Shown in pieces: positions 1 to 64,000 of a stretch of 64,000 nt of DNA. Both the position numbers and the translations under genes were made by a program. Where the stretch lies: the NCBI RefSeq assembly GCF_003122085.1, contig NZ_QEXV01000004.1, positions 1 to 64,000 on the forward strand, in the 5' to 3' direction. Under the pieces are notes generated by a model. It saw only the letters and a program-made list of their open reading frames with translations, made no database searches and had not been told where the DNA came from. Each line of letters opens with the position of its first letter. The stretch's first letter is position 1. The stretch comes from Marinicauda salina (GTDB lineage Bacteria; Pseudomonadota; Alphaproteobacteria; Caulobacterales; Maricaulaceae).

Positions 1-327
1 CCCCCGTGAACGGGGGAGGACACCCGCCCCGCCCGTCGCACACACCAACCGCTCTTTCCCGGACTTGATCCGGGACCCAGGAGAGGCCGGGCGCCGGCGG
101 CGCTCTACGCTCTCTGGGCCCCGACTTTCGTCGGGGAAGAGAAGACGAGGGGAGGGCCTCCAGGAATCCTCACACGCCGCCCGGCGCCGACCACCCCCTC
201 ACCTTCGCCTCTCCCCCTGGGAGGGGGAGAGGAATCGCGCCGCGCCCGTCGCGGGCGCAATACGCCCCGTTAACGCCCGGCCCTTCCCCTGCTGGGCGAG
301 GCGGCGCATCTATCCTAGACTGCATCC
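1..327. repeat. Mosaic of dispersed palindromic repeats, no gene
   Basis: I see no convincing gene here. The stretch is a patchwork of short inverted repeats that recur elsewhere in the window. Bases 1-28 (CCCCCGTGAACGGGGGAGG, then ACACCCG) recur near 9286-9311. Around 53-90 a CCCGGACTTGATCCGGG palindrome is followed by ACCCAGGAGAGG, as it is near 37550-37580. Around 116-142 a CCCCGACTTTCGTCGGGG palindrome recurs near 37608-37633. Around 210-233 lies a CTCTCCCCCTGGGAGGGGGAGAG palindrome (split here as CTCTCCCCC and GGGGGAGAG arms). Confidence 0.75.
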
Positions 328-999
328 ATGCTCGACGACCTCGCCCCGTTCCGGGACAATCCCGAGCTTCCGGTCCTCATCTTCCTCGGCGGGGTGCTGA
401 TCGGCATGCTCGCCGAGCAGGCCCAGCAGCGCGTGCGCCGCTGGCGCTGGCGCGCGCGCAAGGGCGGCTGGAAGGCCCGCCGCCGCCCGCGCCGGGATCT
501 CCGCGTCGTCGGCGCCAAGGCCGGCCCGCCCGACGCCGCCGACCAGCTGCGCACGGTGATGGCCTCGCGCTTCACCGCGCGCCGCGTCCTCAACCGCGCC
601 GAGGAGCGCGTCTTCAAGGCGCTCGACGAAGCCGTCATCGCGGCCAACCCGTCCTGGCAGGTGATGGCGCAGGTCTCGCTGGGCGAGATCGTGCGCGCCG
701 ACGACCGCGAGGCCTATGCCTGCGTCAATTCCAAGCGCGTGGATTTCCTGCTGATGGACGCGCGCTGCCGGCCGCGGCACGCCATCGAGTACCAGGGCGG
801 GGGGCATCACAAGGGAACGGCCGCGGCCCGCGACGCGGTGAAGAAGGAGGCGCTGCGCCGCGCCGGCGTCGGCTATCACGAGGTCGTCGCCGGCCACACC
901 AGCCCGTCCGAGCTGCGCCGGCTCGTCGCCCGGCTCGTCGACCCGCCCGCCGATGCGCCGCGAAGCTCGAGCGCCCCCGAGGCCGGGGAGGCGGGGTGA
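328..999 (+). CDS. Membrane-anchored DUF2726 domain protein
   Basis: The 223-residue product has a short hydrophobic N-terminus (about residues 14-27), a strongly basic stretch (about 35-60) and then a DUF2726-type domain. Landmarks of that domain are VLNRAEERVFKALDEAV, a QVSLGEIV strand, KRVDFLLMD, AIEYQGGGHH and a run beginning RDAVKKEALRRAGV. DUF2726 is generally regarded as a restriction-endonuclease-like fold, and the D and E/Q residues in VDFLL and IEYQG are consistent with that; the fold assignment is family knowledge. The substrate is unknown. The C-terminus is a short Ser/Glu-rich tail. The gene stands alone between a repeat mosaic and the restriction-modification island, so its nuclease-like fold next to that island may be coincidence. 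Confidence 0.8.
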   Translation: MLDDLAPFRDNPELPVLIFLGGVLIGMLAEQAQQRVRRWRWRARKGGWKARRRPRRDLRVVGAKAGPPDAADQLRTVMASRFTARRVLNRAEERVFKALDEAVIAANPSWQVMAQVSLGEIVRADDREAYACVNSKRVDFLLMDARCRPRHAIEYQGGGHHKGTAAARDAVKKEALRRAGVGYHEVVAGHTSPSELRRLVARLVDPPADAPRSSSAPEAGEAG

Positions 1000-1000
1000 G

Positions 1001-1029
1001 TGCGGCCAATCGCCGGTGTCGGCGATTAG
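1001..1029. repeat. Dispersed repeat at the left edge of the R-M island
   Basis: This 29-base inverted-repeat sequence (TGCGGCCAATCGCC then GGTGTCGGCGATTAG) matches 9139-9167 at 26 of 29 positions by eye. It lies just before the base composition drops into the AT-richer restriction-modification genes, so it may mark the left boundary of the acquired segment. Confidence 0.6.
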
Positions 1030-1199
1030 TACCGCACCCTTGACCGCATCCGAGTACCGGCAAGCGAGGACGATCGTGTGATTACTAAGCGCTGCCAGCA
1101 GGACGATGAGGGGTAACTCCGCCACCCTGCCGTCAGCCCTTCATATTGCGAACAGAAAGGAATCGAGGTCGAAATATCGTTTAGCAAGAGAGTTTAGTA

Positions 1200-2015
1200 A
1201 TGATCTCAGGTAACAAAACCATCAACGCAAAGTTCGAGAGGCTTTGCGATTTGGGCTGGGTGTTCCAATCATTGAACTACGCCAGCGCCGTGATCAGCGA
1301 CGAATTTGAACGCGAATTTGACCTATTGCTCGATTCATTGCTTTCGGCGCGCTTCACAATCGAAGATGCAATCATCAAGCGGGGCGGCGGCAGATCGGAT
1401 CAAACAACCGCACTTGGGCGACAGTTTGTAGCCAACGGCTGGAAGGCCAACAACATTACAATCAAAAATCGAGTAGAGTTTTCGTCAGCATTTTCGCCTA
1501 TAGATACCCAATCAACAACACACGAAATAGACCATTTAATTAGTAATGAAAACAATAAACTTGCTGCAATTGAAATTGAGTGGAACAATAAAGATGAATT
1601 CTTTGATAGAGATGTCCAAGCAATTCGTCGGCTTTATGAAATGAACGTTGTTGACCTTGGGGGTATTGTGACGCGATCTCCAAAGTTAGAAGAAAAAATA
1701 CCAGAATTTGTTTTAGAGTATTTCATAAATTGGCCAATAAAATGTGCGAATGATTTTGCGAATGTTGCTTCGTATTTCGAGCAAAAGTACGGTAGGAATA
1801 AGTTTTCATTTCCAACTGATGTGCAGGCAGCCGAAATCGATCGAAAGGTGAAGGCGGGGACTCCTTATGTCGATGCGGCGAGCCGCGTTTTTGTCGCTAG
1901 CAAATATGCGGGGACGACCACCAACTGGCGTCAATTGCAAAGCCGCGTACAACGGAAGGATTTGGGTCGGGCGCCTACGATATTGATTGGCATACCTCCC
2001 TCCGCATTCTCCTGA
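1200..2015 (+). CDS. BglII-family type II restriction endonuclease (copy 1)
   Basis: The 271-residue protein resembles the BglII/BstYI restriction endonuclease family. A candidate PD-(D/E)XK-type active site is D111 followed by E125-I-E127 in AAIEIEWNNKDEFFDRD. It is followed by a conserved R...Y helix and a hydrophobic strand ending IVTRS, matching the family pattern (BglII uses D84, E93 and Q95). A GW pair near residues 80-81 is also shared with the second nuclease in this locus. The gene is clearly more AT-rich than its surroundings, which suggests horizontal acquisition. The methyltransferase follows 77 bases downstream on the same strand, as expected for a type II system. Recognition sequence cannot be read from the protein, although known family members cut GATC-centred sites. 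Confidence 0.72.
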   Translation: MISGNKTINAKFERLCDLGWVFQSLNYASAVISDEFEREFDLLLDSLLSARFTIEDAIIKRGGGRSDQTTALGRQFVANGWKANNITIKNRVEFSSAFSPIDTQSTTHEIDHLISNENNKLAAIEIEWNNKDEFFDRDVQAIRRLYEMNVVDLGGIVTRSPKLEEKIPEFVLEYFINWPIKCANDFANVASYFEQKYGRNKFSFPTDVQAAEIDRKVKAGTPYVDAASRVFVASKYAGTTTNWRQLQSRVQRKDLGRAPTILIGIPPSAFS

Positions 2016-2092
2016 GGGTGCGCGCATTTTGACTACTGGCAAACCTCCACAAATCGGAGTATGGAACGAAGGTGGAACGTAGGGAGCGCAAA

Positions 2093-2743
2093 ATGGCGAT
2101 ATCCGAAACAGGTTTGGAGGCGGTTCAGGATCTCGCGCGGTTCGCGAAGGGCCGCCGGTTCCGGACCATCCTCGCCGACCCTCCGTGGCAGTTCCAGAAT
2201 CGGACCGGGAAGGTTGCGCCCGAACACCGCAGGCTCAATCGTTATGCGACGATGACCCTCGACGACATTTGCGCACTGCCCGTCGAAGGTCTCGCCGACG
2301 AGCCAGCCCACCTCTACCTCTGGGTTCCCAATGCGCTGCTTCCGGAAGGTCTGCGCGTCATGGAAGCGTGGGGGTTCCGGTACAAGGCCAACTTGATCTG
2401 GCGAAAAATCCGCAAGGACGGCGGCTCCGACGGCCGCGGCGTCGGCTTCTATTTTCGCAATGTCACCGAGATCGTCCTGTTCGGAACGCGCGGTAAGAAC
2501 GCGCGCACTTTGCCGCCTGGACGACGGCAGGTGAATTACATGGAAAGCCGGAAGCGCGAGCACTCACGGAAGCCTGACGAGCAGTACGAGATCATCGAAG
2601 CGTGCTCGCCCGGCCCAAGGCTGGAAATGTTCTCGCGAGGGGCGCGGTCTGGCTGGGAAGTGTGGGGCAATCAGGCGGACGACGGCTATAAGCCGGATTG
2701 GAAGACCTATCCGTATAATTCAGGCGCGATGGCTGCGGAGTAA
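2093..2743 (+). CDS. MT-A70 family DNA adenine methyltransferase
   Basis: The 216-residue protein shows the MT-A70 hallmark ADPPW at residues 28-32, after the strand FRTILADPPW. Further features are LYLWVPNALLPEGL, the WGFRYKANLIWRK strand-helix, EIVLFGTRG, and a C-terminal block with SRKPDEQYEIIEACSPG and LEMFSRG. These fit an AdoMet-dependent N6-adenine methyltransferase. ATG 2093 is preferred over the in-frame GTG at 2072 because AGGGAG lies about six bases upstream. It is the only methyltransferase in the locus, so it probably protects host DNA against both flanking nucleases (inference). Its base composition is closer to the chromosome than that of the nucleases. It converges with the second nuclease gene, 42 bases away. 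Confidence 0.85.
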   Translation: MAISETGLEAVQDLARFAKGRRFRTILADPPWQFQNRTGKVAPEHRRLNRYATMTLDDICALPVEGLADEPAHLYLWVPNALLPEGLRVMEAWGFRYKANLIWRKIRKDGGSDGRGVGFYFRNVTEIVLFGTRGKNARTLPPGRRQVNYMESRKREHSRKPDEQYEIIEACSPGPRLEMFSRGARSGWEVWGNQADDGYKPDWKTYPYNSGAMAAE

Positions 2744-2785
2744 ATACTTTAGAGCTGTGTCCGTGCATATATTCAGTGACGGAAT

Positions 2786-3493
2786 CTATAGATCTTCGTA
2801 GGGTTCACCATTCCATGTCGCCCTGTTTGCACCTATTACGAGTGTTGGGCAGGTTCCCATCACGCCCCGTCTTATTCTCAGTTCTGCTTTATCGAAAGCG
2901 GTAACTGTGGTCGTACTCAGATCAATGGGCAATTTGGCGCTTTGTTCGCTTTTTGGGAGCGTGCTTTGGAAGTCTTCCCAAAGTTCACGAGCAAGCTCTA
3001 AAAGTGATCTTCTTTCTTTGGTAATAATTACAGCTGCGGAAATTAAACCAGATTCATGCCAACTGCGATACGCGGCTAGGTCGCGATCTAAATTTCCATC
3101 TTTTGCATTCCACTCAACATCAAGAGCAACTCGATTTTTAAAATTATCCACAAGATACCCTTCTTGCGTAATTGGGTCTTTTGTAGTTATTAAGCGTCCA
3201 TCTTTGTCAAATAGTTTAGCAACGGTTTCTAAATCAAGACGTGCCTCGACCCATCCTCTGTCATGAAAAAATTTATCGATCTGGGAGGCAATGTCTCCTC
3301 TGTTGCCTCCGGCTTTAAGCCAGTATTTAGGATCCAGTCTGTAGTTGGATAAAAAATCTACAATATCTGTCCATTCATCCGGGCATGTTGCCTTCATCAC
3401 CGAGCAGGCAGTGCTCGTTTCCATGAAACTCCATGCTTCGCGCGCCTTTTTTGGTAGCGTTTTTTCGTCTTCAAACGAGTATGTCTGGTACAC
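2786..3493 (-). CDS. BglII-family type II restriction endonuclease (copy 2)
   Basis: The 235-residue protein carries the same BglII-type core as the nuclease at 1200-2015: D116, then D125-V-E127 inside VALDVEWNAKDGNLDRD, then an AYRSWHESG helix and an AAVIITKE strand. The spacing from the first acidic residue to D125 is nine residues, as in BglII (D84 to E93). The rest of the sequence is widely different from copy 1, so this is not a recent duplicate. It starts with GTG at 3493; an in-frame ATG 23 codons later is an alternative. The gene is AT-rich and points toward the methyltransferase. Two nucleases around one methylase is unusual. They may share specificity, form a heterodimer, or represent one active and one decaying enzyme. 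Confidence 0.68.
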   Translation of the reverse strand: MYQTYSFEDEKTLPKKAREAWSFMETSTACSVMKATCPDEWTDIVDFLSNYRLDPKYWLKAGGNRGDIASQIDKFFHDRGWVEARLDLETVAKLFDKDGRLITTKDPITQEGYLVDNFKNRVALDVEWNAKDGNLDRDLAAYRSWHESGLISAAVIITKERRSLLELARELWEDFQSTLPKSEQSAKLPIDLSTTTVTAFDKAELRIRRGVMGTCPTLVIGANRATWNGEPYEDL

Positions 3494-3699
3494 AGGTTAA
3501 GCCTTGGCGTGGGTTGCCTTCCTAAAATGAATACCCTTTCAATCGGGTGTTACGGGATTCCTAACAAGATTGTTAAATTCGCTTAAGTGCTTCCTTGTCC
3601 TTTCTTTCACCCTTGTTTTGCTTCCAGTCTGAAAATGGTGGTTATCCATTCAATCGCCGTGGGGTTCATTCACGCTAGGCTCGAACTGCCCGCGCGCCC
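3494..3699. other. Intergenic spacer at right edge of R-M island
   Basis: The first 150 bases are AT-rich like the island, and composition returns to the chromosomal value near 3650. No gene, terminator hairpin or direct repeat marking a boundary could be seen. This spacer presumably holds the promoter of the second nuclease. Confidence 0.5.
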
Positions 3700-5985
3700 C
3701 TACTCCCCCTCCAACTCCTTGATCTCGTCCCTGAGTCTCGCCGCTTCCTCGAACTCCAGGTTCGCCGCGGCTTCGCGCATCCGTTTCTCCAGGTCGGCGA
3801 TGACGGCTTTGAGATTGTTCGGCTCGAATGTCGCCTGATCCTCGGCCGCGCCGCGATCGCGTTTGCGCCCGCGCGCGCGCCCCGACCGGCCCTTGGCGGT
3901 CTCGCTCATCACGCCTTCGAGGATGTCGGAGACGCCGCGCGTGATCGTCGTCGGCGTGACGCCGTGGGCCTCGTTGTGGGCGATCTGCTTGGCGCGCCGG
4001 CGTTCGGTCTCGTCCATGGCGCGCTGCATGGAGCCGGTCACCCGGTCGGCGTAGAGGATGACCTTGCTCTCGGCGTTGCGCGCCGCCCGGCCGATGGTCT
4101 GGACGAGGCTGGTCTCGCTTCTCAGGAACCCCTCCTTGTCGGCGTCGAGGATGCCCACCAGCCCGCACTCGGGGATGTCGAGCCCCTCGCGCAAGAGGTT
4201 GATGCCCACCAGCACGTCGAACTCGCCCAGGCGCAGATCGCGGATCAGCTCGATGCGCTCGACCGTGTCGACGTCGGAATGCATGTAGCGGACCTTCAGG
4301 CCCTGCTCGTGCATGTACTCGGTGAGGTCCTCGGCCATGCGCTTGGTGAGCGTGGTGACCAGCGTCCTGAGGCCCTTCTCCGCGGTGGCGCGGGCCTCGG
4401 CGATAATGTCGTCGACCTGGGTCATCGCCGGCGCCCTTCGGCCGCGAGCTCCCGGATCGCCGCCTTCGGCGTCGTCCGGGACTAAAGCTCCCTGCACGGG
4501 GCGGACCTCGACGGGCGGATCGACCAGGCCGGTCGGGCGGATGACCTGCTCGGTGAAGACGCCGCCGGTCTGGTTCAATTCCCACGGGCCCGGCGTGGCC
4601 GAGACGTGGACGGTCTGCGGGCGCATGGCCTCCCACTCCTCGAACTTGAGCGGGCGGTTGTCCATGCAGGAGGGGAGGCGGAAGCCGTGCTCGGCCAGGG
4701 TGCGCTTGCGGTTGAAGTCGCCGCGGAACATGCCGCCGAGCTGGGGGATGGTGACATGGCTCTCGTCGACGAAGACCAGCGCGTCCTCGGGCAGGTATTC
4801 GAACAGGGTGGGCGGCGGCTCGCCCGGCTTGCGGCCGGTGAGATAGCGCGAATAGTTCTCGATGCCCGCGCAGGAGCCCGTGGCCTCCATCATCTCGAGA
4901 TCGAACTCGGTGCGCTGGGACAGCCGCTGGGCCTCGAGCAGCTTGCCCTCGGCCTCCATCCAGGCCAGGCGCGCCTTCAGTTCGGCCTTGATGCCCGCGA
5001 TCGCCTGGTTGAGCGTCGGGCGCGGGGTGACGTAGTGCGAGTTGGCGTAGACGCGCACGGTCTCGAGCTCGGTCTCGGTCCGGCCGGTGAGGGCGTCGAA
5101 CTCGGCGATGGACTCGATCTCGTCGCCGAAGAAGGAGACCCGCCAGGCGCGCTGGTCGTAGTGGGCGGGGAAGATCTCGACGACGTCGCCGCGGACCCGG
5201 AACGTGCCGCGCTCGAAGGCGGCGTCGTTGCGCTTGTACTGCAGCGCGACGAGCTTTTGCATGACCGTGCGCGGGTCGTGCTCGTCGCCGACCGACAGGT
5301 CGAACGTCATCGCGGTGTAGGTCTCCACCGAGCCGATGCCGTAGATGCACGAGACCGAGGCGACGATGATGACGTCGTCGCGTTCCAGGATCGCCCGCGT
5401 GGCGGCGTGGCGCATGCGGTCGATGGCCTCGTTGATGTCGGATTCCTTTTCTATGTAGGTGTCGGTGCGCGGGACATAGGCCTCGGGCTGGTAGTAGTCG
5501 TAGTAGGAGACGAAATACTCCACGGCGTTGCGGGGAAAAAAGCTCTTGAATTCGCCGTATAACTGGGCCGCCAGCGTCTTGTTGGGGGCGAGCACCAGGG
5601 CCGGGCGCTGAACCTTTTCAATGACCTTCGCCATGGTGAAGGTCTTGCCCGATCCGGTGACCCCGAGGAGAACCTGGTCCCTGTCCTGTCGGGACAGGCC
5701 TTCCACCAGCTCGGCGATGGCGGCGGGCTGGTCCCCGGTGGGTTCGTACTCGCTGGCGAGCTCGAATTTCCTGCCGCCCTCGGACTTTTCCGGCCGGTCG
5801 GGGCGGTGCGGGGTCCAGTTGGCGGGCAGGGTCAGGGCGTCGCGGATCGCCCCGGGCGCGGCCTTCGCGTCGGCGTCGAGGATGAACTCGGCCTGGCCCA
5901 TGTCGGCCAGCCCCGGAACGCCTTCGGCCTCGGTCTGAGGGGTCGCCGGGACGAGCGCGGAATCGTCTTTGGTCTGTTTCGCCAT
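3700..5985 (-). CDS. uvrB: Excinuclease ABC subunit B (UvrB)
   Basis: UvrB is the damage-verifying helicase-like subunit of nucleotide excision repair and works with UvrA and UvrC. The 761-residue product has an unconserved N-terminal extension of about 75 residues, Walker A GVTGSGKT at 108-115, the UvrB beta-hairpin region [17 protein letters not shown], a DESH Walker B motif, the helicase block [13 protein letters not shown] and QTIGRAARN, and a C-terminal UVR domain ([17 protein letters not shown]). Between RPV (to residue 497) and QVDD (from 523) there are 25 residues where E. coli UvrB has two. The DNA encoding this insert is a palindromic repeat also present in intergenic regions. Apart from the insert the gene looks intact. 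It is divergent from the small membrane protein gene at 6084. Confidence 0.97.
4446..4490. repeat. Palindromic element (F5-type) inserted in frame in uvrB
   Basis: The arms CCCGGATCGCCGCC and GGCGTCGTCCGGG pair around TTC. The same hairpin, without one extra base in each arm, occurs at the right ends of the intergenic repeats at 9651-9745 and 62023-62116 (CCCGGATCGCGCC ... GGCGCGTCCGGGA). It sits inside the roughly 69 bases that uvrB has in excess of its E. coli counterpart, and it keeps the reading frame open. Rickettsia palindromic elements are an established precedent for this kind of in-frame coding insertion. Confidence 0.8.
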
Positions 5986-6083
5986 GGCCGCGAATATGGG
6001 CGAGGCGGGCGCGGAATCACAGGGGCGGAACCGCGGCCGCCGCGTCGGCGTTACAGTGCCGAGGCATACTGGGAGGGCAGACC

Positions 6084-6383
6084 GTGGACGAAGACGCCTA
6101 CCAGCTGCAGACCCGCAATTCCAAGGGCGCCCGCTTCATGCTCGCCGTCATCGTGGCGCTGTGCGCCGTCGGGCTCGTCTGGTCGTTCTGGCCGGAGGAC
6201 ACTGGGCGCGGCGACCGGATCGCGGCTCCCGAGGAGTCGGGCGCGATCGGCGACCGGTCCTTCCAGGAAGCTCTCGGCGCCGCCGAGGAGAGCGCGGAGG
6301 AAGGCGCCGAGGCGCCGGCCGGCGAGGAAGGCGAAGGCGCGGACGAAGAGGAAGCCTCCGACGTTCCCGAACCGCCGGCATAG
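6084..6383 (+). CDS. Small acidic single-pass membrane protein, unknown function
   Basis: This 99-residue protein has a short cytoplasmic N-terminus, one transmembrane segment at about residues 18-34 ([18 protein letters not shown]) and a long Glu/Ala-rich acidic tail ending in PEPPA. The gene is divergent from uvrB and sits about 95 bases before a response regulator gene. I do not recognise a family. The acidic low-complexity tail suggests an extracytoplasmic charged segment rather than an enzyme. Confidence 0.6.
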
Positions 6384-6478
6384 CGGCGCCGCGCGGGGCG
6401 AAAGTTTTGGTTAACGCCCGCCCGGCATGATCGCCCCGACCGCCGCAGAACCCGCGGCGGGCCGCGATCCGGGGCGTC

Positions 6479-7027
6479 ATGTCGAGCAGTTTCGAACGCA
6501 TCCGCGTCCTCATCGTCGAGGACAACGCGCACATGTCGACGATCCTGCGCAAGGTGCTGCAGGGCTTCGGCGTGCGCCAGGTGTTCGAGACCCGCGATGC
6601 GGCCGACGCCTTCGAGGCGATGCGCACCAACAATCCCGATCTGGCGCTCGTCGACTACATGCTCGGCGATGTCGACGGGCTCGAGTTCACGCGCCTGGTG
6701 CGGACGGCCTCTGACAGCCCCAACCGCTACCTGCCCATCATCATGGTCTCGGGCCACACCGACCGCTCGCGGATCATGGAGGCGATCAACGCCGGGGTGA
6801 ACGAGTATCTCGCCAAGCCGGTCCGTCCCGTCGACGTCTATAACCGGCTGGTCGCCCTGATCGAGCGGCCGCGCCGCTTCGTCAACGCGCCGGGCTATTT
6901 CGGCCCGGACCGGCGCCGGCGCCAGGACCCGCGCTATCCCGGCCCGTTCCGGCGCTCGACCGACAAGGACGAGATGGACGCCGATCTCGATTCGGCGGCG
7001 ACCGGCGGCGACGCCAAGGCGGGCTGA
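6479..7027 (+). CDS. Single-domain response regulator with basic C-terminal tail
   Basis: The 182-residue protein has a CheY-like receiver domain at about residues 8-128. The acidic pocket is E14-D15, the phosphoacceptor is D59 in LALVDYM, the switch residue is S91 in MVSGH, and the conserved lysine is K113 in AKPVRP. No output domain follows. Instead there is a proline- and arginine-rich tail (RFVNAPGYFGPDRRRRQDPR) and an acidic end. Receivers with a FGPDRRR-like tail are familiar from alphaproteobacteria, but the partner kinase is not evident here. The gene is convergent with the membrane protein gene at 7046. Confidence 0.85.
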   Translation: MSSSFERIRVLIVEDNAHMSTILRKVLQGFGVRQVFETRDAADAFEAMRTNNPDLALVDYMLGDVDGLEFTRLVRTASDSPNRYLPIIMVSGHTDRSRIMEAINAGVNEYLAKPVRPVDVYNRLVALIERPRRFVNAPGYFGPDRRRRQDPRYPGPFRRSTDKDEMDADLDSAATGGDAKAG

Positions 7028-7045
7028 GGAACGCCGCCGCGCCGG

Positions 7046-7912
7046 TCAGTTGAACCAGTTCTTCTTTGGCGGACGCGCAAAAGAGTAGAACCACCACGGC
7101 TTCTCCTCGATCTTGCGGCGTTCGTACTCCATCGCGACCTCGAGCGCCTTGTGATAGTCGGTCTGGCTGGTCGTCGCGAGCGTGCTGAGAATCAGCGTCC
7201 GCGTGACCAGAATCTTGCCGGGCAGATAGCGGCGGCTGAGGTCAAAGCCGATGAACAGGATGAGCAACGCTATGCACGCGATCGCGAGCGACGCGCCGAG
7301 GAGTGTCCAGCTGTGCGTGTTGCGGTCCTGGTAAAGGAACTGCAGCACACCCGCAATTCCCAGCCAGCCGAAGGCGACGCCGTAGGCCATCGTGAAGAAG
7401 GCGCGCCGCTTCGTGCGGGCGTACAGTCGGAACAGCTCCATATACCCCGCCGCGCTCTTCTCCGGCTGTCGGGCGTCGGCGTGGGCGGCGTTCTTGGCCC
7501 AGTCGTGCAGCCGCTCCCGGCGGTACCACCATAACCATATTAGATAAGCGAAAAGTCCGACGATCGCCGCGCCTGCGCTCAGCGTGGCGATAAGCGGCGA
7601 CATCGGCAGTTCGAATCCGAACAGGGGTCCGAGCACCTGCGGCTCGTCCGCGGTCACGCTGTAGAGCAGGCGCCATGCCGGCCAAGCGCTCGCGGCTAGC
7701 GCGACGAGGATGATGGTGCTGAAGATTTGGCCGCTGGCGCGCCGGTAATGTTGCGCAACAGCCTGGCGACGGTGGCGTTCTTCCTCGGGGTCTTTGATCT
7801 CTGAGGCGTCGCTGAAGACGAGCTCCGCCTTGTCGCGAGTCTCGTCCGTCTCGGATTCATTCTGAAATCGCCCGCGCGATCCCTCGGCGCGCGGAACAAT
7901 ATTGCCAACCAT
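7046..7912 (-). CDS. Multi-pass membrane protein of unknown function
   Basis: The 288-residue product has a charged cytoplasmic N-terminus (about 55 residues) and then two pairs of hydrophobic segments. The first pair is at about residues 65-83 and 105-125, the second at about 170-190 and 205-225. A charged loop with DWAKNAAHADARQPEKS separates them, and a basic/aromatic C-terminal tail ends PPKKNWFN. I chose ATG 7912 because GAGAGGGG lies eight bases upstream; an upstream in-frame ATG at 7945 has no comparable site. No known family was recognised. It converges with the response regulator gene, separated by 18 bases. Confidence 0.6.
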   Translation of the reverse strand: MVGNIVPRAEGSRGRFQNESETDETRDKAELVFSDASEIKDPEEERHRRQAVAQHYRRASGQIFSTIILVALAASAWPAWRLLYSVTADEPQVLGPLFGFELPMSPLIATLSAGAAIVGLFAYLIWLWWYRRERLHDWAKNAAHADARQPEKSAAGYMELFRLYARTKRRAFFTMAYGVAFGWLGIAGVLQFLYQDRNTHSWTLLGASLAIACIALLILFIGFDLSRRYLPGKILVTRTLILSTLATTSQTDYHKALEVAMEYERRKIEEKPWWFYSFARPPKKNWFN

Positions 7913-8064
7913 GATCGCGCCCCTCTCGCGCGCAGCCGATGTCACAACCTAGACTGGCCACAATGCTCTTAAATATTAACAATGGTTAACGCGCAAGCAT
8001 AAAGTCACGCGCCGCCCGTTCGAGCGCCCGATCGAATGTCCGAACGCGCAGACGGGCTGACTGT

Positions 8065-9087
8065 CTAGCCCCGCGCGGCCTTCAGCAGGTCCTTGATCTC
8101 GGCCTCGCGCGTGCACCAGCTCGCCACGAAGCGCGCCGAGCCGTCCGGCCAGGCGTAGAAGCCCGCGCCGGCGTCGCGCATCCGGTCGGCGACGGTCTCG
8201 GGCAGGCGGGCGAACACCTCGTTGCCGTCGGTCGGGTGGGCGATCTCCACGCCCTCGATCGCGGCCAGCCCGTCGGACAGCGCCGTTCCCGCCGCATTGG
8301 CGTCGCGGGCGAGCTCCAGCCACAGCCCATCATCGAGCCAGGCGTCGAACTGGGCGGCGACATAGCGCATCTTGGCGAGCATGTGCCCGGCGCGTTTCTG
8401 GGCGGCCTGCAGCGCGGGAAAGCGATCGGCCGCGCTCGGAAACAGGATCACGGCCTCGGCGGCGAGCGCGCCGTTCTTGGTCGCGCCCAGCGACAGCGCG
8501 TCGATCCCGGCCTTCCAGGTGAGCTCGGCGGGCGAGCAGTCCAGATGCGCCAGCGCGTTGGCGAAGCGCGCCCCGTCCATGTGGACGAACAGGCCGTGAT
8601 CCTTCGCCGCCTTGGCGCGTTCGCGCACCGCGTCGAGCGAGTAGGCCGAGCCCGCCTCGGCCAGCTGGGACAGGCTCAGCACTTTCGGCGGCGTGGCGTG
8701 GACGAAATCGGCCGGCCACTCGGCGAGCGCGCCGTCGAGCTCGGCCATGTCGATCTTCGCGTGCTCGCCGTGCAGCGGCAGCAGCTTGGCGCCGCCGGTG
8801 AAAAACTCCGGCGCGCCGCGCTCGTCGCGATGGATGTGCGCCTCGTCGTGGCACAGGATCATGCCGTCGCGCGGCGCCAGCACCGACAGCGCCAGCGCGT
8901 TCGAGGCCGTGCCCGCGGTGGTGAACAGCACCTCGAGATCGGTCTCGAAGAGGTCGACCAGGCGCTCGCGCACCTGGGCCGACAGCGGATCGGCGCCGTA
9001 GCTCGGCGCAAAGCCCTCATTGGCCCGCGAGATCGCCTCGATCAGGCGGGGATGGGCCGGCGCGGTTGTGTCGGACAGGAAGTTCAT
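8065..9087 (-). CDS. ltaE: Low-specificity L-threonine aldolase
   Basis: This 340-residue PLP enzyme of the beta-eliminating lyase / threonine aldolase family cleaves L-threonine or L-allo-threonine to glycine and acetaldehyde. Visible features are the N-terminal FLSDTTAPAHPRLIEAI, the cofactor-binding stretch LFTTAGTASNALAL, the DEAHIHRDE loop, HMDGARFANAL, and the PLP lysine in LSLGATKNGA. Length and motif order match the family. The gene stands alone, with the repeat island immediately upstream of its start. The C-terminal region (FYAWPDGSARFVASW) is also typical. Confidence 0.9.
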   Translation of the reverse strand: MNFLSDTTAPAHPRLIEAISRANEGFAPSYGADPLSAQVRERLVDLFETDLEVLFTTAGTASNALALSVLAPRDGMILCHDEAHIHRDERGAPEFFTGGAKLLPLHGEHAKIDMAELDGALAEWPADFVHATPPKVLSLSQLAEAGSAYSLDAVRERAKAAKDHGLFVHMDGARFANALAHLDCSPAELTWKAGIDALSLGATKNGALAAEAVILFPSAADRFPALQAAQKRAGHMLAKMRYVAAQFDAWLDDGLWLELARDANAAGTALSDGLAAIEGVEIAHPTDGNEVFARLPETVADRMRDAGAGFYAWPDGSARFVASWCTREAEIKDLLKAARG

Positions 9088-9650
9088 GGGCCGCGAAGCA
9101 AGCCGAAGCCGGGCGAGGCGTCAATGGGGCGGGGGTATTGCGGCCAAGCGCCGGCGTCGGCGAGTAGCGTTCTCCTCCCCCGCTTGCGGGGGGTGAGGCC
9201 GCCCAGATCGATCCGGTGGATCGATCGACCGGCCGAACGACAGCACAGCTGACGGAGGGGGGATGACGCCGACGCCGCCCCCCTCCCCCGTGAACGGGGG
9301 AGGACACCCGCCGCCGCGCCTGCTGCATCCTCAACCGCGCTTTTTCTCGGTCCTTGGGCTTGCCTGTCATCGCGGAAGCGGGGAACCCAAGGACCCAGTA
9401 CGGCAGCGGCGCCGCGTTCTCCAGCCTGGGCCCTTGGATCAAGTCCAAGGGCCGAGCCGGATTGGGTTGCGATACGGATAGCGACATCTCGCCGGGCGCG
9501 TTGAACGATCTCGTCGTCCTCCCAGCGCAAGCTGGGATCCAGCGGAGGGCACGCGCCGGCGTTCGCGTTCCACGCTCTCTGGGTCCTGACTGGAGTTCAC
9601 CCCTGACCCCGATCCGGGGTCAGGAGAACGAGGAGAGGGGGCGTCGCCTC

Positions 9651-9745
9651 CTGAACCTCCGGCCGACCGGAGGGAGAGCCGGGGCCTCCGGGCGACTATT
9701 CGCCGAGAGGTCCCGGATCGCGCCTGCGGCGCGTCCGGGAATTCA
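9651..9745. repeat. Composite 94-base repeat F5, copy 1
   Basis: This element contains two hairpins: CCTCCGG/CCGGAGG at its left end and CCCGGATCGCGCC/GGCGCGTCCGGG at its right end, finishing in AATTCA. A second copy at 62023-62116 matches at about 85 of 94 positions by eye. The right-hand hairpin is the one also found inside uvrB. Confidence 0.8.
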
Positions 9746-10008
9746 CCCGTTTGATGGAAGGGCGGCGTTTCCTCCCTCCCCTTGATGGGGAGGGAAGGCC
9801 GCGCAGCGGCCAGGGTGGGGTGAATGCCCAACGGCGCTGCGTGTTCGCCCCCCACCCGACCCGGCCTGCGGCCGGGCGTTCGAGCCTCGAAACCCTCCCC
9901 TGGAGTGTTTCGCGCGCGGCGCGCGCCGGCTCTCACCCCCACGAGGGGGAGGGAGGGGCGCGTAGCGCCATAGCGCCTTCGCACGCTCGGGGGCCATGCC
10001 ATGCTCGG

Positions 10009-10098
10009 CCTCATCCTGAGGCGCCCGATCCCCTTGACCCTTCGAGGCCCGGCTTCGCCGGGCGCCTCAGGATAAGGGGATCGGGCCTCGAAGGATGG
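10009..10098. repeat. F1 palindromic repeat, solo copy
   Basis: The repeat begins CCTCATCCTGAGGCGCCCGA, has an inner hairpin GGCCCGGCTTCGCCGGGC, and ends CCTCGAAGGATGGG. It is almost identical to the copy at 49391-49479, including about ten bases of left flank (GCTCGG/ACTCGG). Here it has no associated nuclease ORF. Confidence 0.85.
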
Positions 10099-10105
10099 GC
10101 GCCCC

Positions 10106-11122
10106 TCACCCGCCGCCCTCGCTCGGGCCGCGGGCGCTGTCGGGGGTGACGGATTCGCCGAGACCGAGATTGTCGAGGCCGCCGCTGCGCTCGGCGCGCT
10201 CCATGCGGCGCAGGAGTTCGGGGGCGTCGATCGCCTCGCGGCGGTCGTTCCTGAGCCCGGCCAGGATGCGCTGGATGGCGGAGGGGTCGGCGCCGAGCTC
10301 CTCGAGCTCGAAAGCCAGCCGGCTCATGTCGACGAGGAATTCCGGTGCCTCCTCGCCGGGCTGGCTGAGGCCGAACTGGGCCAGCCGCGCCGACATCGGG
10401 TTGGGTTCGTCGCCGCACTCGCCGGCCTCGAGATTGGCTTCAGACGAGGACAGGCAGAAGCCCTCGTTGACGCTCTCCTCGGCGCCTTCGGTTCCCCGGG
10501 CGACGGCGAACTCCTCGAGCCGGCGCGCCGCCGCGCGCGCGGCGATGTCGGCCAGGCTGGGCGGGGCCTCCGTCGCGGGGGCTGCTGCGGCGCGGGCCGG
10601 GGTCGTCTCGATGGCTTCGTCGGGATCCCGCGGCGCGGCGGGGACGTCGGGCAGGCGCGCTTCGGCGGGGGCGGGTTCGCCGGTCCCGCCCGGCGCGGTG
10701 AGGATGCGCGCGTCGGCGCGGGCGGGCTCAGGCTGGGTGTCCGGTTCGGGTTCTGGCGCGGGTTCGGGGGCGGGTTCCGGCTCGGGCGCCGCATCGCCGT
10801 CCGTCTCCGCCGCGTCGTCGGTCTCGCCGCGCCCGGGCTCATTGAGCGGGGCGTCGGTGACGGCGTCCTCGCCGGCGACCGTGTAGAGGCGGACATCGAC
10901 CGCGGCGGGGCCGGACGCGACGTCGGGGGCGTCATGGACGGGAATCGCCAGGAGCGCGTAGAGCGCGGCGACATGGACGGCGAACGCCCCGGCGGCCGCG
11001 ATCAGCGGGTAGCGGACATCCGGGTCTCTCCAGGCCAGTCGGGCGAGCCGGAGAACCGCCTTGGGGCGTTGAAGAAATCGCGTCACGGGCCAAGAGATGG
11101 CCGAGCGCGCGCGCGGCTTCAA
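10106..11122 (-). CDS. TonB-like anchored Pro/Glu-rich protein, unknown function
   Basis: This 338-residue protein has an N-terminal basic region, one transmembrane segment (about residues 40-60) and a long periplasmic stretch rich in PEPEPAPEP repeats. The C-terminal part has alpha-helical character (LADIAARAAARRLEEFAVA and LRNDRREAIDAPELLRRME) and two cysteines (FCLSSSE and GECGDE). The layout resembles TonB or TolA energy transducers, but I see no recognisable TonB C-terminal domain. The start is uncertain: TTG 11122 gives the longest frame and GTG 11086 is an alternative, with no clear ribosome site at either. The 3' end abuts the repeat island. Confidence 0.55.
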   Translation of the reverse strand: MKPRARSAISWPVTRFLQRPKAVLRLARLAWRDPDVRYPLIAAAGAFAVHVAALYALLAIPVHDAPDVASGPAAVDVRLYTVAGEDAVTDAPLNEPGRGETDDAAETDGDAAPEPEPAPEPAPEPEPDTQPEPARADARILTAPGGTGEPAPAEARLPDVPAAPRDPDEAIETTPARAAAAPATEAPPSLADIAARAAARRLEEFAVARGTEGAEESVNEGFCLSSSEANLEAGECGDEPNPMSARLAQFGLSQPGEEAPEFLVDMSRLAFELEELGADPSAIQRILAGLRNDRREAIDAPELLRRMERAERSGGLDNLGLGESVTPDSARGPSEGGG

Positions 11123-11163
11123 ATGAAAACCGCCGCCGCCGGGCGGCGCGGCGTGCGTTCGGC

Positions 11164-11316
11164 CTAGCGGGCGTCCGCCGAGGCGACGGCGAAGTCGGCG
11201 TGCACGCCGGAGCCGGCGCTGGCTTCGGTGAACAGCAGCAGGGTGAAGACGAGCGCAGCGGCCGCGAGAATGAGGCCGAGGCTTCCGCCGGAGGCGTTGT
11301 TGCGCGTCTTGGTCAT
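11164..11316 (-). CDS. Small single-pass membrane or exported peptide
   Basis: The 50-residue product (starting MTKTRNNASGG) has one hydrophobic segment at about residues 12-31 (SLGLILAAAALVFTLLLF) and a small hydrophilic tail. A GGAGGG ribosome site lies six to eight bases upstream of ATG 11316, which supports this start over an in-frame one further upstream. It may be a type II signal-anchor peptide or a secreted peptide after cleavage near EASAG. It lies 41 bases upstream of the TonB-like gene on the same strand, so the two may be cotranscribed. Confidence 0.5.
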   Translation of the reverse strand: MTKTRNNASGGSLGLILAAAALVFTLLLFTEASAGSGVHADFAVASADAR

Positions 11317-11493
11317 GCGTCCCTCCATGCGCGGCGTATCGGGACTGTCCCGATAGGGGGCGCCGCGTCCCTGTCGCTGCAAACGCTGGGCCGGATTCCT
11401 GACCGGGCTTGGCCGGGATTGCGGCGGAAGCGTGAATTATTGCGGCGAAACGGGGGCGCCGGGCGCTTGTGGAGGCCGCGGGAGCGGCGATAG

Positions 11494-12759
<1,266 letters not shown>

Positions 12760-12888
12760 GGTCTATCGGCGCAGTCTATGGCTGAGAACGCAATTACTTG
12801 TTGGATTTATATGGAAACCGGCGCCATGCTGCAGGCGTAGTTTTCCGGCGGCGCGAGCCGCCCGCAGCGATCACCAGGAGACAGCCCG

Positions 12889-13356
12889 ATGGATATCAAT
12901 ATGGGTCTGAGCGCAAACCAGCGCGAGGTCATGGCCGGCGCGGTCACCCGCCTGCTGGCGGACACCTACGCGCTCTATTTCAAGACGCACGCCTATCACT
13001 GGAACGTCACCGGGCCGCGCTTCCACGCGCTGCACAACATGTTCGAGGAGCAGTATCGCGAGATGTGGGAGGCGGTCGACGAGATCGCCGAACGCGTCCG
13101 CGCGCTGGGCGTCAACGCGCCGATCTCCTATGACGAGATGATGGAGAGCGCGTCGATCAAGGCCGACAAGAAGACGCCCGACGCCGACGGGATGGTGGCC
13201 AATCTCGTCGCCGGCCACGAGCAGGTCGTGCGCACCGCCCGCGAAGTGCTCGCGCTCGCCGACGAGCACGATGACGAGGCGACGGCCGACCTCGTCGCCC
13301 CGCGGGTGTCCGCCCACGAGAAGACCGCCTGGATGCTGCGCGCGACGCTGGGCTAG
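12889..13356 (+). CDS. dps: Dps-family DNA-binding ferritin
   Basis: This 155-residue ferritin-like protein stores iron and protects DNA from oxidative damage as a dodecamer. The inter-subunit ferroxidase ligands lie in KTHAYHWNVTGPRFHALH and in the following MFEEQYREMWEAVDEIAER helix. The N-terminus is short and not very basic, so DNA binding may be weak. A ribosome site AGGAGA lies about nine bases upstream of ATG 12889, and a strong intrinsic terminator follows at 13395-13420, so it is probably monocistronic. No peroxide-regulator box could be identified with confidence. Confidence 0.93.
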   Translation: MDINMGLSANQREVMAGAVTRLLADTYALYFKTHAYHWNVTGPRFHALHNMFEEQYREMWEAVDEIAERVRALGVNAPISYDEMMESASIKADKKTPDADGMVANLVAGHEQVVRTAREVLALADEHDDEATADLVAPRVSAHEKTAWMLRATLG

Positions 13357-13394
13357 GCGCGCTCCGCCTTTCCGTCACCAACCGACCGACTGGA

Positions 13395-13420
13395 CCCCGC
13401 CTGGAGACCGGCGGGGTTTT
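13395..13420 (+). terminator. Rho-independent terminator after dps
   Basis: A seven-base-pair stem CCCCGCC/GGCGGGG with an eight-base loop is followed directly by TTTT. It lies 39 bases after the dps stop codon. Confidence 0.85.
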
Positions 13421-13518
13421 CCATCTCGACGCGGCGCGCCGGGAGGACGGGCGCTGTCGATGCTTGATGCGTGGACCGCGCCGGCTAACCTTTCTCCCGA
13501 GGGAATCGGGGAGAAATC

Positions 13519-15921
13519 ATGTCCAGCCTGTCCAGAAGCCTGAAAGCGTCGTGGCTCGGCGGCGCGGCCGCCTGTCTCGTCTTCACCGCGGCCGCCGCCG
13601 CCCAGGACGCGCCGATCGTCCAGCCCGGCGCGCCCGGCGAGACGGCGCGGCAACTCAGCTCCGACGAGGCCGTCCGCATCGCCGGCAACTCCTATTCGGC
13701 CGACGATGTCCGCTTCATGCAGGACATGATCCTGCACCACCACCAGGCCGTCGAGATGTCGGTCCTGGTCGATGAGCGCACCAATTCGCCGGCCCTGCGC
13801 GCCGTCGCCGGCCGGATCCAGGCCTCCCAGGCCGACGAGATCGCCTTCATGCAGACCTGGCTGCGCCGGCGCGGCGAGGACGCGCCGGACCCGGCCGACG
13901 ATCCGCACGCCGGACATGGCGGCCACGGCACGATGGCGGGCATGGCGACGCCCGATCAGATGGCCCGGCTGGCGGACGCCAGCGGGACGGCGTTCGAGAC
14001 GCTGTTCCTGGAGCTGATGATCGCCCATCACGAGGGCGCGGTGGAGATGGTCGACCACCTGCTCGACCAGCCGGGCTCGGCCTACGATCCGGTCCTCTAC
14101 GAGTTCGTCGGCGACGTGAAGAACGAGCAGCAGGCCGAGATCCGGCGGATGGCCGCGCTGCTGCGCGAGTTGTCCGGCGATCCGCGCTCGAGCCTGGCCG
14201 GCGGGTTCCGCGACGCCGAGCAGGCGATCAGCAATCTGAGTCTCGTGGCGAGCCTGCCCAAGCCGACGGGCTTCTTCGATCCCGACAATCCCGCCGGCCT
14301 GCCACCGGCGGTTCCCGAGGAGGCCGCGGAGGAGGAGAGCGACGAAGACGAGGCGCGCTACGGCGAACGCTCGCCCTTCCTCGAATTCTCCAACACCGAC
14401 ATGGCCTTCTCCGGCGATCTGATGGCGGCGGGGAATTATCACGGCTTCAACCTGTACCGCCTCGACCGCGACGAACCGCGCCTGATCAGCTCAGTCGTGT
14501 GCCCGGGCGGGCAGGGCGACCTCTCCATCGTCGGCGACCTGCTGTTCATGTCCGTCCAGGAGACCCGCGCGCGCGTCGATTGCGGCCTCGAGGGCGTGAG
14601 CGGGGATGCGAGCCCCGAGCGCTTCCGCGGCCTGCGCATCTTCGACATCTCCGAGCCGACCGCGCCGCGCCAGGTCGGCCAGGTGCAGACCTGCCGGGGC
14701 TCGCACACCCATTCGGTGGTCTCCGGGCCGGATCCCGACGGCGTCATCATCGTCTACAACTCGGGCACCAGCTCGGTCCGGCCGGAGGAAGAGCTCGCCG
14801 GCTGCGTCGGCGAGGTTCCCGGCGACGACCGCACCGCGCTGTTCCGCATCGACGTCATCGCCGTGCCCGTCGACGACCCGTCGCAGGCGGCCATCATCGA
14901 CAGCCCGACCGTGTTCGCCGACGACGAGACGGGCCGCATCGCCGGGCTCTGGCAGGGCGGCGATCACGGCGAGGGCACGCAGACGACGAGCCGCACCGAC
15001 GAGTGCCACGACATCACCGTCTTCCCCTCGGCCGATCTCGCCGCCGGGGCGTGCTCGGGCAACGGCGTCATCTTCGACATCTCCGACCCGCGCGCGCCGC
15101 GCCGGATCGACGCGGTGACCGATCCCGGCTTCGCCTACTGGCACTCGGCGACCTTCACCAATGACGGGACCCGCGTGGTCTTCACCGACGAGTGGGGCGG
15201 GGGCGGCCGGCCGCGCTGCCGCGCCCAGGACCCGCGCGACTGGGGCGCCGACGCGATCTACGACATCGTCGACGGCCGGCTCGAGTTCCGCAGCTATTAC
15301 AAGCTGCCCGCCGCGCAGTCCGAGATGGAGAACTGCGTCGCCCACAACGGCTCGATCGTTCCGGTGCCCGGCCGGGACATCTTCGTCCAGGCCTGGTACC
15401 AGGGCGGGGTGTCGGTGATCGACTTCACCGATCCCGCCGAGCCGGTCGAGATCGCCTATTTCGACCGCGGCCCGGTCAGCGAGGAGCACCTGGTCACCGG
15501 CGGCTACTGGTCGACCTACTGGTATGACGGGCGCATCTACGCCACGGCGATCGTGCGCGGGCTCGACGTGTTCGAACTCGCGCCGAGCGAGCATCTGAGC
15601 GAGAACGAGATCGCCGCCGCCGCGCTCGCCGACCAGGGCGGGACGTTCAATCCGCAGCAGCAATTCCCGGTCAGCTGGCCCGACCATCCCGTCGTCGGGC
15701 TGGCCTATCTCGACCAGCTGCAGCGCGACGAGGCGCTCACCGGCGAGACGGCCGCGGACATCTCCGCGACGCTGAGGCGGGCCGCCGACCGCTTCGAGGA
15801 CGAGGCGGGCGACGCCGCGCTCGCCGATCGGCTCGAGGCGCTGGCCGGCGAGCTTTCGGGCGACGGCCGGGCGGGCGCCCTGCGCGCGACGATGCAGGGC
15901 GTCGCCGCGGCGCTGCGCTAG
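13519..15921 (+). CDS. Exported DUF305-LVIVD fusion protein
   Basis: The 800-residue protein has a signal peptide (about residues 1-28, cleavage near AAAAAQ) and then a DUF305 domain (about 45-225). DUF305 is a ferritin-like four-helix family linked to copper handling; its histidine motifs MQDMILHHHQAVEMS and MIAHHEGAVEMVDHLL are both present, with a His/Gly-rich HAGHGGHGTMAG loop between. From about residue 290 to 700 there is a beta-propeller-like region of LVIVD-type repeats (for example LRIFDISEPTAPRQVGQVQ, GVIFDISDPRAPRRIDAV, GGVSVIDFTDPAEPVEIAYF) with several cysteines. The C-terminus is helical. I infer a periplasmic or surface metal-related protein; the partner is unknown. It lies alone between two hairpin terminators. 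Confidence 0.85.
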   Translation: MSSLSRSLKASWLGGAAACLVFTAAAAAQDAPIVQPGAPGETARQLSSDEAVRIAGNSYSADDVRFMQDMILHHHQAVEMSVLVDERTNSPALRAVAGRIQASQADEIAFMQTWLRRRGEDAPDPADDPHAGHGGHGTMAGMATPDQMARLADASGTAFETLFLELMIAHHEGAVEMVDHLLDQPGSAYDPVLYEFVGDVKNEQQAEIRRMAALLRELSGDPRSSLAGGFRDAEQAISNLSLVASLPKPTGFFDPDNPAGLPPAVPEEAAEEESDEDEARYGERSPFLEFSNTDMAFSGDLMAAGNYHGFNLYRLDRDEPRLISSVVCPGGQGDLSIVGDLLFMSVQETRARVDCGLEGVSGDASPERFRGLRIFDISEPTAPRQVGQVQTCRGSHTHSVVSGPDPDGVIIVYNSGTSSVRPEEELAGCVGEVPGDDRTALFRIDVIAVPVDDPSQAAIIDSPTVFADDETGRIAGLWQGGDHGEGTQTTSRTDECHDITVFPSADLAAGACSGNGVIFDISDPRAPRRIDAVTDPGFAYWHSATFTNDGTRVVFTDEWGGGGRPRCRAQDPRDWGADAIYDIVDGRLEFRSYYKLPAAQSEMENCVAHNGSIVPVPGRDIFVQAWYQGGVSVIDFTDPAEPVEIAYFDRGPVSEEHLVTGGYWSTYWYDGRIYATAIVRGLDVFELAPSEHLSENEIAAAALADQGGTFNPQQQFPVSWPDHPVVGLAYLDQLQRDEALTGETAADISATLRRAADRFEDEAGDAALADRLEALAGELSGDGRAGALRATMQGVAAALR

Positions 15922-15936
15922 TCGGGGTCCATCCGC

Positions 15937-15973
15937 AAAAAAAGAGCCGGGCCCGCTCGTCGCGGCGCCCGGC
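15937..15973 (-). terminator. Rho-independent terminator, minus-strand reading
   Basis: A GCCGGGC/GCCCGGC stem (46-52 with 67-73 of this block) is preceded on the plus strand by seven A residues, giving a T-tract when read on the minus strand. It could end leftward transcription from the LysR gene and also serve the convergent DUF305 gene. Confidence 0.65.
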
Positions 15974-16426
15974 CCAGTCTTGCATACGTCGTCGGGGAGG
16001 AGACGGTATGCGATGCGGGGGACGACGGGGCCGGAGGGGGAGGAGGGGAACGCGGCCCCGCCGTCGATGACCGGCTATATGCTTCAGGAATTGTTGCGAT
16101 AGAAGCCACGCGCGCGGGCAGCGGCTATGCAATTCTGCTGCGCCGCAACAATCCGGCCGTCCCGCCGCCGCATTGTCGTCACGATCGGGGGGCGGGGTGA
16201 TCTGACGGTTTCGGCGGCGGCTGCGCGAACGCAACGGCTCGCGCCGCGCCTGCTCCCCTCATCTCACTTCTCCCCTCCGGGAGGGGAGACGGGACGTCGG
16301 CGTCGGCGCGTGTTTCGCGGAACACCGCGCCGGGGCGTGGCGCGAGAGATGAGCGCCCTTCCTCCCACCCTCCCCCTCCGTGGGGAGGGTGGGCCGGCCC
16401 TCGTCCTTCGAGACGCCCCGATCCCT
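15974..16426. other. Gene-free spacer with inverted repeats
   Basis: No gene was seen. An imperfect inverted repeat GCATACGTC...GACGGTATGC spans 15982-16011. CTCCCCTCC/GGGAGGGGAG and CCCACCCTCCCC/GGGGAGGGTGGG hairpins lie near 16269-16288 and 16367-16393. A partial F1-family repeat (CCTCGTCCTTCGAGACGCCC) occupies about 16398-16425 and touches the LysR stop codon. An identical stretch occurs near 61827. Confidence 0.6.
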
Positions 16427-17320
16427 TCACCGCTTCCAGCGGCGGGCCTCCTCGACCAGGAATTCGCGGAAGGCGGTCACCCGGCGCGAGCCCTTCAGCT
16501 CCTCGGGATAGATGAAATAGGTCTCGAAGGGCGGGCCCTCGATCTCGGGCAGGACGCGCGCCAGGCGCTCGTTCTCGCGGGCGACGTAGTCGGGCAGGCT
16601 GGCCACGCCCATGCCCGCTTCGGCGGCCTTCATGATGCCGTTGATCGTGTTGACCTCGACGGCGGGCTCGCGCGGCGGCGCGCCGTCGGGCCGGCCGATC
16701 GTCAGGTGCCAGTTGAGATTGGGGATCGGCGCGAGATGGCGCGGGCCGTAGGCGACCATGTCGTGGGCGTCGAGCCCGGCGGCGTCGGCCGGCGCGCCGC
16801 GCGCCTCGAGATAGCCGTGGCTGGCGTAGAGATGCTGGCTCACGTCCATCAGCTTGCGCTGGATGAGCTCGTTCTGGGTCGCCGGCCAGGGCCGGATGGC
16901 CGCGTCGGCCTCGAGATTGGCGATGTCGAGCTCGTTGTCGGCGAGGATGAGCCGGACCCGGATCTGGGGATAGGCCTCGCGGAAGCGCGCCAGCCGCGGC
17001 GCCAGCCAGATCGCGCCCATCGCCGTGGGCGCGGTGACGCGCAGCAGGCCCGTCGGCTCGTCGCGCGTGTCGTGGACCAGCGATTCCGCGGCGGCGACCT
17101 TGGCGGCCATCTCGTGGGCGGCGGCGAACAGCAGGCGGCCCGGCTCGGTGAGCAGCAATCCGCGCGGATGGCGATGGAACAGCTTCACGCCGAGATCGTC
17201 CTCGAGCGCGGAGATCTGCCGGCTGACCGCCGATTGCGACAGGTTGAGAAGCTCGGCCGCGCCGGTGAGCGAGCCCGCCTCGGCGGCGGCGTGGAAGGTC
17301 TTGAGCTTGTCCCAGTCCAT
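16427..17320 (-). CDS. LysR-family transcriptional regulator
   Basis: This 297-residue regulator has an N-terminal winged helix-turn-helix (residues 1-60, including AAEAGSLTGAAELLNLSQSA and ISALEDDLGVKLFHR) and a C-terminal substrate-binding effector domain (about 90-295). The start at ATG 17320 is supported by MDWDKLKTFHAAAEAG, which is where LysR proteins begin, and a GGGAGA ribosome site. The regulated gene is not obvious. LysR genes are usually divergent from their targets, but the upstream side here is a repeat block. The next upstream genes (an ABC exporter and trxB) are on the same strand. Confidence 0.9.
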   Translation of the reverse strand: MDWDKLKTFHAAAEAGSLTGAAELLNLSQSAVSRQISALEDDLGVKLFHRHPRGLLLTEPGRLLFAAAHEMAAKVAAAESLVHDTRDEPTGLLRVTAPTAMGAIWLAPRLARFREAYPQIRVRLILADNELDIANLEADAAIRPWPATQNELIQRKLMDVSQHLYASHGYLEARGAPADAAGLDAHDMVAYGPRHLAPIPNLNWHLTIGRPDGAPPREPAVEVNTINGIMKAAEAGMGVASLPDYVARENERLARVLPEIEGPPFETYFIYPEELKGSRRVTAFREFLVEEARRWKR

Positions 17321-17470
17321 GATCGTCTCCCACCCCCGATCGGGTGGATATAGGCGGAGTCGGGAGGCGGCGCGAGCGGGGGAGCAAGAAAGGGATGAGG
17401 GCGAACGCAGCGTTGGCGGTTCGCCGGGACATGCTCCAACTCGCCACCCAGAATTTAATGCAACACTCGT

Positions 17471-17520
17471 CCTCATCCTGAGGTGCTCGATCCCGTTTTC
17501 GGGATCGAGCCTCGAAGGAT
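17471..17520. repeat. F1 palindrome, left flank of the deleted GIY-YIG unit
   Basis: The repeat begins CCTCATCCTGAGGTGCTCGA and ends CCTCGAAGGAT, with GATCCCGTTTTCGGGATC inside. It ends 16 bases before the start codon of the GIY-YIG remnant, as the copy at 49391-49479 does before the full-length gene. Confidence 0.8.
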
Positions 17521-17536
17521 CGGGAGCCGCGCGCCG

Positions 17537-17620
17537 ATGATCGCCTGGGTCTGCATTCTGCGCTGCGCGGATGGTTCCTATTACACGGGTTCGCATCGCG
17601 GCGGCCGGCCGCGCTCGTGA
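17537..17620 (+). pseudogene. Internally deleted GIY-YIG nuclease ORF (27 codons)
   Basis: The reading frame encodes 27 residues. Residues 1-22 match the N-terminus of the GIY-YIG protein at 49493-49795 (MIAWVCILRCADGSYYTGS, then HRG), and the last residues GRPRS match its C-terminus (GRPRA). The missing part corresponds to 49559-49777, that is 219 bases or 73 codons, bounded in the full gene by a CGCGGC direct repeat at each end. Deletion between these repeats would give exactly this product in frame. The catalytic arginine and glutamate are lost, so it cannot be an active nuclease. It is flanked on both sides by F1 palindromes. Confidence 0.85.
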
Positions 17621-17682
17621 GATCCCGATCCCCTCGTCCTTCGAGGCCCGGCTTCGCCTGGCGCCTCAGGATGAGGGGATCT
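17621..17682. repeat. F1 palindrome, right flank of the deleted GIY-YIG unit
   Basis: The repeat starts GATCCCGATCCCCTCGTCCT directly after the remnant's stop codon, contains GGCCCGGCTTCGCC, and ends CCTCAGGATGAGGGGATC. The same arrangement follows the full-length GIY-YIG gene at 49806. Confidence 0.8.
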
Positions 17683-17756
17683 CGAGCAAGGCGGGGGGAT
17701 GAAACGGGGAGACACGCCATTTCCCTCGGCGCGCACCACGCTCGATATGGCCCCCC

Positions 17757-19016
17757 TCACACCCTTATCGTCATGCCGTCGGCGAGCGAGTTGCGATAGG
17801 CCCGCCAGGCCGGGAAGACGCCCAATAGCGCGGCGGCGGCGGTCACCCCGGCGACGACGGCGACGTCGTACGCCCCGGGCGCCAGCGCGGGCAGGATGAT
17901 GCCGTAGCGCGTCTCCAGGATCGGCGCGGCGAGGCTGAGCGCGCCGTAGGTGATCCCCGTCCCGGCCGCCGCGCCGAGGAAGGCCAGCATCGCCGCCTCG
18001 CTCACCAGCAGCGCGAAGATGTGGCGCGGCCGGGCGCCGAGCGCGCGCAGGATCGCCATCTCGCGGCGGCGTTCGTTGAGGCTGGTGAGGATGGCGCTGA
18101 GGATGGAGACGAGCCCGGCCAGCACGACGAAGGCCGCGACGACGGCGAGCGTGCGTTCGGCCGCGCCCACGACGCTCCACAGCTGGGTGAGCGCGACGCC
18201 GGGGATGATCGCCTGCAGGGGCTCGCCCGGATAGGTGTTGATCTGGCGCTGCAGCCTGAGCGCGACGGTCGGCGTCTCCAGCCCGACGAAGAAGGCGGTG
18301 ATCTGGTCGACGGCGAGATCGTCTTCGTGAAGCTCGTCCTCGTGAAGATGCGTGCCCGCCCCGGTCGGACCCTCGAGATGGATCGCCTCGATGGCTTCCA
18401 GCGAGACGAAGACCGAGCGGTCTATGGGCGTGCCGGTGGGTTCGAGCACGCCGGCGATCGTGAAGGGATTGGCCTCGTGCTGGACGAAGCTCACCTCCCC
18501 GCCGCCATGGGCGACGACGATCTCCTCGCCGGCGGAATATTCGAGCTCACGCGCCACGCTGGCGCCGACGACGGCCTCGAACAGCCCGTCCATCTCGCCG
18601 CCCTGGGCGAAGCCGATCTCGCGCCCGCCAGCGTAGCGATAGCGTTCGAAGAAGCGGTTGTCGGTTCCCACGACGCGGAAGCCGCGATGGGAGTCGCCCA
18701 GCGAGATCGGGACGGTCCACTCCACGCCCGGCGCGTTCGCCACGGCCTGGTAGCTCTCCCAGGAAATGGCGTTGGTCGCGTCGCCGATGTGGAAGACCGC
18801 GTAGAGCAGCAGGTTCACCGGGCTCGAGCGCGCCCCGACGATGAGGTCGGTTCCGGAGATGGTGTTCTCGAAGCTCGTGCGCGCGCCGTGGCGGACCTTC
18901 TCCACGCCGAGGAAGAGCGTCACCGAGATGGCCACGGTAAGCGCGGTCAGAAGCGCGGTGGCGCGCCGGTTGGCGATCGAGCGCCAGGCGAGGCGAAAGA
19001 GCGGAAATCCGGTCAT
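17757..19016 (-). CDS. FtsX/MacB-type ABC transporter permease
   Basis: The 419-residue protein has the FtsX-like topology: one N-terminal transmembrane segment (about 20-40), a large extracytoplasmic domain (about 45-285) and three C-terminal segments (about 290-400). The cytoplasmic coupling loop is SLNERRREMAILRALGARPR. The extracytoplasmic domain carries a notable His/Asp/Glu-rich patch, HLHEDELHEDD, near residue 235. ATG 19016 overlaps the ATPase stop codon by four bases (ATGA), which indicates translational coupling. The pair is probably an exporter or mechanotransmission complex. The acidic/histidine patch hints at divalent metals, but no substrate can be assigned. Confidence 0.85.
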   Translation of the reverse strand: MTGFPLFRLAWRSIANRRATALLTALTVAISVTLFLGVEKVRHGARTSFENTISGTDLIVGARSSPVNLLLYAVFHIGDATNAISWESYQAVANAPGVEWTVPISLGDSHRGFRVVGTDNRFFERYRYAGGREIGFAQGGEMDGLFEAVVGASVARELEYSAGEEIVVAHGGGEVSFVQHEANPFTIAGVLEPTGTPIDRSVFVSLEAIEAIHLEGPTGAGTHLHEDELHEDDLAVDQITAFFVGLETPTVALRLQRQINTYPGEPLQAIIPGVALTQLWSVVGAAERTLAVVAAFVVLAGLVSILSAILTSLNERRREMAILRALGARPRHIFALLVSEAAMLAFLGAAAGTGITYGALSLAAPILETRYGIILPALAPGAYDVAVVAGVTAAAALLGVFPAWRAYRNSLADGMTIRV

Positions 19017-19723
19017 GCCGGCTCCGCGGCGTTGATCGCGCCGAGATCCTCGGCGCGGTCGAAATGGCGCGCCAGCGCGGCGTCGTGGCTGACGAAGAGC
19101 AGCGCGGCCCCGGCGGCCTCGCACTCCTCGATCAGGAGCGTGATGAAGGCGTCGCGCGTATCCGCGTCGAGCGCCGAGGTCGGCTCGTCGGCGAGCACCA
19201 GCCCCGGCCGGCCGATCAGCGCGCGGGCGGCGGCGACGCGCTGCTGCTGGCCGACGCTCAGCTTCGACGGCGATGTCCGCCAGTAGGCGGCCGGATCGAG
19301 GCCGAGCCGCTCCATCAGCCGGCGCGCCTCGTTCGTCAGCCCGCCGGCGGCCTCGGCGGCGGCGCGGCGTTCGCTGGAGAAGCGGCACGGAGAGACGATG
19401 TTCTCGCCGGCGCTGAGATAGGGCAGCAGGTTGAACATCTGGAAGATGACGCCGATGCGCGCCGCGCGCAGGGCGTCGCGCTGCGCGCCGGGCAGGGCGG
19501 ACATGGCTTCGCCGAGCACGGTGACCGTCCCGCTGTCGGGGGTGAGAATGCCCGCGATCAGGCCGAGCAGGGTCGACTTGCCCGAACCGCTGCGGCCTCT
19601 CAGGAAGACGGTCTCGCCCGCGGCGACCTCGAACGAGTCGATCGCCAGCACGTCCGGATCGCGCCGGTCATAGGAGAACCGCACGTCGTCGAGCGCGATC
19701 GCGGGCGGCGCGGGATCGGTCAT
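19013..19723 (-). CDS. ABC transporter ATP-binding protein (MacB/LolD type)
   Basis: The 236-residue ATPase has Walker A GRSGSGKST, a Q-loop in GVIFQMFNLLPYLS, the signature LSVGQQQRVAAARAL, Walker B LVLADEPTSALD and an H-loop FVSHD. It belongs to the group that pairs with FtsX-like permeases (LolD, MacB). The permease gene overlaps its 3' end by four bases. It follows trxB by 19 bases on the same strand, so the three genes may form one transcript. Confidence 0.92.
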   Translation of the reverse strand: MTDPAPPAIALDDVRFSYDRRDPDVLAIDSFEVAAGETVFLRGRSGSGKSTLLGLIAGILTPDSGTVTVLGEAMSALPGAQRDALRAARIGVIFQMFNLLPYLSAGENIVSPCRFSSERRAAAEAAGGLTNEARRLMERLGLDPAAYWRTSPSKLSVGQQQRVAAARALIGRPGLVLADEPTSALDADTRDAFITLLIEECEAAGAALLFVSHDAALARHFDRAEDLGAINAAEPA

Positions 19724-19742
19724 GGGTGAGGCGATCGCCGGG

Positions 19743-20720
19743 TCAGGCCGCGTCGGATTCTTTCGAATCCCCGGCTTCCTTGGCCGCCAGCCAGCGCTCG
19801 GCCTCGAGCGCGGCCATGCAGCCCATGCCCGCCGCGGTCACCGCCTGGCGGTACTTGTCGTCGGTGACGTCGCCGGCGGCGAACACGCCCGGGATCGAGG
19901 TCTCGGTGGAGTCCGGCTTGGTCACGAGATAGCCGCCGTCCTTCGTCTCCATCTGGTCGACGAAGAGGTCGGTGGCGGGCTTGTGGCCGATGGCGATGAA
20001 GACGCCGTCGGCGTCGTGCTCGGAGACCTCGCCGGTCTTGACGTTCTTGAGCTTCACACCGGTCACCGACGGCATCGGCTTCTCCTCGCCGGTGACCTCT
20101 TCGAGGACGGTGTCCCACATCACCTCGACCTTGGGATGGTTGAACAGCCGGTCCTGCATGATTTTCTCGGCGCGCAGCTCGTCGCGGCGATGCACCAGCA
20201 CGACCTTCTCGGCGAAATTCGTCAGGAACAGCGCCTCCTCGACGGCGGTGTTGCCGCCGCCGACGACGAAGACCTTCTTGCCCTTGTAGAAGAAGCCGTC
20301 GCAGGTCGCGCACGCCGACACGCCGAAGCCCTGGAATTTCTGCTCGCTCTCCAGCCCCAGCCACTTGGCGCTGGCGCCGGTGGCGATGACCAGGCTGTCG
20401 GCGGTGTAGGTCGTCCCGCTGTCGCCCTTGAGTTCGAACGGGCGCCTGGAGAGATCGGCCTCGACGATGACGTCGTTGACCATCTCGGTCCCGACGTTTT
20501 CGGCCTGGGCCTTCATCTGCTCCATCAGCCAGGGGCCCTGGATGACGTCGGCGAAGCCGGGATAGTTCTCCACGTCGGTGGTGATCGTCATCTGCCCGCC
20601 GGGCTGCAGGCCCGAGATCAGCAGCGGCTTGACCATCGCGCGCGCCGCATAGATCGCGGCGGTGTAGCCGGCCGCGCCGGAGCCGATGATGATGAGTTTC
20701 GAATGGCGTGCGTCGGTCAT
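19743..20720 (-). CDS. trxB: Thioredoxin-disulfide reductase
   Basis: This 325-residue flavoprotein transfers electrons from NADPH to thioredoxin. It has an N-terminal FAD-binding GSGAAGYTAAIYAARA, the redox-active CATC in VSACATCDGFFYKGK, an NADPH-binding VVGGGNTAVEEAL with an HRRDELRAEK specificity patch, and the FAD-binding GVFAAGDVTD near the C-terminus. Length matches the family. It is the first gene of a minus-strand group with the ABC exporter, and the ELM1 gene lies upstream on the same strand. Confidence 0.96.
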   Translation of the reverse strand: MTDARHSKLIIIGSGAAGYTAAIYAARAMVKPLLISGLQPGGQMTITTDVENYPGFADVIQGPWLMEQMKAQAENVGTEMVNDVIVEADLSRRPFELKGDSGTTYTADSLVIATGASAKWLGLESEQKFQGFGVSACATCDGFFYKGKKVFVVGGGNTAVEEALFLTNFAEKVVLVHRRDELRAEKIMQDRLFNHPKVEVMWDTVLEEVTGEEKPMPSVTGVKLKNVKTGEVSEHDADGVFIAIGHKPATDLFVDQMETKDGGYLVTKPDSTETSIPGVFAAGDVTDDKYRQAVTAAGMGCMAALEAERWLAAKEAGDSKESDAA

Positions 20721-20812
20721 GGCCGGCGTCCTTTCCCGTGTCCGTCTCGCCTGCGGCGCGCGGCGAATCCCCTCGCGGCCGGGCCTCGATTTCAGCGTAA
20801 CACCTCGGCGTC

Positions 20813-21733
20813 TCAGTCGAGAATTTCAAGCACCCGGCGCGCCGCGTTCCCGGTCTCGTGAAGCGGGTCGTAGTCCCAGGCGTCGAGCCGGCCGAGGAAG
20901 GGCCTTGCCGCGCCGGCGGCCTCGAGCTCCTCGTAGAGCGTCTTGAACTTGCCCGCCCGGCCCGCCAGCGGCAGGCGGTAGACCGGCGTTCCCGTCGCGG
21001 CGGCCTCGGTGAGCATGTTGGTGGAGTCCTCGGTGACCAGAATCCAGTCGGCGGCCTCGAGGAAGGCGAAATACGGGTTCGGCCCCTCGCCGTCGTGCAG
21101 CCAGACGCGCTCGTCCCCGGCGAAGCGTTCGCGCACGCGGGCGGTGAAGTCCGGCGGCGTGCGCCGCGAGGTCGTGACCATCAGGCTGACATCGGCTTCG
21201 CGCAGGTCCTCCAGCCGCTCCATCAGGTAGTCGCCGACCTCGCGGGTGAAGCGATGGCGCTTGGAGTCGCCGCCGATCAGCACCGCGGCGCGCGGCTCGG
21301 GCAGGGCGGCGGTCCTGTCGCGAAACGCGCCCGCGCCCTCGCGCAGGCGTTCGGGCGTGATGCGGTTGGGCGAGCCGATGATGGAGACGACATTGTCGCC
21401 CTTCAGCCGATCATGGCGCGGCGCCACGATCAGGTCGAAGCGCTCGTGCGCGCTTCGCGGGTCCTGGACATAGATGAAGGCCGCGCGCGGATAGGCCTTG
21501 CGATGGGCGGCGCTGGCGCGCACCGCCGCCCGGCCGCAGCCGATCCACACGTCCGGCGCGATCCCGGCGGCCTCGGGCAGCGGCCCGGTGCGCGGGACGT
21601 GGACGGGCATGATCCTGAGCGGGGTCAGCCGGCCCAGCGCCTCGGCGAGACCCAGCGCCTGGTTCTCGATGCCGCGCCGTCCGTCGGAGACGACGAAGCA
21701 GACGCGTTCATCGGAGGCGGCGGGCGAGGTCAT
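20813..21733 (-). CDS. Mitochondrial fission ELM1 family protein
   Basis: This 306-residue protein matches the ELM1/DUF1022 family. Features are the N-terminal VCFVVSDGRRGIENQALGLAEAL (written here as VSDGRRGIENQALGLAEAL), VWIGCGRAA, AFIYVQDPR, FDLIVAPRHD, and a C-terminal ADWILVTEDSTNMLTEAAAT resembling the UDP-sugar-binding region of GT-B glycosyltransferases. Bacterial members are widespread in alphaproteobacteria and have no established reaction. ATG 21733 was chosen because family homology starts soon after; a frame extends to 21778. It probably acts on a cell-envelope sugar, but this is inference. Confidence 0.85.
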   Translation of the reverse strand: MTSPAASDERVCFVVSDGRRGIENQALGLAEALGRLTPLRIMPVHVPRTGPLPEAAGIAPDVWIGCGRAAVRASAAHRKAYPRAAFIYVQDPRSAHERFDLIVAPRHDRLKGDNVVSIIGSPNRITPERLREGAGAFRDRTAALPEPRAAVLIGGDSKRHRFTREVGDYLMERLEDLREADVSLMVTTSRRTPPDFTARVRERFAGDERVWLHDGEGPNPYFAFLEAADWILVTEDSTNMLTEAAATGTPVYRLPLAGRAGKFKTLYEELEAAGAARPFLGRLDAWDYDPLHETGNAARRVLEILD

Positions 21734-21840
21734 GCGTCCGGGATACAGGCCGCGGCCCCGCCCCGCAATCGTCCGCAATAGGGCGCGTCGGACGCGGTTG
21801 ATAGCGTGGCCTCGACAACCAGCCTCGGAGGAGACGATTC

Positions 21841-22038
21841 ATGGCTCAGGCGCACCGCAACCGGCTTCTGCCCTGGTGGATCGGCGGGATCATCGTGCTC
21901 ATCGCCGACGCCTTCGTGGCCTGGCAGCTCTTCTTCTGCGGCTGTCCGGGCCTGCCGCTCGCCAAGGCGCTGGTCGTGATCGTCGTGCCGGCCGTCTACT
22001 TGGTGCTGATGTACCTGACGCTGACGAGCCAGGAATAG
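21841..22038 (+). CDS. Small two-helix inner-membrane protein
   Basis: The 65-residue protein has two hydrophobic segments (about residues 11-29 and 39-58) separated by a short CGCPGLPLAK loop. A GGAGGAGA ribosome site lies about seven bases upstream of ATG 21841. No family was recognised. It is divergent from the ELM1 gene and convergent with greA, ending seven bases before the greA stop codon. Confidence 0.6.
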   Translation: MAQAHRNRLLPWWIGGIIVLIADAFVAWQLFFCGCPGLPLAKALVVIVVPAVYLVLMYLTLTSQE

Positions 22039-22045
22039 GCGCCGC

Positions 22046-22519
22046 CTACTTCCACTCGACCTTCAGGATCTCGTAGGACTTCACGCCGCCGGGCGCGTTG
22101 ACCTCGACGACGTCGCCGACCTCCTTGTTGATGAGCGCGCGCGAGATCGGGGAGCTGAGCGAGATCTTGCCGCCCTTCACGTCGGCCTCGTCCTCGCCGA
22201 CGATCTTGTAGGCGTGCTCCTCCTCGGTGTCCTCGTCGATGACCGTCACCGTGGCGCCGAACTTCACCGTGTCGCCCGAGAGTTTCGTGACGTCGATGAC
22301 CTGGGCGCGGGCGAGCTTGTCCTCGAGATCGGCGACCCGGCCCTCGATCCAGCCCTGGCGGTCCTTGGCGGCGTGATACTCCGCGTTCTCGGACAGGTCG
22401 CCGTGCTCGCGCGCCTCCGAGATCGCCTGGATCACGGCGGGCCGCTCCACGGTCTTCAAATGCTTCAGCTCCTCGTCGAGCGCCTTGTGGCCCTCGGCGG
22501 TCATCGGGATTTTCTGCAT
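22046..22519 (-). CDS. greA: Transcription elongation factor GreA
   Basis: The 157-residue protein rescues backtracked RNA polymerase by stimulating transcript cleavage. The N-terminal coiled coil carries the acidic tip residues in [20 protein letters not shown], the GreA hallmark. The C-terminal FKBP-like domain includes the [17 protein letters not shown] block. Length is typical. It lies 57 bases downstream of carB on the same strand, a neighbourhood common in alphaproteobacteria. Confidence 0.97.
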
Positions 22520-22575
22520 GGATGTCAGTTCTCGCGTCGGACGAGCGTGAGATTAGGCCTGCGGAGATCGCGCCT

Positions 22576-25827
<3,252 letters not shown>

Positions 25828-25964
25828 GGGCTCACCACCGTGACGTTGTCGCGCGCGCAGGCCCGGCCGTCCCTCCGCAGGACGCGGACGGCGGGGCGCG
25901 GCTCGATTGAATGCTGAGCCGGGGTGTTAGCGCGGATTCGCGGGCTTGGCGAGGGGGGAGGTGA

Positions 25965-26606
25965 TCAGAGTCTCTCCAGTTCCCGCCGGAGGTTTTCGCG
26001 CGCCTGATCGCCGAGCCTGTTCTCGTAGGTATCCGTCAGGAAAATCCGTTCGCGGGCGAGGGCGCGCTCGATGAAGCCCTTCCGGGCCGGTCGGAAAAGC
26101 CAGGGCGGCGCCCACCAGTACTCGAGCCGCACCTGGCGCACGTATCTGTCGTAGCGCTCCGGCGGCGCCCCGAGGATGGAGAAATCCATGTCCAGAAAGA
26201 GATCGTCGTCTGCATCCGCGCCGCCGCCCGCATGATCGGCGGTCGCCCGGATCAGGGCGTTGACGCGATCTGCGAAGCCGTCGGAGGCTCCCATGCTCCG
26301 CAACGCGCTTGCGGCCCATCGCGCGCTGCGCGCCTCGTTGTCCTTGCGCCAGGTCACGTAGACCGCGTCATGAAACCAGGCGGCGAAGCGCAAGCGGGCG
26401 ATGTCCGAGATCAGGTTCGCATTCCGGTCGATCTCGCCGAGCAGATAAGCGATGTGGCCGCGATCGTGATAGCGCCGTCCCAAACCGCCATAGGCGCCGA
26501 TCACGGCGCGGCCGATGCGTTCGCGGGGATCGGTCAATCCGGCGTCGGCGACATGATCGCGCCACTGCGCCTGCAGCGCAGCCGGGCTTGAGCGCGACCC
26601 GCTCAC
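25965..26606 (-). CDS. Predicted metal-dependent HD-domain phosphohydrolase
   Basis: The 213-residue protein matches the COG4339-type HD superfamily. Metal-binding residues are visible in RYHDRGHIAYLL, AAWFHDAVYVTWRKDNEA and LIRATADHA, and a further conserved acidic stretch is LFLDMDFSILGAPPERYDRY. The GTG start at 26606 overlaps the stop codon of the upstream gene by four bases (GTGA), so translation is probably coupled. The substrate of this group is not established. Confidence 0.82.
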   Translation of the reverse strand: MSGSRSSPAALQAQWRDHVADAGLTDPRERIGRAVIGAYGGLGRRYHDRGHIAYLLGEIDRNANLISDIARLRFAAWFHDAVYVTWRKDNEARSARWAASALRSMGASDGFADRVNALIRATADHAGGGADADDDLFLDMDFSILGAPPERYDRYVRQVRLEYWWAPPWLFRPARKGFIERALARERIFLTDTYENRLGDQARENLRRELERL

Positions 26607-26983
26607 GCGCCGCCTCCGCTTCGCTCGAACGCCTTCTTCAGCCAGGCCTGGCCGAAATCCTTGGCGTGGCGGATCTCCGGGTAGCGCGCGACGAGCCGCT
26701 CGCTCAGATCGAGGAAGGCCGTTTCGCTCGGAAACGAGATCCAGGTGCCCGCCACCGGCGTCGTCGCCACCACCACGCGTTCGCCGCCGATCTCGGCGAA
26801 GGCCAGCGCGACCTCCATGACGATCTCGCGCGGCGCCCGGGGCTTTTGGCCGAAGGTGTCCGCCAGCCAGTCGGCGAACCCGTCGAGATCGACCGAAGCC
26901 TCCGCCCGGCCGCGCAGCGCCTCGCGCAGATACTGCCAGGCGGCGGCGTAGAGCAGGTCGCGGATCGAGGGCGTGCGATTCAT
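26603..26983 (-). CDS. Hypothetical protein coupled to the HD hydrolase
   Basis: This 126-residue soluble protein has no motif I recognise. It is predicted alpha/beta, with EIVMEVALAFAEIGGERVVV and AFLDLSERLVARYPEIRHA as recognisable secondary-structure blocks, and no signal peptide or membrane segment. Its stop codon overlaps the GTG of the HD-domain gene, which suggests a functional link. It lies 17 bases... more precisely 29 bases upstream of no gene start but downstream of the peptide-binding lipoprotein's 3' end, with the same orientation... the preceding gene on this strand is carB-distal, so a shared transcript with the lipoprotein gene is not implied. Confidence 0.5.
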   Translation of the reverse strand: MNRTPSIRDLLYAAAWQYLREALRGRAEASVDLDGFADWLADTFGQKPRAPREIVMEVALAFAEIGGERVVVATTPVAGTWISFPSETAFLDLSERLVARYPEIRHAKDFGQAWLKKAFERSGGGA

Positions 26984-27011
26984 GGGCTCAGTGTGCCGCG
27001 GCGGAGCGGCC

Positions 27012-28565
27012 TCACGCCAGCGCCAGGTCGCGCCACAGCATCGGCTGGACGCCCGGCTCGAGGCCGGCGACCCGGTCGGAGACCATCCAGAAGGCGCGCT
27101 CGTGGATGAGCGGGATATAGGCCTGCTCGGCGAGCAGGATGGCCTCGGCCTCGCGGTAGAGTTCGGCGCGCGCCGCGCCGTCGATCTCGGCGCGGGCGGC
27201 GTCCATCAGGCCGCCGAAGCGTTCGAATTCCGGTCCCGCCCAGCCGCCGTCATGGGCGAAGCCGTCGGGGGCGAAGGGCTGCATCATGAAGTTGGGGTCG
27301 GATTTCAGCCCGCGGTCGAAGCGCGACAGCGCGAGGTCGAAATCCCCGCCGTCGACGGCCTGGTAGAGATCGACCGGGTAGGTCGCGAGAATGTCGGCGG
27401 CGACGCCGGCCCGCTGCAGGTCGTCGACGATCGCGACCGCCAGCCGGGAGCGTTCGCCCGAGGTCGCGCGCAACGTGACCTCCAGCGGGTTGTCGGCCCC
27501 GAAACCGGCCTGTTCCAGCAGGGCGCGGGCCGCATCGGGATCGGCGGGCGGGGCGGGCGCCTCGGCGGGGATCACCGTCGCGGCCGGATCGCAGGCGCCG
27601 TTGAAGAACTCGGCGTTGAGGAAGGCCCGGTCGATCGCCAGCGACAGCGCGCGGCGCACGCGCGGATCGTCGAGCCCCGGCCGGCGGTGATTGATCTTGA
27701 GATAGGTCAGGATCGGCGCGCGGAAGGCCATCAGCTGCTCGCCGATGCGCTCGCGCAGGAAGCCGATCTGGTCGGGCGGCGGCCGGTCGGCGAGGTCGAG
27801 ATCGCCGGCGCGGAACATGCGCGCCCGCGTCGCGGCGTCCTCGACCACCTCGACGCGAATGCGCTCGATGGAGACGCTGGCGCCGGCGTGAAAGCGCGGG
27901 TTGCGGACGAGATCGTAGGACAGCGGCCCGGTCGCGGCGAGCGCGTAGGGCCCGGCCGAGACCCAGTTCTCCGCGCGGGTCCAGCGTTCCGGGTTGGCCT
28001 CAACGACATGACGCGGCAGGGGATAGAATTCGCGCATCAGCACCGGGAACAGGCCGACCGGCTGGTCGAGGCGGAACACCACGGTGCGCGCGTCCGGCGC
28101 CTCGACGCCGATGGACTCGGGGGCGGCGTCGCCGGCCAGCGCGGCGCGGGCGTTCTCGACGGCGAAGAAGTCGCCGAGATCGGCGAAGCCCGTCGTCGGA
28201 TCGACGGCGCGCCGGGCGGTCCACACCACGTCCTCGGCGGTGAGCGGCGTTCCGTCGGACCAGTGAAGATCGCGCGCCAGCCGGAAGGTCCAGGTTCGGC
28301 CGTCCTCGGAGCGCCACGAGGTGGCCAGTCCCGGCGCCAGCCCGCCGCTCGGCGCGTACTCCGTGAGCGGGGCGTGGAGCTGCTTGTACATCAGCGCCGC
28401 GGAGGCGAACTGGCCCTTGAGGGGATCGAGGCTGTCGGGCTGGGAATCGAGCGCGACGCGCAACAGCCCGTCGGGGGCGGGCGCGGAGCGCGAACACGCC
28501 GCGAGCGCGCCGGCCGCGGTCAGGCCGAGCGCGCCGCGGCGGGTGAGGCCCGGTCGTCGTCTCAC
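27012..28565 (-). CDS. Family 5 solute-binding lipoprotein (peptide/oligopeptide type)
   Basis: The 517-residue product has a basic N-terminus, a lipoprotein signal with lipobox LAAC (cysteine near residue 24), and the family 5 extracellular solute-binding fold. Landmarks are SQPDSLDPLKGQFASA, LAPGLATSWRSEDGRTWTF, LHWSDGTPLTAEDVVW, ILTYLKINHRRPGLDDPRVR and ALSLAIDRAF. These resemble OppA/DppA-like periplasmic binding proteins. The GTG start at 28565 overlaps the MAPEG stop codon (ATGTGA), so the two are translationally coupled. No permease or ATPase genes are nearby, so the binding protein is an orphan within this window. Confidence 0.9.
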   Translation of the reverse strand: MRRRPGLTRRGALGLTAAGALAACSRSAPAPDGLLRVALDSQPDSLDPLKGQFASAALMYKQLHAPLTEYAPSGGLAPGLATSWRSEDGRTWTFRLARDLHWSDGTPLTAEDVVWTARRAVDPTTGFADLGDFFAVENARAALAGDAAPESIGVEAPDARTVVFRLDQPVGLFPVLMREFYPLPRHVVEANPERWTRAENWVSAGPYALAATGPLSYDLVRNPRFHAGASVSIERIRVEVVEDAATRARMFRAGDLDLADRPPPDQIGFLRERIGEQLMAFRAPILTYLKINHRRPGLDDPRVRRALSLAIDRAFLNAEFFNGACDPAATVIPAEAPAPPADPDAARALLEQAGFGADNPLEVTLRATSGERSRLAVAIVDDLQRAGVAADILATYPVDLYQAVDGGDFDLALSRFDRGLKSDPNFMMQPFAPDGFAHDGGWAGPEFERFGGLMDAARAEIDGAARAELYREAEAILLAEQAYIPLIHERAFWMVSDRVAGLEPGVQPMLWRDLALA

Positions 28566-28972
28566 ATCCAGCCGAGCAGGCGGAAGGCCAGCGCGAGCTG
28601 GCAGACCCAGCCGGCCAGGAAGGCCAGCGTGCGCACCACCGGCAGGCCGAGGACGTGGAACAGGTAGTGGGCCAGCCGCGCGAAGAAGTAGACGGCGGCC
28701 GCGCCCGCCGTCAGTCCGTCCCCGACGCCCAGCGCATGGACGGTGATCGCCAGCGGGGCGAACACCACCAGGTTCTCCACGGCGTTGTAGTGGGCGCGCT
28801 TGGCGCGCTGGGCCCATTTCGCCTCATGGGGATGCAGGCCCTCGGCGTCCATCAGCGCGCCGACGGGCCCCATCTGGGCCATGAGCTGCAGGATGTAGGG
28901 GACCCACAGAAGCGCGGTGAGCAGGGTGACGAGAACGAGCCAGAAGAGTTCGGGCGAGTCCTGAACAGGCAT
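28562..28972 (-). CDS. MAPEG family membrane protein
   Basis: The 136-residue protein has four hydrophobic segments (about residues 9-32, 64-84, 88-106, 112-132) and the MAPEG hallmarks: a cytoplasmic loop with QRAKRAHYNAVENLVVFAPL and a C-terminal ARLAHYLFHVLGLPVVRTLAF. MAPEG proteins include glutathione transferases and eicosanoid enzymes; the bacterial members of this subgroup are uncharacterised. Its stop codon overlaps the start of the solute-binding lipoprotein by four bases. Confidence 0.9.
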   Translation of the reverse strand: MPVQDSPELFWLVLVTLLTALLWVPYILQLMAQMGPVGALMDAEGLHPHEAKWAQRAKRAHYNAVENLVVFAPLAITVHALGVGDGLTAGAAAVYFFARLAHYLFHVLGLPVVRTLAFLAGWVCQLALAFRLLGWM

Positions 28973-29035
28973 GATCGTACTCCTTCCCGACGGTCAGGAT
29001 CGCCGGATTCGCGCCCGGCGGGAAGGAGGATGCGA

Positions 29036-31309
29036 TCACCAGCGCGTCTTGAAGCCCGCCCAGACGAGCGCCTCGTCGTCGGCGCCGGCGATGTGGCCCG
29101 GGTCGCGGGTGAAGCGCGCAGCGAGCGAGGCGCTCACCCGGTCGCCGATGTCGAAGCGATAGGCGGTCTCGAGCGAGATCTCGCGGCCCGACGGCGACAG
29201 CGACGCCTCCCGGCGCTGGAACACGGTCCGTCCGCGCTCGTTGACGACGACGGGAACGTCCAGCGCCACCGCGCCGGTCTCCACGCGCAGCGGCTGGGCC
29301 AGCGTGAAGCCGAGCCGGCCCGGTCCCAGCGCGCGGTCGGCGCCCAGGCTCCAGGCGCTCGCGATCACGTCCTCGTCGAGGCTGACGCCGGCGGGGACGG
29401 CCAGCTCGGCGCGGACCTGCTCCAGACGCGCCGCGCCGGTCCAGCCCAGCGGCAGCGCGCCGGACCACAGCGCGGCCACGAAATCGCTCTCGGCGTCGTC
29501 GCGCCCGCCGAAGCGCGCGGCGAACGGACCGCCGAGCGCCCGGCCGGCCTCCTCGCTGCGGCCGAACTCGACCCCCAGCGTCTGCCCGCCGGCCGTCCAC
29601 GTCGCGGCCGCGGCGGAGAACGCGCCGGCCTCGCCGTCGGAGGCGCGCACGGCGAAGGCGAACCGCTCGCCGTCATAGCGGGCCGCGGCCCACTCGCGGC
29701 CGGCGGCGAGCCCGGCCGCGGCGCCGGCGAACATGGTCTCCGAGAGCACAGATGCGCCCGCCCCCGGCGCCGGAGGCGGCGCGGAGAAGCCGCGTCCGGC
29801 CTGGGCGGTGAAGTCGCCCGCGGAGAAGCGGAAAGCGAGATCGGCCTCCTCGCGATAGGTCTCCTCGGGCAGGTTCGCGAGCGCGTAATGGGGCGTCGGG
29901 GCGGCGCGCAGCGTGACCTCGGCGGGTCCGGCGCGGGTGATCGCGGTGCGCCTGAGCGCGGACTCCGCGGCGGTCTCCATCGCGGACAGCGCGCTCGCGC
30001 CGGCAATGTCGGGCGTGTCGGGGTCGATCTGGAACGGCCGGTCGTACCCGTCGCGCAGCACCGCGCCGTCGAGCAGGCCGGACGCCCAGATCCAGTCGCC
30101 GGCCGCGCCCGACGGCGCGGCGAGCACGCTTTCGACGAGCACTTCCTCGCCGGCGACGGACACGGTGGAGGTTCCCGTCGGCTGGAACGCCGCGGCGAGA
30201 TCGATCAGGCCCGAGCCGTAGGTCGCGTCGGGGCCGGTCGGGCCGAGATCGACCGCGGTGTCGATGAGGATCTGCAGCGCCTCGGCGCCGGTGAGATCGG
30301 GGAAAGCCTGGATCAGCAGCGCCAGCGCGCCGGCGACGTGGGGCGCGGCGATCGAGGTGCCCGAGATCAGCACGTATTCCTCGAGATCCGTCGTGTCGGG
30401 ATCGTCGCGATAGGTCGTCAGGATCCGCTCGCCCGGCGCGACGAGATAGAAGTCCTCCGCGCCCTGGGCGCGGTTGGAGAAGGTCGAGATCGTGTTCGAC
30501 GAATCCACCGATCCGACCGCCACGGCGTAACCGTCGGCGCCGAGATCGTTGACGAAGTTCGCCGGGAAGCCGGGGGAGGGGTCGCCCTGGGATTCGCCCT
30601 CGTCGGCGTTGCCCGCCGCGATGACCAGGAAGACGCCGGCGTCGGCGGCCCGGCGCATCGCCGCGAAGGTCAGCGAGGTGTCGTCATTGATCTCGCCGTC
30701 GCGGCCGAGCGAGAGATTGATCACCTGCGCGCCGTTCGCCACGGCGTAGTCGATCGCGTTGGCGGTCGCCGCATCGGAGAAGCTGCAGCCGTCGCCGCCG
30801 TCGGATTCGCAGCTGTCGACCCCATCGGTGCGGAGCGCCAGAAGGGTGCTTTCAAACGCGACGCCGTGCATCTGCACGTCGTCCTTCGCCGCGCCGATGA
30901 CGCCGGCCACGGCCGTGCCGTGGCCGTCCGAGTCGTCCGCGCCGCGGTTGGACACGATGTCCCGGCTCGCCGCGGCGATGCGCGAGTCGAATTCCGGATG
31001 GTCGAGATCGATGCCGGTGTCGACGACGGCGACGGTGACGCTCGCGCCGGTGCCGCCTTCGGCGTAGGCCGACGAGGCGTTGATCTGGGCCAGCCCCGTG
31101 TCGCCGCCGACGCCGAAATACTCCGCCGTCTCGAAGTCGGAGGGATCGCCCGACGGCGGCGGGGGAGGCGGAGGCGGCGGAGGTGGTGGAGGCGGCGGCG
31201 GGGGCGTCACGACGGCCCCGCCGCCGCCGCCGCTGCCGCCGCTGCAGCCCGCAGCGGCCAGCGCGGCGCCCGTGAACACCGCGGTGAGCAGCGCCCTTCG
31301 CAGCTTCAT
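29036..31309 (-). CDS. Subtilisin-like (S8) serine protease lipoprotein with C-terminal beta-rich domain
   Basis: The 757-residue protein has a lipoprotein signal (AAAGC, Cys22), a Gly-rich stretch, a run of 17 prolines (36-52), and an S8 protease domain with catalytic D97 (AVVDTGID), H130 (DGHGTAVAG) and S319 (GTSIAAPHVAG), plus oxyanion N234. From about residue 390 to the end it is alternating hydrophobic and rich in Gly, Ala and aromatic residues, ending VWAGFKTRW, which resembles an autotransporter-like beta-barrel. A lipidated subtilase with a barrel-like C-terminus suggests an outer-membrane or surface protease. The catalytic triad is complete. The barrel assignment is inference from pattern. 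Confidence 0.87.
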   Translation of the reverse strand: MKLRRALLTAVFTGAALAAAGCSGGSGGGGGAVVTPPPPPPPPPPPPPPPPPSGDPSDFETAEYFGVGGDTGLAQINASSAYAEGGTGASVTVAVVDTGIDLDHPEFDSRIAAASRDIVSNRGADDSDGHGTAVAGVIGAAKDDVQMHGVAFESTLLALRTDGVDSCESDGGDGCSFSDAATANAIDYAVANGAQVINLSLGRDGEINDDTSLTFAAMRRAADAGVFLVIAAGNADEGESQGDPSPGFPANFVNDLGADGYAVAVGSVDSSNTISTFSNRAQGAEDFYLVAPGERILTTYRDDPDTTDLEEYVLISGTSIAAPHVAGALALLIQAFPDLTGAEALQILIDTAVDLGPTGPDATYGSGLIDLAAAFQPTGTSTVSVAGEEVLVESVLAAPSGAAGDWIWASGLLDGAVLRDGYDRPFQIDPDTPDIAGASALSAMETAAESALRRTAITRAGPAEVTLRAAPTPHYALANLPEETYREEADLAFRFSAGDFTAQAGRGFSAPPPAPGAGASVLSETMFAGAAAGLAAGREWAAARYDGERFAFAVRASDGEAGAFSAAAATWTAGGQTLGVEFGRSEEAGRALGGPFAARFGGRDDAESDFVAALWSGALPLGWTGAARLEQVRAELAVPAGVSLDEDVIASAWSLGADRALGPGRLGFTLAQPLRVETGAVALDVPVVVNERGRTVFQRREASLSPSGREISLETAYRFDIGDRVSASLAARFTRDPGHIAGADDEALVWAGFKTRW

Positions 31310-31391
31310 CGTCGCTTACCCCTCGTCGCGCCCGAAAACCCCGGCATTGAAGGGTAGAGCAAACTTCGACGGGGTAAACAGGCCCGCGCGG

Positions 31392-32624
31392 TCAGTTGGC
31401 CGCGGCCCGCCGCTTCGCCAGATCGGCGACGAATCTGTCGAACACGCCGAAGCTGTCCTGGGGTCCCGGGCTGGCCTCGGGGTGATGCTGGACGGAGAAC
31501 ACCGGCCGGTCGGTCAGGCGGAAGCCGCAATTGCTGCCGTCGAACAGCGAGACATGCGTCTCGACGGCGTCGGCGGGCAGGGTGTCGCGATCGACCGCGA
31601 AGCCGTGATTCATCGACACGATCTCGACCTGGCCGGTCTCGCGATTCTTCACCGGGTGGTTCGCCCCGTGATGGCCCTGGGCCATCTTCACGGTCTTCGC
31701 GCCCAGCGCCAGCGCGATCATCTGATGGCCGAGGCAGATGCCCAGCGTCGGGACGCCGGCCTCGATCACGCCGCGGATCGTCTCCAGCGCGTATTCGCCG
31801 GTGGCGGCGGGATCGCCGGGACCGTTGGAGACGACGACGCCGTCGGGCTTCATCGCCAGCACGTCGGCCGCGCTCGTCGAGCCCGGCGCGACCCGCACGC
31901 GCGCCCCGGCGGCGACCAGCCGGCGCAGGATGTTCGCCTTCACGCCGTAGTCGAGCACCACGACGAGGGGGCCGTCGGCCCGACCCTCGGCGTAACCCTC
32001 GGGCCAGTTCCAGCCGTCGACCGCCCAGTCGCCGGCCTCGGCGCGGCTGACGGCGCGGGCGAGCTCCGCGCCTTCCATCGCCGGCGCCGCGCCCGCCAGC
32101 TCGGCGAGCCGGTCGGCGTCGAGCCCGCCGTCGCGGGAATGCGCGATCGCCACGATCGGCATGCCTTTCTCGCGGATGCGCCGGGTGAGCGCGCGGGTGT
32201 CGACGCCGGTCACCGCGATGATCCCGCGCGCGGCGAGCCATTCGGCGAAGCTCTGCTCGGCGCGCCAGTTCGCCGGCGGGGTGATCGTCGCGCGCGAGAC
32301 CATGCCGACCGCGGCGCGCCGGGCGGGCTCGCTGGAGGCTTCCTCGTCCTCGGCGTTGGCCCCGACATTGCCGATATGGGGGAAGGTGAAGCACACGACC
32401 TGGCCGGCGTAGGAGGGATCGGTGAGGATTTCCTGGTGGCCGGTCATCGCCGTGTTGAAGCACAGCTCGCCGGTGGCGACGCCCGTGGCCCCGGCGCCGT
32501 CGCCGTAGACGACCGTGCCGTCGGCGAACACGATCGCCCCGGTGGCGTGCGCCGCGCGCGCGGCGCCGTCCCCCTCATGCGACTGCGACCGCACGCGGGG
32601 TTGATTCTCTGCAGCTTCCGGCAT
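31392..32624 (-). CDS. carA: Carbamoyl-phosphate synthase small subunit
   Basis: This 410-residue subunit hydrolyses glutamine and channels ammonia to CarB. The N-terminal domain has GELCFNTAMTGHQEILTDPSY (first part GELCFNTAMTGHQEI), and the class I amidotransferase domain has the catalytic cysteine in LGICLGHQM and the histidine-glutamate pair in VQHHPEASPGPQD. ATG 32624 is preferred because AGGGAG lies upstream at fair spacing, although an in-frame GTG at 32657 is possible. It is divergent from yqeY, so the 32625-32813 gap should hold both promoters. Confidence 0.97.
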   Translation of the reverse strand: MPEAAENQPRVRSQSHEGDGAARAAHATGAIVFADGTVVYGDGAGATGVATGELCFNTAMTGHQEILTDPSYAGQVVCFTFPHIGNVGANAEDEEASSEPARRAAVGMVSRATITPPANWRAEQSFAEWLAARGIIAVTGVDTRALTRRIREKGMPIVAIAHSRDGGLDADRLAELAGAAPAMEGAELARAVSRAEAGDWAVDGWNWPEGYAEGRADGPLVVVLDYGVKANILRRLVAAGARVRVAPGSTSAADVLAMKPDGVVVSNGPGDPAATGEYALETIRGVIEAGVPTLGICLGHQMIALALGAKTVKMAQGHHGANHPVKNRETGQVEIVSMNHGFAVDRDTLPADAVETHVSLFDGSNCGFRLTDRPVFSVQHHPEASPGPQDSFGVFDRFVADLAKRRAAAN

Positions 32625-32813
32625 ACCTGCTCGCTCCCTGACGCTGCGCGCACGCACGCGACGGCGCTTCAGCGCATGGCCCGACTCTTGCGGGCGACCG
32701 CGCGGAACCTAGGCAAGCCGCGATGCGCGGTCAAGCAAGGCTCGGTGATAATAACGTCAGGCGAAACAAGGACTTGCGCGCAGCTCGCTGCGGCGGTCCG
32801 GGATTGGATCGGG

Positions 32814-33281
32814 ATGTCTCTCCGCGACAGCATTCAGGACGACCTCAATGAGGCGATGAAGGCCCGCGACCAGGTGCGCGTCTCGACGCTCCGCCTGATC
32901 CAGGCCGCCATCAAGGATCGCGACATCTCCGCGCGTTCCGAGGACCGCTGCGAGGGCTGCGCCGACCAGGAGATCATGGCGCTGCTGCAGAAGCTCGTGA
33001 AGCAGCGCGAGGAGAGCGCCGAGACCTATGAAAAGGCCGGCCGGCTCGATCTCGCCGAGCGCGAGCGCGCCGAGGCCGAGATCGTGCGCGAATACCTGCC
33101 CCGCCCGATGGCCGATCGCGAGATCGCCGACGCCGCCCGCGAGGTCGTCGACGAGCTCGACGCCTCCGGCCTGAAGGACATGGGCAAGTGCATGGGCGCG
33201 CTCAAGGAGCGCTACGCCGGCCGGATGGACTTCTCCAAGGCCGGCCAGGAAGTCAAAACCCTGCTCCAGGGCCAGACCTGA
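32814..33281 (+). CDS. GatB/YqeY domain protein
   Basis: The 155-residue protein matches the YqeY family, related to the tRNA-binding tail of the GatB amidotransferase subunit. Features are SLRDSIQDDLNEAMKARDQ, VSTLRLIQAAIKDRDI, LLQKLVKQREESAETYEKAGR and EYLPRPMADREI. Bacterial YqeY proteins are of unsettled function. A CEGCADQ insert with two cysteines at about residues 45-48 is visible. It begins at ATG 32814 and is followed by dnaG and rpoD on the same strand, an order common in alphaproteobacteria. Confidence 0.93.
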   Translation: MSLRDSIQDDLNEAMKARDQVRVSTLRLIQAAIKDRDISARSEDRCEGCADQEIMALLQKLVKQREESAETYEKAGRLDLAERERAEAEIVREYLPRPMADREIADAAREVVDELDASGLKDMGKCMGALKERYAGRMDFSKAGQEVKTLLQGQT

Positions 33282-33386
33282 TCCGCATTGATCCGCCTCC
33301 GGCGGCTTGAGGGCGTAGCGGAGCCGCCGCGTGCGGCGTATCGTGCGCGCTGCTCAACCGCGTTCGCAGGGTCCCCACCGCCCGAG

Positions 33387-35207
33387 ATGGCTCTTCCCGA
33401 CGGCTTCATCGACGAGATCAAGGCGCGCGTCCGCCCGTCCGACCTGATCGGGCGGACGGTGGCGCTCAAGCGCCAGGGCCGCGAGTTCGTCGGGCTGTCG
33501 CCGTTCAAGAAGGAGCGCACGCCCTCGTTTTTCGTCAATGACGAGAAGGGCTTCTATCACTGCTTCGCCTCGCAGAAGCACGGCGACGTCTTCACCTGGC
33601 TGCAGGAGACCCAGGGGCTGAGCTTCATGGAGGCCGTCGAGACGCTCGCCCGCGAGGCCGGTCTCGACATGCCCAAGCCCGACCCCGAGGCGGCCCGCCG
33701 CGAGGAGGTCCGCAAGGGGCTGGTCGAGTGGATGGAGGCCGCCCACGGCTTCTTCCGCCGCCAGCTCGCCGGCTCGGCCGGCGCCGAGGCGCGCGCCTAT
33801 CTCGAGCGCCGCGGGCTCGGACGCGCCGAGCAGGAGCGCTTCGGACTGGGCTATGCGCCCGAAAGCCGCCGCGCGCTCAGGGACTTCCTGCAGGCCGAGG
33901 GCGCGAAGCCCGACGAGCTGGTCGAGGCCGGGCTCGTCATCAAGCCCGACGACGGCGGCGAGAGCTATGACCGCTTCCGCGACCGGGTGATGTTCCCCAT
34001 CCACGACGCGCGCGGCCGGCTGGTCGCCTTCGGCGGCCGGGCGCTGTCGAAGGAGGCCCGGGCGAAATATCTCAACTCGCCGGAGACGCCGCTCTTTCAC
34101 AAGGGCGCGACCCTCTACCGCTATCCCGAGGCGCGCCGCGCCGCCGCCGATCCCAAGCTGAAGGCGCGCGGGCTGATCGTGGCCGAGGGCTACATGGACG
34201 TCATCGCCTTCGCGCGCGCCGGCCTCGACCACGCCGTCGCGCCGCTGGGCACCGCGCTCACCGAGGACCAGCTGCGCCTGCTGTGGCGGGCCGGCGGCGA
34301 GCCGGTCGTCTGCCTCGACGGCGACGAGGCTGGCCGCCGCGCCGCGGCGCTGGCCGCCGAACGCGCCCTGCCGCTGCTCGAGGCCGGCCGCACGCTGCGC
34401 TTCGTCTTCCTGCCCGACGGCCAGGACCCCGACGACCTCCTGCGCGACGCCGGAGCCCAGGCGCTGCACGAGGCGGTCGCCGGGGCGCGGCCGCTGATCG
34501 ACGTGCTGTGGGAGCGCGAGCACGCCGTCGAGCCGCTCGACGATCCCGACCGGCGCGCGGGCTTCCGCCGCCGGCTGCGCGCGCTGGTCGCCAAGGTCGG
34601 CGATCCGGACGTGCGCGAGGAATACCGCGCCGAGATCGACCGGCGCCTGGCCGCCGAGTTCGGGTCCGGCTTGCGAGGACGCGGCGCGGGGCCTCGCGGC
34701 CGCGGCCGCTTCGGCCCGCCGCCGGGACCGTCGAGCGAACTCAAGCGCTCGCGCACCGCGCCGCGGGCGCCGGCGAGCGCGCGCCAGCTGCTTTTCGCCG
34801 CCGTGGAATGGCCCGAGATCGCCGAATCCGAGGCCGAGACTCTGGCCGAGCTGGCCTGCGGGCCGCTTGACAGTTTTCGTGACGCTGTTCTAGACGCCGT
34901 GTCTTCTGGGGAGTCTGTGACCGGCGGCGGACTGGCGTCGGCGCTCTCGAGGGAAGGATTCACGTCCGTGTTGCGCGCTCTGGAGGTCGAACGGCCGATG
35001 GCGCGCGCTGCGCTGGGCGGGGAGGAGGCTGCGCTCGAGCAGCGCCTGGAGGCTTGGCGCGCGCTCGCCAGTTCTTATATGGAGCAGACCGAAGAGGGAT
35101 CCCGCCAGGCCGAGGAACGCGCGCGTCAGGAACACGTTCTCGAAGGCGGCGATTCCGACGCGTTGAAGGAATTCCTGGCGGCGGTGCGCCGGGGTCGCAA
35201 AAGATAG
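33387..35207 (+). CDS. dnaG: DNA primase DnaG, zinc ligands largely lost
   Basis: The 606-residue primase makes RNA primers at the replication fork. The N-terminal CHC2-like domain is recognisable ([20 protein letters not shown] then FYHCF), but three of the four usual zinc ligands are replaced: S38, K41 and S62, with only C59 left. The catalytic TOPRIM core is intact, with [13 protein letters not shown] and [14 protein letters not shown], and the RNA-polymerase domain block [13 protein letters not shown] is present. The C-terminal DnaB-interaction region is divergent after a low-complexity [11 protein letters not shown] linker. Similar zinc-less N-termini occur, as I recall, in some alphaproteobacteria, so this may be lineage-typical. 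It precedes rpoD by 50 bases. Confidence 0.95.
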
Positions 35208-35257
35208 ACGCGTCCCGCGCCGCGGATGCACGAGAGCTCGAGGAACCGGAACCAGGC

Positions 35258-37330
<2,073 letters not shown>

Positions 37331-37396
37331 GCTGTCGCAGACGCCCGGCGCCCCGAGGGCGCCCGGTCAGCCGGATTTGTTACGAGTTACGGAGAA

Positions 37397-37421
37397 CCCC
37401 GGCCCCCGCGCCGGGGTTTTT
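37397..37421 (+). terminator. Rho-independent terminator after rpoD
   Basis: A CCCCGG/CCGGGG stem with a CCCCCGCG loop is followed by five T residues. It lies 66 bases after the rpoD stop codon. Confidence 0.85.
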
Positions 37422-37433
37422 CGTTGGGGGGGG

Positions 37434-37783
37434 CAGGCCCGATCGCGCGGGCGTCTCGCCAATCTTGTCATCCCGGCCGGCCCTCAGGCCGAGCCGGGAC
37501 CTGCCGGACTCGCGAACCGACGTCATTGCGCGCCGCGTCTCTCCACGGCTCTTTCCCGGCGCAAGCCGGGACCCAGGAGAGGGGCGGGCGCGGTGTAGCG
37601 ACTCCCGGGCCCCGACTTTCGTCGGGGAAGAGCCACATATCTTTCTTGAGCGCCTCCGCCTTCGTCATTTCCGACCGCGCTTCGCGCGTCGGGGATGACG
37701 AGGGAGAGGCGGAGCGAGACGCCTCCCGCCTTCCTTCGCCCGTTCCGCCGACGCATACTCCGCGCAAACACTGGAGAGCCCCC
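37434..37783. repeat. Repeat-rich spacer between rpoD and the GNAT gene
   Basis: No gene was seen before 37784. Palindromes include TCCCGGCC...GGCCGAGCCGGGA near 37467-37499, CCCGGCGCAAGCCGGG near 37554-37569 followed by ACCCAGGAGAGG, and CCCCGACTTTCGTCGGGG near 37611-37628. The last two match repeats at 53-142. Confidence 0.7.
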
Positions 37784-38245
37784 ATGTCAGACACCGACAT
37801 CAATGTCCGCGCCGCCCGGCCGAAGGACGCCGCGGCGATCGCGCGGCTTTCGAAGGAACTCAACGAGGTCGTGGGCGACTCCACCGAGCACTGCACGCCG
37901 GAGAACATCAAATCGACGCTGTTCGGCCAGGACGCGAGTTTCCACGTCCTCGTCGCCGAGCGCGTCGAGGACGGCGAGCCGATCGGCTACGCGGTCTGGC
38001 ACGCCTATTACGACAGCGGCCATGGCGGCGCCGGGGCCTGGCTCGCCGAGGTCTGCGTGGGCAAGGCCGGCCGCGGCGAGGGCGCCGGTCGGGCCCTGTT
38101 CGAGGCCGTCGTCGAGGACGTCCGCGAGAGCCCGGCGACCTTCCTGATGTGGACGAGCTCCGAGCACGAAGCCGCGATCGGCCTCTACGAGAGCACGGGA
38201 GGACACTCCAAGTCGGTGCGCCGCTGGGAGATCAACGGGCTTTGA
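37784..38245 (+). CDS. GNAT family N-acetyltransferase
   Basis: The 153-residue protein has the GNAT fold: an N-terminal strand NVRAARPKDAAAIARLSKEL, the central GYAVWHAYYDSGHGGAGAWL, the acetyl-CoA pyrophosphate loop in VCVGKAGRGEGAGRALFEAV (Q/RxxGxG/A-like RGEGAGR), and a C-terminal helix-strand SSEHEAAIGLYESTGG. The substrate is unknown; diamine-type acetyltransferases are similar in overall pattern. Start ATG 37784 is preceded by a GGAGAG site. The next gene starts within its stop codon (TTGA overlap). Confidence 0.85.
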   Translation: MSDTDINVRAARPKDAAAIARLSKELNEVVGDSTEHCTPENIKSTLFGQDASFHVLVAERVEDGEPIGYAVWHAYYDSGHGGAGAWLAEVCVGKAGRGEGAGRALFEAVVEDVRESPATFLMWTSSEHEAAIGLYESTGGHSKSVRRWEINGL

Positions 38246-38667
38246 CGGCGCAGGCCCGCATCCGGGTGCAGACATCCGGCCCCGGCCTCTACGAGTTCAC
38301 CGCCGAGGCGGCCGATTTCGTGCGCGCGGCGGCCGCCGGCGAGGCGCTCCTGGTCTGCTTCGCGCGCCACACCTCGTGCTCGCTCGTGATCCAGGAGAAC
38401 GCCGATCCGGACGTGAAGCGCGATCTCGACGAGTTCTTCGCCCGGCTCGTCCCCGACGCCGACGATACGTCAATGGGCTGGCTGAGGCACGTCACCGAGG
38501 GCCCCGACGACATGCCCGCCCACATCAAGGCCGCGCTGACGGCGAGCTCGCTGTCGGTCCCGGTCGCAGACGGCCGCATGCTGCTGGGGACCTGGCAGGG
38601 GCTCTACCTGTTCGAGCACCGTACGGGCGCGCAGTCCCGCGAGATCGTGCTGCACCTGGCGCAATAG
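38242..38667 (+). CDS. YjbQ family protein (UPF0047; secondary thiamine-phosphate synthase type)
   Basis: The 141-residue protein matches the YjbQ/UPF0047 family. Conserved landmarks are LLVCFARHTSCSLVIQENADP, the central WLRHVTEGPDDMPAHIKAAL (catalytic-looking histidines) and LLGTWQGLYLFEHRTG. Some members can complement thiamine-phosphate synthase loss, but the natural function is not settled. It starts with TTG at 38242, overlapping the GNAT stop codon as TTGA, so translation is probably coupled. A 15-base-pair hairpin follows within three bases of the stop codon. Confidence 0.9.
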   Translation: MTAQARIRVQTSGPGLYEFTAEAADFVRAAAAGEALLVCFARHTSCSLVIQENADPDVKRDLDEFFARLVPDADDTSMGWLRHVTEGPDDMPAHIKAALTASSLSVPVADGRMLLGTWQGLYLFEHRTGAQSREIVLHLAQ

Positions 38668-38669
38668 GA

Positions 38670-38703
38670 AAGACGCGCGGACGGTCTCCCGTCCGCGCGT
38701 CTT
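38670..38703. terminator. Long perfect hairpin, probable bidirectional terminator
   Basis: AAGACGCGCGGACGG and its exact complement pair over a TCTC loop. It lies between the yjbQ gene and the convergent gene at 38754, so it probably stops transcription from both sides. Confidence 0.7.
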
Positions 38704-38753
38704 CGGCGTCCCCGGCGGGCGCGCCGGAACGCGCCCGAGCCTGCCCGGAACGC

Positions 38754-39599
38754 CTAGTCCGGCCGCGTCGCGCGGCGGACGGGCCGGGCCCGCGCCGGGG
38801 GATCGGTCCGCGCCGGGGGCTCGGCGTCGGACCCGCGGGTCGAGACGACCTCGCGGGCGCGGTCGGGGACGGGGGTGGTCACCGCGCCGGGCGTGCCCAC
38901 GATGGTGGGCACGTCGGCGATGTCGGCGTCGCCCTGGTAGAAGACCCGGATCGGCATGTCGAACTGGCGCAGGCCGGCGTACTCGCCGTGGATGCTGTTG
39001 CTGTCATAGCGGCACCAGCCCGCGGCGCTGAGCGTGACGGTCGTCTCGAAGACGGCGTCCTCGCGCAGGAAATCGGCCTCCGTCCCGGAATTGTTCTCGA
39101 CGAACGTCTCCAGATGGTTCTCGACCAGCGCGACCGGGTTGAAGAACAGCGTGACGGCCTGGTCCGGATCCCAGTCGTGCGGGAGGTCGAGCACGAACTC
39201 GAGATCGAAGTTCTCGAGCGCGTCCTCGCCCTCGAAGTACTGCATCTCCGAGTTGTCCCAGATCCCCAGCGGGAACGGATCGGCGCCGCCCTCGCTGACA
39301 GCGACCGTGGTTTCGCCGACCAGCAGCTGGGCGCGCTGGGCCCAGTTCGAAGCGTAGTCGTAGCTGTTGCACCAGACCTGGCCCGTCATCGCGATCATTG
39401 GATCATCGGACACCATCCGGAGATCGCGGTCGGCGGGATCGGTGCTGGCCGCGACATTGCGCACCGTCACCTGGACCTGGGGGACCGGCGAGGTGACGAT
39501 GATGTCGTGGACGCGGCTCGACAGGTCGGTCGTTCCCTCCGCGAGCGCGGCGGGCGCGAGCGCCGCAGCGGCGGCGCAGGAGAAAAGCAGGCGTTTCAT
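38754..39599 (-). CDS. Exported protein of unknown function
   Basis: The 281-residue product has a signal peptide (MKRLLFSCAAAAALAPAALA) and a mature domain rich in beta-strand pattern with two cysteines (VWCNSYDYAS and AAGWCRYDSN) likely to pair in the periplasm. A low-complexity Pro/Arg tail (RTDPPARARPVRRATRPD) ends it. I do not recognise a family. It lies 68 bases downstream of the GxEPDEID-repeat protein on the same strand; both are exported, so they may share a transcript and a surface role. Confidence 0.6.
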   Translation of the reverse strand: MKRLLFSCAAAAALAPAALAEGTTDLSSRVHDIIVTSPVPQVQVTVRNVAASTDPADRDLRMVSDDPMIAMTGQVWCNSYDYASNWAQRAQLLVGETTVAVSEGGADPFPLGIWDNSEMQYFEGEDALENFDLEFVLDLPHDWDPDQAVTLFFNPVALVENHLETFVENNSGTEADFLREDAVFETTVTLSAAGWCRYDSNSIHGEYAGLRQFDMPIRVFYQGDADIADVPTIVGTPGAVTTPVPDRAREVVSTRGSDAEPPARTDPPARARPVRRATRPD

Positions 39600-39667
39600 G
39601 GCGTGGCTCCCTTGAGCACGGGGGCGAGGCCCGCCCGTCGCCGGGCGGGCCCCGTCCTGGTCAGGCG

Positions 39668-40645
39668 TTAGCGGCGTGAGGAGTCCGGACGGCTCGCAGC
39701 CCCGCGGACCTTCTGCACGGCCGGCAGGATGAGGCCGGCTTCCCCGTCGGTCGCGCGAGCGTCGATCTCGTCGGGCTCGATGCCCGCGAGCGGCTCGGGA
39801 CGGCCGTCGAAGCGGCTGTCGATCTCGTCGGGCTCCAGGCCCGCGCGCGGCCGGGGACGGTCGTCGAAACGGCTGTCGATCTCGTCGGGCTCGACGCCCG
39901 CGTTCGGCACGCCGTCATTGTTGGTGTCGCCGACCGCGACGCGGACCTGCTTGGCCGCGTCCTTCGACTTGCCGCCGTCCGAGCGGTCGTCGCTCATGCG
40001 CGCGTCGATCTCGTCGGGCTCGATGCCGGCAAGCGGTTCGGAACGGCCGTCGAAGCGAGCGTCGATCTCGTCGGGCTCGAGGCCGGCGGTCCCGGCGCCG
40101 TGGGCGTCGAACACGCGCACATGAGCGCCGCCGCTGGCCGCGGCGCCGACGCCGTCGCCGGGAATGTCGTCGATGCGGCAGAAGGACTTGCCGCACTGGC
40201 CGGCGAGCGCCTCGTCGTCGCCCGACTGCGCGGTCTCGATGGTCGAGGCCGTCGCGCGCTGCATCTTCGGTCCGGCGCTGGAAGTGTTTTTCCGCGGGGC
40301 GGCCGCCTCCGGCGCGTTGAGGTTGATCCAGTCACAATGCGCGTTGGACGGGCAGGCGTTCGCGGCGGCCGCCGGCGCGTCGATCTCGTCGGGCTCGACG
40401 CCGGCGTCGGCGTTGGACTGCCTGCGCGGGGCGACGGCCTGGACGGCGGGCAGCAGCAGCGCGGCGGCCTCGGCCTCTTCCTCGTCCGCGCCGAGGGCGC
40501 GGGCGGCGAAGCGGGCGAGCGCGCTGCCGCGGGGTTCTTCCCGCTCGACCCGGCGGTCGTCGCGGTTCTGCTGGGCCTCGACGGGCGCCAGCGCGGTCAG
40601 GGCGAGCGCGCTGGCGAGCCCGATGGTGGTGGGGAGGGTCTTCAT
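39668..40645 (-). CDS. Exported protein with GxEPDEID repeats
   Basis: The 325-residue protein has a signal peptide (about residues 1-24, cleavage after VEA). It contains at least six copies of AG[VIL]EPDEID[AS], most followed by RFD-R-P/E spacers, one near residue 82 and five between about 190 and 305. A related LPAVQ motif occurs both before the first repeat (LLLPAVQAV) and after the last (LILPAVQKV). One repeat follows a DTNNDGVPNAG segment that resembles a calcium-loop. The acidic repeats suggest ion binding or a protein interaction surface, but this is inference and no family was recognised. The repeats are also similar at DNA level, indicating recent expansion. It is divergent from the HTH regulator at 40822. 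Confidence 0.75.
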   Translation of the reverse strand: MKTLPTTIGLASALALTALAPVEAQQNRDDRRVEREEPRGSALARFAARALGADEEEAEAAALLLPAVQAVAPRRQSNADAGVEPDEIDAPAAAANACPSNAHCDWINLNAPEAAAPRKNTSSAGPKMQRATASTIETAQSGDDEALAGQCGKSFCRIDDIPGDGVGAAASGGAHVRVFDAHGAGTAGLEPDEIDARFDGRSEPLAGIEPDEIDARMSDDRSDGGKSKDAAKQVRVAVGDTNNDGVPNAGVEPDEIDSRFDDRPRPRAGLEPDEIDSRFDGRPEPLAGIEPDEIDARATDGEAGLILPAVQKVRGAASRPDSSRR

Positions 40646-40730
40646 CTCTGTTTCTCCGTTGCTGTTCCGGCCGACTTCATGCCGGCGCTCTCAACGGAGC
40701 GGCTTTTGATCGAAACCGGCGCGTGCGGCG

Positions 40731-40821
40731 AGATGCATCGGCGACCGCCGGCGCGCGCACCGGGTTGCACGACGGTTGAACAAAAGTTGCAGATCGATGC
40801 ACGCAGGCGCATACTGCATGC
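40731..40821. promoter_or_regulatory. Cluster of TGCA-centred words in a divergent promoter region
   Basis: The gap between the exported repeat protein and the HTH regulator contains GATGCATCGG (40733), TTGCACGAC, TTGCAGATCGATGCACG (about 40787-40804, an imperfect inverted repeat) and TGCATGCATG touching the regulator's start codon. Such clustering suggests binding sites for the adjacent regulator, but only by eye. Confidence 0.35.
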
Positions 40822-41712
40822 ATGAAGATCGACCGCCTGTCCGACAAGCTGGCGCTGGTGCTCAAGGCGCTCGTGATGAGCCGCACGGGGCTGGCCGCCG
40901 CGCTCAATGTCGACAAGTCGCTGGTCGGGCGCTGGGTGTCGGGGGCGGTCCATCCCTCCGAGCACAACCTGGCGCTTCTCACCCGCTTCATCGCCGAGCG
41001 GATCGAGGGTTTCACCCTGGTCGACTGGGAGCGCGACCCGGCGAGCTTCGCCGAGCTGCTGGGCGTGGAGCCGCCGGCGGAGGCGAAGGCCTCCGGCGTG
41101 CCCGGCGACTGGCTGCCCGAGAGCATCTACGAGGAATCGGTCCTCAACACGCGCCAGCGCGGTTCGGCCTATGAAGGCTTCTGGAAGTCGACGCGCGCCT
41201 CGCACGACCTGCCCGGCCGCTTCGTCCACGACATCTCGATGATCGAGTGCCGCGGTCGATCGCGGCTGCATTTCCGCGCCGGGGTCGAGGGCGTGCGCTA
41301 CGAGGGGCGCTGCCTTTTGCTCGGCCACCAGATCTTCGCCAGCGCCGCCGACGCCGATCACGGCTCGATGTTCTTCGCCCTGTTCAACGGCGTGGCGCGC
41401 CAGCGCGCCGAGGTGCTCGACGGCATGTCGATGACGACGCTGCGCGACGCCGGCGCCTCGCCGGCCTGCTCGGTGGTGGTGATGGAGCGCATCGGCGATC
41501 TCACCGACGACGCCGAGGCCGACCGCGCCCGCTTCGAGGCCGAGGTCGCCGCGCTCGCCCCGCTCGCGCCCGAAGGCGCGGTGCCCGACGAGCTTGCGGC
41601 CCACCTCACCGAAGCGCCCTTTGACGGCGCGCCCGGCGTCATGCGCCTGCTCTACGGCCGCTCGATGGCGCGCGGGGCGAGCGTGGAGGCGCTCGTCGGC
41701 CGGGCCTACTGA
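40822..41712 (+). CDS. HTH-domain regulator with uncharacterised C-terminal domain
   Basis: The 296-residue protein begins with a lambda-repressor-like helix-turn-helix (about residues 5-60, GLAAALNVDKSLVGRWVSG), followed by a longer C-terminal domain. That part contains ESVLNTRQRGSAYEGFWKST, FVHDISMIECRGRSRLHFRAG, GMSMTTLRDAGASPACSVVV and a final helical end. I do not recognise the C-terminal domain; it could be a ligand-sensing module. It is divergent from the EPDEID-repeat protein gene, which makes that gene a plausible target. Confidence 0.75.
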   Translation: MKIDRLSDKLALVLKALVMSRTGLAAALNVDKSLVGRWVSGAVHPSEHNLALLTRFIAERIEGFTLVDWERDPASFAELLGVEPPAEAKASGVPGDWLPESIYEESVLNTRQRGSAYEGFWKSTRASHDLPGRFVHDISMIECRGRSRLHFRAGVEGVRYEGRCLLLGHQIFASAADADHGSMFFALFNGVARQRAEVLDGMSMTTLRDAGASPACSVVVMERIGDLTDDAEADRARFEAEVAALAPLAPEGAVPDELAAHLTEAPFDGAPGVMRLLYGRSMARGASVEALVGRAY

Positions 41713-41794
41713 CGGCGCGATCCCGGCGACAAGCCGCCGTCCGCGAGTCTAACGTCGGCGTCGACGCTTGCTGATTCTCTCCGAGGAGACCGCC

Positions 41795-42085
41795 ATGGCC
41801 GACGCCCCCCTGGGCTCGAAGCTCAACCCCTCGCAATTCGACTGCCTGCCCGACCTCGCCGAGGACGAGCCCTATTTCGTGATCCGGGCTCACGACCCGC
41901 TCTCCAACGCGCTGGTCGAACTGCACGCCTATATCGGCGCGGGCCAGTCCGGCGCGGCGCACAACAAGCTCGCCGAGATCATGGAGCTCACGCGCGAAAA
42001 GCCGCCGCGGCCCTCGGGCAGCCCGAAATATCGCGAGACGTTCGCGATCTCCGCGGCGATGGAGCGCTGGCGCGAGGACGAATAG
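41795..42085 (+). CDS. Small hypothetical protein
   Basis: The 96-residue soluble protein starts at ATG 41795 with a CCGAGGAGAC ribosome site. Visible blocks are EDEPYFVIRAHDPLSNALVE, ELHAYIGAGQSGAAHNKLAE and ISAAMERWRE; it looks alpha-helical and short enough to be a binding or regulatory protein. No known family was recognised. It follows the HTH regulator on the same strand with an 82-base gap. Confidence 0.55.
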   Translation: MADAPLGSKLNPSQFDCLPDLAEDEPYFVIRAHDPLSNALVELHAYIGAGQSGAAHNKLAEIMELTREKPPRPSGSPKYRETFAISAAMERWREDE

Positions 42086-42201
42086 GCGCGCGGCGTGGTC
42101 GGAACGCCGCGCGCGACGGATCGCCGGAGGCGCGGAGCGCGGCGCGAGGTCGGGGGGATGGCGCGATCGCGCCCGCGCGCTCCGGCCGCTGAGCGCCGGC
42201 C

Positions 42202-42627
42202 CTAGTGCTGCGCCGGCTGCTCGCGGATATGGGCGAGCGCTTCGCCGGCCGTCGCGGCGTGGCCCGCCGACAGGTCGGCCAGGGTGACGACGCCCTTCAG
42301 CCGCTTGGCCTTGTCGACGACCGGCATGCGCCGCACGCCGGTCTCCTCCATGTTGGCGATGACCTCCGCGCTCTCGGCGTCCTCGTAGGCGTAGAGCACC
42401 GTGTCGGTCATCACATCGCCGACGGTCGCCTCGCCGGTCTTGCCCTCGGCGACGCCGCGCACGGCGATGTCGCGGTCGGTGATCATCCCGATCAGCTTAT
42501 CGCCGTCATTGACGGGCAGCGCGCCCGCGTCGACGCGGCGCATCAGGCGCGCGGCGTCCTGCAGGGTCGTGTCCCGCCTCACCATGCTCACCTCGTCGGC
42601 GGGCGTCATGTGGTCTTTCACGGCCAT
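42202..42627 (-). CDS. CBS-domain pair protein
   Basis: The 141-residue protein is two CBS domains in tandem. The first has MTPADEVSMVRRDTTLQDAA and LPVNDGDKLIGMITDRDIAV; the second has MTDTVLYAYEDAESAEVIA and MPVVDKAKRLKGVVTLADL. CBS pairs bind adenosyl ligands and regulate partners or act alone as stress proteins. There is no fused effector domain, and no likely partner is adjacent. Confidence 0.93.
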   Translation of the reverse strand: MAVKDHMTPADEVSMVRRDTTLQDAARLMRRVDAGALPVNDGDKLIGMITDRDIAVRGVAEGKTGEATVGDVMTDTVLYAYEDAESAEVIANMEETGVRRMPVVDKAKRLKGVVTLADLSAGHAATAGEALAHIREQPAQH

Positions 42628-42709
42628 GGGGACCTCCCTTGCTGCGTTGCGGCTTCACCCGACCAACGCAGAGGGCCCCGGTCGCCGTTTCAAGGCGGAG
42701 CGCCGAGCC

Positions 42710-43633
42710 TCAGCCGTCTTCGAGCAGGCGCTGGTAGCTGTCGACCAGCGAGGCGTAGGGCGGCACGGGCGTGAACACGGCCTCTCCGTCGACCATCACC
42801 GACTGGCGGATCTCGAAGTGCAGGTGGTAGGTCGTCGGGGTGCCGCCGAAATAGTTCGACACGATCCCGATGCGATCGCCCTGTTCGACCCGGTCGCCCG
42901 GCGCGACCCAGAGCGTCCACGGATCGAGGTGCAGGTAGTAGTACTGCGTCCCGTCGTCGGCGAGCAGCTTGACGATATGGCCCGACACCGAGGTGATGTC
43001 GCCGTCTTCGACCGCCACGGCGAAGAAGTCGTCCTCGTCGTCGGGCGTCGTCGGCGGGCAGGCCGGCGGGCGGACGTCCTGGCCCTGGTGGCCGGTTCCG
43101 CTGGGGCACATCGGCGTCTCGTAGCCGCGCGTCTCGCAATAGTTGTCGCGCCAGGGATATTCGTAGTTCTCGGCGTCGCACTGCCAGCCGCCGCCGCCCT
43201 GGCTGCCGCCGGGCATGTAGACCTGCGAGTTGGCGTAGGCCGCGGGCAGCTCGATCGGGAAGCGGATGTTCTCGGCGTAGATGGTGTCGTCGGCGCGGCC
43301 GGTCCCCGATCCGGGGATCAGGTCGCCAGCGGGCAGATAGCTGAATTCGTCGCCCCAGTGATCGGTCGGGGTTTCGGGTTCAGGTTCCGGCTCGGGTTCC
43401 GGCTCGGGGTCGGGTTCCGGCTCGGGCTCCGGTTCGGGTTCGGGCTCCGGCTCAGGCTCCGGTTCAGGTTCAGGTTCAGGCTCCGGCTCGGGCTCAGGCT
43501 CGGGCTCCGGTTCCGGCGCGGGTTCGCTTTCCTCCGGCGGCGCGGAGGCGCAGCCGGACGGGCCGAGGCCGAGCACGGCGAGCGCCCCGGCCCCGAGCAG
43601 GGCCGCGAGCAGCAGGTTGCGCGCCGAACTCAT
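42710..43633 (-). CDS. Secreted M23 metallopeptidase with Glu-Pro repeats (copy 1)
   Basis: The 307-residue protein has an N-terminal signal or anchor, then a run of Glu-Pro dipeptides (about residues 35-88), then an M23-type peptidase region. The zinc-site motifs are [12 protein letters not shown] and [10 protein letters not shown]; the YYYLHL segment between them is also typical. M23 enzymes cut peptidoglycan cross-bridges or peptide substrates. A Cys-rich loop, [20 protein letters not shown], precedes the active site. ATG 43633 overlaps the stop codon of the upstream gene by four bases. Copy 2 at 44526-45401 is about 90 percent identical over the final 220 residues by eye, indicating duplication or gene conversion. 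Confidence 0.85.
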
Positions 43634-44481
43634 TGCGGCGTCCCCTGCGGTCCGGGCGCGCCGCCGCCGATCGCCAGGCGGCGGTAGATCGACCGCGCCG
43701 TCTCGGGATCGCGGCAGGCCGCGTTGTTCTCCGGATCCTCGCACATGACCTGGATCGAGTAGGCCGCCCCGTAACGGGTGAAGCTCAGCTCGACGCCGAA
43801 GCGGGTGCGCGTGACCGTCACGCCGTCTGCGTCGCGCGCCGAGAGGATTCGCCGCACCAGGCGGGCGTCGCCCTCGGGCACGTTGATGATGCGCGAACCG
43901 GTCGTCTCGATGGCGAGATCGCCGACATGCATGCTGGCGGCGTAGACATGGTCGCGCGGGAAGACGAGCATGCCCGAGACGCCGCCTTGATCCACGCTCG
44001 CGGTGCGCGCATCCGCCACCCGCGGAACCAGCATCGGCAGCCGCGGGCGCTGCAGCTCCTCGGGATCGATATTGACCATTTCCGGCGTCGGCGGGCGCTG
44101 TATGGCGGCCGCTGTCGTGAGTTCGGCGCTGTCGCGCTCCATCTGGGCGGACAGATCGTACCGGGCCTGGTCCCAGTTGATGGGCGCCAGCAGCCGGCCG
44201 TCGGCGTCGCGCTCGGGCGCGGCGGGCTGCTCGTCCTCGGTCTCCATTTCCTGCAGACGCTCCAGGATCGCCTGGTCCAGAACCATCCGGTCGCGGATCT
44301 GTCCCTCGATCGCATCGACCGCCTGGAAATCCACGCGATCGAGCTGCATCTGGAACGCCGCGTCCTCGACCGGCTGATCGGCGGTCGTCGCGTCCTGCGC
44401 CGCCGCGCCGGCCGCCGCCAGCGCCAGCAGGGCCGGAGCGGCGGCCGCGGCCCGGGCCCAGCTCTTCAAGCGATGCGCCAT
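43630..44481 (-). CDS. Exported protein, unrecognised domain, paired with M23 copy 1
   Basis: The 283-residue protein has a signal peptide (cleavage near GAAAQ) and an uncharacterised mature domain. Blocks shared with the proteins at 45401-46315 and 46392-46895 are [53 protein letters not shown] and [19 protein letters not shown], with a conserved cysteine pair ([16 protein letters not shown]). The stop codon overlaps the M23 gene start by four bases, so the two are translationally coupled. I infer they act together at the cell envelope. Confidence 0.7.
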
Positions 44482-44525
44482 GAGCTCGTCTCCCTTGTTG
44501 CGTCCGGCGGTGCGGCCGCCTTCGT

Positions 44526-45401
44526 CTAGCTGTCCGATTCCTCGCGCAGCAGGCGTTCGTAGCTGTCGACCAGAGAAGCGTAGGGCGGGACCGGCGTGAA
44601 GGTCAGCTCGCCGTCGACCATCACCGACTGCCGGATCTCGAAATGCAGGTGATAGGTCGTCGGGGTGGAGCCGAAATAGTTCGACACGATCCCGATGCGA
44701 TCGCCCTGTTCGACCCGGTCGCCCGGCGCGACCCACAGGCTCGTCGGCTCGAGATGCAGGTAGTAGTACTGCGCGCCGTCGTCGGCGAGCAGCTTGACGA
44801 TGTGACCCGACACCGAGGTGATGTCGCCGTCGGCGACGGCCACGGCGAAGAAGTCGTCCTCGTCGTCGGGCGTCGTCGGCGGACAGGCCGGCGGGCGGAT
44901 GTCCTGGCCCTGGTGGCCGGTTCCCGCCGGACACATCGGCGTCTCGTAGCCGCGGGTCTCGCAATAGTTGTCGCGCCAGGGATACTCGTAATTCTCCGCG
45001 TCGCACTGCCAGCCGCCGCCGCCCTGGCTGCCGCCGGGCATGTAGACCTGCGAGTTGGCGTAGGCCGCGGGCAGCTCGATCGGGAAGCGGATCCCCTCGG
45101 CGTAGATGGTGTCGTCTTCCCGACCGGTTCCCGACCCCTCGATCAGGTCGCCGGCGGGCAGATAGCTGAATTCGTCGCCCCAGTAGTCGGTCAGCGTCTC
45201 GGGCTCGGTCGGCTCGGGCTCTTCGGGTTCCCGCTCGTCGGGTTCCGGATCCTCCGGCTCGGGCTCTTCGGGCTCGGGCGTCTCCTCGCCCGGCTCGTCC
45301 GGCGGCGCGCCGCCGTCGTCCGGCGCCGGCCAGAAGATCAGCGCTGCGAGGCCGATCACGGCGACGATCAGGGCCAGGATGTAATCGCGTCCGCGTTCCA
45401 T
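44526..45401 (-). CDS. Membrane-anchored M23 metallopeptidase with Glu-Pro repeats (copy 2)
   Basis: The 291-residue protein has an N-terminal transmembrane segment (about residues 7-25), a Glu-Pro-rich linker (about 30-75) and the same M23 region as copy 1, with zinc-site motifs [12 protein letters not shown] and [10 protein letters not shown] and the loop [20 protein letters not shown]. By eye about 20 of 220 residues differ from copy 1 beyond the linker. Its N-terminus differs (anchor instead of a signal with a cysteine), so the two may be located differently. The start codon overlaps the stop codon of the paired gene at 45401. Confidence 0.85.
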
Positions 45402-46315
45402 CACCGGTTCTCCATTCCTTGGGGCGAGCCGCCGGACAGCGCCAGGCGGCGATAGACCGCGCGCGCGGTCTCGGGATCGCGGCAGGCCGGGGTGTTCTCC
45501 GGATCCTCGCACATGATCTGGATCGAGTAGGTCGCGCCGAAACGATTGAACACGAGTTCGACGCCGGCCCGGTTCTGCGTGATGCGCACGCCGTCGTCCT
45601 GGCGCGCCGCCGCCAGGCGGCGGCGCATCGGCTCGTCGGCGGTCATTTCGCGCATCGCGACGCGGGAGCCGGTGACCTCGATGGCGAGTTCATCGACATG
45701 CATGCTCGCCGAGTAGACGTGGTCACGGGGAAACATCAGCATCCCGTCGCCCGCCTGGGCGTGACGCACGCCGGCGGTTCGCGCGTGCGCCACGCGCGGC
45801 GTCAGCACCGGCAGGCGCGGGCGCTGCAGCTCCTCGGGCTCGATATTGACCGTGCGGACGGGGGGCGGCGTGCGCATGCCCTGCGGCGCCATCGCCGCGA
45901 CGCCCGGATTGCCGGGGTTGGAGGGCTGCGCATCCTCGTTCCAGCTCTCCTGGTCGCGCTCGAGCTGGTCCCGCCAGGCTGAATGAGCGGCGTCCCAGTC
46001 GACCGGGGCCAGCCGGCGGCCGTGCGCGTCGCGCTCGGCCGCGGCGCGGCGCGCCTGCGCCGCTTCCTGCTCGCGCTCGGCGCGCCAGGCCTCGATGCGC
46101 TCGACGATGCGTTCGTCGTAGGCCAGGCGCTCCCGGGTCCGGGCCTCGTACTCGGTCATCGGGGCGACATCGACGCGCTGAATGGGACGCTCGACGACTT
46201 GCTCGGGCTCCGGCTCGGCGGCGATCTCCTGGGCGACGGCGAAGCCGCCCGCCATCATCCCCGCAGCGGCCAGCACGCTCAATCCCGCGGCGGCGGCACG
46301 TGCAGACGATCCCAT
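45401..46315 (-). CDS. Exported protein, unrecognised domain, paired with M23 copy 2
   Basis: The 304-residue protein has a signal peptide (about residues 1-28), a coiled-coil-like stretch (YDERIVERIEAWRAEREQ), a linker and the same C-terminal domain as the protein at 43630-44481. Shared blocks are [54 protein letters not shown] and [19 protein letters not shown]. Its stop codon overlaps the M23 copy 2 start, the same arrangement as in copy 1. Divergence between the two partners is clearly greater than between the two M23 genes. Confidence 0.7.
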   Translation of the reverse strand: MGSSARAAAAGLSVLAAAGMMAGGFAVAQEIAAEPEPEQVVERPIQRVDVAPMTEYEARTRERLAYDERIVERIEAWRAEREQEAAQARRAAAERDAHGRRLAPVDWDAAHSAWRDQLERDQESWNEDAQPSNPGNPGVAAMAPQGMRTPPPVRTVNIEPEELQRPRLPVLTPRVAHARTAGVRHAQAGDGMLMFPRDHVYSASMHVDELAIEVTGSRVAMREMTADEPMRRRLAAARQDDGVRITQNRAGVELVFNRFGATYSIQIMCEDPENTPACRDPETARAVYRRLALSGGSPQGMENR

Positions 46316-46391
46316 CGCGCTCCCCCTCAGAGCCGTTCGTTAAGGGGAGATTAACACACGTGTCGCCGGCGGCGTAGGGCTTCGACGCGAC

Positions 46392-46895
46392 TCAGCCCGG
46401 CGATCCGCCCGCGACGCGTAGCGAATTGATCACGCCGCGGATAAAGCCGGCGTCGGTGCATTCGCGCCGGGCGCGCGGGTCCGAGCAGGCCACGGTGACG
46501 GTGTAGCCGGCGCCGTAGCGGGAGAAGTTCGCCTCCATGCCGGTCGCGTTGCGCGTCACGTCGGGCGCCGAACCCGGAACGGCGAAACGGCCGCGGCTCA
46601 TGCCCGCGATCTCGATCGAGATCCCCGACATCTCGCAGCTCGCCACATAGCTGTCGCCGCGAGCGAAGAAGAGCACGCCGGGATCGCCGCGGCCCGGAAC
46701 GGTGGCGCCGGCGCTGGCGGCGGGCAGCAGGACGGGCAGGCGCACGGAATCCAGGGCCGCCCGGTCGCGATTGACCGGCCAGGCCACGGCCGTGGTCTGG
46801 TCGCGGCGCGCGGCCGTCCAGTCGATCTCGGCCTGCGCGGACGCCGGCGCGGCGAACAGCAGCGCGGCGAGAAAGGCGATGACCCCCAGCTTCAT
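46392..46895 (-). CDS. Exported protein, solo third copy of the unrecognised domain
   Basis: The 167-residue protein has a signal peptide (cleavage near ASAQA) and a shorter version of the domain found at 43630 and 45401: SVRLPVLLPAASAG, GVLFFARGDSYVAS, FSRYGAGYTVTVACSDPRAR and FIRGVINSLRVAGGSPG. The conserved C-terminal cysteine pair is kept (ACSDPRARREC). No M23 gene is adjacent. It lies upstream of the two pairs on the same strand and downstream of arsM by 25 bases, but a shared role with arsM is not indicated. Confidence 0.7.
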   Translation of the reverse strand: MKLGVIAFLAALLFAAPASAQAEIDWTAARRDQTTAVAWPVNRDRAALDSVRLPVLLPAASAGATVPGRGDPGVLFFARGDSYVASCEMSGISIEIAGMSRGRFAVPGSAPDVTRNATGMEANFSRYGAGYTVTVACSDPRARRECTDAGFIRGVINSLRVAGGSPG

Positions 46896-46920
46896 GTCGA
46901 GCCCCCGACTTGTCGGCGCG

Positions 46921-47967
46921 TCAGCAGCAGCCTGTCCCGGCTCCGGCGCGCCCGGTTTGCGTGTCGAACGGGACGGGCGTCCCGCATCCTTCGAATATGC
47001 CGTAATGACGGTCAAACGTCCCGATAAAGTCGAAATGCGGCGAGAAGCGGGACTCCGCGAGCATCCGCCACGTATTGCCGCAGACCGGGAAGACGCGGCC
47101 GACCTCGATATCGTGATGCTTGTCCAGCACGAACCGGTCCTCGGCGTCCTCGATCCCGCCGCGATAGACCACGGCCTGACCGTAATCCTCGCAGGCCGGC
47201 TCGAGGTCGTCGATGTTGAACAGCCGGTAGGTCGCGGAGAAGAAGGCCGTTTCGCCCAGCTTCTCCCGCGCGGCGGGGTCGCTCACCGTGATCGGCCGGT
47301 CCTCGACGAGGCGCGGATCGGCGAAGCCCGCGGCCTTCGCCATCGCGAGGAAATCGTTCCAGTAGAGCGCGCCGGCGAGGCACTCGCCGTAAAGCACCGG
47401 ATCGTCGGCGAGCGCGGGATCCTGGCGGCGGTCGGCGTAGACGTCGGCGAAGTAGAACTCGCCGCCGGGCTTCAGCAGCCGCCTCGCCGCGGCGATGACG
47501 CCCGCCTTGTCGCGGCACAGATTGATCACGCAGTTCGACACGATGACGTCGAAGCTCGCCGGGGCGAGCCCCAGCCGGTCGAGATCCTCGAGTTCGCCCT
47601 CGACGAAGGCGACATTGTCGTATCCGAAGCGCTCGGCGTGCCAGCCCTGGTGCGCGCGGGCGACGTCCAGCTGTTCGGGCGTCATGTCGACGCCGACGAC
47701 GGCGCCGTCAGGGCCGACGAGCCGCGACAGCGCGTAGACGTCGCGTCCCGCGCCGCAGCCCAGATCGAGCACGCGCGCGCCGTCGAGCTTCAGCGGCACG
47801 GCCAGCCCGCAGCCGTAATAGCGCCGGCGCACCTCCTCGTGGGTCTCGGCGATGGCCGCGCGGATGCGCGGCGGGACGTCGGACGCGTCGCAGCAAGCGT
47901 CGGTGATGAGATCGGCGGAGGATTGCAGCGTCCGGCCGTAATAGGCCTTCACGGCGTCGGCGGTCAT
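46921..47967 (-). CDS. arsM: Arsenite S-adenosylmethionine methyltransferase
   Basis: The 348-residue enzyme methylates As(III). It has an AdoMet site VLDLGCGAGRDVYALS and the cysteines expected for arsenite binding: C53 in YYGCG, C146 in SNCVINL and C196 in GECLAGA, matching the pattern of the algal CmArsM cysteines. An N-terminal pair C25-C26 (TDACCD) and a C-terminal Cys-rich tail (GTGCC) are also present. Length fits the family. An arsR-arsI pair lies at 60813-61594, so the window carries two separate loci for arsenic metabolism. Confidence 0.9.
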   Translation of the reverse strand: MTADAVKAYYGRTLQSSADLITDACCDASDVPPRIRAAIAETHEEVRRRYYGCGLAVPLKLDGARVLDLGCGAGRDVYALSRLVGPDGAVVGVDMTPEQLDVARAHQGWHAERFGYDNVAFVEGELEDLDRLGLAPASFDVIVSNCVINLCRDKAGVIAAARRLLKPGGEFYFADVYADRRQDPALADDPVLYGECLAGALYWNDFLAMAKAAGFADPRLVEDRPITVSDPAAREKLGETAFFSATYRLFNIDDLEPACEDYGQAVVYRGGIEDAEDRFVLDKHHDIEVGRVFPVCGNTWRMLAESRFSPHFDFIGTFDRHYGIFEGCGTPVPFDTQTGRAGAGTGCC

Positions 47968-48018
47968 GGCGGGCTCCCGGCTAGATGCGCCCGCAGGATG
48001 GGCGCGGCCGGGCCGAGG

Positions 48019-48807
48019 TCAACTCACGGCTTCGCTCACGAATCCGCGCGCTTCGGCGGTTTTGCGCCGGGCGGCGCGACCGTACTCGGCGAGCAGGATC
48101 TCGGGATCGTCGCCGGCGCGGGCGAGCACGGACCCGTCGGGCCCGCAGATCAGCGAGCGGCCGGCGTAGGCGCGCTCGTCCTCGCTCCCGCAGCGATTGG
48201 CGAGCAGGGCGTAGACGTGGTTGTGATAGGCCAGCGTGCGCATCTCGGCCTCGAACAGGTCGAGCGGCTCGGCGGCCTCGACGCAGGTCGGCGTGGCGAT
48301 GATCTCCGCGCCCAGTTTCGCGCAGGCCCGGTAGCTCTCGGGGAAGTGGCGGTCGTAGCAGATCACCACGCCGAGCCGGCCGGCGGCGGTGTCGTAGACG
48401 TCGAAGCCATCGGCGGGGGCGTAATAGTCCTGCTCCCAGAAGCCGTCGAACTGCGCGATCCGGTTCATCCGCGACACGCCCAGAAGCGTCCCGTCGGCGT
48501 CGAACACCGGCGAGGCGTCGTGGCGCCGTCCGTCGACGTCTTCGAGATAGACATTGCTCACCACCACGACGCCGGCGGCCTTCGCCGCGTCCGACAGGGC
48601 CGCGAGCGCGGGGTGGTCGGCCGTCATCGCCCAGGCGCTTGCATCGCCGCCCTTCGTCTTCGGGAAGAAGGGCGAGAGGTGGATCTCGGGAAACACGACC
48701 AGCGCGGCGCCCTGGTCGCCGGCCTCGGCGATCATCCGTTCGGCCGTCTTCACGTTGGCGTCGATATCGGGCGCGCAGGCGTGCTGGGCGATGGCGAGTC
48801 GGGGCAT
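48019..48807 (-). CDS. Nitrilase-superfamily amidohydrolase with an altered catalytic lysine
   Basis: The 262-residue protein has the carbon-nitrogen hydrolase fold. The catalytic Glu is E41 in VVFPEIHLSP and the catalytic Cys is C150 in LGVVICYDRHFPES; a second conserved glutamate is E125 in FWEQDYYAP. The usual catalytic lysine position in the sequence SRMNRIAQF is M114. This subgroup may use a different residue, or activity may be altered. N-carbamoylputrescine amidase and beta-ureidopropionase are the closest functional guesses. It is divergent from panD, and a carbamoyl-beta-alanine substrate would suit that neighbour, but this is inference. Confidence 0.75.
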   Translation of the reverse strand: MPRLAIAQHACAPDIDANVKTAERMIAEAGDQGAALVVFPEIHLSPFFPKTKGGDASAWAMTADHPALAALSDAAKAAGVVVVSNVYLEDVDGRRHDASPVFDADGTLLGVSRMNRIAQFDGFWEQDYYAPADGFDVYDTAAGRLGVVICYDRHFPESYRACAKLGAEIIATPTCVEAAEPLDLFEAEMRTLAYHNHVYALLANRCGSEDERAYAGRSLICGPDGSVLARAGDDPEILLAEYGRAARRKTAEARGFVSEAVS

Positions 48808-48964
48808 CGGACCGTCCTGTCGGGGCTGACCTGCGGATGGCGCGACACTATATCCCCCTGTAAGGGCCGGGCCCACCGGAACGGGGTCTGTATTCGCAGC
48901 CGCGAATACGCTATATGCGCCGCAACATGCCCGACGCGCCGGACAATCAGGAGGTCGACGCGCC

Positions 48965-49330
48965 ATGCAGCTGACGATGATGAAGGCCAAGCTTCACCGC
49001 GCGGCGGTGACCGAGGCCGACATGCATTACGAGGGCTCGATCTCGATCGACGCCGAACTTCTCGAGGCCGCCGGCATCCTGCCGCACGAGCAGGTCGACG
49101 TGCTCAACATCAACACCGGCGGGCGGTTCACCACCTACGCCATCACCGCGCCGCGCGGTTCGAAGACGTTCGGGATCAACGGCGCGGCGGCGCGCCTGGC
49201 CCAACCCGGCGACCGCATCATCGTGGTGTCCTACGCCGCGATGGACGAGGCCGAGGCGCGCGGCCACGAGCCCACCGTCATAGTGCTCGACGAGGCCAAC
49301 GCAGTCGTCAGCGCGCCCAAGGCGGCGTAG
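48965..49330 (+). CDS. panD: Aspartate 1-decarboxylase
   Basis: This 121-residue pyruvoyl enzyme makes beta-alanine for pantothenate and coenzyme A. The self-cleavage site is the GS pair at residues 24-25 in [12 protein letters not shown], and the N-terminal [14 protein letters not shown] and the [12 protein letters not shown] block are typical. Length is normal for the cleavable proenzyme. The gene is divergent from the nitrilase-family amidase. Confidence 0.95.
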
Positions 49331-49390
49331 GTGGGCGGGGTCCGCAGCTCCACCCTGCATTCACACGCTCAGATTTCACGCCATACTCGG

Positions 49391-49479
49391 CCTCATCCTG
49401 AGGCGCCCGATCCCCTTGACCCTTCGAGGCTCGCTGCGCTCGCACCTCAGGGTGAGGGGATCGGGCCTCGAAGGATGGG
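49391..49479. repeat. F1 palindrome, left flank of the GIY-YIG gene
   Basis: The repeat starts CCTCATCCTGAGGCGCCCGA, has GAGGCTCGCTGCGCTCGC inside, and ends CCTCGAAGGATGGG. It ends 13 bases or so before the GIY-YIG start codon. It is nearly identical to the solo copy at 10009-10098 apart from the inner loop. Confidence 0.85.
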
Positions 49480-49492
49480 AGGCGAGACGCCG

Positions 49493-49795
49493 ATGATCGC
49501 CTGGGTCTATATCCTGCGCTGCGCCGACGGGTCGTATTACGTCGGCTCGCATCGCGGCGACGATCTCGGCCGGCGCATCGGCGAACACCAGGCCGGCATG
49601 GGCGGCGATTACACGCGCCGGCGCCTGCCCGTCGAGCTGGTCTATTCGGAATGGTTCGAATGCATCGAGGACGCGGTGGCCGCCGAGCGCAGGCTCAAGG
49701 GATGGTCGCGCGCCAAGAAGGAGGCGCTGATCTGCGGCGACTTCGATCTCGTGCGCACCAAAGCGAAGCGGCGCGGCGGCCGGCCGCGGGCGTAG
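49493..49795 (+). CDS. Small GIY-YIG nuclease domain protein
   Basis: The 100-residue protein matches the UPF0213/YhbQ-type GIY-YIG family. The motif pair is VYI (5-7) and YYVG (15-18), followed by the catalytic R28 in GRRIGEH, and E65 in AVAAERRLKGW; K-x-W and the basic tail KRRGGRPRA are also visible. ATG 49493 is preferred because it aligns with the deleted copy at 17537. A CGCGGC direct repeat lies at 49553-49558 and 49772-49777; loss of the sequence between them would produce that shorter copy. F1 palindromes lie immediately on both sides, which suggests a mobile unit. Confidence 0.88.
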   Translation: MIAWVYILRCADGSYYVGSHRGDDLGRRIGEHQAGMGGDYTRRRLPVELVYSEWFECIEDAVAAERRLKGWSRAKKEALICGDFDLVRTKAKRRGGRPRA

Positions 49796-49805
49796 GTCTG
49801 ACGGG

Positions 49806-50003
49806 CCGATCCCCTTGATCCTTCGAGGCCCGGCCTCGCCGGGCGCCTCAGGATGAGGGGATCGGGGCGACGGAACCGGGTTCTGGCCCTCGCCTCACCC
49901 TGAGGTGCGAGGCGGGCTCGGCCCGCCGAGCCTCGAAGGGTCCCGGGCGTTTTCCCCGCTCCTTCGAAGCCCGGCTTCGCCGGGCGCCTCAGGATAAGGG
50001 GAT
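49806..50003. repeat. Cluster of F1 palindromes on the right of the GIY-YIG gene
   Basis: Three F1-related units follow the GIY-YIG stop codon: about 49806-49866 (starts CCGATCCCCTTGATCCTTCG, ends CAGGATGAGGGGATCGGGG), about 49892-49941 (CTCACCCTGAGGTGCGAGGC... CCTCGAAGG) and about 49960-50003 (CTTCGAAGCCCGGCTTCGCC... AGGATAAGGGGATCG). They are arranged in alternating orientation. Confidence 0.75.
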
Positions 50004-50035
50004 CGTTGGTCCGGCGATGGGAACGGCGCCGCCCC

Positions 50036-50710
50036 TCAATCGAACAACGCGTCGATGTCGTCCTGGCCGAGATCCTTGTCGATGATCTCGTCGACCTTTT
50101 CCTGGCCGGTCTCCGGGCCGCCGACGGCGGGACCGTTGAGATGGAGCTGCCTGCGGCGCTCGGCCTCGGCGACCTCGTCCTCGTCGGCCTCGGCGTCGCT
50201 CACGCCCATGGTCTGGGCGAAGCGGCTGACGCGCTTTTCGACGTGGCGCAGCGAGGCCACGACCTTCGAGACGCGCTGGCCGGCGAGGTCCTGAAACGAG
50301 CAGCTCTCGATGATGCGCATCATCGCGGCGTCGACCTCGGCCTTGTAGCTGTCGAGATCGTCCGGCTCGGCGCCGAGCAGACCCTCGGCCTCCTGCATGA
50401 TCGCCTCGGTGGCCTTCTCGGTGTCGGTGACGACGGCCTCGAGCTCGGTCCCGGCGCTCGGGATCTGCTGCTCCTTGATGTCGTTCGGGCGCAGCTTGGA
50501 GATCTCGTCGCGGGTCCGCGAGATATAGTCGGCGATGTACTGGAATTCCTCGTTGATCGACCGGTCGAGCGATCCGAAGAAGACCTGCATCGTGTCCGTC
50601 AGCTGGTGGGCCAGCTTCAGGACTTCCATCACCTGGGCGTCCTTGAAGTCGCTCGACTTCAGGGCGGACAGGGACTCGCGCACGCGCGCGGCGACTTCAG
50701 GGGCGGGCAT
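50036..50710 (-). CDS. cheZ: CheZ-family phosphatase of CheY
   Basis: The 224-residue protein accelerates dephosphorylation of CheY-P. It is mainly helical and carries the active-site helix SCSFQDLAGQRVSKVV (the acidic and glutamine residues correspond to E. coli CheZ D143 and Q147), and a C-terminal CheY-binding tail ending GQDDIDALFD. A cheY gene lies 54 bases upstream in the same orientation, supporting the assignment. Confidence 0.92.
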   Translation of the reverse strand: MPAPEVAARVRESLSALKSSDFKDAQVMEVLKLAHQLTDTMQVFFGSLDRSINEEFQYIADYISRTRDEISKLRPNDIKEQQIPSAGTELEAVVTDTEKATEAIMQEAEGLLGAEPDDLDSYKAEVDAAMMRIIESCSFQDLAGQRVSKVVASLRHVEKRVSRFAQTMGVSDAEADEDEVAEAERRRQLHLNGPAVGGPETGQEKVDEIIDKDLGQDDIDALFD

Positions 50711-50764
50711 GGCGACCCTCCTGCACAGTTTGAGACGCGGGACGAATGATCAGGCGCGCGGCGA

Positions 50765-51151
50765 TCAGAAGTCGCCCAGCACCGCCGCCATCTTCGCCTT
50801 CAGCGTTCCGGCGTTGAACGGCTTGACGATGTAGTTGTTGACGCCCGCCTTCTTCGCGGCGACCACGTTCTCGGTCTTGGATTCCGCGGTCACCATGATG
50901 AAGGGCGTGGTCTTCGTCGTCTCATCCGAGCGCACCTTCTGCAGGAGCTCGTAGCCGGTCATCGGCTCCATGTTCCAGTCGGAGATGACCAGACCGTATT
51001 TCTGCTTCTTCATCTTCTCGAACGCTTCGGTGCCGTCGGCGGCCTCGTCCACGTTCTCGAATCCGATCTGCTTGAGCAGGTTCCGGATGATCCGGACCAT
51101 GGTCTTGTAATCATCCACTACCAGGATCGGCATCGACATCTCGACGGCCAT
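50765..51151 (-). CDS. cheY: Chemotaxis response regulator CheY
   Basis: The 128-residue receiver domain has the acidic pair D13-D14, phosphoacceptor D58 in VISDWNMEPMTG, switch T88 and K110 in YIVKPF. The DWNM sequence is the classic CheY motif. ATG 51151 is preferred because GGAGG lies about seven bases upstream. It forms a short chemotaxis operon with cheZ; no other chemotaxis genes are in the window. Confidence 0.93.
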   Translation of the reverse strand: MAVEMSMPILVVDDYKTMVRIIRNLLKQIGFENVDEAADGTEAFEKMKKQKYGLVISDWNMEPMTGYELLQKVRSDETTKTTPFIMVTAESKTENVVAAKKAGVNNYIVKPFNAGTLKAKMAAVLGDF

Positions 51152-51287
51152 ACCCCAACCTCCATCCGTTCTTTTCCACCCAGGCGGGTCGGTCCGTCGT
51201 CCCATCACCCGCTGATGGAGACGAAACCTAGACAAGCGCGGTCAAAATTCGGTTAAACACGCCGACTTAGCGCGAAGGCGGAGATCG

Positions 51288-51725
51288 ATGAGCAATCCCC
51301 AGGGCTTTGGAATCAGCGAATTGTCGGTGGGTCAGACCGCCTCGATCGAGCGCCGGGTCGACGAGGAGATCGTGCGCAAGTTCGCCGAGGTCTCCGGCGA
51401 CTTCAATCCGATCCACATGGACGCGGACTACGCGGCGAAGACGCCGTTCCGCGAGCGCATCGCGCACGGCGCGCTGGTCGCGTCGTTCATCTCGTGCGTG
51501 CTCGGCAACCACCTGCCGGGCCCCGGCGCCGTGTTCCAGGGCATGACGATGCGCTTTCTCCGGCCGGTGCATATGGGCGACACCGTGACCGCGCGCGCCA
51601 CCGTCACCGACGTCGACGTGCGCGCCCGCCAGGTGAAGCTCAAGTGCGCCTGCGAGGTCGACGGCGAGGTCTGCATGGAGGCCGACGCCGAGGTGATGGT
51701 GCGCAAGCGCCGGGTCTCCGCCTGA
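51288..51725 (+). CDS. MaoC-like hydratase (PhaJ type)
   Basis: The 145-residue protein has a single hot-dog fold domain. The catalytic Asp and His are in SGDFNPIHMDADYA, followed by RIAHGALVASFIS. These match (R)-specific enoyl-CoA hydratases, which supply hydroxyacyl-CoA for polyhydroxyalkanoate or related acyl-CoA pathways. It precedes ribF by 23 bases on the same strand, so they may be cotranscribed. Confidence 0.88.
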   Translation: MSNPQGFGISELSVGQTASIERRVDEEIVRKFAEVSGDFNPIHMDADYAAKTPFRERIAHGALVASFISCVLGNHLPGPGAVFQGMTMRFLRPVHMGDTVTARATVTDVDVRARQVKLKCACEVDGEVCMEADAEVMVRKRRVSA

Positions 51726-51748
51726 GACCGCTGCCGGGAGGCGACGCC

Positions 51749-52684
51749 TTGAGCGAGATCATCGAGGGTTACGCCGACCTGCCCGCCGCCGCCCGCGGCG
51801 GCGTCGCCGCGCTGGGCAATTTCGACGGCGTCCATCGCGGTCACCGCGCCGTGCTCGACGCCGCCGCCGCGCTCGCCGCCGAGCGCGGGACGGTCGCCGT
51901 CGCCGCCGTGTTCAAGCCGCATCCGCGCCGCTATTTCAGGCCCGACATCGCGCCGTTCCGGCTGATGAGCGACGCCCAGCGCGCCCGCGCGCTGGCCGCC
52001 GCCGGCGCGGCGCGCATCCACGTCATCCCGTTCGGTCCGGAGCTCGCGGCGATGAGCCCGGAGGCGTTCGCCCGCGACGTGCTGGCCGGCGGGCTCGGCC
52101 TCGACGGCGTCGTGACCGGCGGGGATTTCCGCTTCGGCAAGGACCGCGCCGGCGACGCGGCCATGCTGGCCACGCTCGGCGAACGCCACGGCTTCACCGC
52201 GCGCGCCGCCCCCGAGGTCGACGACGCCGACGGGACCAAGATCTCCTCGACGGCGATCCGCGAGGCGCTCGGCCGCGGCGAGCCGGAGACCGCCGCGCGC
52301 CTGCTCGGCGGGGCCTGGCGCATCGAGGGCGTGGTGGCGCGCGGCGACGAGCGCGGCCGCACGCTGGGCTTTCCCACGGCCAATATCGGCCTGGGCGACT
52401 ATGTCCGGCCGCGCTTCGGCGTCTACGCCGTGCGCGCGACCGTTCCCGGCCGGGACGCGCCGGTCCCCGGCGTGGCCAATATCGGGCGGCGCCCGACGGT
52501 CGACGGCGAGGACGAGCGCCTGGAGGTTCACCTGTTCGATTTCGAGGGCGATCTCTACGGGTCCACGCTCGAGGTCGCGATCGAGCATTTCATCCGCCCC
52601 GAGACGAAATTCGATGGGCTCGACGCGCTGAAGCGCCAGATCGCCGCCGACAGCGAGCAGGCGCGCGCGCGGCTCGGCCGGTGA
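51749..52684 (+). CDS. ribF: Bifunctional riboflavin kinase / FAD synthetase
   Basis: The 311-residue enzyme makes FMN and FAD. The N-terminal nucleotidyltransferase domain has ALGNFDGVHRGHRAVL and KISSTAIREAL; the C-terminal riboflavin kinase domain has RGRTLGFPTANIGL, RFGVYAV and VANIGRRPTV. The start is TTG at 51749, with a GGGAGG site about eight bases upstream. It is followed by ileS and lspA, a conserved order. Confidence 0.95.
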   Translation: MSEIIEGYADLPAAARGGVAALGNFDGVHRGHRAVLDAAAALAAERGTVAVAAVFKPHPRRYFRPDIAPFRLMSDAQRARALAAAGAARIHVIPFGPELAAMSPEAFARDVLAGGLGLDGVVTGGDFRFGKDRAGDAAMLATLGERHGFTARAAPEVDDADGTKISSTAIREALGRGEPETAARLLGGAWRIEGVVARGDERGRTLGFPTANIGLGDYVRPRFGVYAVRATVPGRDAPVPGVANIGRRPTVDGEDERLEVHLFDFEGDLYGSTLEVAIEHFIRPETKFDGLDALKRQIAADSEQARARLGR

Positions 52685-52850
52685 CTGGACCGTCCGCGCG
52701 AGCCCTGATAGATGACGAACATGACCTCGCGTCGGATCATCATTGCGCGCCGAATTACCGGCCCGGCCCGCGGCTGAGCACAGCTCCGTGGCGCCGGGAG
52801 AGTGCATTCGCGACGCCTTGACCAATCCCTGATCAGACGGACACGCCGCC

Positions 52851-55823
52851 ATGACTGATGCGAGCGACACCCGCGCCGAAACCGCCGGGCGCGACTACAA
52901 GGACACGCTCTTCCTTCCGAAGACCGATTTTCCCATGCGGGCGGGCCTGCCCAAGCGCGAGCCGGAATGGCTCGAGCGCTGGGAGCGGCTGGATCTCTAC
53001 GCGAAGATGCGCGAGGCCGCGGCCGGCCGCGAGCGCTTCGTGCTCCATGACGGGCCGCCCTACGCCAACGGACACATCCATCTCGGCACCGGCATGAACA
53101 AGATCCTCAAGGATCTCGTCGTGCGCAGCCGGCGCGTGATGGGCCATGACGCGCCCTACCGGCCGGGCTGGGACTGCCACGGCCTGCCGATCGAGTGGAA
53201 GGTCGAGCAGGCCTACCGCGCCAAGGGACGGCGCAAGGACGACGTGCCCAAGGCCGAGTTCCGCAAGGCCTGCCGCGACTACGCCGCCGAGTGGATCGAC
53301 GTCCAGCGGACCGAGTTCAAGCGGCTCGGCGTGGCCGGCGAGTGGGACGATCCCTACACGACCATGGCGTTCGACGCCGAGGCCGCGATCGTCCGGGAGT
53401 TCCTGAAATTCGTCGATCTCGGCCTGGTCTATCGCGGCTCCTCGCCGGTGATGTGGTCGCCGGTGGAGAAGACTGCGCTCGCCGAGGCCGAGGTCGAGTA
53501 TCACGACAAGGTCTCGACCACGATCTGGGCGCGCTTCCCCGTGCGCGGGGTGAAGCAGGACGGCTCGGGCGTCAGCGCCGATCTCGCCGGCGCCGACGTG
53601 GTGATCTGGACGACCACGCCCTGGACGATCCCGGGCAACAAGGCGATCGCCTATTCCGAGGCCATCACCTATGGCGTCTACGAGGTGAAGGCCGTCGATT
53701 CGCCGGAGGAATTCACGCCCTGGGCGCGACCGGGCGACAAGCTCGTCGTGGCGGACTCGCTGTGGGACGACGTCGCGCAGGCGGCGTTCATCGCCAACGC
53801 CGAGCGGCTGGGCGACGTCGATCCCGACGGGCTGGTGTGCTCGCATCCGCTGGCCAAGGCCGACGCCTACTGGGACTATCGCGTCCCGCTGCTCGAGGGC
53901 GACCACGTCACCGACGAGCAGGGCACGGGCTTCGTCCACACCGCGCCGAGCCACGGCGCGGAGGACTACCAGGTCTGGATGGCCAACAAGGACAGGCACG
54001 GCGAGGGCGAGGCGATCCCGCACACCGTCGGGCCGGACGGCGCCTTCCTCGAACACATTCCCTTCTTCGCCGGGCTCGAGATCATCCGCACCGAGGGCAA
54101 GAAGGCCGGCAAGGACGGCCCGGCCAACAAGGCCGTCGTCGACAAGCTGATCGAGGAGGGCAAGCTGCTCGCGCGCGGCCGGCTCGAGCACTCCTATCCG
54201 CATTCCTGGCGGTCGAAGGCGCCGGTCATCTTCCGCAACACCGACCAGTGGTTCATCGCGCTCGATCGCGAGATGGATGACGGAACGACGCTGCGCGGGC
54301 GCGCGCTCAAGGCGATCGAAGACACCACGTGGACGCCGAAATCCGCCGAGAACCGCATCCGCTCTATGGTCGAGGGACGGCCGGACTGGCTGATCTCGCG
54401 CCAGCGCGCCTGGGGCGTCCCGCTGACCATGTTCGTCCACGCCGACACCGGCGAGATCCTCAAGGATCCGGCGGTCAATGCGCGCATCGTCGAGGCCGTC
54501 GAGGCCCGCGGCGCCGACGCCTGGTTCGACAGCGACCCGGCCGAGTTCCTCGGTCCCGATCACGATCCCGCCGTCTGGGAGCCGGTCACCGACATCCTCG
54601 ACGTCTGGTTCGATTCCGGCTCCACCCACGCCTTCGCGCTGAGGGAGGGCGAGTGGCCGGCGAGCCTCTATCTCGAGGGCTCTGACCAGCATCGCGGCTG
54701 GTTCCAGTCCTCGCTGCTGGAGTCCTGCGGCACGCGCGGGCGCGCGCCCTACGAGGGCGTGCTCACGCACGGCTTCATCGTCGACGAGAAGGGCATGAAG
54801 ATGTCCAAGTCGCTCGGCAACGTGCTCGCGCCCGAGGAGGTCGCCAACAAGTACGGCGCCGACATCCTGCGCCTGTGGGCGGCGAGCGCCGACTACACCG
54901 GCGATCTGAGGATCGGCGAGGCGATCCTGCAGACCGCCGTCGACGCCTATCGCAAGCTGCGCAACACGATGCGTTACCTGCTCGGCGCGCTCGAAGGCTT
55001 CACCGACGAGGAGCGCCTGCCCGTCGCCGAGATGCCCGCGCTCGAGCGCTGGGTCCTGCACCGGCTGGCCGAACTCGACGCGACGGTGCGCGAGGCCTAC
55101 GCGGCCTACGACTTCAAGCGGGCCTGGTCGGCGCTGTTCAATTTCTGCGTCAACGATCTCTCGGCCTTCTATCTCGATGTGCGCAAGGACAGCCTCTACT
55201 GCGACACGCCCGTCGAGCCGCGCCGGCGCGCCGCCCGCACGGTCATGTCCGAGGTGTTCGACCGGCTGACCGTGTGGCTGTCGCCGATCCTGGTGTTCAC
55301 CATGGAGGAGGCGTGGCTGGAGCGCTTCCCGAGCGAGGACGGCTCCGTGCATCTCAGGACGTTCCCGGAGACGCCGGAGGGCTGGCTCGATCACGACCGC
55401 GCCGCGCGCTGGGCGACGATCCGCCGCCTGCGCCGGGCGGTCACCGGGGCGCTGGAGGAGAAGCGCCGCGCCAAGGAGATCGGTTCGAGCCTCGAGGCCG
55501 CGCCGAAGGTCTACGCCGCCGACCCGGCCTATCGCGAGGCGCTCGAGGCCGAAGCGCCGGGCGCGGTCGACGACTTCCTCGCCGAGATCTCGATCACCAG
55601 CCAGGCCGCGCTGATCGACGAGGCCGCGCCGGCGGACGCCTTCCGGCTGGAGGACGTCGAGGACGTGGGCGTCGTGTTCGCCCGCGCCGAAGGGCGCAAG
55701 TGCGCGCGGTCCTGGAAGATCAGCCCGGAGGTCGGCGCCGATCCGCGCCATCCCGATCTCAGCCCGCGTGACGCCGCGGCCGTGGCGTGGTTCGATGCCC
55801 GCCAGGGGCGGCAAGCGGGGTGA
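52851..55823 (+). CDS. ileS: Isoleucyl-tRNA synthetase
   Basis: The 990-residue class I synthetase charges tRNA-Ile. It has the HIGH-type motif [15 protein letters not shown], the editing CP1 domain with [31 protein letters not shown], and [16 protein letters not shown] with the KMSKS loop. The C-terminal zinc-finger region is degraded: GRKCARSWK keeps one of the cysteines and a second pair is absent, which is common in alphaproteobacterial forms as I recall. Length is typical. lspA starts three bases after its stop codon. Confidence 0.98.
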
Positions 55824-55825
55824 GC

Positions 55826-56332
55826 ATGTCCGGGGAGCGGTCGAGCGCGGTCTTCGCGGTCACGGGGTTCGTGCTGGCGGCGACGGTGTTCGTCCTCGAC
55901 CAGGTCTCCAAGTTCTGGATCCTGCGCGTGCTCGATCTCGACGGCATGCGGGGCGGCCGCGTCTACGTCCTCGACCCGTGGTTCAACCTGACCATGGTCT
56001 GGAATCGCGGGGTGAGCTTCGGCCTGTTCGCCGCCGACAGCGATTGGCAGCGGGTGATCCTCGTGGCCCTCTCGCTGACGATCGCCGGCCTGCTCGCGGC
56101 CTGGCTCCTGCGCGCCGAGCGCTGGCTGCAGACGCTCGCCTTCGGTCTCATCATCGGCGGCGCGCTGGGCAATGTCGTGGACCGGGTGATTCACGGCGCC
56201 GTGGCGGACTTCCTGGATTTCTCCGGGCTCTATTTCCCGTATGTGTTCAATGTCGCCGACGCCGCGATCACGACGGGCGTGGCGGCGCTGCTGCTCGATC
56301 TGCTGATCGGCGGCGAGGACGCGCGGACGTGA
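55826..56332 (+). CDS. lspA: Lipoprotein signal peptidase
   Basis: The 168-residue aspartyl peptidase removes signal peptides from diacylated lipoproteins. It has four membrane segments and the catalytic aspartates in GNVVDRVIHGAVADFLDF and FNVADAAIT. The N-terminal FVLDQVSKFW also matches. ATG 55826 follows the ileS stop codon by two bases. Several lipoproteins nearby (56409, 57004, 57534) are its likely substrates. Confidence 0.96.
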   Translation: MSGERSSAVFAVTGFVLAATVFVLDQVSKFWILRVLDLDGMRGGRVYVLDPWFNLTMVWNRGVSFGLFAADSDWQRVILVALSLTIAGLLAAWLLRAERWLQTLAFGLIIGGALGNVVDRVIHGAVADFLDFSGLYFPYVFNVADAAITTGVAALLLDLLIGGEDART

Positions 56333-56408
56333 CCGCGGCGCTGGTCAATCCGGCGCGATCTCTGCTAAACACCGAGCAACCATGATCCTGCAGGAGCGAG
56401 CCTCGCCG

Positions 56409-56948
56409 ATGCGCAGCCGCACTCTCATTCTCACCGCCGCGATCGCGCTGTTCGGCGCGAGCGCGTGCAGCTCGGGCGTCCGCGAGGCGCTGGGCGCGGA
56501 CAAGACCACCCCGGACGAGTTCCGCGTCGTGACGATCGCGCCGCTGACCGTTCCGCCGGAATACAATCTGCGCCCGCCGCAGCCCGGCGAGCTGCGGCCC
56601 GAGGACGTCTATCCCGACCAGCAGGCGCGCCGCGCCCTGTTCGGCGATCTCGAGGCGTCGAGCGCCACCGACGCCGAGGTGCTGTTCGCCGCGCGCGCCG
56701 GCGCCGCGGACGCCAATCCGAATGTCCGCGCGCTGATCGACGGCGAGACCGCCGCCGTCGTGCGCAAGAACCAGGGCTTCGCCGACCGGATCCTGTTCTG
56801 GCGCGACGACACCTACACGCCCGACGCCGCCGAGCCGGACGGGCTGTCCGCCGAGGAGGCGCTCGAGCGCGTGCGGCAAGTGACCGGGGGCGGCGAGGTG
56901 GAGATCATCCGCCGGCGCAGCGTGCGCAGCAAGCTGCCGGGACTTTGA
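56409..56948 (+). CDS. DUF3035 family lipoprotein
   Basis: The 179-residue product has a lipoprotein signal with lipobox GASAC and matches the alphaproteobacterial DUF3035 family: APLTVPPEYNLRPPQPGE, VYPDQQARRALFGDLEA and NPNVRALIDGE. ATG 56409 is chosen because it gives a clean lipoprotein signal; an earlier ATG at 56382 in the same frame is possible. These proteins are thought to be outer-membrane-associated, but their role is unknown. It directly follows lspA and ends at a strong terminator. Confidence 0.85.
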   Translation: MRSRTLILTAAIALFGASACSSGVREALGADKTTPDEFRVVTIAPLTVPPEYNLRPPQPGELRPEDVYPDQQARRALFGDLEASSATDAEVLFAARAGAADANPNVRALIDGETAAVVRKNQGFADRILFWRDDTYTPDAAEPDGLSAEEALERVRQVTGGGEVEIIRRRSVRSKLPGL

Positions 56949-56977
56949 GCCTCGCGCTCGCGATCGCGACGCGATCA

Positions 56978-57004
56978 GGCCCCGCCGGACCGGCGGGGCC
57001 TTTT
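56978..57004 (+). terminator. Rho-independent terminator after the DUF3035 gene
   Basis: A GGCCCCGCCGG/CCGGCGGGGCC hairpin is followed by TTTT. It ends the plus-strand ileS-lspA-DUF3035 run and touches the 3' end of the convergent lipoprotein gene. Confidence 0.85.
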
Positions 57005-57537
57005 CATTCCGGGACCCGTCGATAGATGCCGTCGATGCGCACGTCGCCGTCGAGATGGGCGAGATAGGCGCGCATCGCGGCCTCGAGCGCGTCGAGATCG
57101 TCGACCCGGCAATAGCCTTCCCGGTCGAGCGTCACCCCGGCGTCCGCCCGCGCGGCCTCGGACAGCGCCGCGCAATCGGGCTGGTGATAGGTCGCCATGC
57201 CGGGATAGGTGAAGACAACGCCGTAGACGACGCCGTCCTCGCGCGGGCTCTGGGCGATGTAGAGCCCGTCGCCGAGTTCTTTCAGCCTCGTGTCCTGATG
57301 GGGGAAGTTCGCCGTTTCGGAGACATAGCGCCGGCCGTCATAGGTGATGGGGCCCTCCCAGGTGGGCCGGCTCCACTCCTCGCCCTCGGTGTCGTAGGGC
57401 GTGTGGGTGTAGACGCCGGGCTCGATCCCGCGATCGGCGCCCCAGAATCCGATCAGCTCGTCTTCCGAGTAGAAGCACGCCGAGAGCGCGCCCGCCGCCA
57501 GGCAGGCGAGCCCCGTGCGCAAGGCGCGTGCGCTCAA
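57004..57537 (-). CDS. Lipoprotein, paralog of the upstream gene (unknown function)
   Basis: The 177-residue protein has a lipoprotein signal with lipobox near residue 18 (GALSACFYSED). Its pattern matches the next upstream protein: CxxSExxLIG at the N-terminus, GLYIAQSPREDG in the middle and CRVDDLDALEAAM near the end. It starts with TTG at 57537 overlapping the stop codon of the paralog (TTGA). The two are tandem duplicates that have diverged strongly. No domain was recognised. Confidence 0.65.
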   Translation of the reverse strand: MSARALRTGLACLAAGALSACFYSEDELIGFWGADRGIEPGVYTHTPYDTEGEEWSRPTWEGPITYDGRRYVSETANFPHQDTRLKELGDGLYIAQSPREDGVVYGVVFTYPGMATYHQPDCAALSEAARADAGVTLDREGYCRVDDLDALEAAMRAYLAHLDGDVRIDGIYRRVPE

Positions 57538-58094
57538 AGCGCCTCCTCGAGCGCCAGATAGCCCGGCGTGACGAAGCCGCCGCGCTCCTCGCGCATGGCG
57601 GCCTCGAAGGCCTCGGCTGCGGCGACCAGCGTCTCGTAATCCTCGATGACGCAGAGATCGTCGTCGTTCAGCGCGACGCCGATCCGCTCGCGCTCGGCGG
57701 CGGGGATCTCCTCGCAGATCGGGATGTCGTAGCCGAAATGCCCGTCGGGCAGGGCGTAGAGCAGCGAATACATCCAGCCGGCGTCCTGGTCGCCGGGCTC
57801 CGGGGGATGCTGGGCGATGAACACGCCCTCGCGCATCTCGGCGAAGCGCGCGCCCTCGTAGGAGAAGTCGTCCTCCCCGGACGTGTAGACCCCGTCGACG
57901 ACGCGCACCGGTCCGCGCCATTCCAGCTCGGCGACCCCGTCCTCGGTCTCGTAGCGCGCCCAGACGCCCTCCTCGAGCGGGAACACGGCCCGATCCGGCC
58001 CGATCAGCGGCTTCTCCGAAACCAGGCAGCCGGCGAGCGCGAGCATCGCCAGTCCGGCGACCGCCGCAGCGGCGTATCGAACGAGGGTCGTCAT
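57534..58094 (-). CDS. Lipoprotein, first of a tandem paralogous pair (unknown function)
   Basis: The 186-residue protein has a lipoprotein signal (LAMLALAGCLVSE), followed by a domain with LIGPDRAVFPLEEGVWARYE, MREGVFIAQHPPEPGDQD and CVIEDYETLVAAAEAFEAAM. It shares the layout of the next gene (57004-57537) and the same cysteine spacing near its end. Its stop overlaps that gene's start. It follows pepP by two bases of gap, on the same strand. Confidence 0.65.
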   Translation of the reverse strand: MTTLVRYAAAAVAGLAMLALAGCLVSEKPLIGPDRAVFPLEEGVWARYETEDGVAELEWRGPVRVVDGVYTSGEDDFSYEGARFAEMREGVFIAQHPPEPGDQDAGWMYSLLYALPDGHFGYDIPICEEIPAAERERIGVALNDDDLCVIEDYETLVAAAEAFEAAMREERGGFVTPGYLALEEAL

Positions 58095-58096
58095 GG

Positions 58097-59926
58097 TCAG
58101 CCTTTCTTGAGCGGGGCGCAGGCGGCGTCGAGCCAGTCGGCGGCCTCGCCGTCGACGCGCGGTCCGACGCGTTCGCGCACCATCTCGTGATAGGCGTCGA
58201 CCCAGGCGACTTCATGGTCGGTCAGGAGCGACGGATCGACGAGCGCGCGGTGGAGCGGCGCCATGGTGAGCGTCTCGAAGCCCAGCATGTCGCGATCGCC
58301 GTCCTCGATCGCGGCGGGCGGGGTGACGACCTGCAGGTTCTCGATGCGGATGCCGTAGGCGCCGACGCGGTAATAGCCGGGCTCGTTGGACACGATCATG
58401 CCGGGCTGCAGCGCGGTGGCGTTGGGCGTCTTGGCGATGCGCTGCGGGCCCTCGTGGACGCCGAGATAGCTGCCCACGCCGTGGCCGGTGCCGTGGTCGT
58501 AGTCGAGCCCGGCGTTCCACAGCGGCTGGCGCGCGATGGCGTCGAGCTGGGCGCCGGTGACGCCTTCGGGAAAGCGGATCACGGCGAGTGCGATATGGCC
58601 CTTGAGCACGAGCGTGAAATGCCGGCGCATCTCCGCCGTCGGCTCGCCGATCGGCACGGTCCGCGTGACGTCGGTCGTGCCGTCGGGGTACTGGCCGCCG
58701 GAATCCACGAGATAGAGCGAGCCGCGCGCGAGCTTGCGCACGGTGTCGGTGTTGACCCGGTAGTGCGGAAACGCGCCGTCGGGTCCGGCCGCCGAGATCG
58801 TCTCGAAGGAGATGTCCCTCAGCTCGGGCGCGGCGCGGCGGAGCTGCTCGAGCTTCAGCGCGGCCTCGATCTCGTCGACATTTCCCGACTGGGCCTCCGT
58901 GTCGAGCCAGTGCAGGAAACGCACGAGGGCGGCGCCGTCGCGGACATGGGCCTGACGCGCGCCCTCGATCTCGGTTTCGTTCTTGCACGCCTTCGGAACG
59001 GCGACGGGATCGGGCTTGCGCCGGATCGTCGCGCCGCCCTCCGAAAGCCGGTCGAACACCCATTGCGAAGCGGTCGATCCGTCGACGCGCACGGTCTTGC
59101 CCGACCAGGACTTGAGCCCGTCGGCGAACTCGGTCTCGGGGCGGATCGCGATCTCGTTGCCGAGATGGGCGCGCGCCTCGTCGGTGAGCTTGGCTTCGTT
59201 GATGAACAGCGTGGCCCGGCCGTCGGGCTCGAGGATCGCCGAGGACAGGGGCAGCGGCGTGCAGGACACGTCGCCGCCGCGCAGGTTGAACAGCCAGGCG
59301 ATGGAGGCGGGATCGGTGATCACCGCGGCGTCGGCGCCGTCCTCCTTCACCGATTCGCCGATGCGCGCCCGCTTGGCGGCGTGATCCTCGCCGGCCAGCT
59401 CGATCGGATGCGGGGCGACGGGCGCGGCCGGCGCGGGCGGCCGGTCGGTCCAGGCGACGTCGACGAGATTGCGTCCGACAGGGACGAGCACGGCGCCGGC
59501 GGCGTCGGCGGCGTTCTCGAGCCGTTCGACGGCGTCGGGCGAATGCACCCGCGGATCGTAACCGATGCGCTCGCCCTCGCGGGCGTTGGCGCGGATCCAG
59601 CCCGCCACGCCCTCGCCGACGAGATCGGCGATCTCGAACAGCTCGGGGTCGACCTGGGCCTTGACCTGCTCGGTGTAGCGGCCGTCGACGAAGACCGCGG
59701 CGCGGTCTTTCATCACGATCGCCGCGCCGGCCGAGCCGGTGAAGCCCGTCGCCCAGGCCAGCCGCTCGGCGTTCGGGGGCAGGTATTCGTTGTTGTACTC
59801 GTCCTCGTGGGGGATGAGGAAACCGTCGAGGCCGGCGTCGGCCAGCGCCTCGCGGAGCGCGGGAAGGTGGGCCCGACCTTCGGCCGGGCCGCCCTTCACG
59901 TCGAAATTCTGAATGGGCTGCGTCAT
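58097..59926 (-). CDS. pepP: Xaa-Pro aminopeptidase (M24B family)
   Basis: The 609-residue protein removes N-terminal residues preceding proline. It is the longer eukaryote-like AMPP form, with an N-terminal creatinase-like domain (DGFLIPHEDEYNNEYLPPNA), a second creatinase-type domain, and a catalytic pita-bread domain. Metal ligands are in LVDSGGQYPDGTTDVTRT, GTGHGVGSYLGVHEGPQ, SNEPGYYR and IRIENLQV. Length matches this subfamily. Two lipoprotein genes follow immediately downstream. Confidence 0.94.
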   Translation of the reverse strand: MTQPIQNFDVKGGPAEGRAHLPALREALADAGLDGFLIPHEDEYNNEYLPPNAERLAWATGFTGSAGAAIVMKDRAAVFVDGRYTEQVKAQVDPELFEIADLVGEGVAGWIRANAREGERIGYDPRVHSPDAVERLENAADAAGAVLVPVGRNLVDVAWTDRPPAPAAPVAPHPIELAGEDHAAKRARIGESVKEDGADAAVITDPASIAWLFNLRGGDVSCTPLPLSSAILEPDGRATLFINEAKLTDEARAHLGNEIAIRPETEFADGLKSWSGKTVRVDGSTASQWVFDRLSEGGATIRRKPDPVAVPKACKNETEIEGARQAHVRDGAALVRFLHWLDTEAQSGNVDEIEAALKLEQLRRAAPELRDISFETISAAGPDGAFPHYRVNTDTVRKLARGSLYLVDSGGQYPDGTTDVTRTVPIGEPTAEMRRHFTLVLKGHIALAVIRFPEGVTGAQLDAIARQPLWNAGLDYDHGTGHGVGSYLGVHEGPQRIAKTPNATALQPGMIVSNEPGYYRVGAYGIRIENLQVVTPPAAIEDGDRDMLGFETLTMAPLHRALVDPSLLTDHEVAWVDAYHEMVRERVGPRVDGEAADWLDAACAPLKKG

Positions 59927-59980
59927 GGCGCGACGCTAGTCCCGCCCGCGCGGGCTTTCAATCGCGCACGTGCGCTCGTC

Positions 59981-60421
59981 TCACGCCGGCTCCGGCCAGA
60001 GCTCGCGGATCTCGGTGTTGAGCATCATGCGCACGTCCTCGATCTCGCCGGGGCTGACATGCGCGTTCAGCGCGGCGAACACCGCCTTCGTCGCCTGCTC
60101 GGGCGAGAAGCCGAGATTGCCCGCGCCGCCGAACCCCTCGCCGACATGGGCGAGGAACGCCTTCTTCTCGTAGATCGGGAAGGGCATCTTCGCGGGCCGA
60201 TAGCCGTCGTAGAACACGCCGCGCACGAACATGGGCAGCTGGGCGGACAGGTGCGCGGCCTCGTCGACCGTCAGGCGATCGCGCAACGCATGAAGCACGC
60301 TTCTCAGCGCGACGAAGGCGGCCTGGCGCGTCTGCGCGCCGAGCGTCTTCTCGATCTCGTCGAGCCAAGCGTTGGTCTTGTGGATGGACTCGTCGAGGAC
60401 GCTGACATTGGTGTCGGGCAT
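59981..60421 (-). CDS. DUF2267 family protein
   Basis: The 146-residue soluble, helical protein matches DUF2267: AFVALRSVLHALRDRLTVDEA, LSAQLPMFVRGVFYDGYRP and AVFAALNAHVSPGEIEDVR. Family members are uncharacterised and often occur near stress or regulatory genes. It is divergent from the small gene at 60658. Confidence 0.85.
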   Translation of the reverse strand: MPDTNVSVLDESIHKTNAWLDEIEKTLGAQTRQAAFVALRSVLHALRDRLTVDEAAHLSAQLPMFVRGVFYDGYRPAKMPFPIYEKKAFLAHVGEGFGGAGNLGFSPEQATKAVFAALNAHVSPGEIEDVRMMLNTEIRELWPEPA

Positions 60422-60657
60422 GTACTCGCCTCCCGTGCGAACCGGCGCGGGAGGCCGGGGCCTCCCGACCGTTGGGTCGTCCCGGCCGTCCCGGGCCGGA
60501 TGGGGAAGAGTACCGCCGCGCCGGAGTCCGCGGAACGCGGCGTCGCGTCCCAGGGGCGGGCCATGCGCTCAGCGCATGACCGGCTTGCGTCGACGGGCGT
60601 TCCGCGACGTCGCCGCTGCGGCCATCTCCAGACTGTTCAACGAGCCGGGAGGCGAAG

Positions 60658-60816
60658 ATGTTTCACGCCGACGATCATATCCGCCTGATGGGCCTCGACG
60701 CGGCGCGGCCGATGCGGCGTCGCCGCGACGCCGGCGTGCGGGACCAGGCCCGCAACACCGACATCGACAGCTTCCTGGAACGGATCGGCCTGGCCGGCCG
60801 GGTGCGCCGGCGCTAA
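60658..60816 (+). CDS. Small basic protein (52 residues)
   Basis: The 52-residue product (MFHADDHIRLMGLDAARPMR and onward, ending GRVRRR) is basic and helical. A strong GGGAGG ribosome site sits about six bases upstream of the ATG at 60658, which supports translation. Its stop codon overlaps the stop region of the convergent arsI gene by four bases. It is divergent from the DUF2267 gene. No family was recognised. Confidence 0.55.
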   Translation: MFHADDHIRLMGLDAARPMRRRRDAGVRDQARNTDIDSFLERIGLAGRVRRR

Positions 60817-61253
60817 CCCGCCTGCTGCGGGACGCAGCAGGCCTCGTTTTCGGCCAGCCGGGCCGCATCGAGCGTTCCGTCGCCGTACTCGGTCGCGTCG
60901 CCGTGAGTGTGGAAGGTCTCCCACGCCACGCCGTCGGGATCATGCACCCACGTCTTGGTCGAGCGCGCGTAGCAGCAGGTCGTGTTCTCCTGGTCGAGTT
61001 TCGGCGCGTCGGCCTCGGCCAGCCGTTCGCGCAGGCCGGCGAACTCGGCCTCGTCCTCGGCCTGCAGGCCGACATGGTCGACGCCGCGCCTGGAGCCGCG
61101 CGTCGAGATCGAGAGATTGATCCGCGGATCGTCGATCATCCACTTGGCGTAGTCGGACTCCACGCGCGTCGGCTCGGCGCCGAGCAGGCGGTTGTAGAAG
61201 GCGATCGAGCGATCGAGATCGTCGACCGTCAGGGCGAGGTGGAAACGGGACAT
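60813..61253 (-). CDS. arsI: ArsI-type C-As lyase / CadI-like dioxygenase
   Basis: The 146-residue VOC-fold enzyme has the metal ligands expected for ArsI: H5 in SRFHLALTV, H60 in GVDHVGL and E112 in AWETFHT, and the vicinal cysteine pair C93-C94 in NTTCCYARSTK that binds trivalent organoarsenicals. In the ArsI family these remove methyl groups from methylarsenite with Fe(II) and oxygen. CadI-like cadmium proteins are an alternative. It is transcribed together with arsR, overlapping it by 25 bases. Confidence 0.88.
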   Translation of the reverse strand: MSRFHLALTVDDLDRSIAFYNRLLGAEPTRVESDYAKWMIDDPRINLSISTRGSRRGVDHVGLQAEDEAEFAGLRERLAEADAPKLDQENTTCCYARSTKTWVHDPDGVAWETFHTHGDATEYGDGTLDAARLAENEACCVPQQAG

Positions 61254-61594
61254 GAGTCTTCTCCTTCACAGGGCTGGATGGCGGACAGCAGCGGGTCGAC
61301 GCGTTCGGGCGCGCCGGCGCAGCAATCCTTCATGAGAAAGCCGACCAGGCCGCGCATGGCGTCGAAGTCGGCTGCGTAGATCACGCTTCGGCCCTCGCGC
61401 CGCGAGGCCACCAGGCCGGCGCGGGCGAGAATGGCCAGATTGGTCGAGGTCGTGTTCTGCCGCGCGTCGAGCCGCTCGGCGACTTCGCCGGCGGGCAGGC
61501 CGTCATGGCCGGCGCGCACCAGCAGGCGGAAGATGTCGAGCCGGGCTTCGTGGGCCAGCGCGGACAGGGCGGAGAGGGCGTCTTCGTTTTCCAT
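61229..61594 (-). CDS. arsR: ArsR-family metalloregulator
   Basis: The 121-residue repressor has a winged helix-turn-helix (GLPAGEVAERLDARQNTTST). Its cysteines are C-terminal: C91-C92, C109 and C115, like the AfArsR-type arsenite site rather than the classic N-terminal CxC. ATG 61594 follows an inverted-repeat operator at 61595-61618, so autoregulation is likely. It overlaps arsI by 25 bases. Confidence 0.92.
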   Translation of the reverse strand: MENEDALSALSALAHEARLDIFRLLVRAGHDGLPAGEVAERLDARQNTTSTNLAILARAGLVASRREGRSVIYAADFDAMRGLVGFLMKDCCAGAPERVDPLLSAIQPCEGEDSCPVSTSP

Positions 61595-61618
61595 ATATCC
61601 AGATATCCCGATATACGG
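61595..61618 (-). promoter_or_regulatory. Candidate ArsR operator
   Basis: On the plus strand the sequence reads ATATCCAGATATCCCGATAT, with a GATATC centre flanked by ATATC and GATAT half-sites at regular spacing. It lies directly upstream of, and nearly touches, the arsR start codon. The position and symmetry suggest the site at which ArsR represses arsR-arsI; no binding data are available here. Confidence 0.55.
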
Positions 61619-61639
61619 GAGAGAGTCAAGGCGTAGATC

Positions 61640-62201
61640 ACAGCCCTCTCGGTCCTTGGGCCCCGACCCAAGGACCCAGAAAACGTTCGCCGCGCGCTCG
61701 ATGCTGGGCCCTTGGATCAAGTCCAAGGGCCGAGACCAGAGGGAGAGCTGAGGAATCAGGTCCTTGGGTCGGGGCCCAAGGACCGAGAGGCTTGAAGCGC
61801 CCTCCCTCCCTCTCGAACGGACGGCCCTCGTCCTTCGAGACGCCCCGATCCCCTCATCCTGAGGAGGCCGCGAAGCGGCCGTCTCGAAGGACGGGGATCG
61901 GGGCCCTCAGAGCCTGCCCCGGACTAGATCCGGGGATGAGGGCCTTGATGGCATGAGAAGTTGTGATTTTGCGGCGCGCCGCGTTTTCTCCCTCGCGCGC
62001 GTGCAAGGAGGGCGTACGCCGTTGAAACCCCGGCCGACCGGAGGGAGAGCCGGGGCCTCCGCGCGCCTCTTTGCAGAGAGGTCCCGGATCGCGCCGGAGG
62101 CGCGTCCGGGAATTCAGTTCACTCCGCGCCGTACGCTACGCTCGCGTTCACCGCCTCCAGGGGAGGAGAGAGGGTCGGGGTGAGGGGAAAGGGCCCGCCG
62201 C
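61640..62201. repeat. Repeat-rich spacer between arsR and prmA
   Basis: No gene was seen. Elements include a GGTCCTTGGG/CCCAAGGACC pair near 61650-61678, a CCCTTGGATCAAGTCCAAGGG palindrome near 61705-61725, a GGTCCTTGGGTCGGGGCCCAAGGACC pair (arms only) near 61760-61786, an F1 block (about 61826-61905), a CCCCGGACTAGATCCGGGG palindrome near 61918 and the second copy of the 94-base element (62023-62116). Confidence 0.75.
62023..62116. repeat. Composite 94-base repeat F5, copy 2
   Basis: This copy matches 9651-9745 at about 85 of 94 positions by eye. It ends with the CCCGGATCGCGCC/GGCGCGTCCGGG hairpin and AATTCA. The left-hand hairpin is weaker than in copy 1. Confidence 0.8.
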
Positions 62202-63080
62202 TCACCCCTCTGCCAGCACCAGCGTCGTCCAGCCGTCGAAGCTCTCGCGGCCGGCGACCTTCAGGCCCGCCTTCGCGTAGGCGGTCGCGACGCGCTCGGC
62301 CTGTTCGTCGAGCAGGCCCGACAGGATCGCGCGCCCGCCGGGCTTGAGGCGCTCGGCGAGCTGCCTGGCCAGCCGCTCCAGCGGTCCGGCGAGGATGTTG
62401 GCCAGGATGAGGTCGAAGCGGGCGTGTTCCAGCTTCGGGCTCTCGAAGCCGTCGGCCTCGAACACGTCGAGATGACCCGCCACGCCGTTCTTCTCGGCGT
62501 TGGAGCGCGTCTCCAGCACCGCTTCGCTGTCGATGTCGGAGGCCGCGATCACCGCTTCGGGCCACAGCTTCGCCGCGGCGATGGCGAGCGCGCCGGTGCC
62601 GCAGCCGAGATCGAGCACGCTGTGCGGGGCGAAGTCCTTGGCCGCGAGCCGGTCCACGGCGATCAGGCAGCCCTTGGTGGTGCCGTGATGGCCGGTGCCG
62701 AAGGCCGGGCCGGCCTCGATCAGGATGCCGGTCTTCTCGGCGGGAACCTTGTCTGCGTCATGCGCGCCGTGGACGACGAAGCGGCCGGCCTCGACCGGCG
62801 CCAGGCCCTGAAGCGAGAGCCGCACCCAGTCCTCCTCGGGCAGCGGGCCGAAGCTGACATCGACCGCGTCGCGGTCGAGCCCGATGTCGGCGAGGAAGGC
62901 GTCGATCTTCGGCTGGGCGGCGAACAGCACGTCGAGCCGGCCGCGCGCGGGCTCGCCCTGCTCGAACAGCGACCAGGCCAGCGCCGGCGGTTCGTCCATC
63001 GCGTCGAGCCGGTCGTTCGCGGCCTTGAGCGCGTCCATCGGGCCGAGCGCCTCGAGGCGCCAGAGCGCGGTCATCGCCAT
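62202..63080 (-). CDS. prmA: Ribosomal protein L11 methyltransferase
   Basis: The 292-residue enzyme methylates ribosomal protein L11. The AdoMet-binding domain has AGPAFGTGHHGTTKGCL, VLDLGCGTGALAIAAAKL and LILANILAGPLERLAR, the PrmA-specific motifs. The N-terminal part is the L11-recognition domain. A GTG or ATG nearby could alter the first residues; ATG 63080 is used. Confidence 0.93.
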   Translation of the reverse strand: MAMTALWRLEALGPMDALKAANDRLDAMDEPPALAWSLFEQGEPARGRLDVLFAAQPKIDAFLADIGLDRDAVDVSFGPLPEEDWVRLSLQGLAPVEAGRFVVHGAHDADKVPAEKTGILIEAGPAFGTGHHGTTKGCLIAVDRLAAKDFAPHSVLDLGCGTGALAIAAAKLWPEAVIAASDIDSEAVLETRSNAEKNGVAGHLDVFEADGFESPKLEHARFDLILANILAGPLERLARQLAERLKPGGRAILSGLLDEQAERVATAYAKAGLKVAGRESFDGWTTLVLAEG

Positions 63081-63189
63081 GGGGAACTCCTGTGTGCGGG
63101 CGCGCCGTCATAGCCCGCCCGCGCGCCGAACGCATCCCGCTTCGCGTCGGTGGGCGGAGGTGCGGATTGTGGGCGGGTTTCCATCGTTT

Positions 63190-63262
63190 CGGCCCTTGGA
63201 CTTGATCCAAGGGCCCAGATCACGGCTGCAAGCTGGGTCCTTGGGTCAGGGCCCAAGGACCG
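63190..63262. repeat. Pair of inverted repeats upstream of prmA
   Basis: CCCTTGGACTTGATCCAAGGG (split about 63193-63213) is followed by a GGTCCTTGGG/CCCAAGGACC pair with a TCAGGG centre. Both match repeats at 9349-9450 and 61650-61786. Confidence 0.7.
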
Positions 63263-63277
63263 AGAGGCGGGGGCTCC

Positions 63278-64000
63278 CTACGGACATTCCCCCACGAAAC
63301 TCTCGACCACCTTCTTGGTCCCGGCCTTGTCGAAGGCGACGGTGAGCTTGGCGCCGTCGGCGGCCCTGACCGTGCCGTAGCCGAATTTCTGGTGGAAGAC
63401 GCGGTCGCCGGGCTTCCATTTGCCGGTCTCGGACTCGGCGGCGACGATGGTGGCCTGGCCCTCGATGACGCCGGGATCGCGCCGGCGCCCGGCGGCCTTC
63501 GACGCCTGGAAGCGCTTCCAGCCCGGGCTGTCATATGTCGAGCGGAAGGGGTCGGCGGCTTCGCTCACGCCCTCGAAGCCCGGCCCGGCGTCGTAATAGC
63601 CGGTCTCGGACTGCGCCTCGACATGTTCCGCGGGCAGCTCGTCGATGAAGCGCGAGGGGATGACCGACTGCCAGCGCCCGAAGATCATGCGGTTGGCGGT
63701 GAAGGAGATCACCGCGCGCTCGCGCGCCCGGGTGATGCCGACATAGGCCAGCCGGCGCTCCTCCTCGAGGCTCGCCGTCCCGCCCTCGTCGAGCGAACGC
63801 TGCGAGGGAAACACCGTCTCCTCCCAGCCGGGCAGGAAGACGAGGGGGAACTCCAGCCCCTTGGCGGCGTGGAGCGTCATCAGCGAGACCTCGTCGCCGT
63901 CGCCGGCGCGGTCGAGATCGGTGACCAGCGCGACATGCTCGAGATAGCTCTCCAGCGTGTCGAACTCGCCCATCGAGCGGACGAGCTCCTTCAGGTTGTC
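63278..64000 (-). CDS. UvrD/PcrA-family DNA helicase, C-terminal part (cut by window edge)
   Basis: Only the last 240 residues are in the window; the gene continues past 64000. The 3' portion has the helicase motifs VSLMTLHAAKGLEFPLVFL (motif V region) and RRLAYVGITRARERAVISF (motif VI), followed by a C-terminal tail with WKPGDRVFHQKFGYGTV and VAFDKAGTKKVVESFV, the RNA-polymerase-interacting Tudor-like fold of PcrA/UvrD. The gene could be uvrD or pcrA; the N-terminal ATPase domains lie outside. Confidence 0.93.
   Translation of the reverse strand, partial: DNLKELVRSMGEFDTLESYLEHVALVTDLDRAGDGDEVSLMTLHAAKGLEFPLVFLPGWEETVFPSQRSLDEGGTASLEEERRLAYVGITRARERAVISFTANRMIFGRWQSVIPSRFIDELPAEHVEAQSETGYYDAGPGFEGVSEAADPFRSTYDSPGWKRFQASKAAGRRRDPGVIEGQATIVAAESETGKWKPGDRVFHQKFGYGTVRAADGAKLTVAFDKAGTKKVVESFVGECP

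Follow-up and report, generated by a model that had tools for sequence, protein, structure and literature searches.

Cells need to restrain enzymes that cut their own wall. RseB, MucB and Tsi3 restrain other proteins, and the RseB/MucB operon includes a sigma factor and an anti-sigma factor. For the M23 peptidases, passages of a review describe a pro-region as a common feature and place the latency mechanisms that they cover within the enzyme's own chain (PMC9662197). Domain 1 of Csd3, reported in an excerpt to be very remotely monellin/cystatin-like, blocks the Csd3 active site (PMC4356371), and the text seen for Tsi3 describes three loops inserted into its hydrolase, with the active site occluded (PMC3792639).

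The closest studied case to the locus described here, and the only studied example that we found, is tdaR1-tdaR2 (with tdaR3) of the marine bacterium Phaeobacter inhibens, described as a set of genes for resistance to its own antibiotic. As stated in a review, tdaR1-tdaR3 raise tropodithietic acid (TDA) resistance in E. coli and the role of TdaR1 could not be predicted (PMC7497051). The TDA cluster of Janthinobacterium includes, according to a figure legend, a hypothetical protein as well as an M23 peptidase (PMC13163973), and the part of PMC9942592 that was retrieved mentions TdaR3 only. Among the matches listed in our literature search, which covered few subscription papers, the pair was undescribed outside the TDA genes.

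The window, a stretch of 64,000 nucleotides from Marinicauda salina, holds two pairs in which the gene of a protein that we call the partner directly precedes the gene of an M23 peptidase. TdaR1-TdaR2 resembles them in having a homologous partner, the same M23 subfamily, the same gene order and a 4-base overlap, but it sits in the tda cluster beside a gamma-glutamylcyclotransferase gene, neither of which was recognised beside the window's pair. In Csd3, ShyA and latent LytM an N-terminal region controls the M23 domain, and four of the pairs found here are likewise single chains with the partner first; here, however, the partner is usually a separate gene, and RseB and Tsi3 are its closest matches by fold. 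Tse3-Tsi3 is similar in that Tsi3 is a single-domain binder of a peptidoglycan hydrolase and the partner fold is weakly similar to it, yet Tse3 belongs to another enzyme class, and pairs of the window's type include fusions and had no secretion system recognised beside them. As for RseB/MucB, the C-terminal part of RseB is the best structural match of a modelled partner, whereas sequence searches returned no RseB chain and no sigma-factor gene was recognised beside the window's pair.

Gene layout and divergence of the copies

Two partner/M23 pairs and a third partner copy lie in the order PC-PB-M23B-PA-M23A on the minus strand:

46392..46895, minus strand: PC, exported-looking protein of the partner family (by homology), 167 aa, tandem third copy
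45401..46315, minus strand: PB, partner protein, 304 aa, conserved C-terminal domain at about 45401-45835
45401..45401, minus strand: PB/MB stop/start overlap, 1 base, TGATG
44526..45401, minus strand: MB (M23B), M23 peptidase (PF01551), 291 aa, M23 core at about 44526-45170
43630..44481, minus strand: PA, partner protein, 283 aa, conserved domain at about 43630-44061
43630..43633, minus strand: PA/MA overlap, 4 bases, ATGA
42710..43633, minus strand: MA (M23A), M23 peptidase (PF01551), 307 aa, M23 core at about 42710-43345

The initial annotation had described related genes at 43630 and 45401, each overlapping an M23 gene by four bases or one, and this was borne out. An alternative start of MB is a GTG at 45404. 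Read by eye, MB carries an N-terminal hydrophobic segment and a PE-rich linker; the linker of MA is a long PE repeat. The homology claimed for the copy at 46392 held (E 6e-14; 109.5 bits against the partner profile), but the claim that it stands alone did not: PC shares its strand with PB and lies 76 bp upstream of it, and tandem arrangements in several genomes rule out its reading as a solo copy. At the cut-offs used, the partner copies of genome G000 are these three, alongside two copies of the M23 subfamily; G014, G035 and L102 likewise have an additional partner copy in tandem, as do, with weaker scores, G213, G316 and G404.

The direct same-strand neighbours of the window's pairs are a methyltransferase gene and a CBS-domain gene, and no RseB-type operon with sigma and anti-sigma factors was found there. 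Four of the ten neighbour genes scanned at the window's locus had no Pfam match.

The M23 copies were also correctly described as about 90 per cent identical beyond the linker, with far more divergent partners. MA and MB share 81% identity over 287 aligned residues and 92% in a 212-residue core, as against 52% over 277 residues and 63% in a 137-residue core for PA and PB. The partner thus changes faster, as judged from the cores by the NG86 method (dN 0.29 and dS 0.56 for the partners; dN 0.06 and dS 0.26 for the M23 proteins), and the lower dS of the M23 copies allows, as a possible cause, gene conversion between them.

Distribution, order and fusion of the pair

Partner and M23 subfamily occupied identical sets of genomes, both among the relatives (38 of 99; the Fisher values for this co-occurrence ignore shared ancestry) and among the genomes of the class (13 of 385). 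The class search used cut-offs of E 0.001 for the partner and 1e-20 for M23, with at most eight and at most seven candidates, respectively, scored per genome, so misses are possible. In the 38 relatives, 41 of the 42 M23-subfamily genes had a partner match directly upstream, and in the last (G016) the partner gene is interrupted by the contig end. The same position was found for all 15 M23 matches of the class search, for both genomes with the M23 subfamily among the 274 Gammaproteobacteria searched, and for all 30 Myxococcota loci examined, these being the matches with a locus for examination out of 32. It was found again in 78 of the named loci (the best 80 of 507 confirmed loci), the other two being truncated on that side; since this set shares members with the relatives (for example L103 and G020), the counts are not summed. 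Campylobacterota are represented by metagenome bins titled Sulfurovum and Campylobacteraceae.

Most pairs are also tightly coupled, with exact 1- or 4-base overlaps in 57 of the 76 unfused pairs of the named set (drawn from the best 80 of 507 loci) and in all 30 Myxococcota pairs. Among 145 distinct pairs, 141 are two genes and four are natural fusions with the partner part first, fused proteins being known here from Bradyrhizobium among others; the M23 domains of L140, L152, L179 and L219 were left out of the 145 because they lie at a locus edge, that of L219 being complete in L214.

Pairing of partner and M23 protein is, then, close to obligate. Had the domain occurred mostly without M23 genes, the partnership suggested at the outset would have been in doubt; the genome search gave the opposite result, the partner tracking the M23 subfamily, and the identical genome sets, the upstream position and the fusions strongly support the suggestion. 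In several bacterial groups the partner gene stands immediately ahead of the M23 gene, and in some cases the two are fused, so it is very probable that the proteins function as a single device. Chance or a gene-calling artefact was ruled out, since the pair recurs across the genome and plasmid collections searched. Sharing of the partner by ordinary M23 proteins is unsupported, as the relatives' partners sit upstream of M23 genes scoring at least 192 bits, with five exceptions (the three additional tandem copies, half of a hit that was split in G064, and the contig-broken G016). A conserved third gene was likewise ruled out among the 25 largest neighbour clusters around the best 80 of the 507 loci, where the real neighbours, judged by eye from one example each, are lineage-specific; these clusters were built from raw ORFs, and the largest therefore consist of the two genes of the pair together with antisense or shadow ORFs of these genes.

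The pair on the TDA plasmid of Phaeobacter inhibens, between acyl-CoA dehydrogenase and gamma-glutamylcyclotransferase genes, scores 77.6 bits for the partner and 251.5 bits for M23 against the respective profiles, the M23 protein matching at 44.8% identity (E 4e-33). The names tdaR1 and tdaR2 for PGA1_RS18590 and RS18585 are our assignment, from gene order and description.

The two protein families

MA and MB score 39.8 and 40.6 bits against PF01551 (curated cut-off 28.7). The zinc/catalytic motif of M23 enzymes is HxxxD, H, HxH, and it is complete in MB (H163, D167, H216, H251, H253); in profile numbering, H87, D91 and H136 are present in 145 of 145 proteins and H171 and H173 in 144 of 144. 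Cysteines of the N-terminal extension are similarly conserved (C71 and C81 in 145/145, C57 in 139/144, C97 in 143/145). By sequence these proteins form one discrete M23 subfamily: among the relatives its matches score at least 192 bits and all other listed M23 matches at most 42 bits, and we set the cut at 192 bits within that gap. At E 1e-5 the profile matches 78 of the 99 relatives, because ordinary M23 proteins match too. The M23/LytM fold was seen in the fusion model of the relative L159, which aligns to 3nyy (Z 13.3, rmsd 3.0, 132 residues). Cleavage of peptidoglycan is the predicted activity.

The partner domain matched no Pfam or NCBIfam model above cut-off. With 72 partner proteins, three Pfam families appeared at E <=0.05 (best 4e-4, Malic_M, two members), all judged to be chance matches, and eight NCBIfam families appeared with one member each (best E 0.005). 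The AlphaFold2 model of PB (mean pLDDT 88.4) has as its top fold neighbour the C-terminal part of RseB (Z 8.4, rmsd 3.4, 89 residues), with Tsi3 (Z 7.4-7.8, 102-106 residues) also among the highest-scoring neighbours, and the partner part of the fusion model matches RseB at Z 7.2; these are weak matches, at a level rated as a possible common arrangement and silent on inhibition. In PDB sequence searches taken to E 10, the partner profiles A1 and A3 hit no chain of RseB, and Tsi3 was not matched by the partner profiles. Domains like Csd3 domain 1 were absent among the fold neighbours, an absence that excludes nothing.

The fusion model was built from an alignment (A6) of 69 rows, namely two fusions, 63 partner and four M23 rows. 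Both domains are folded; the 45-residue linker falls below pLDDT 50 and the pTM is 0.52, so the model does not fix the domain arrangement, including any cover of the active site. A long flexible linker of this kind would be as compatible with an adaptor or activator on a tether as with an inhibitor. Coevolution across the 145 pairs (effective number 109) offers a lead only: the top inter-protein pair ranks 18th, and a few coevolving pairs join M23 positions 6-11 and 58 to the stretch 101-125 of the partner profile. When pairs were shuffled inside loose clades, the observed signal was reached in 0 of 60 cases by both measures; with shuffling confined to tight clades, it was reached in 1 of 60 by the mean of the top 20 and in 47 of 60 by the maximum.

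PADLOC returned no match for the seven proteins submitted, and a defence system was rejected as a reading. PHROGs matches fall on the M23 core, apart from phrog_7187 on the PE linker of MA and the weak phrog_22098 on PC (E 0.02), and a phage origin was rejected. The M23 core had no match in phage records.

Possible roles of the partner

We regard it as an even call that partner and M23 protein together form an obligate two-protein endopeptidase acting on peptidoglycan in the cell envelope, in which the partner binds and controls the enzyme. The TdaR1-like partner would be made first and the TdaR2-like M23 protein after it, and both would be exported, as their signal sequences, read by eye, suggest. 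The conserved C-terminal domain of the partner would then bind the M23 protein, perhaps at its subfamily-specific N-terminal extension, and would most likely keep it latent or restricted until needed, as a trans-acting counterpart of the same-chain N-terminal latency regions of other M23 enzymes. That the partner regulates or inhibits the peptidase, as the initial annotation also proposed, is something that we still infer. To the eye, the M23 protein of Maricaulaceae looks anchored by its N-terminal hydrophobic segment, with a long linker rich in PE; this suggests that the enzyme remodels the wall of its own cell.

The same data may be read otherwise. The partner could be an obligate activator, adaptor or folding helper that delivers the enzyme to its site or substrate or matures it, rather than restraining it, which we consider rather unlikely. 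One-chain fusions with a long flexible linker would suit a role of this kind, as would the equal dosage that coupling would give and the conserved cysteines of the M23 extension; tandem partner copies without an added M23 gene also favour it and fit a simple one-to-one complex poorly. Nothing specific speaks against such a role, save that the top fold neighbours (RseB, MucB and Tsi3, all weak matches) restrain other proteins. We think it improbable that the pair serves chiefly in self-protection or against envelope stress, the role put forward for tdaR1-tdaR2-tdaR3 in TDA producers, with a comparable stress role elsewhere. The homologous pair on the Phaeobacter plasmid favours this reading, as does the raised TDA resistance in E. 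coli, but the TDA data, in the excerpts seen, concern the three genes jointly, so that the share of R1-R2 is not separable, and the predicted GABA accumulation was not detected according to part of a second paper (PMC5421792). Moreover, in queries run without a positive control, the window's genome gave no match to tdaC and, for tdaE, nothing but acyl-CoA dehydrogenases that were no more than 32% identical; TDA tolerance is a candidate role of the window's pair.

The antibacterial attack raised at first is unsupported, and we judge it very improbable that an exported M23 protein kills rivals while the partner protects the producer. The Tsi3-like fold, the peptidoglycan target and the fast evolution of the partner would agree with an effector and its immunity protein, as would the PsbP/MOG1-like proteins that a survey of toxin systems places next to the toxins of several T6SS operons (PMC3482391). 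Against this stand the natural fusions, since an enzyme joined to its own immunity protein would be odd, the apparent anchoring of the M23 protein and the lack of matches to its core in phage records; nor was a secretion-system family recognised by eye among the 25 largest neighbour clusters of the 80 named loci, taken within about 4 kb.

If the partner does restrain the M23 protein, a stand-alone protein tied to a single M23 subfamily would constitute another route of restraint beyond same-chain latency, and would span Alphaproteobacteria, Gammaproteobacteria, Myxococcota and Campylobacterota (metagenome bins). We advance more tentatively, as somewhat short of an even chance, that the partners are a widespread, unnamed family of dedicated regulators of this subfamily, conferring latency in trans and fused to the enzyme in some lineages, with TdaR1-TdaR2 as a recruited copy. 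On that view TdaR2 would be an enzyme of the envelope and not the Cys-Gly dipeptidase that has been proposed. As the pair exists in nature both as two proteins and as one, the idea of a separate regulator can be tested at once. TdaR1, whose role in self-resistance had been left open in the excerpted text (PMC7497051), is also placed in a protein family, with a fold and a probable compartment.

A near-obligate partner of an M23 subfamily

The observation behind the initial annotation is real and under-described: it concerns an M23 endopeptidase that is almost always accompanied by a separate partner protein, and one relative has been touched by experiment. The window is the start of contig C4 in a genome of 2.9 Mb, and its locus reads, in transcription order:

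46895-46392, minus strand, PC, partner-family protein (first)
46315-45401, minus strand, PB, partner-family protein (second)
45401-44526, minus strand, MB, M23 peptidase (third)
44481-43630, minus strand, PA, partner-family protein (fourth)
43633-42710, minus strand, MA, M23 peptidase (fifth)

PB and MB overlap by one base (TGATG) and PA and MA by four (ATGA), confirming the translational coupling first reported. Upstream, 25 bp separate the end of a methyltransferase gene from PC; downstream, a CBS-domain gene follows MA at a distance of 82 bp. Six of ten neighbouring genes scanned had Pfam matches, with no recognised envelope or secretion gene among the six, and four had none. The minus-strand gene at 39668-40645, also without a Pfam match, encodes an exported-looking protein of 325 aa with, by eye, several copies of a GxEPDEIDAR/S motif.

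A search of genomes for the two-gene pair, as initially proposed, found both families in the same genomes. The partner profile matched 38 of 99 relatives, as did the M23-subfamily profile at a threshold of 192 bits, the two sets being identical, and each matched the same 13 of 385 class-sample genomes, where up to eight partner and seven M23 candidates per genome were scored. In the relatives, a partner match lay directly upstream of 41 of the 42 subfamily genes; at the 42nd (genome G016) the partner gene is split across two contig ends. Among the named loci, the best 80 of 507 confirmed, the partner was directly upstream in 78, and the other two (L152, L179) end on the upstream side. Their titles, several of them metagenome bins, include Glycocaulis, Maricaulis, Brevundimonas, Asticcacaulis, Parvularcula, Bradyrhizobium, Pseudovibrio, Pseudomonas, Sulfurovum and Sorangium. 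The subfamily also occurred in 29 of 188 Myxococcota genomes (partner present at 30/30 loci examined, of 32 M23 matches), and two of 274 genomes in a gammaproteobacterial sample carried subfamily and partner, one fused and one adjacent. The linkage is near-obligate.

Two conserved genes (~316 and ~342 aa), MotA/MotB-type by look, precede the pair in Parvularculaceae-type loci (L153, L157, L162, L163, L165, L167, L173, L178, L181). A window-like partner-partner-M23-partner-M23 array occurs in another alphaproteobacterial family (G213:C13:9470-13285; L206, L199, L204, L214, L219).

When junctions were taken from the start codon nearest the partner stop, which biases toward small, not exact, distances, the 76 unfused named pairs comprised 33 one-base and 24 four-base overlaps, 17 junctions within -8 to +20 and two further off (L126, L127), while the 30 Myxococcota pairs comprised 28 four-base and two one-base overlaps. 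Four of 145 distinct pairs form a single open frame, partner first (Pseudomonas laurylsulfativorans, Bradyrhizobium, G188 and G455). A second, weak partner match in the Bradyrhizobium genome (G490:C9:124809-124976, E 8e-4) lies within a 540-aa open frame, perhaps another fusion.

Enzyme and partner

Both MA and MB match PF01551 above cut-off and, as in their relatives, a hydrophobic segment and PE-rich linker precede the core (by eye). The subfamily is marked by an extension of ~80 residues N-terminal to the core, with conserved cysteines; 42 genes in 38 of the 99 relatives scored at least 192 bits, the remaining listed M23 matches at most 42. The enzymes look catalytically active, because zinc and catalytic positions are invariant across the 145 pairs. 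Long C-terminal extensions occur in the M23 proteins of Myxococcota-type loci and of one gammaproteobacterial bin (L134, L136, L138, L146), some with a hydrophobic, arginine-rich end resembling a surface-sorting signal (by eye).

The partner evolves faster than the enzyme, with a median pairwise identity of 24% vs 51% over the 145 pairs; the two window copies share this asymmetry, as originally noted. Partner and M23 distances are correlated (r 0.72), as would be expected for co-inherited genes anyway. Neither the window partners nor 72 members matched a Pfam or NCBIfam model above cut-off, and PDB sequence searches found no credible relative. Conservation centres on a C-terminal domain some 135 residues long. 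It contains a P-x-L-x-P segment (first proline 139/139, second 133/140), a GAxY turn and two cysteines, each kept in 145/145. In partner proteins from three genomes of one genus (g5; L056:7350-8798, L057:7320-8798, L059:7152-8594) an extra ~200-250 N-terminal residues precede this domain.

The PB model (mean pLDDT 88.4, pTM 0.76) has long N-terminal helices followed by an antiparallel sheet with helices. Foldseek ranked RseB first, at E 0.012, and nothing reached E 0.001. A structural aligner gave Z 8.4 for RseB residues 220-316 (rmsd 3.4, 89 residues), 7.9 for MucB, 7.4-7.8 for Tsi3 (102-106 residues) and 5.6 for PsbP, and the partner region of the Pseudomonas fusion, whose sequence is different, also brought up RseB and MucB (Z 7.2), values near the tool's level for a "possible common arrangement". 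The proposed fold prediction yielded a weak likeness to RseB, MucB and Tsi3; the docking, attempted through the natural fusion, stopped at a model of pTM 0.52 with its linker below pLDDT 50.

Restraint, activation or attack

The pair may be exported, and the partner would bind the M23 enzyme and control it. Neither the fusion model nor coevolution separates restraint from activation. We lean towards restraint, which fits the gene order (partner first), the proteins nearest in fold and the latency common among M23 enzymes (PMC9662197, PMC4356371). In the Tse3-Tsi3 pair, Tsi3, described as structurally like MOG1P and PsbP, plugs the groove of its hydrolase with three loops (PMC3792639). The antibacterial attack initially suggested, here read as an M23 effector with the partner as its immunity protein, is disfavoured by the natural fusions and because no secretion gene was recognised next to the pair, although T6SS operons do contain PsbP/MOG1-like proteins encoded next to toxin genes (PMC3482391).

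Relation to TdaR1-TdaR2

On plasmids, the M23 subfamily was found in 61 of 72,556 records, all Phaeobacter and Tritonibacter; a query with the Phaeobacter partner protein hit an equal number of records from the same two genera. In P. inhibens DSM 17395 (pPGA1_262), hypothetical protein PGA1_RS18590 and M23 protein PGA1_RS18585 overlap by four bases, are flanked by acyl-CoA dehydrogenase and gamma-glutamylcyclotransferase genes, and match the partner and M23 profiles, respectively. Going by order and description, the genes here are taken as tdaR1-tdaR2-tdaR3; these names, like tdaC and tdaE, are assigned in this analysis. According to a review, tdaR1-tdaR2-tdaR3 together raise tolerance to tropodithietic acid (TDA) in E. 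coli; it describes TdaR1 and TdaR2 as probably transmembrane, no role as predictable for TdaR1, and Cys-Gly hydrolysis as possible for TdaR2 (PMC7497051).

In the window genome a tdaC query, run without a positive control, gave 0 matches, and tdaE retrieved distant acyl-CoA dehydrogenases only. The window pair is therefore a TdaR1-TdaR2 relative without recognised TDA context, and the family's spread argues against TDA-specific chemistry. The two Phaeobacter proteins each have, judged by eye, a signal sequence at the N-terminus, so that TdaR2 would lie outside the cytoplasm. Pseudovibrio locus L174 is arranged, by eye, as in the Phaeobacter tda locus.
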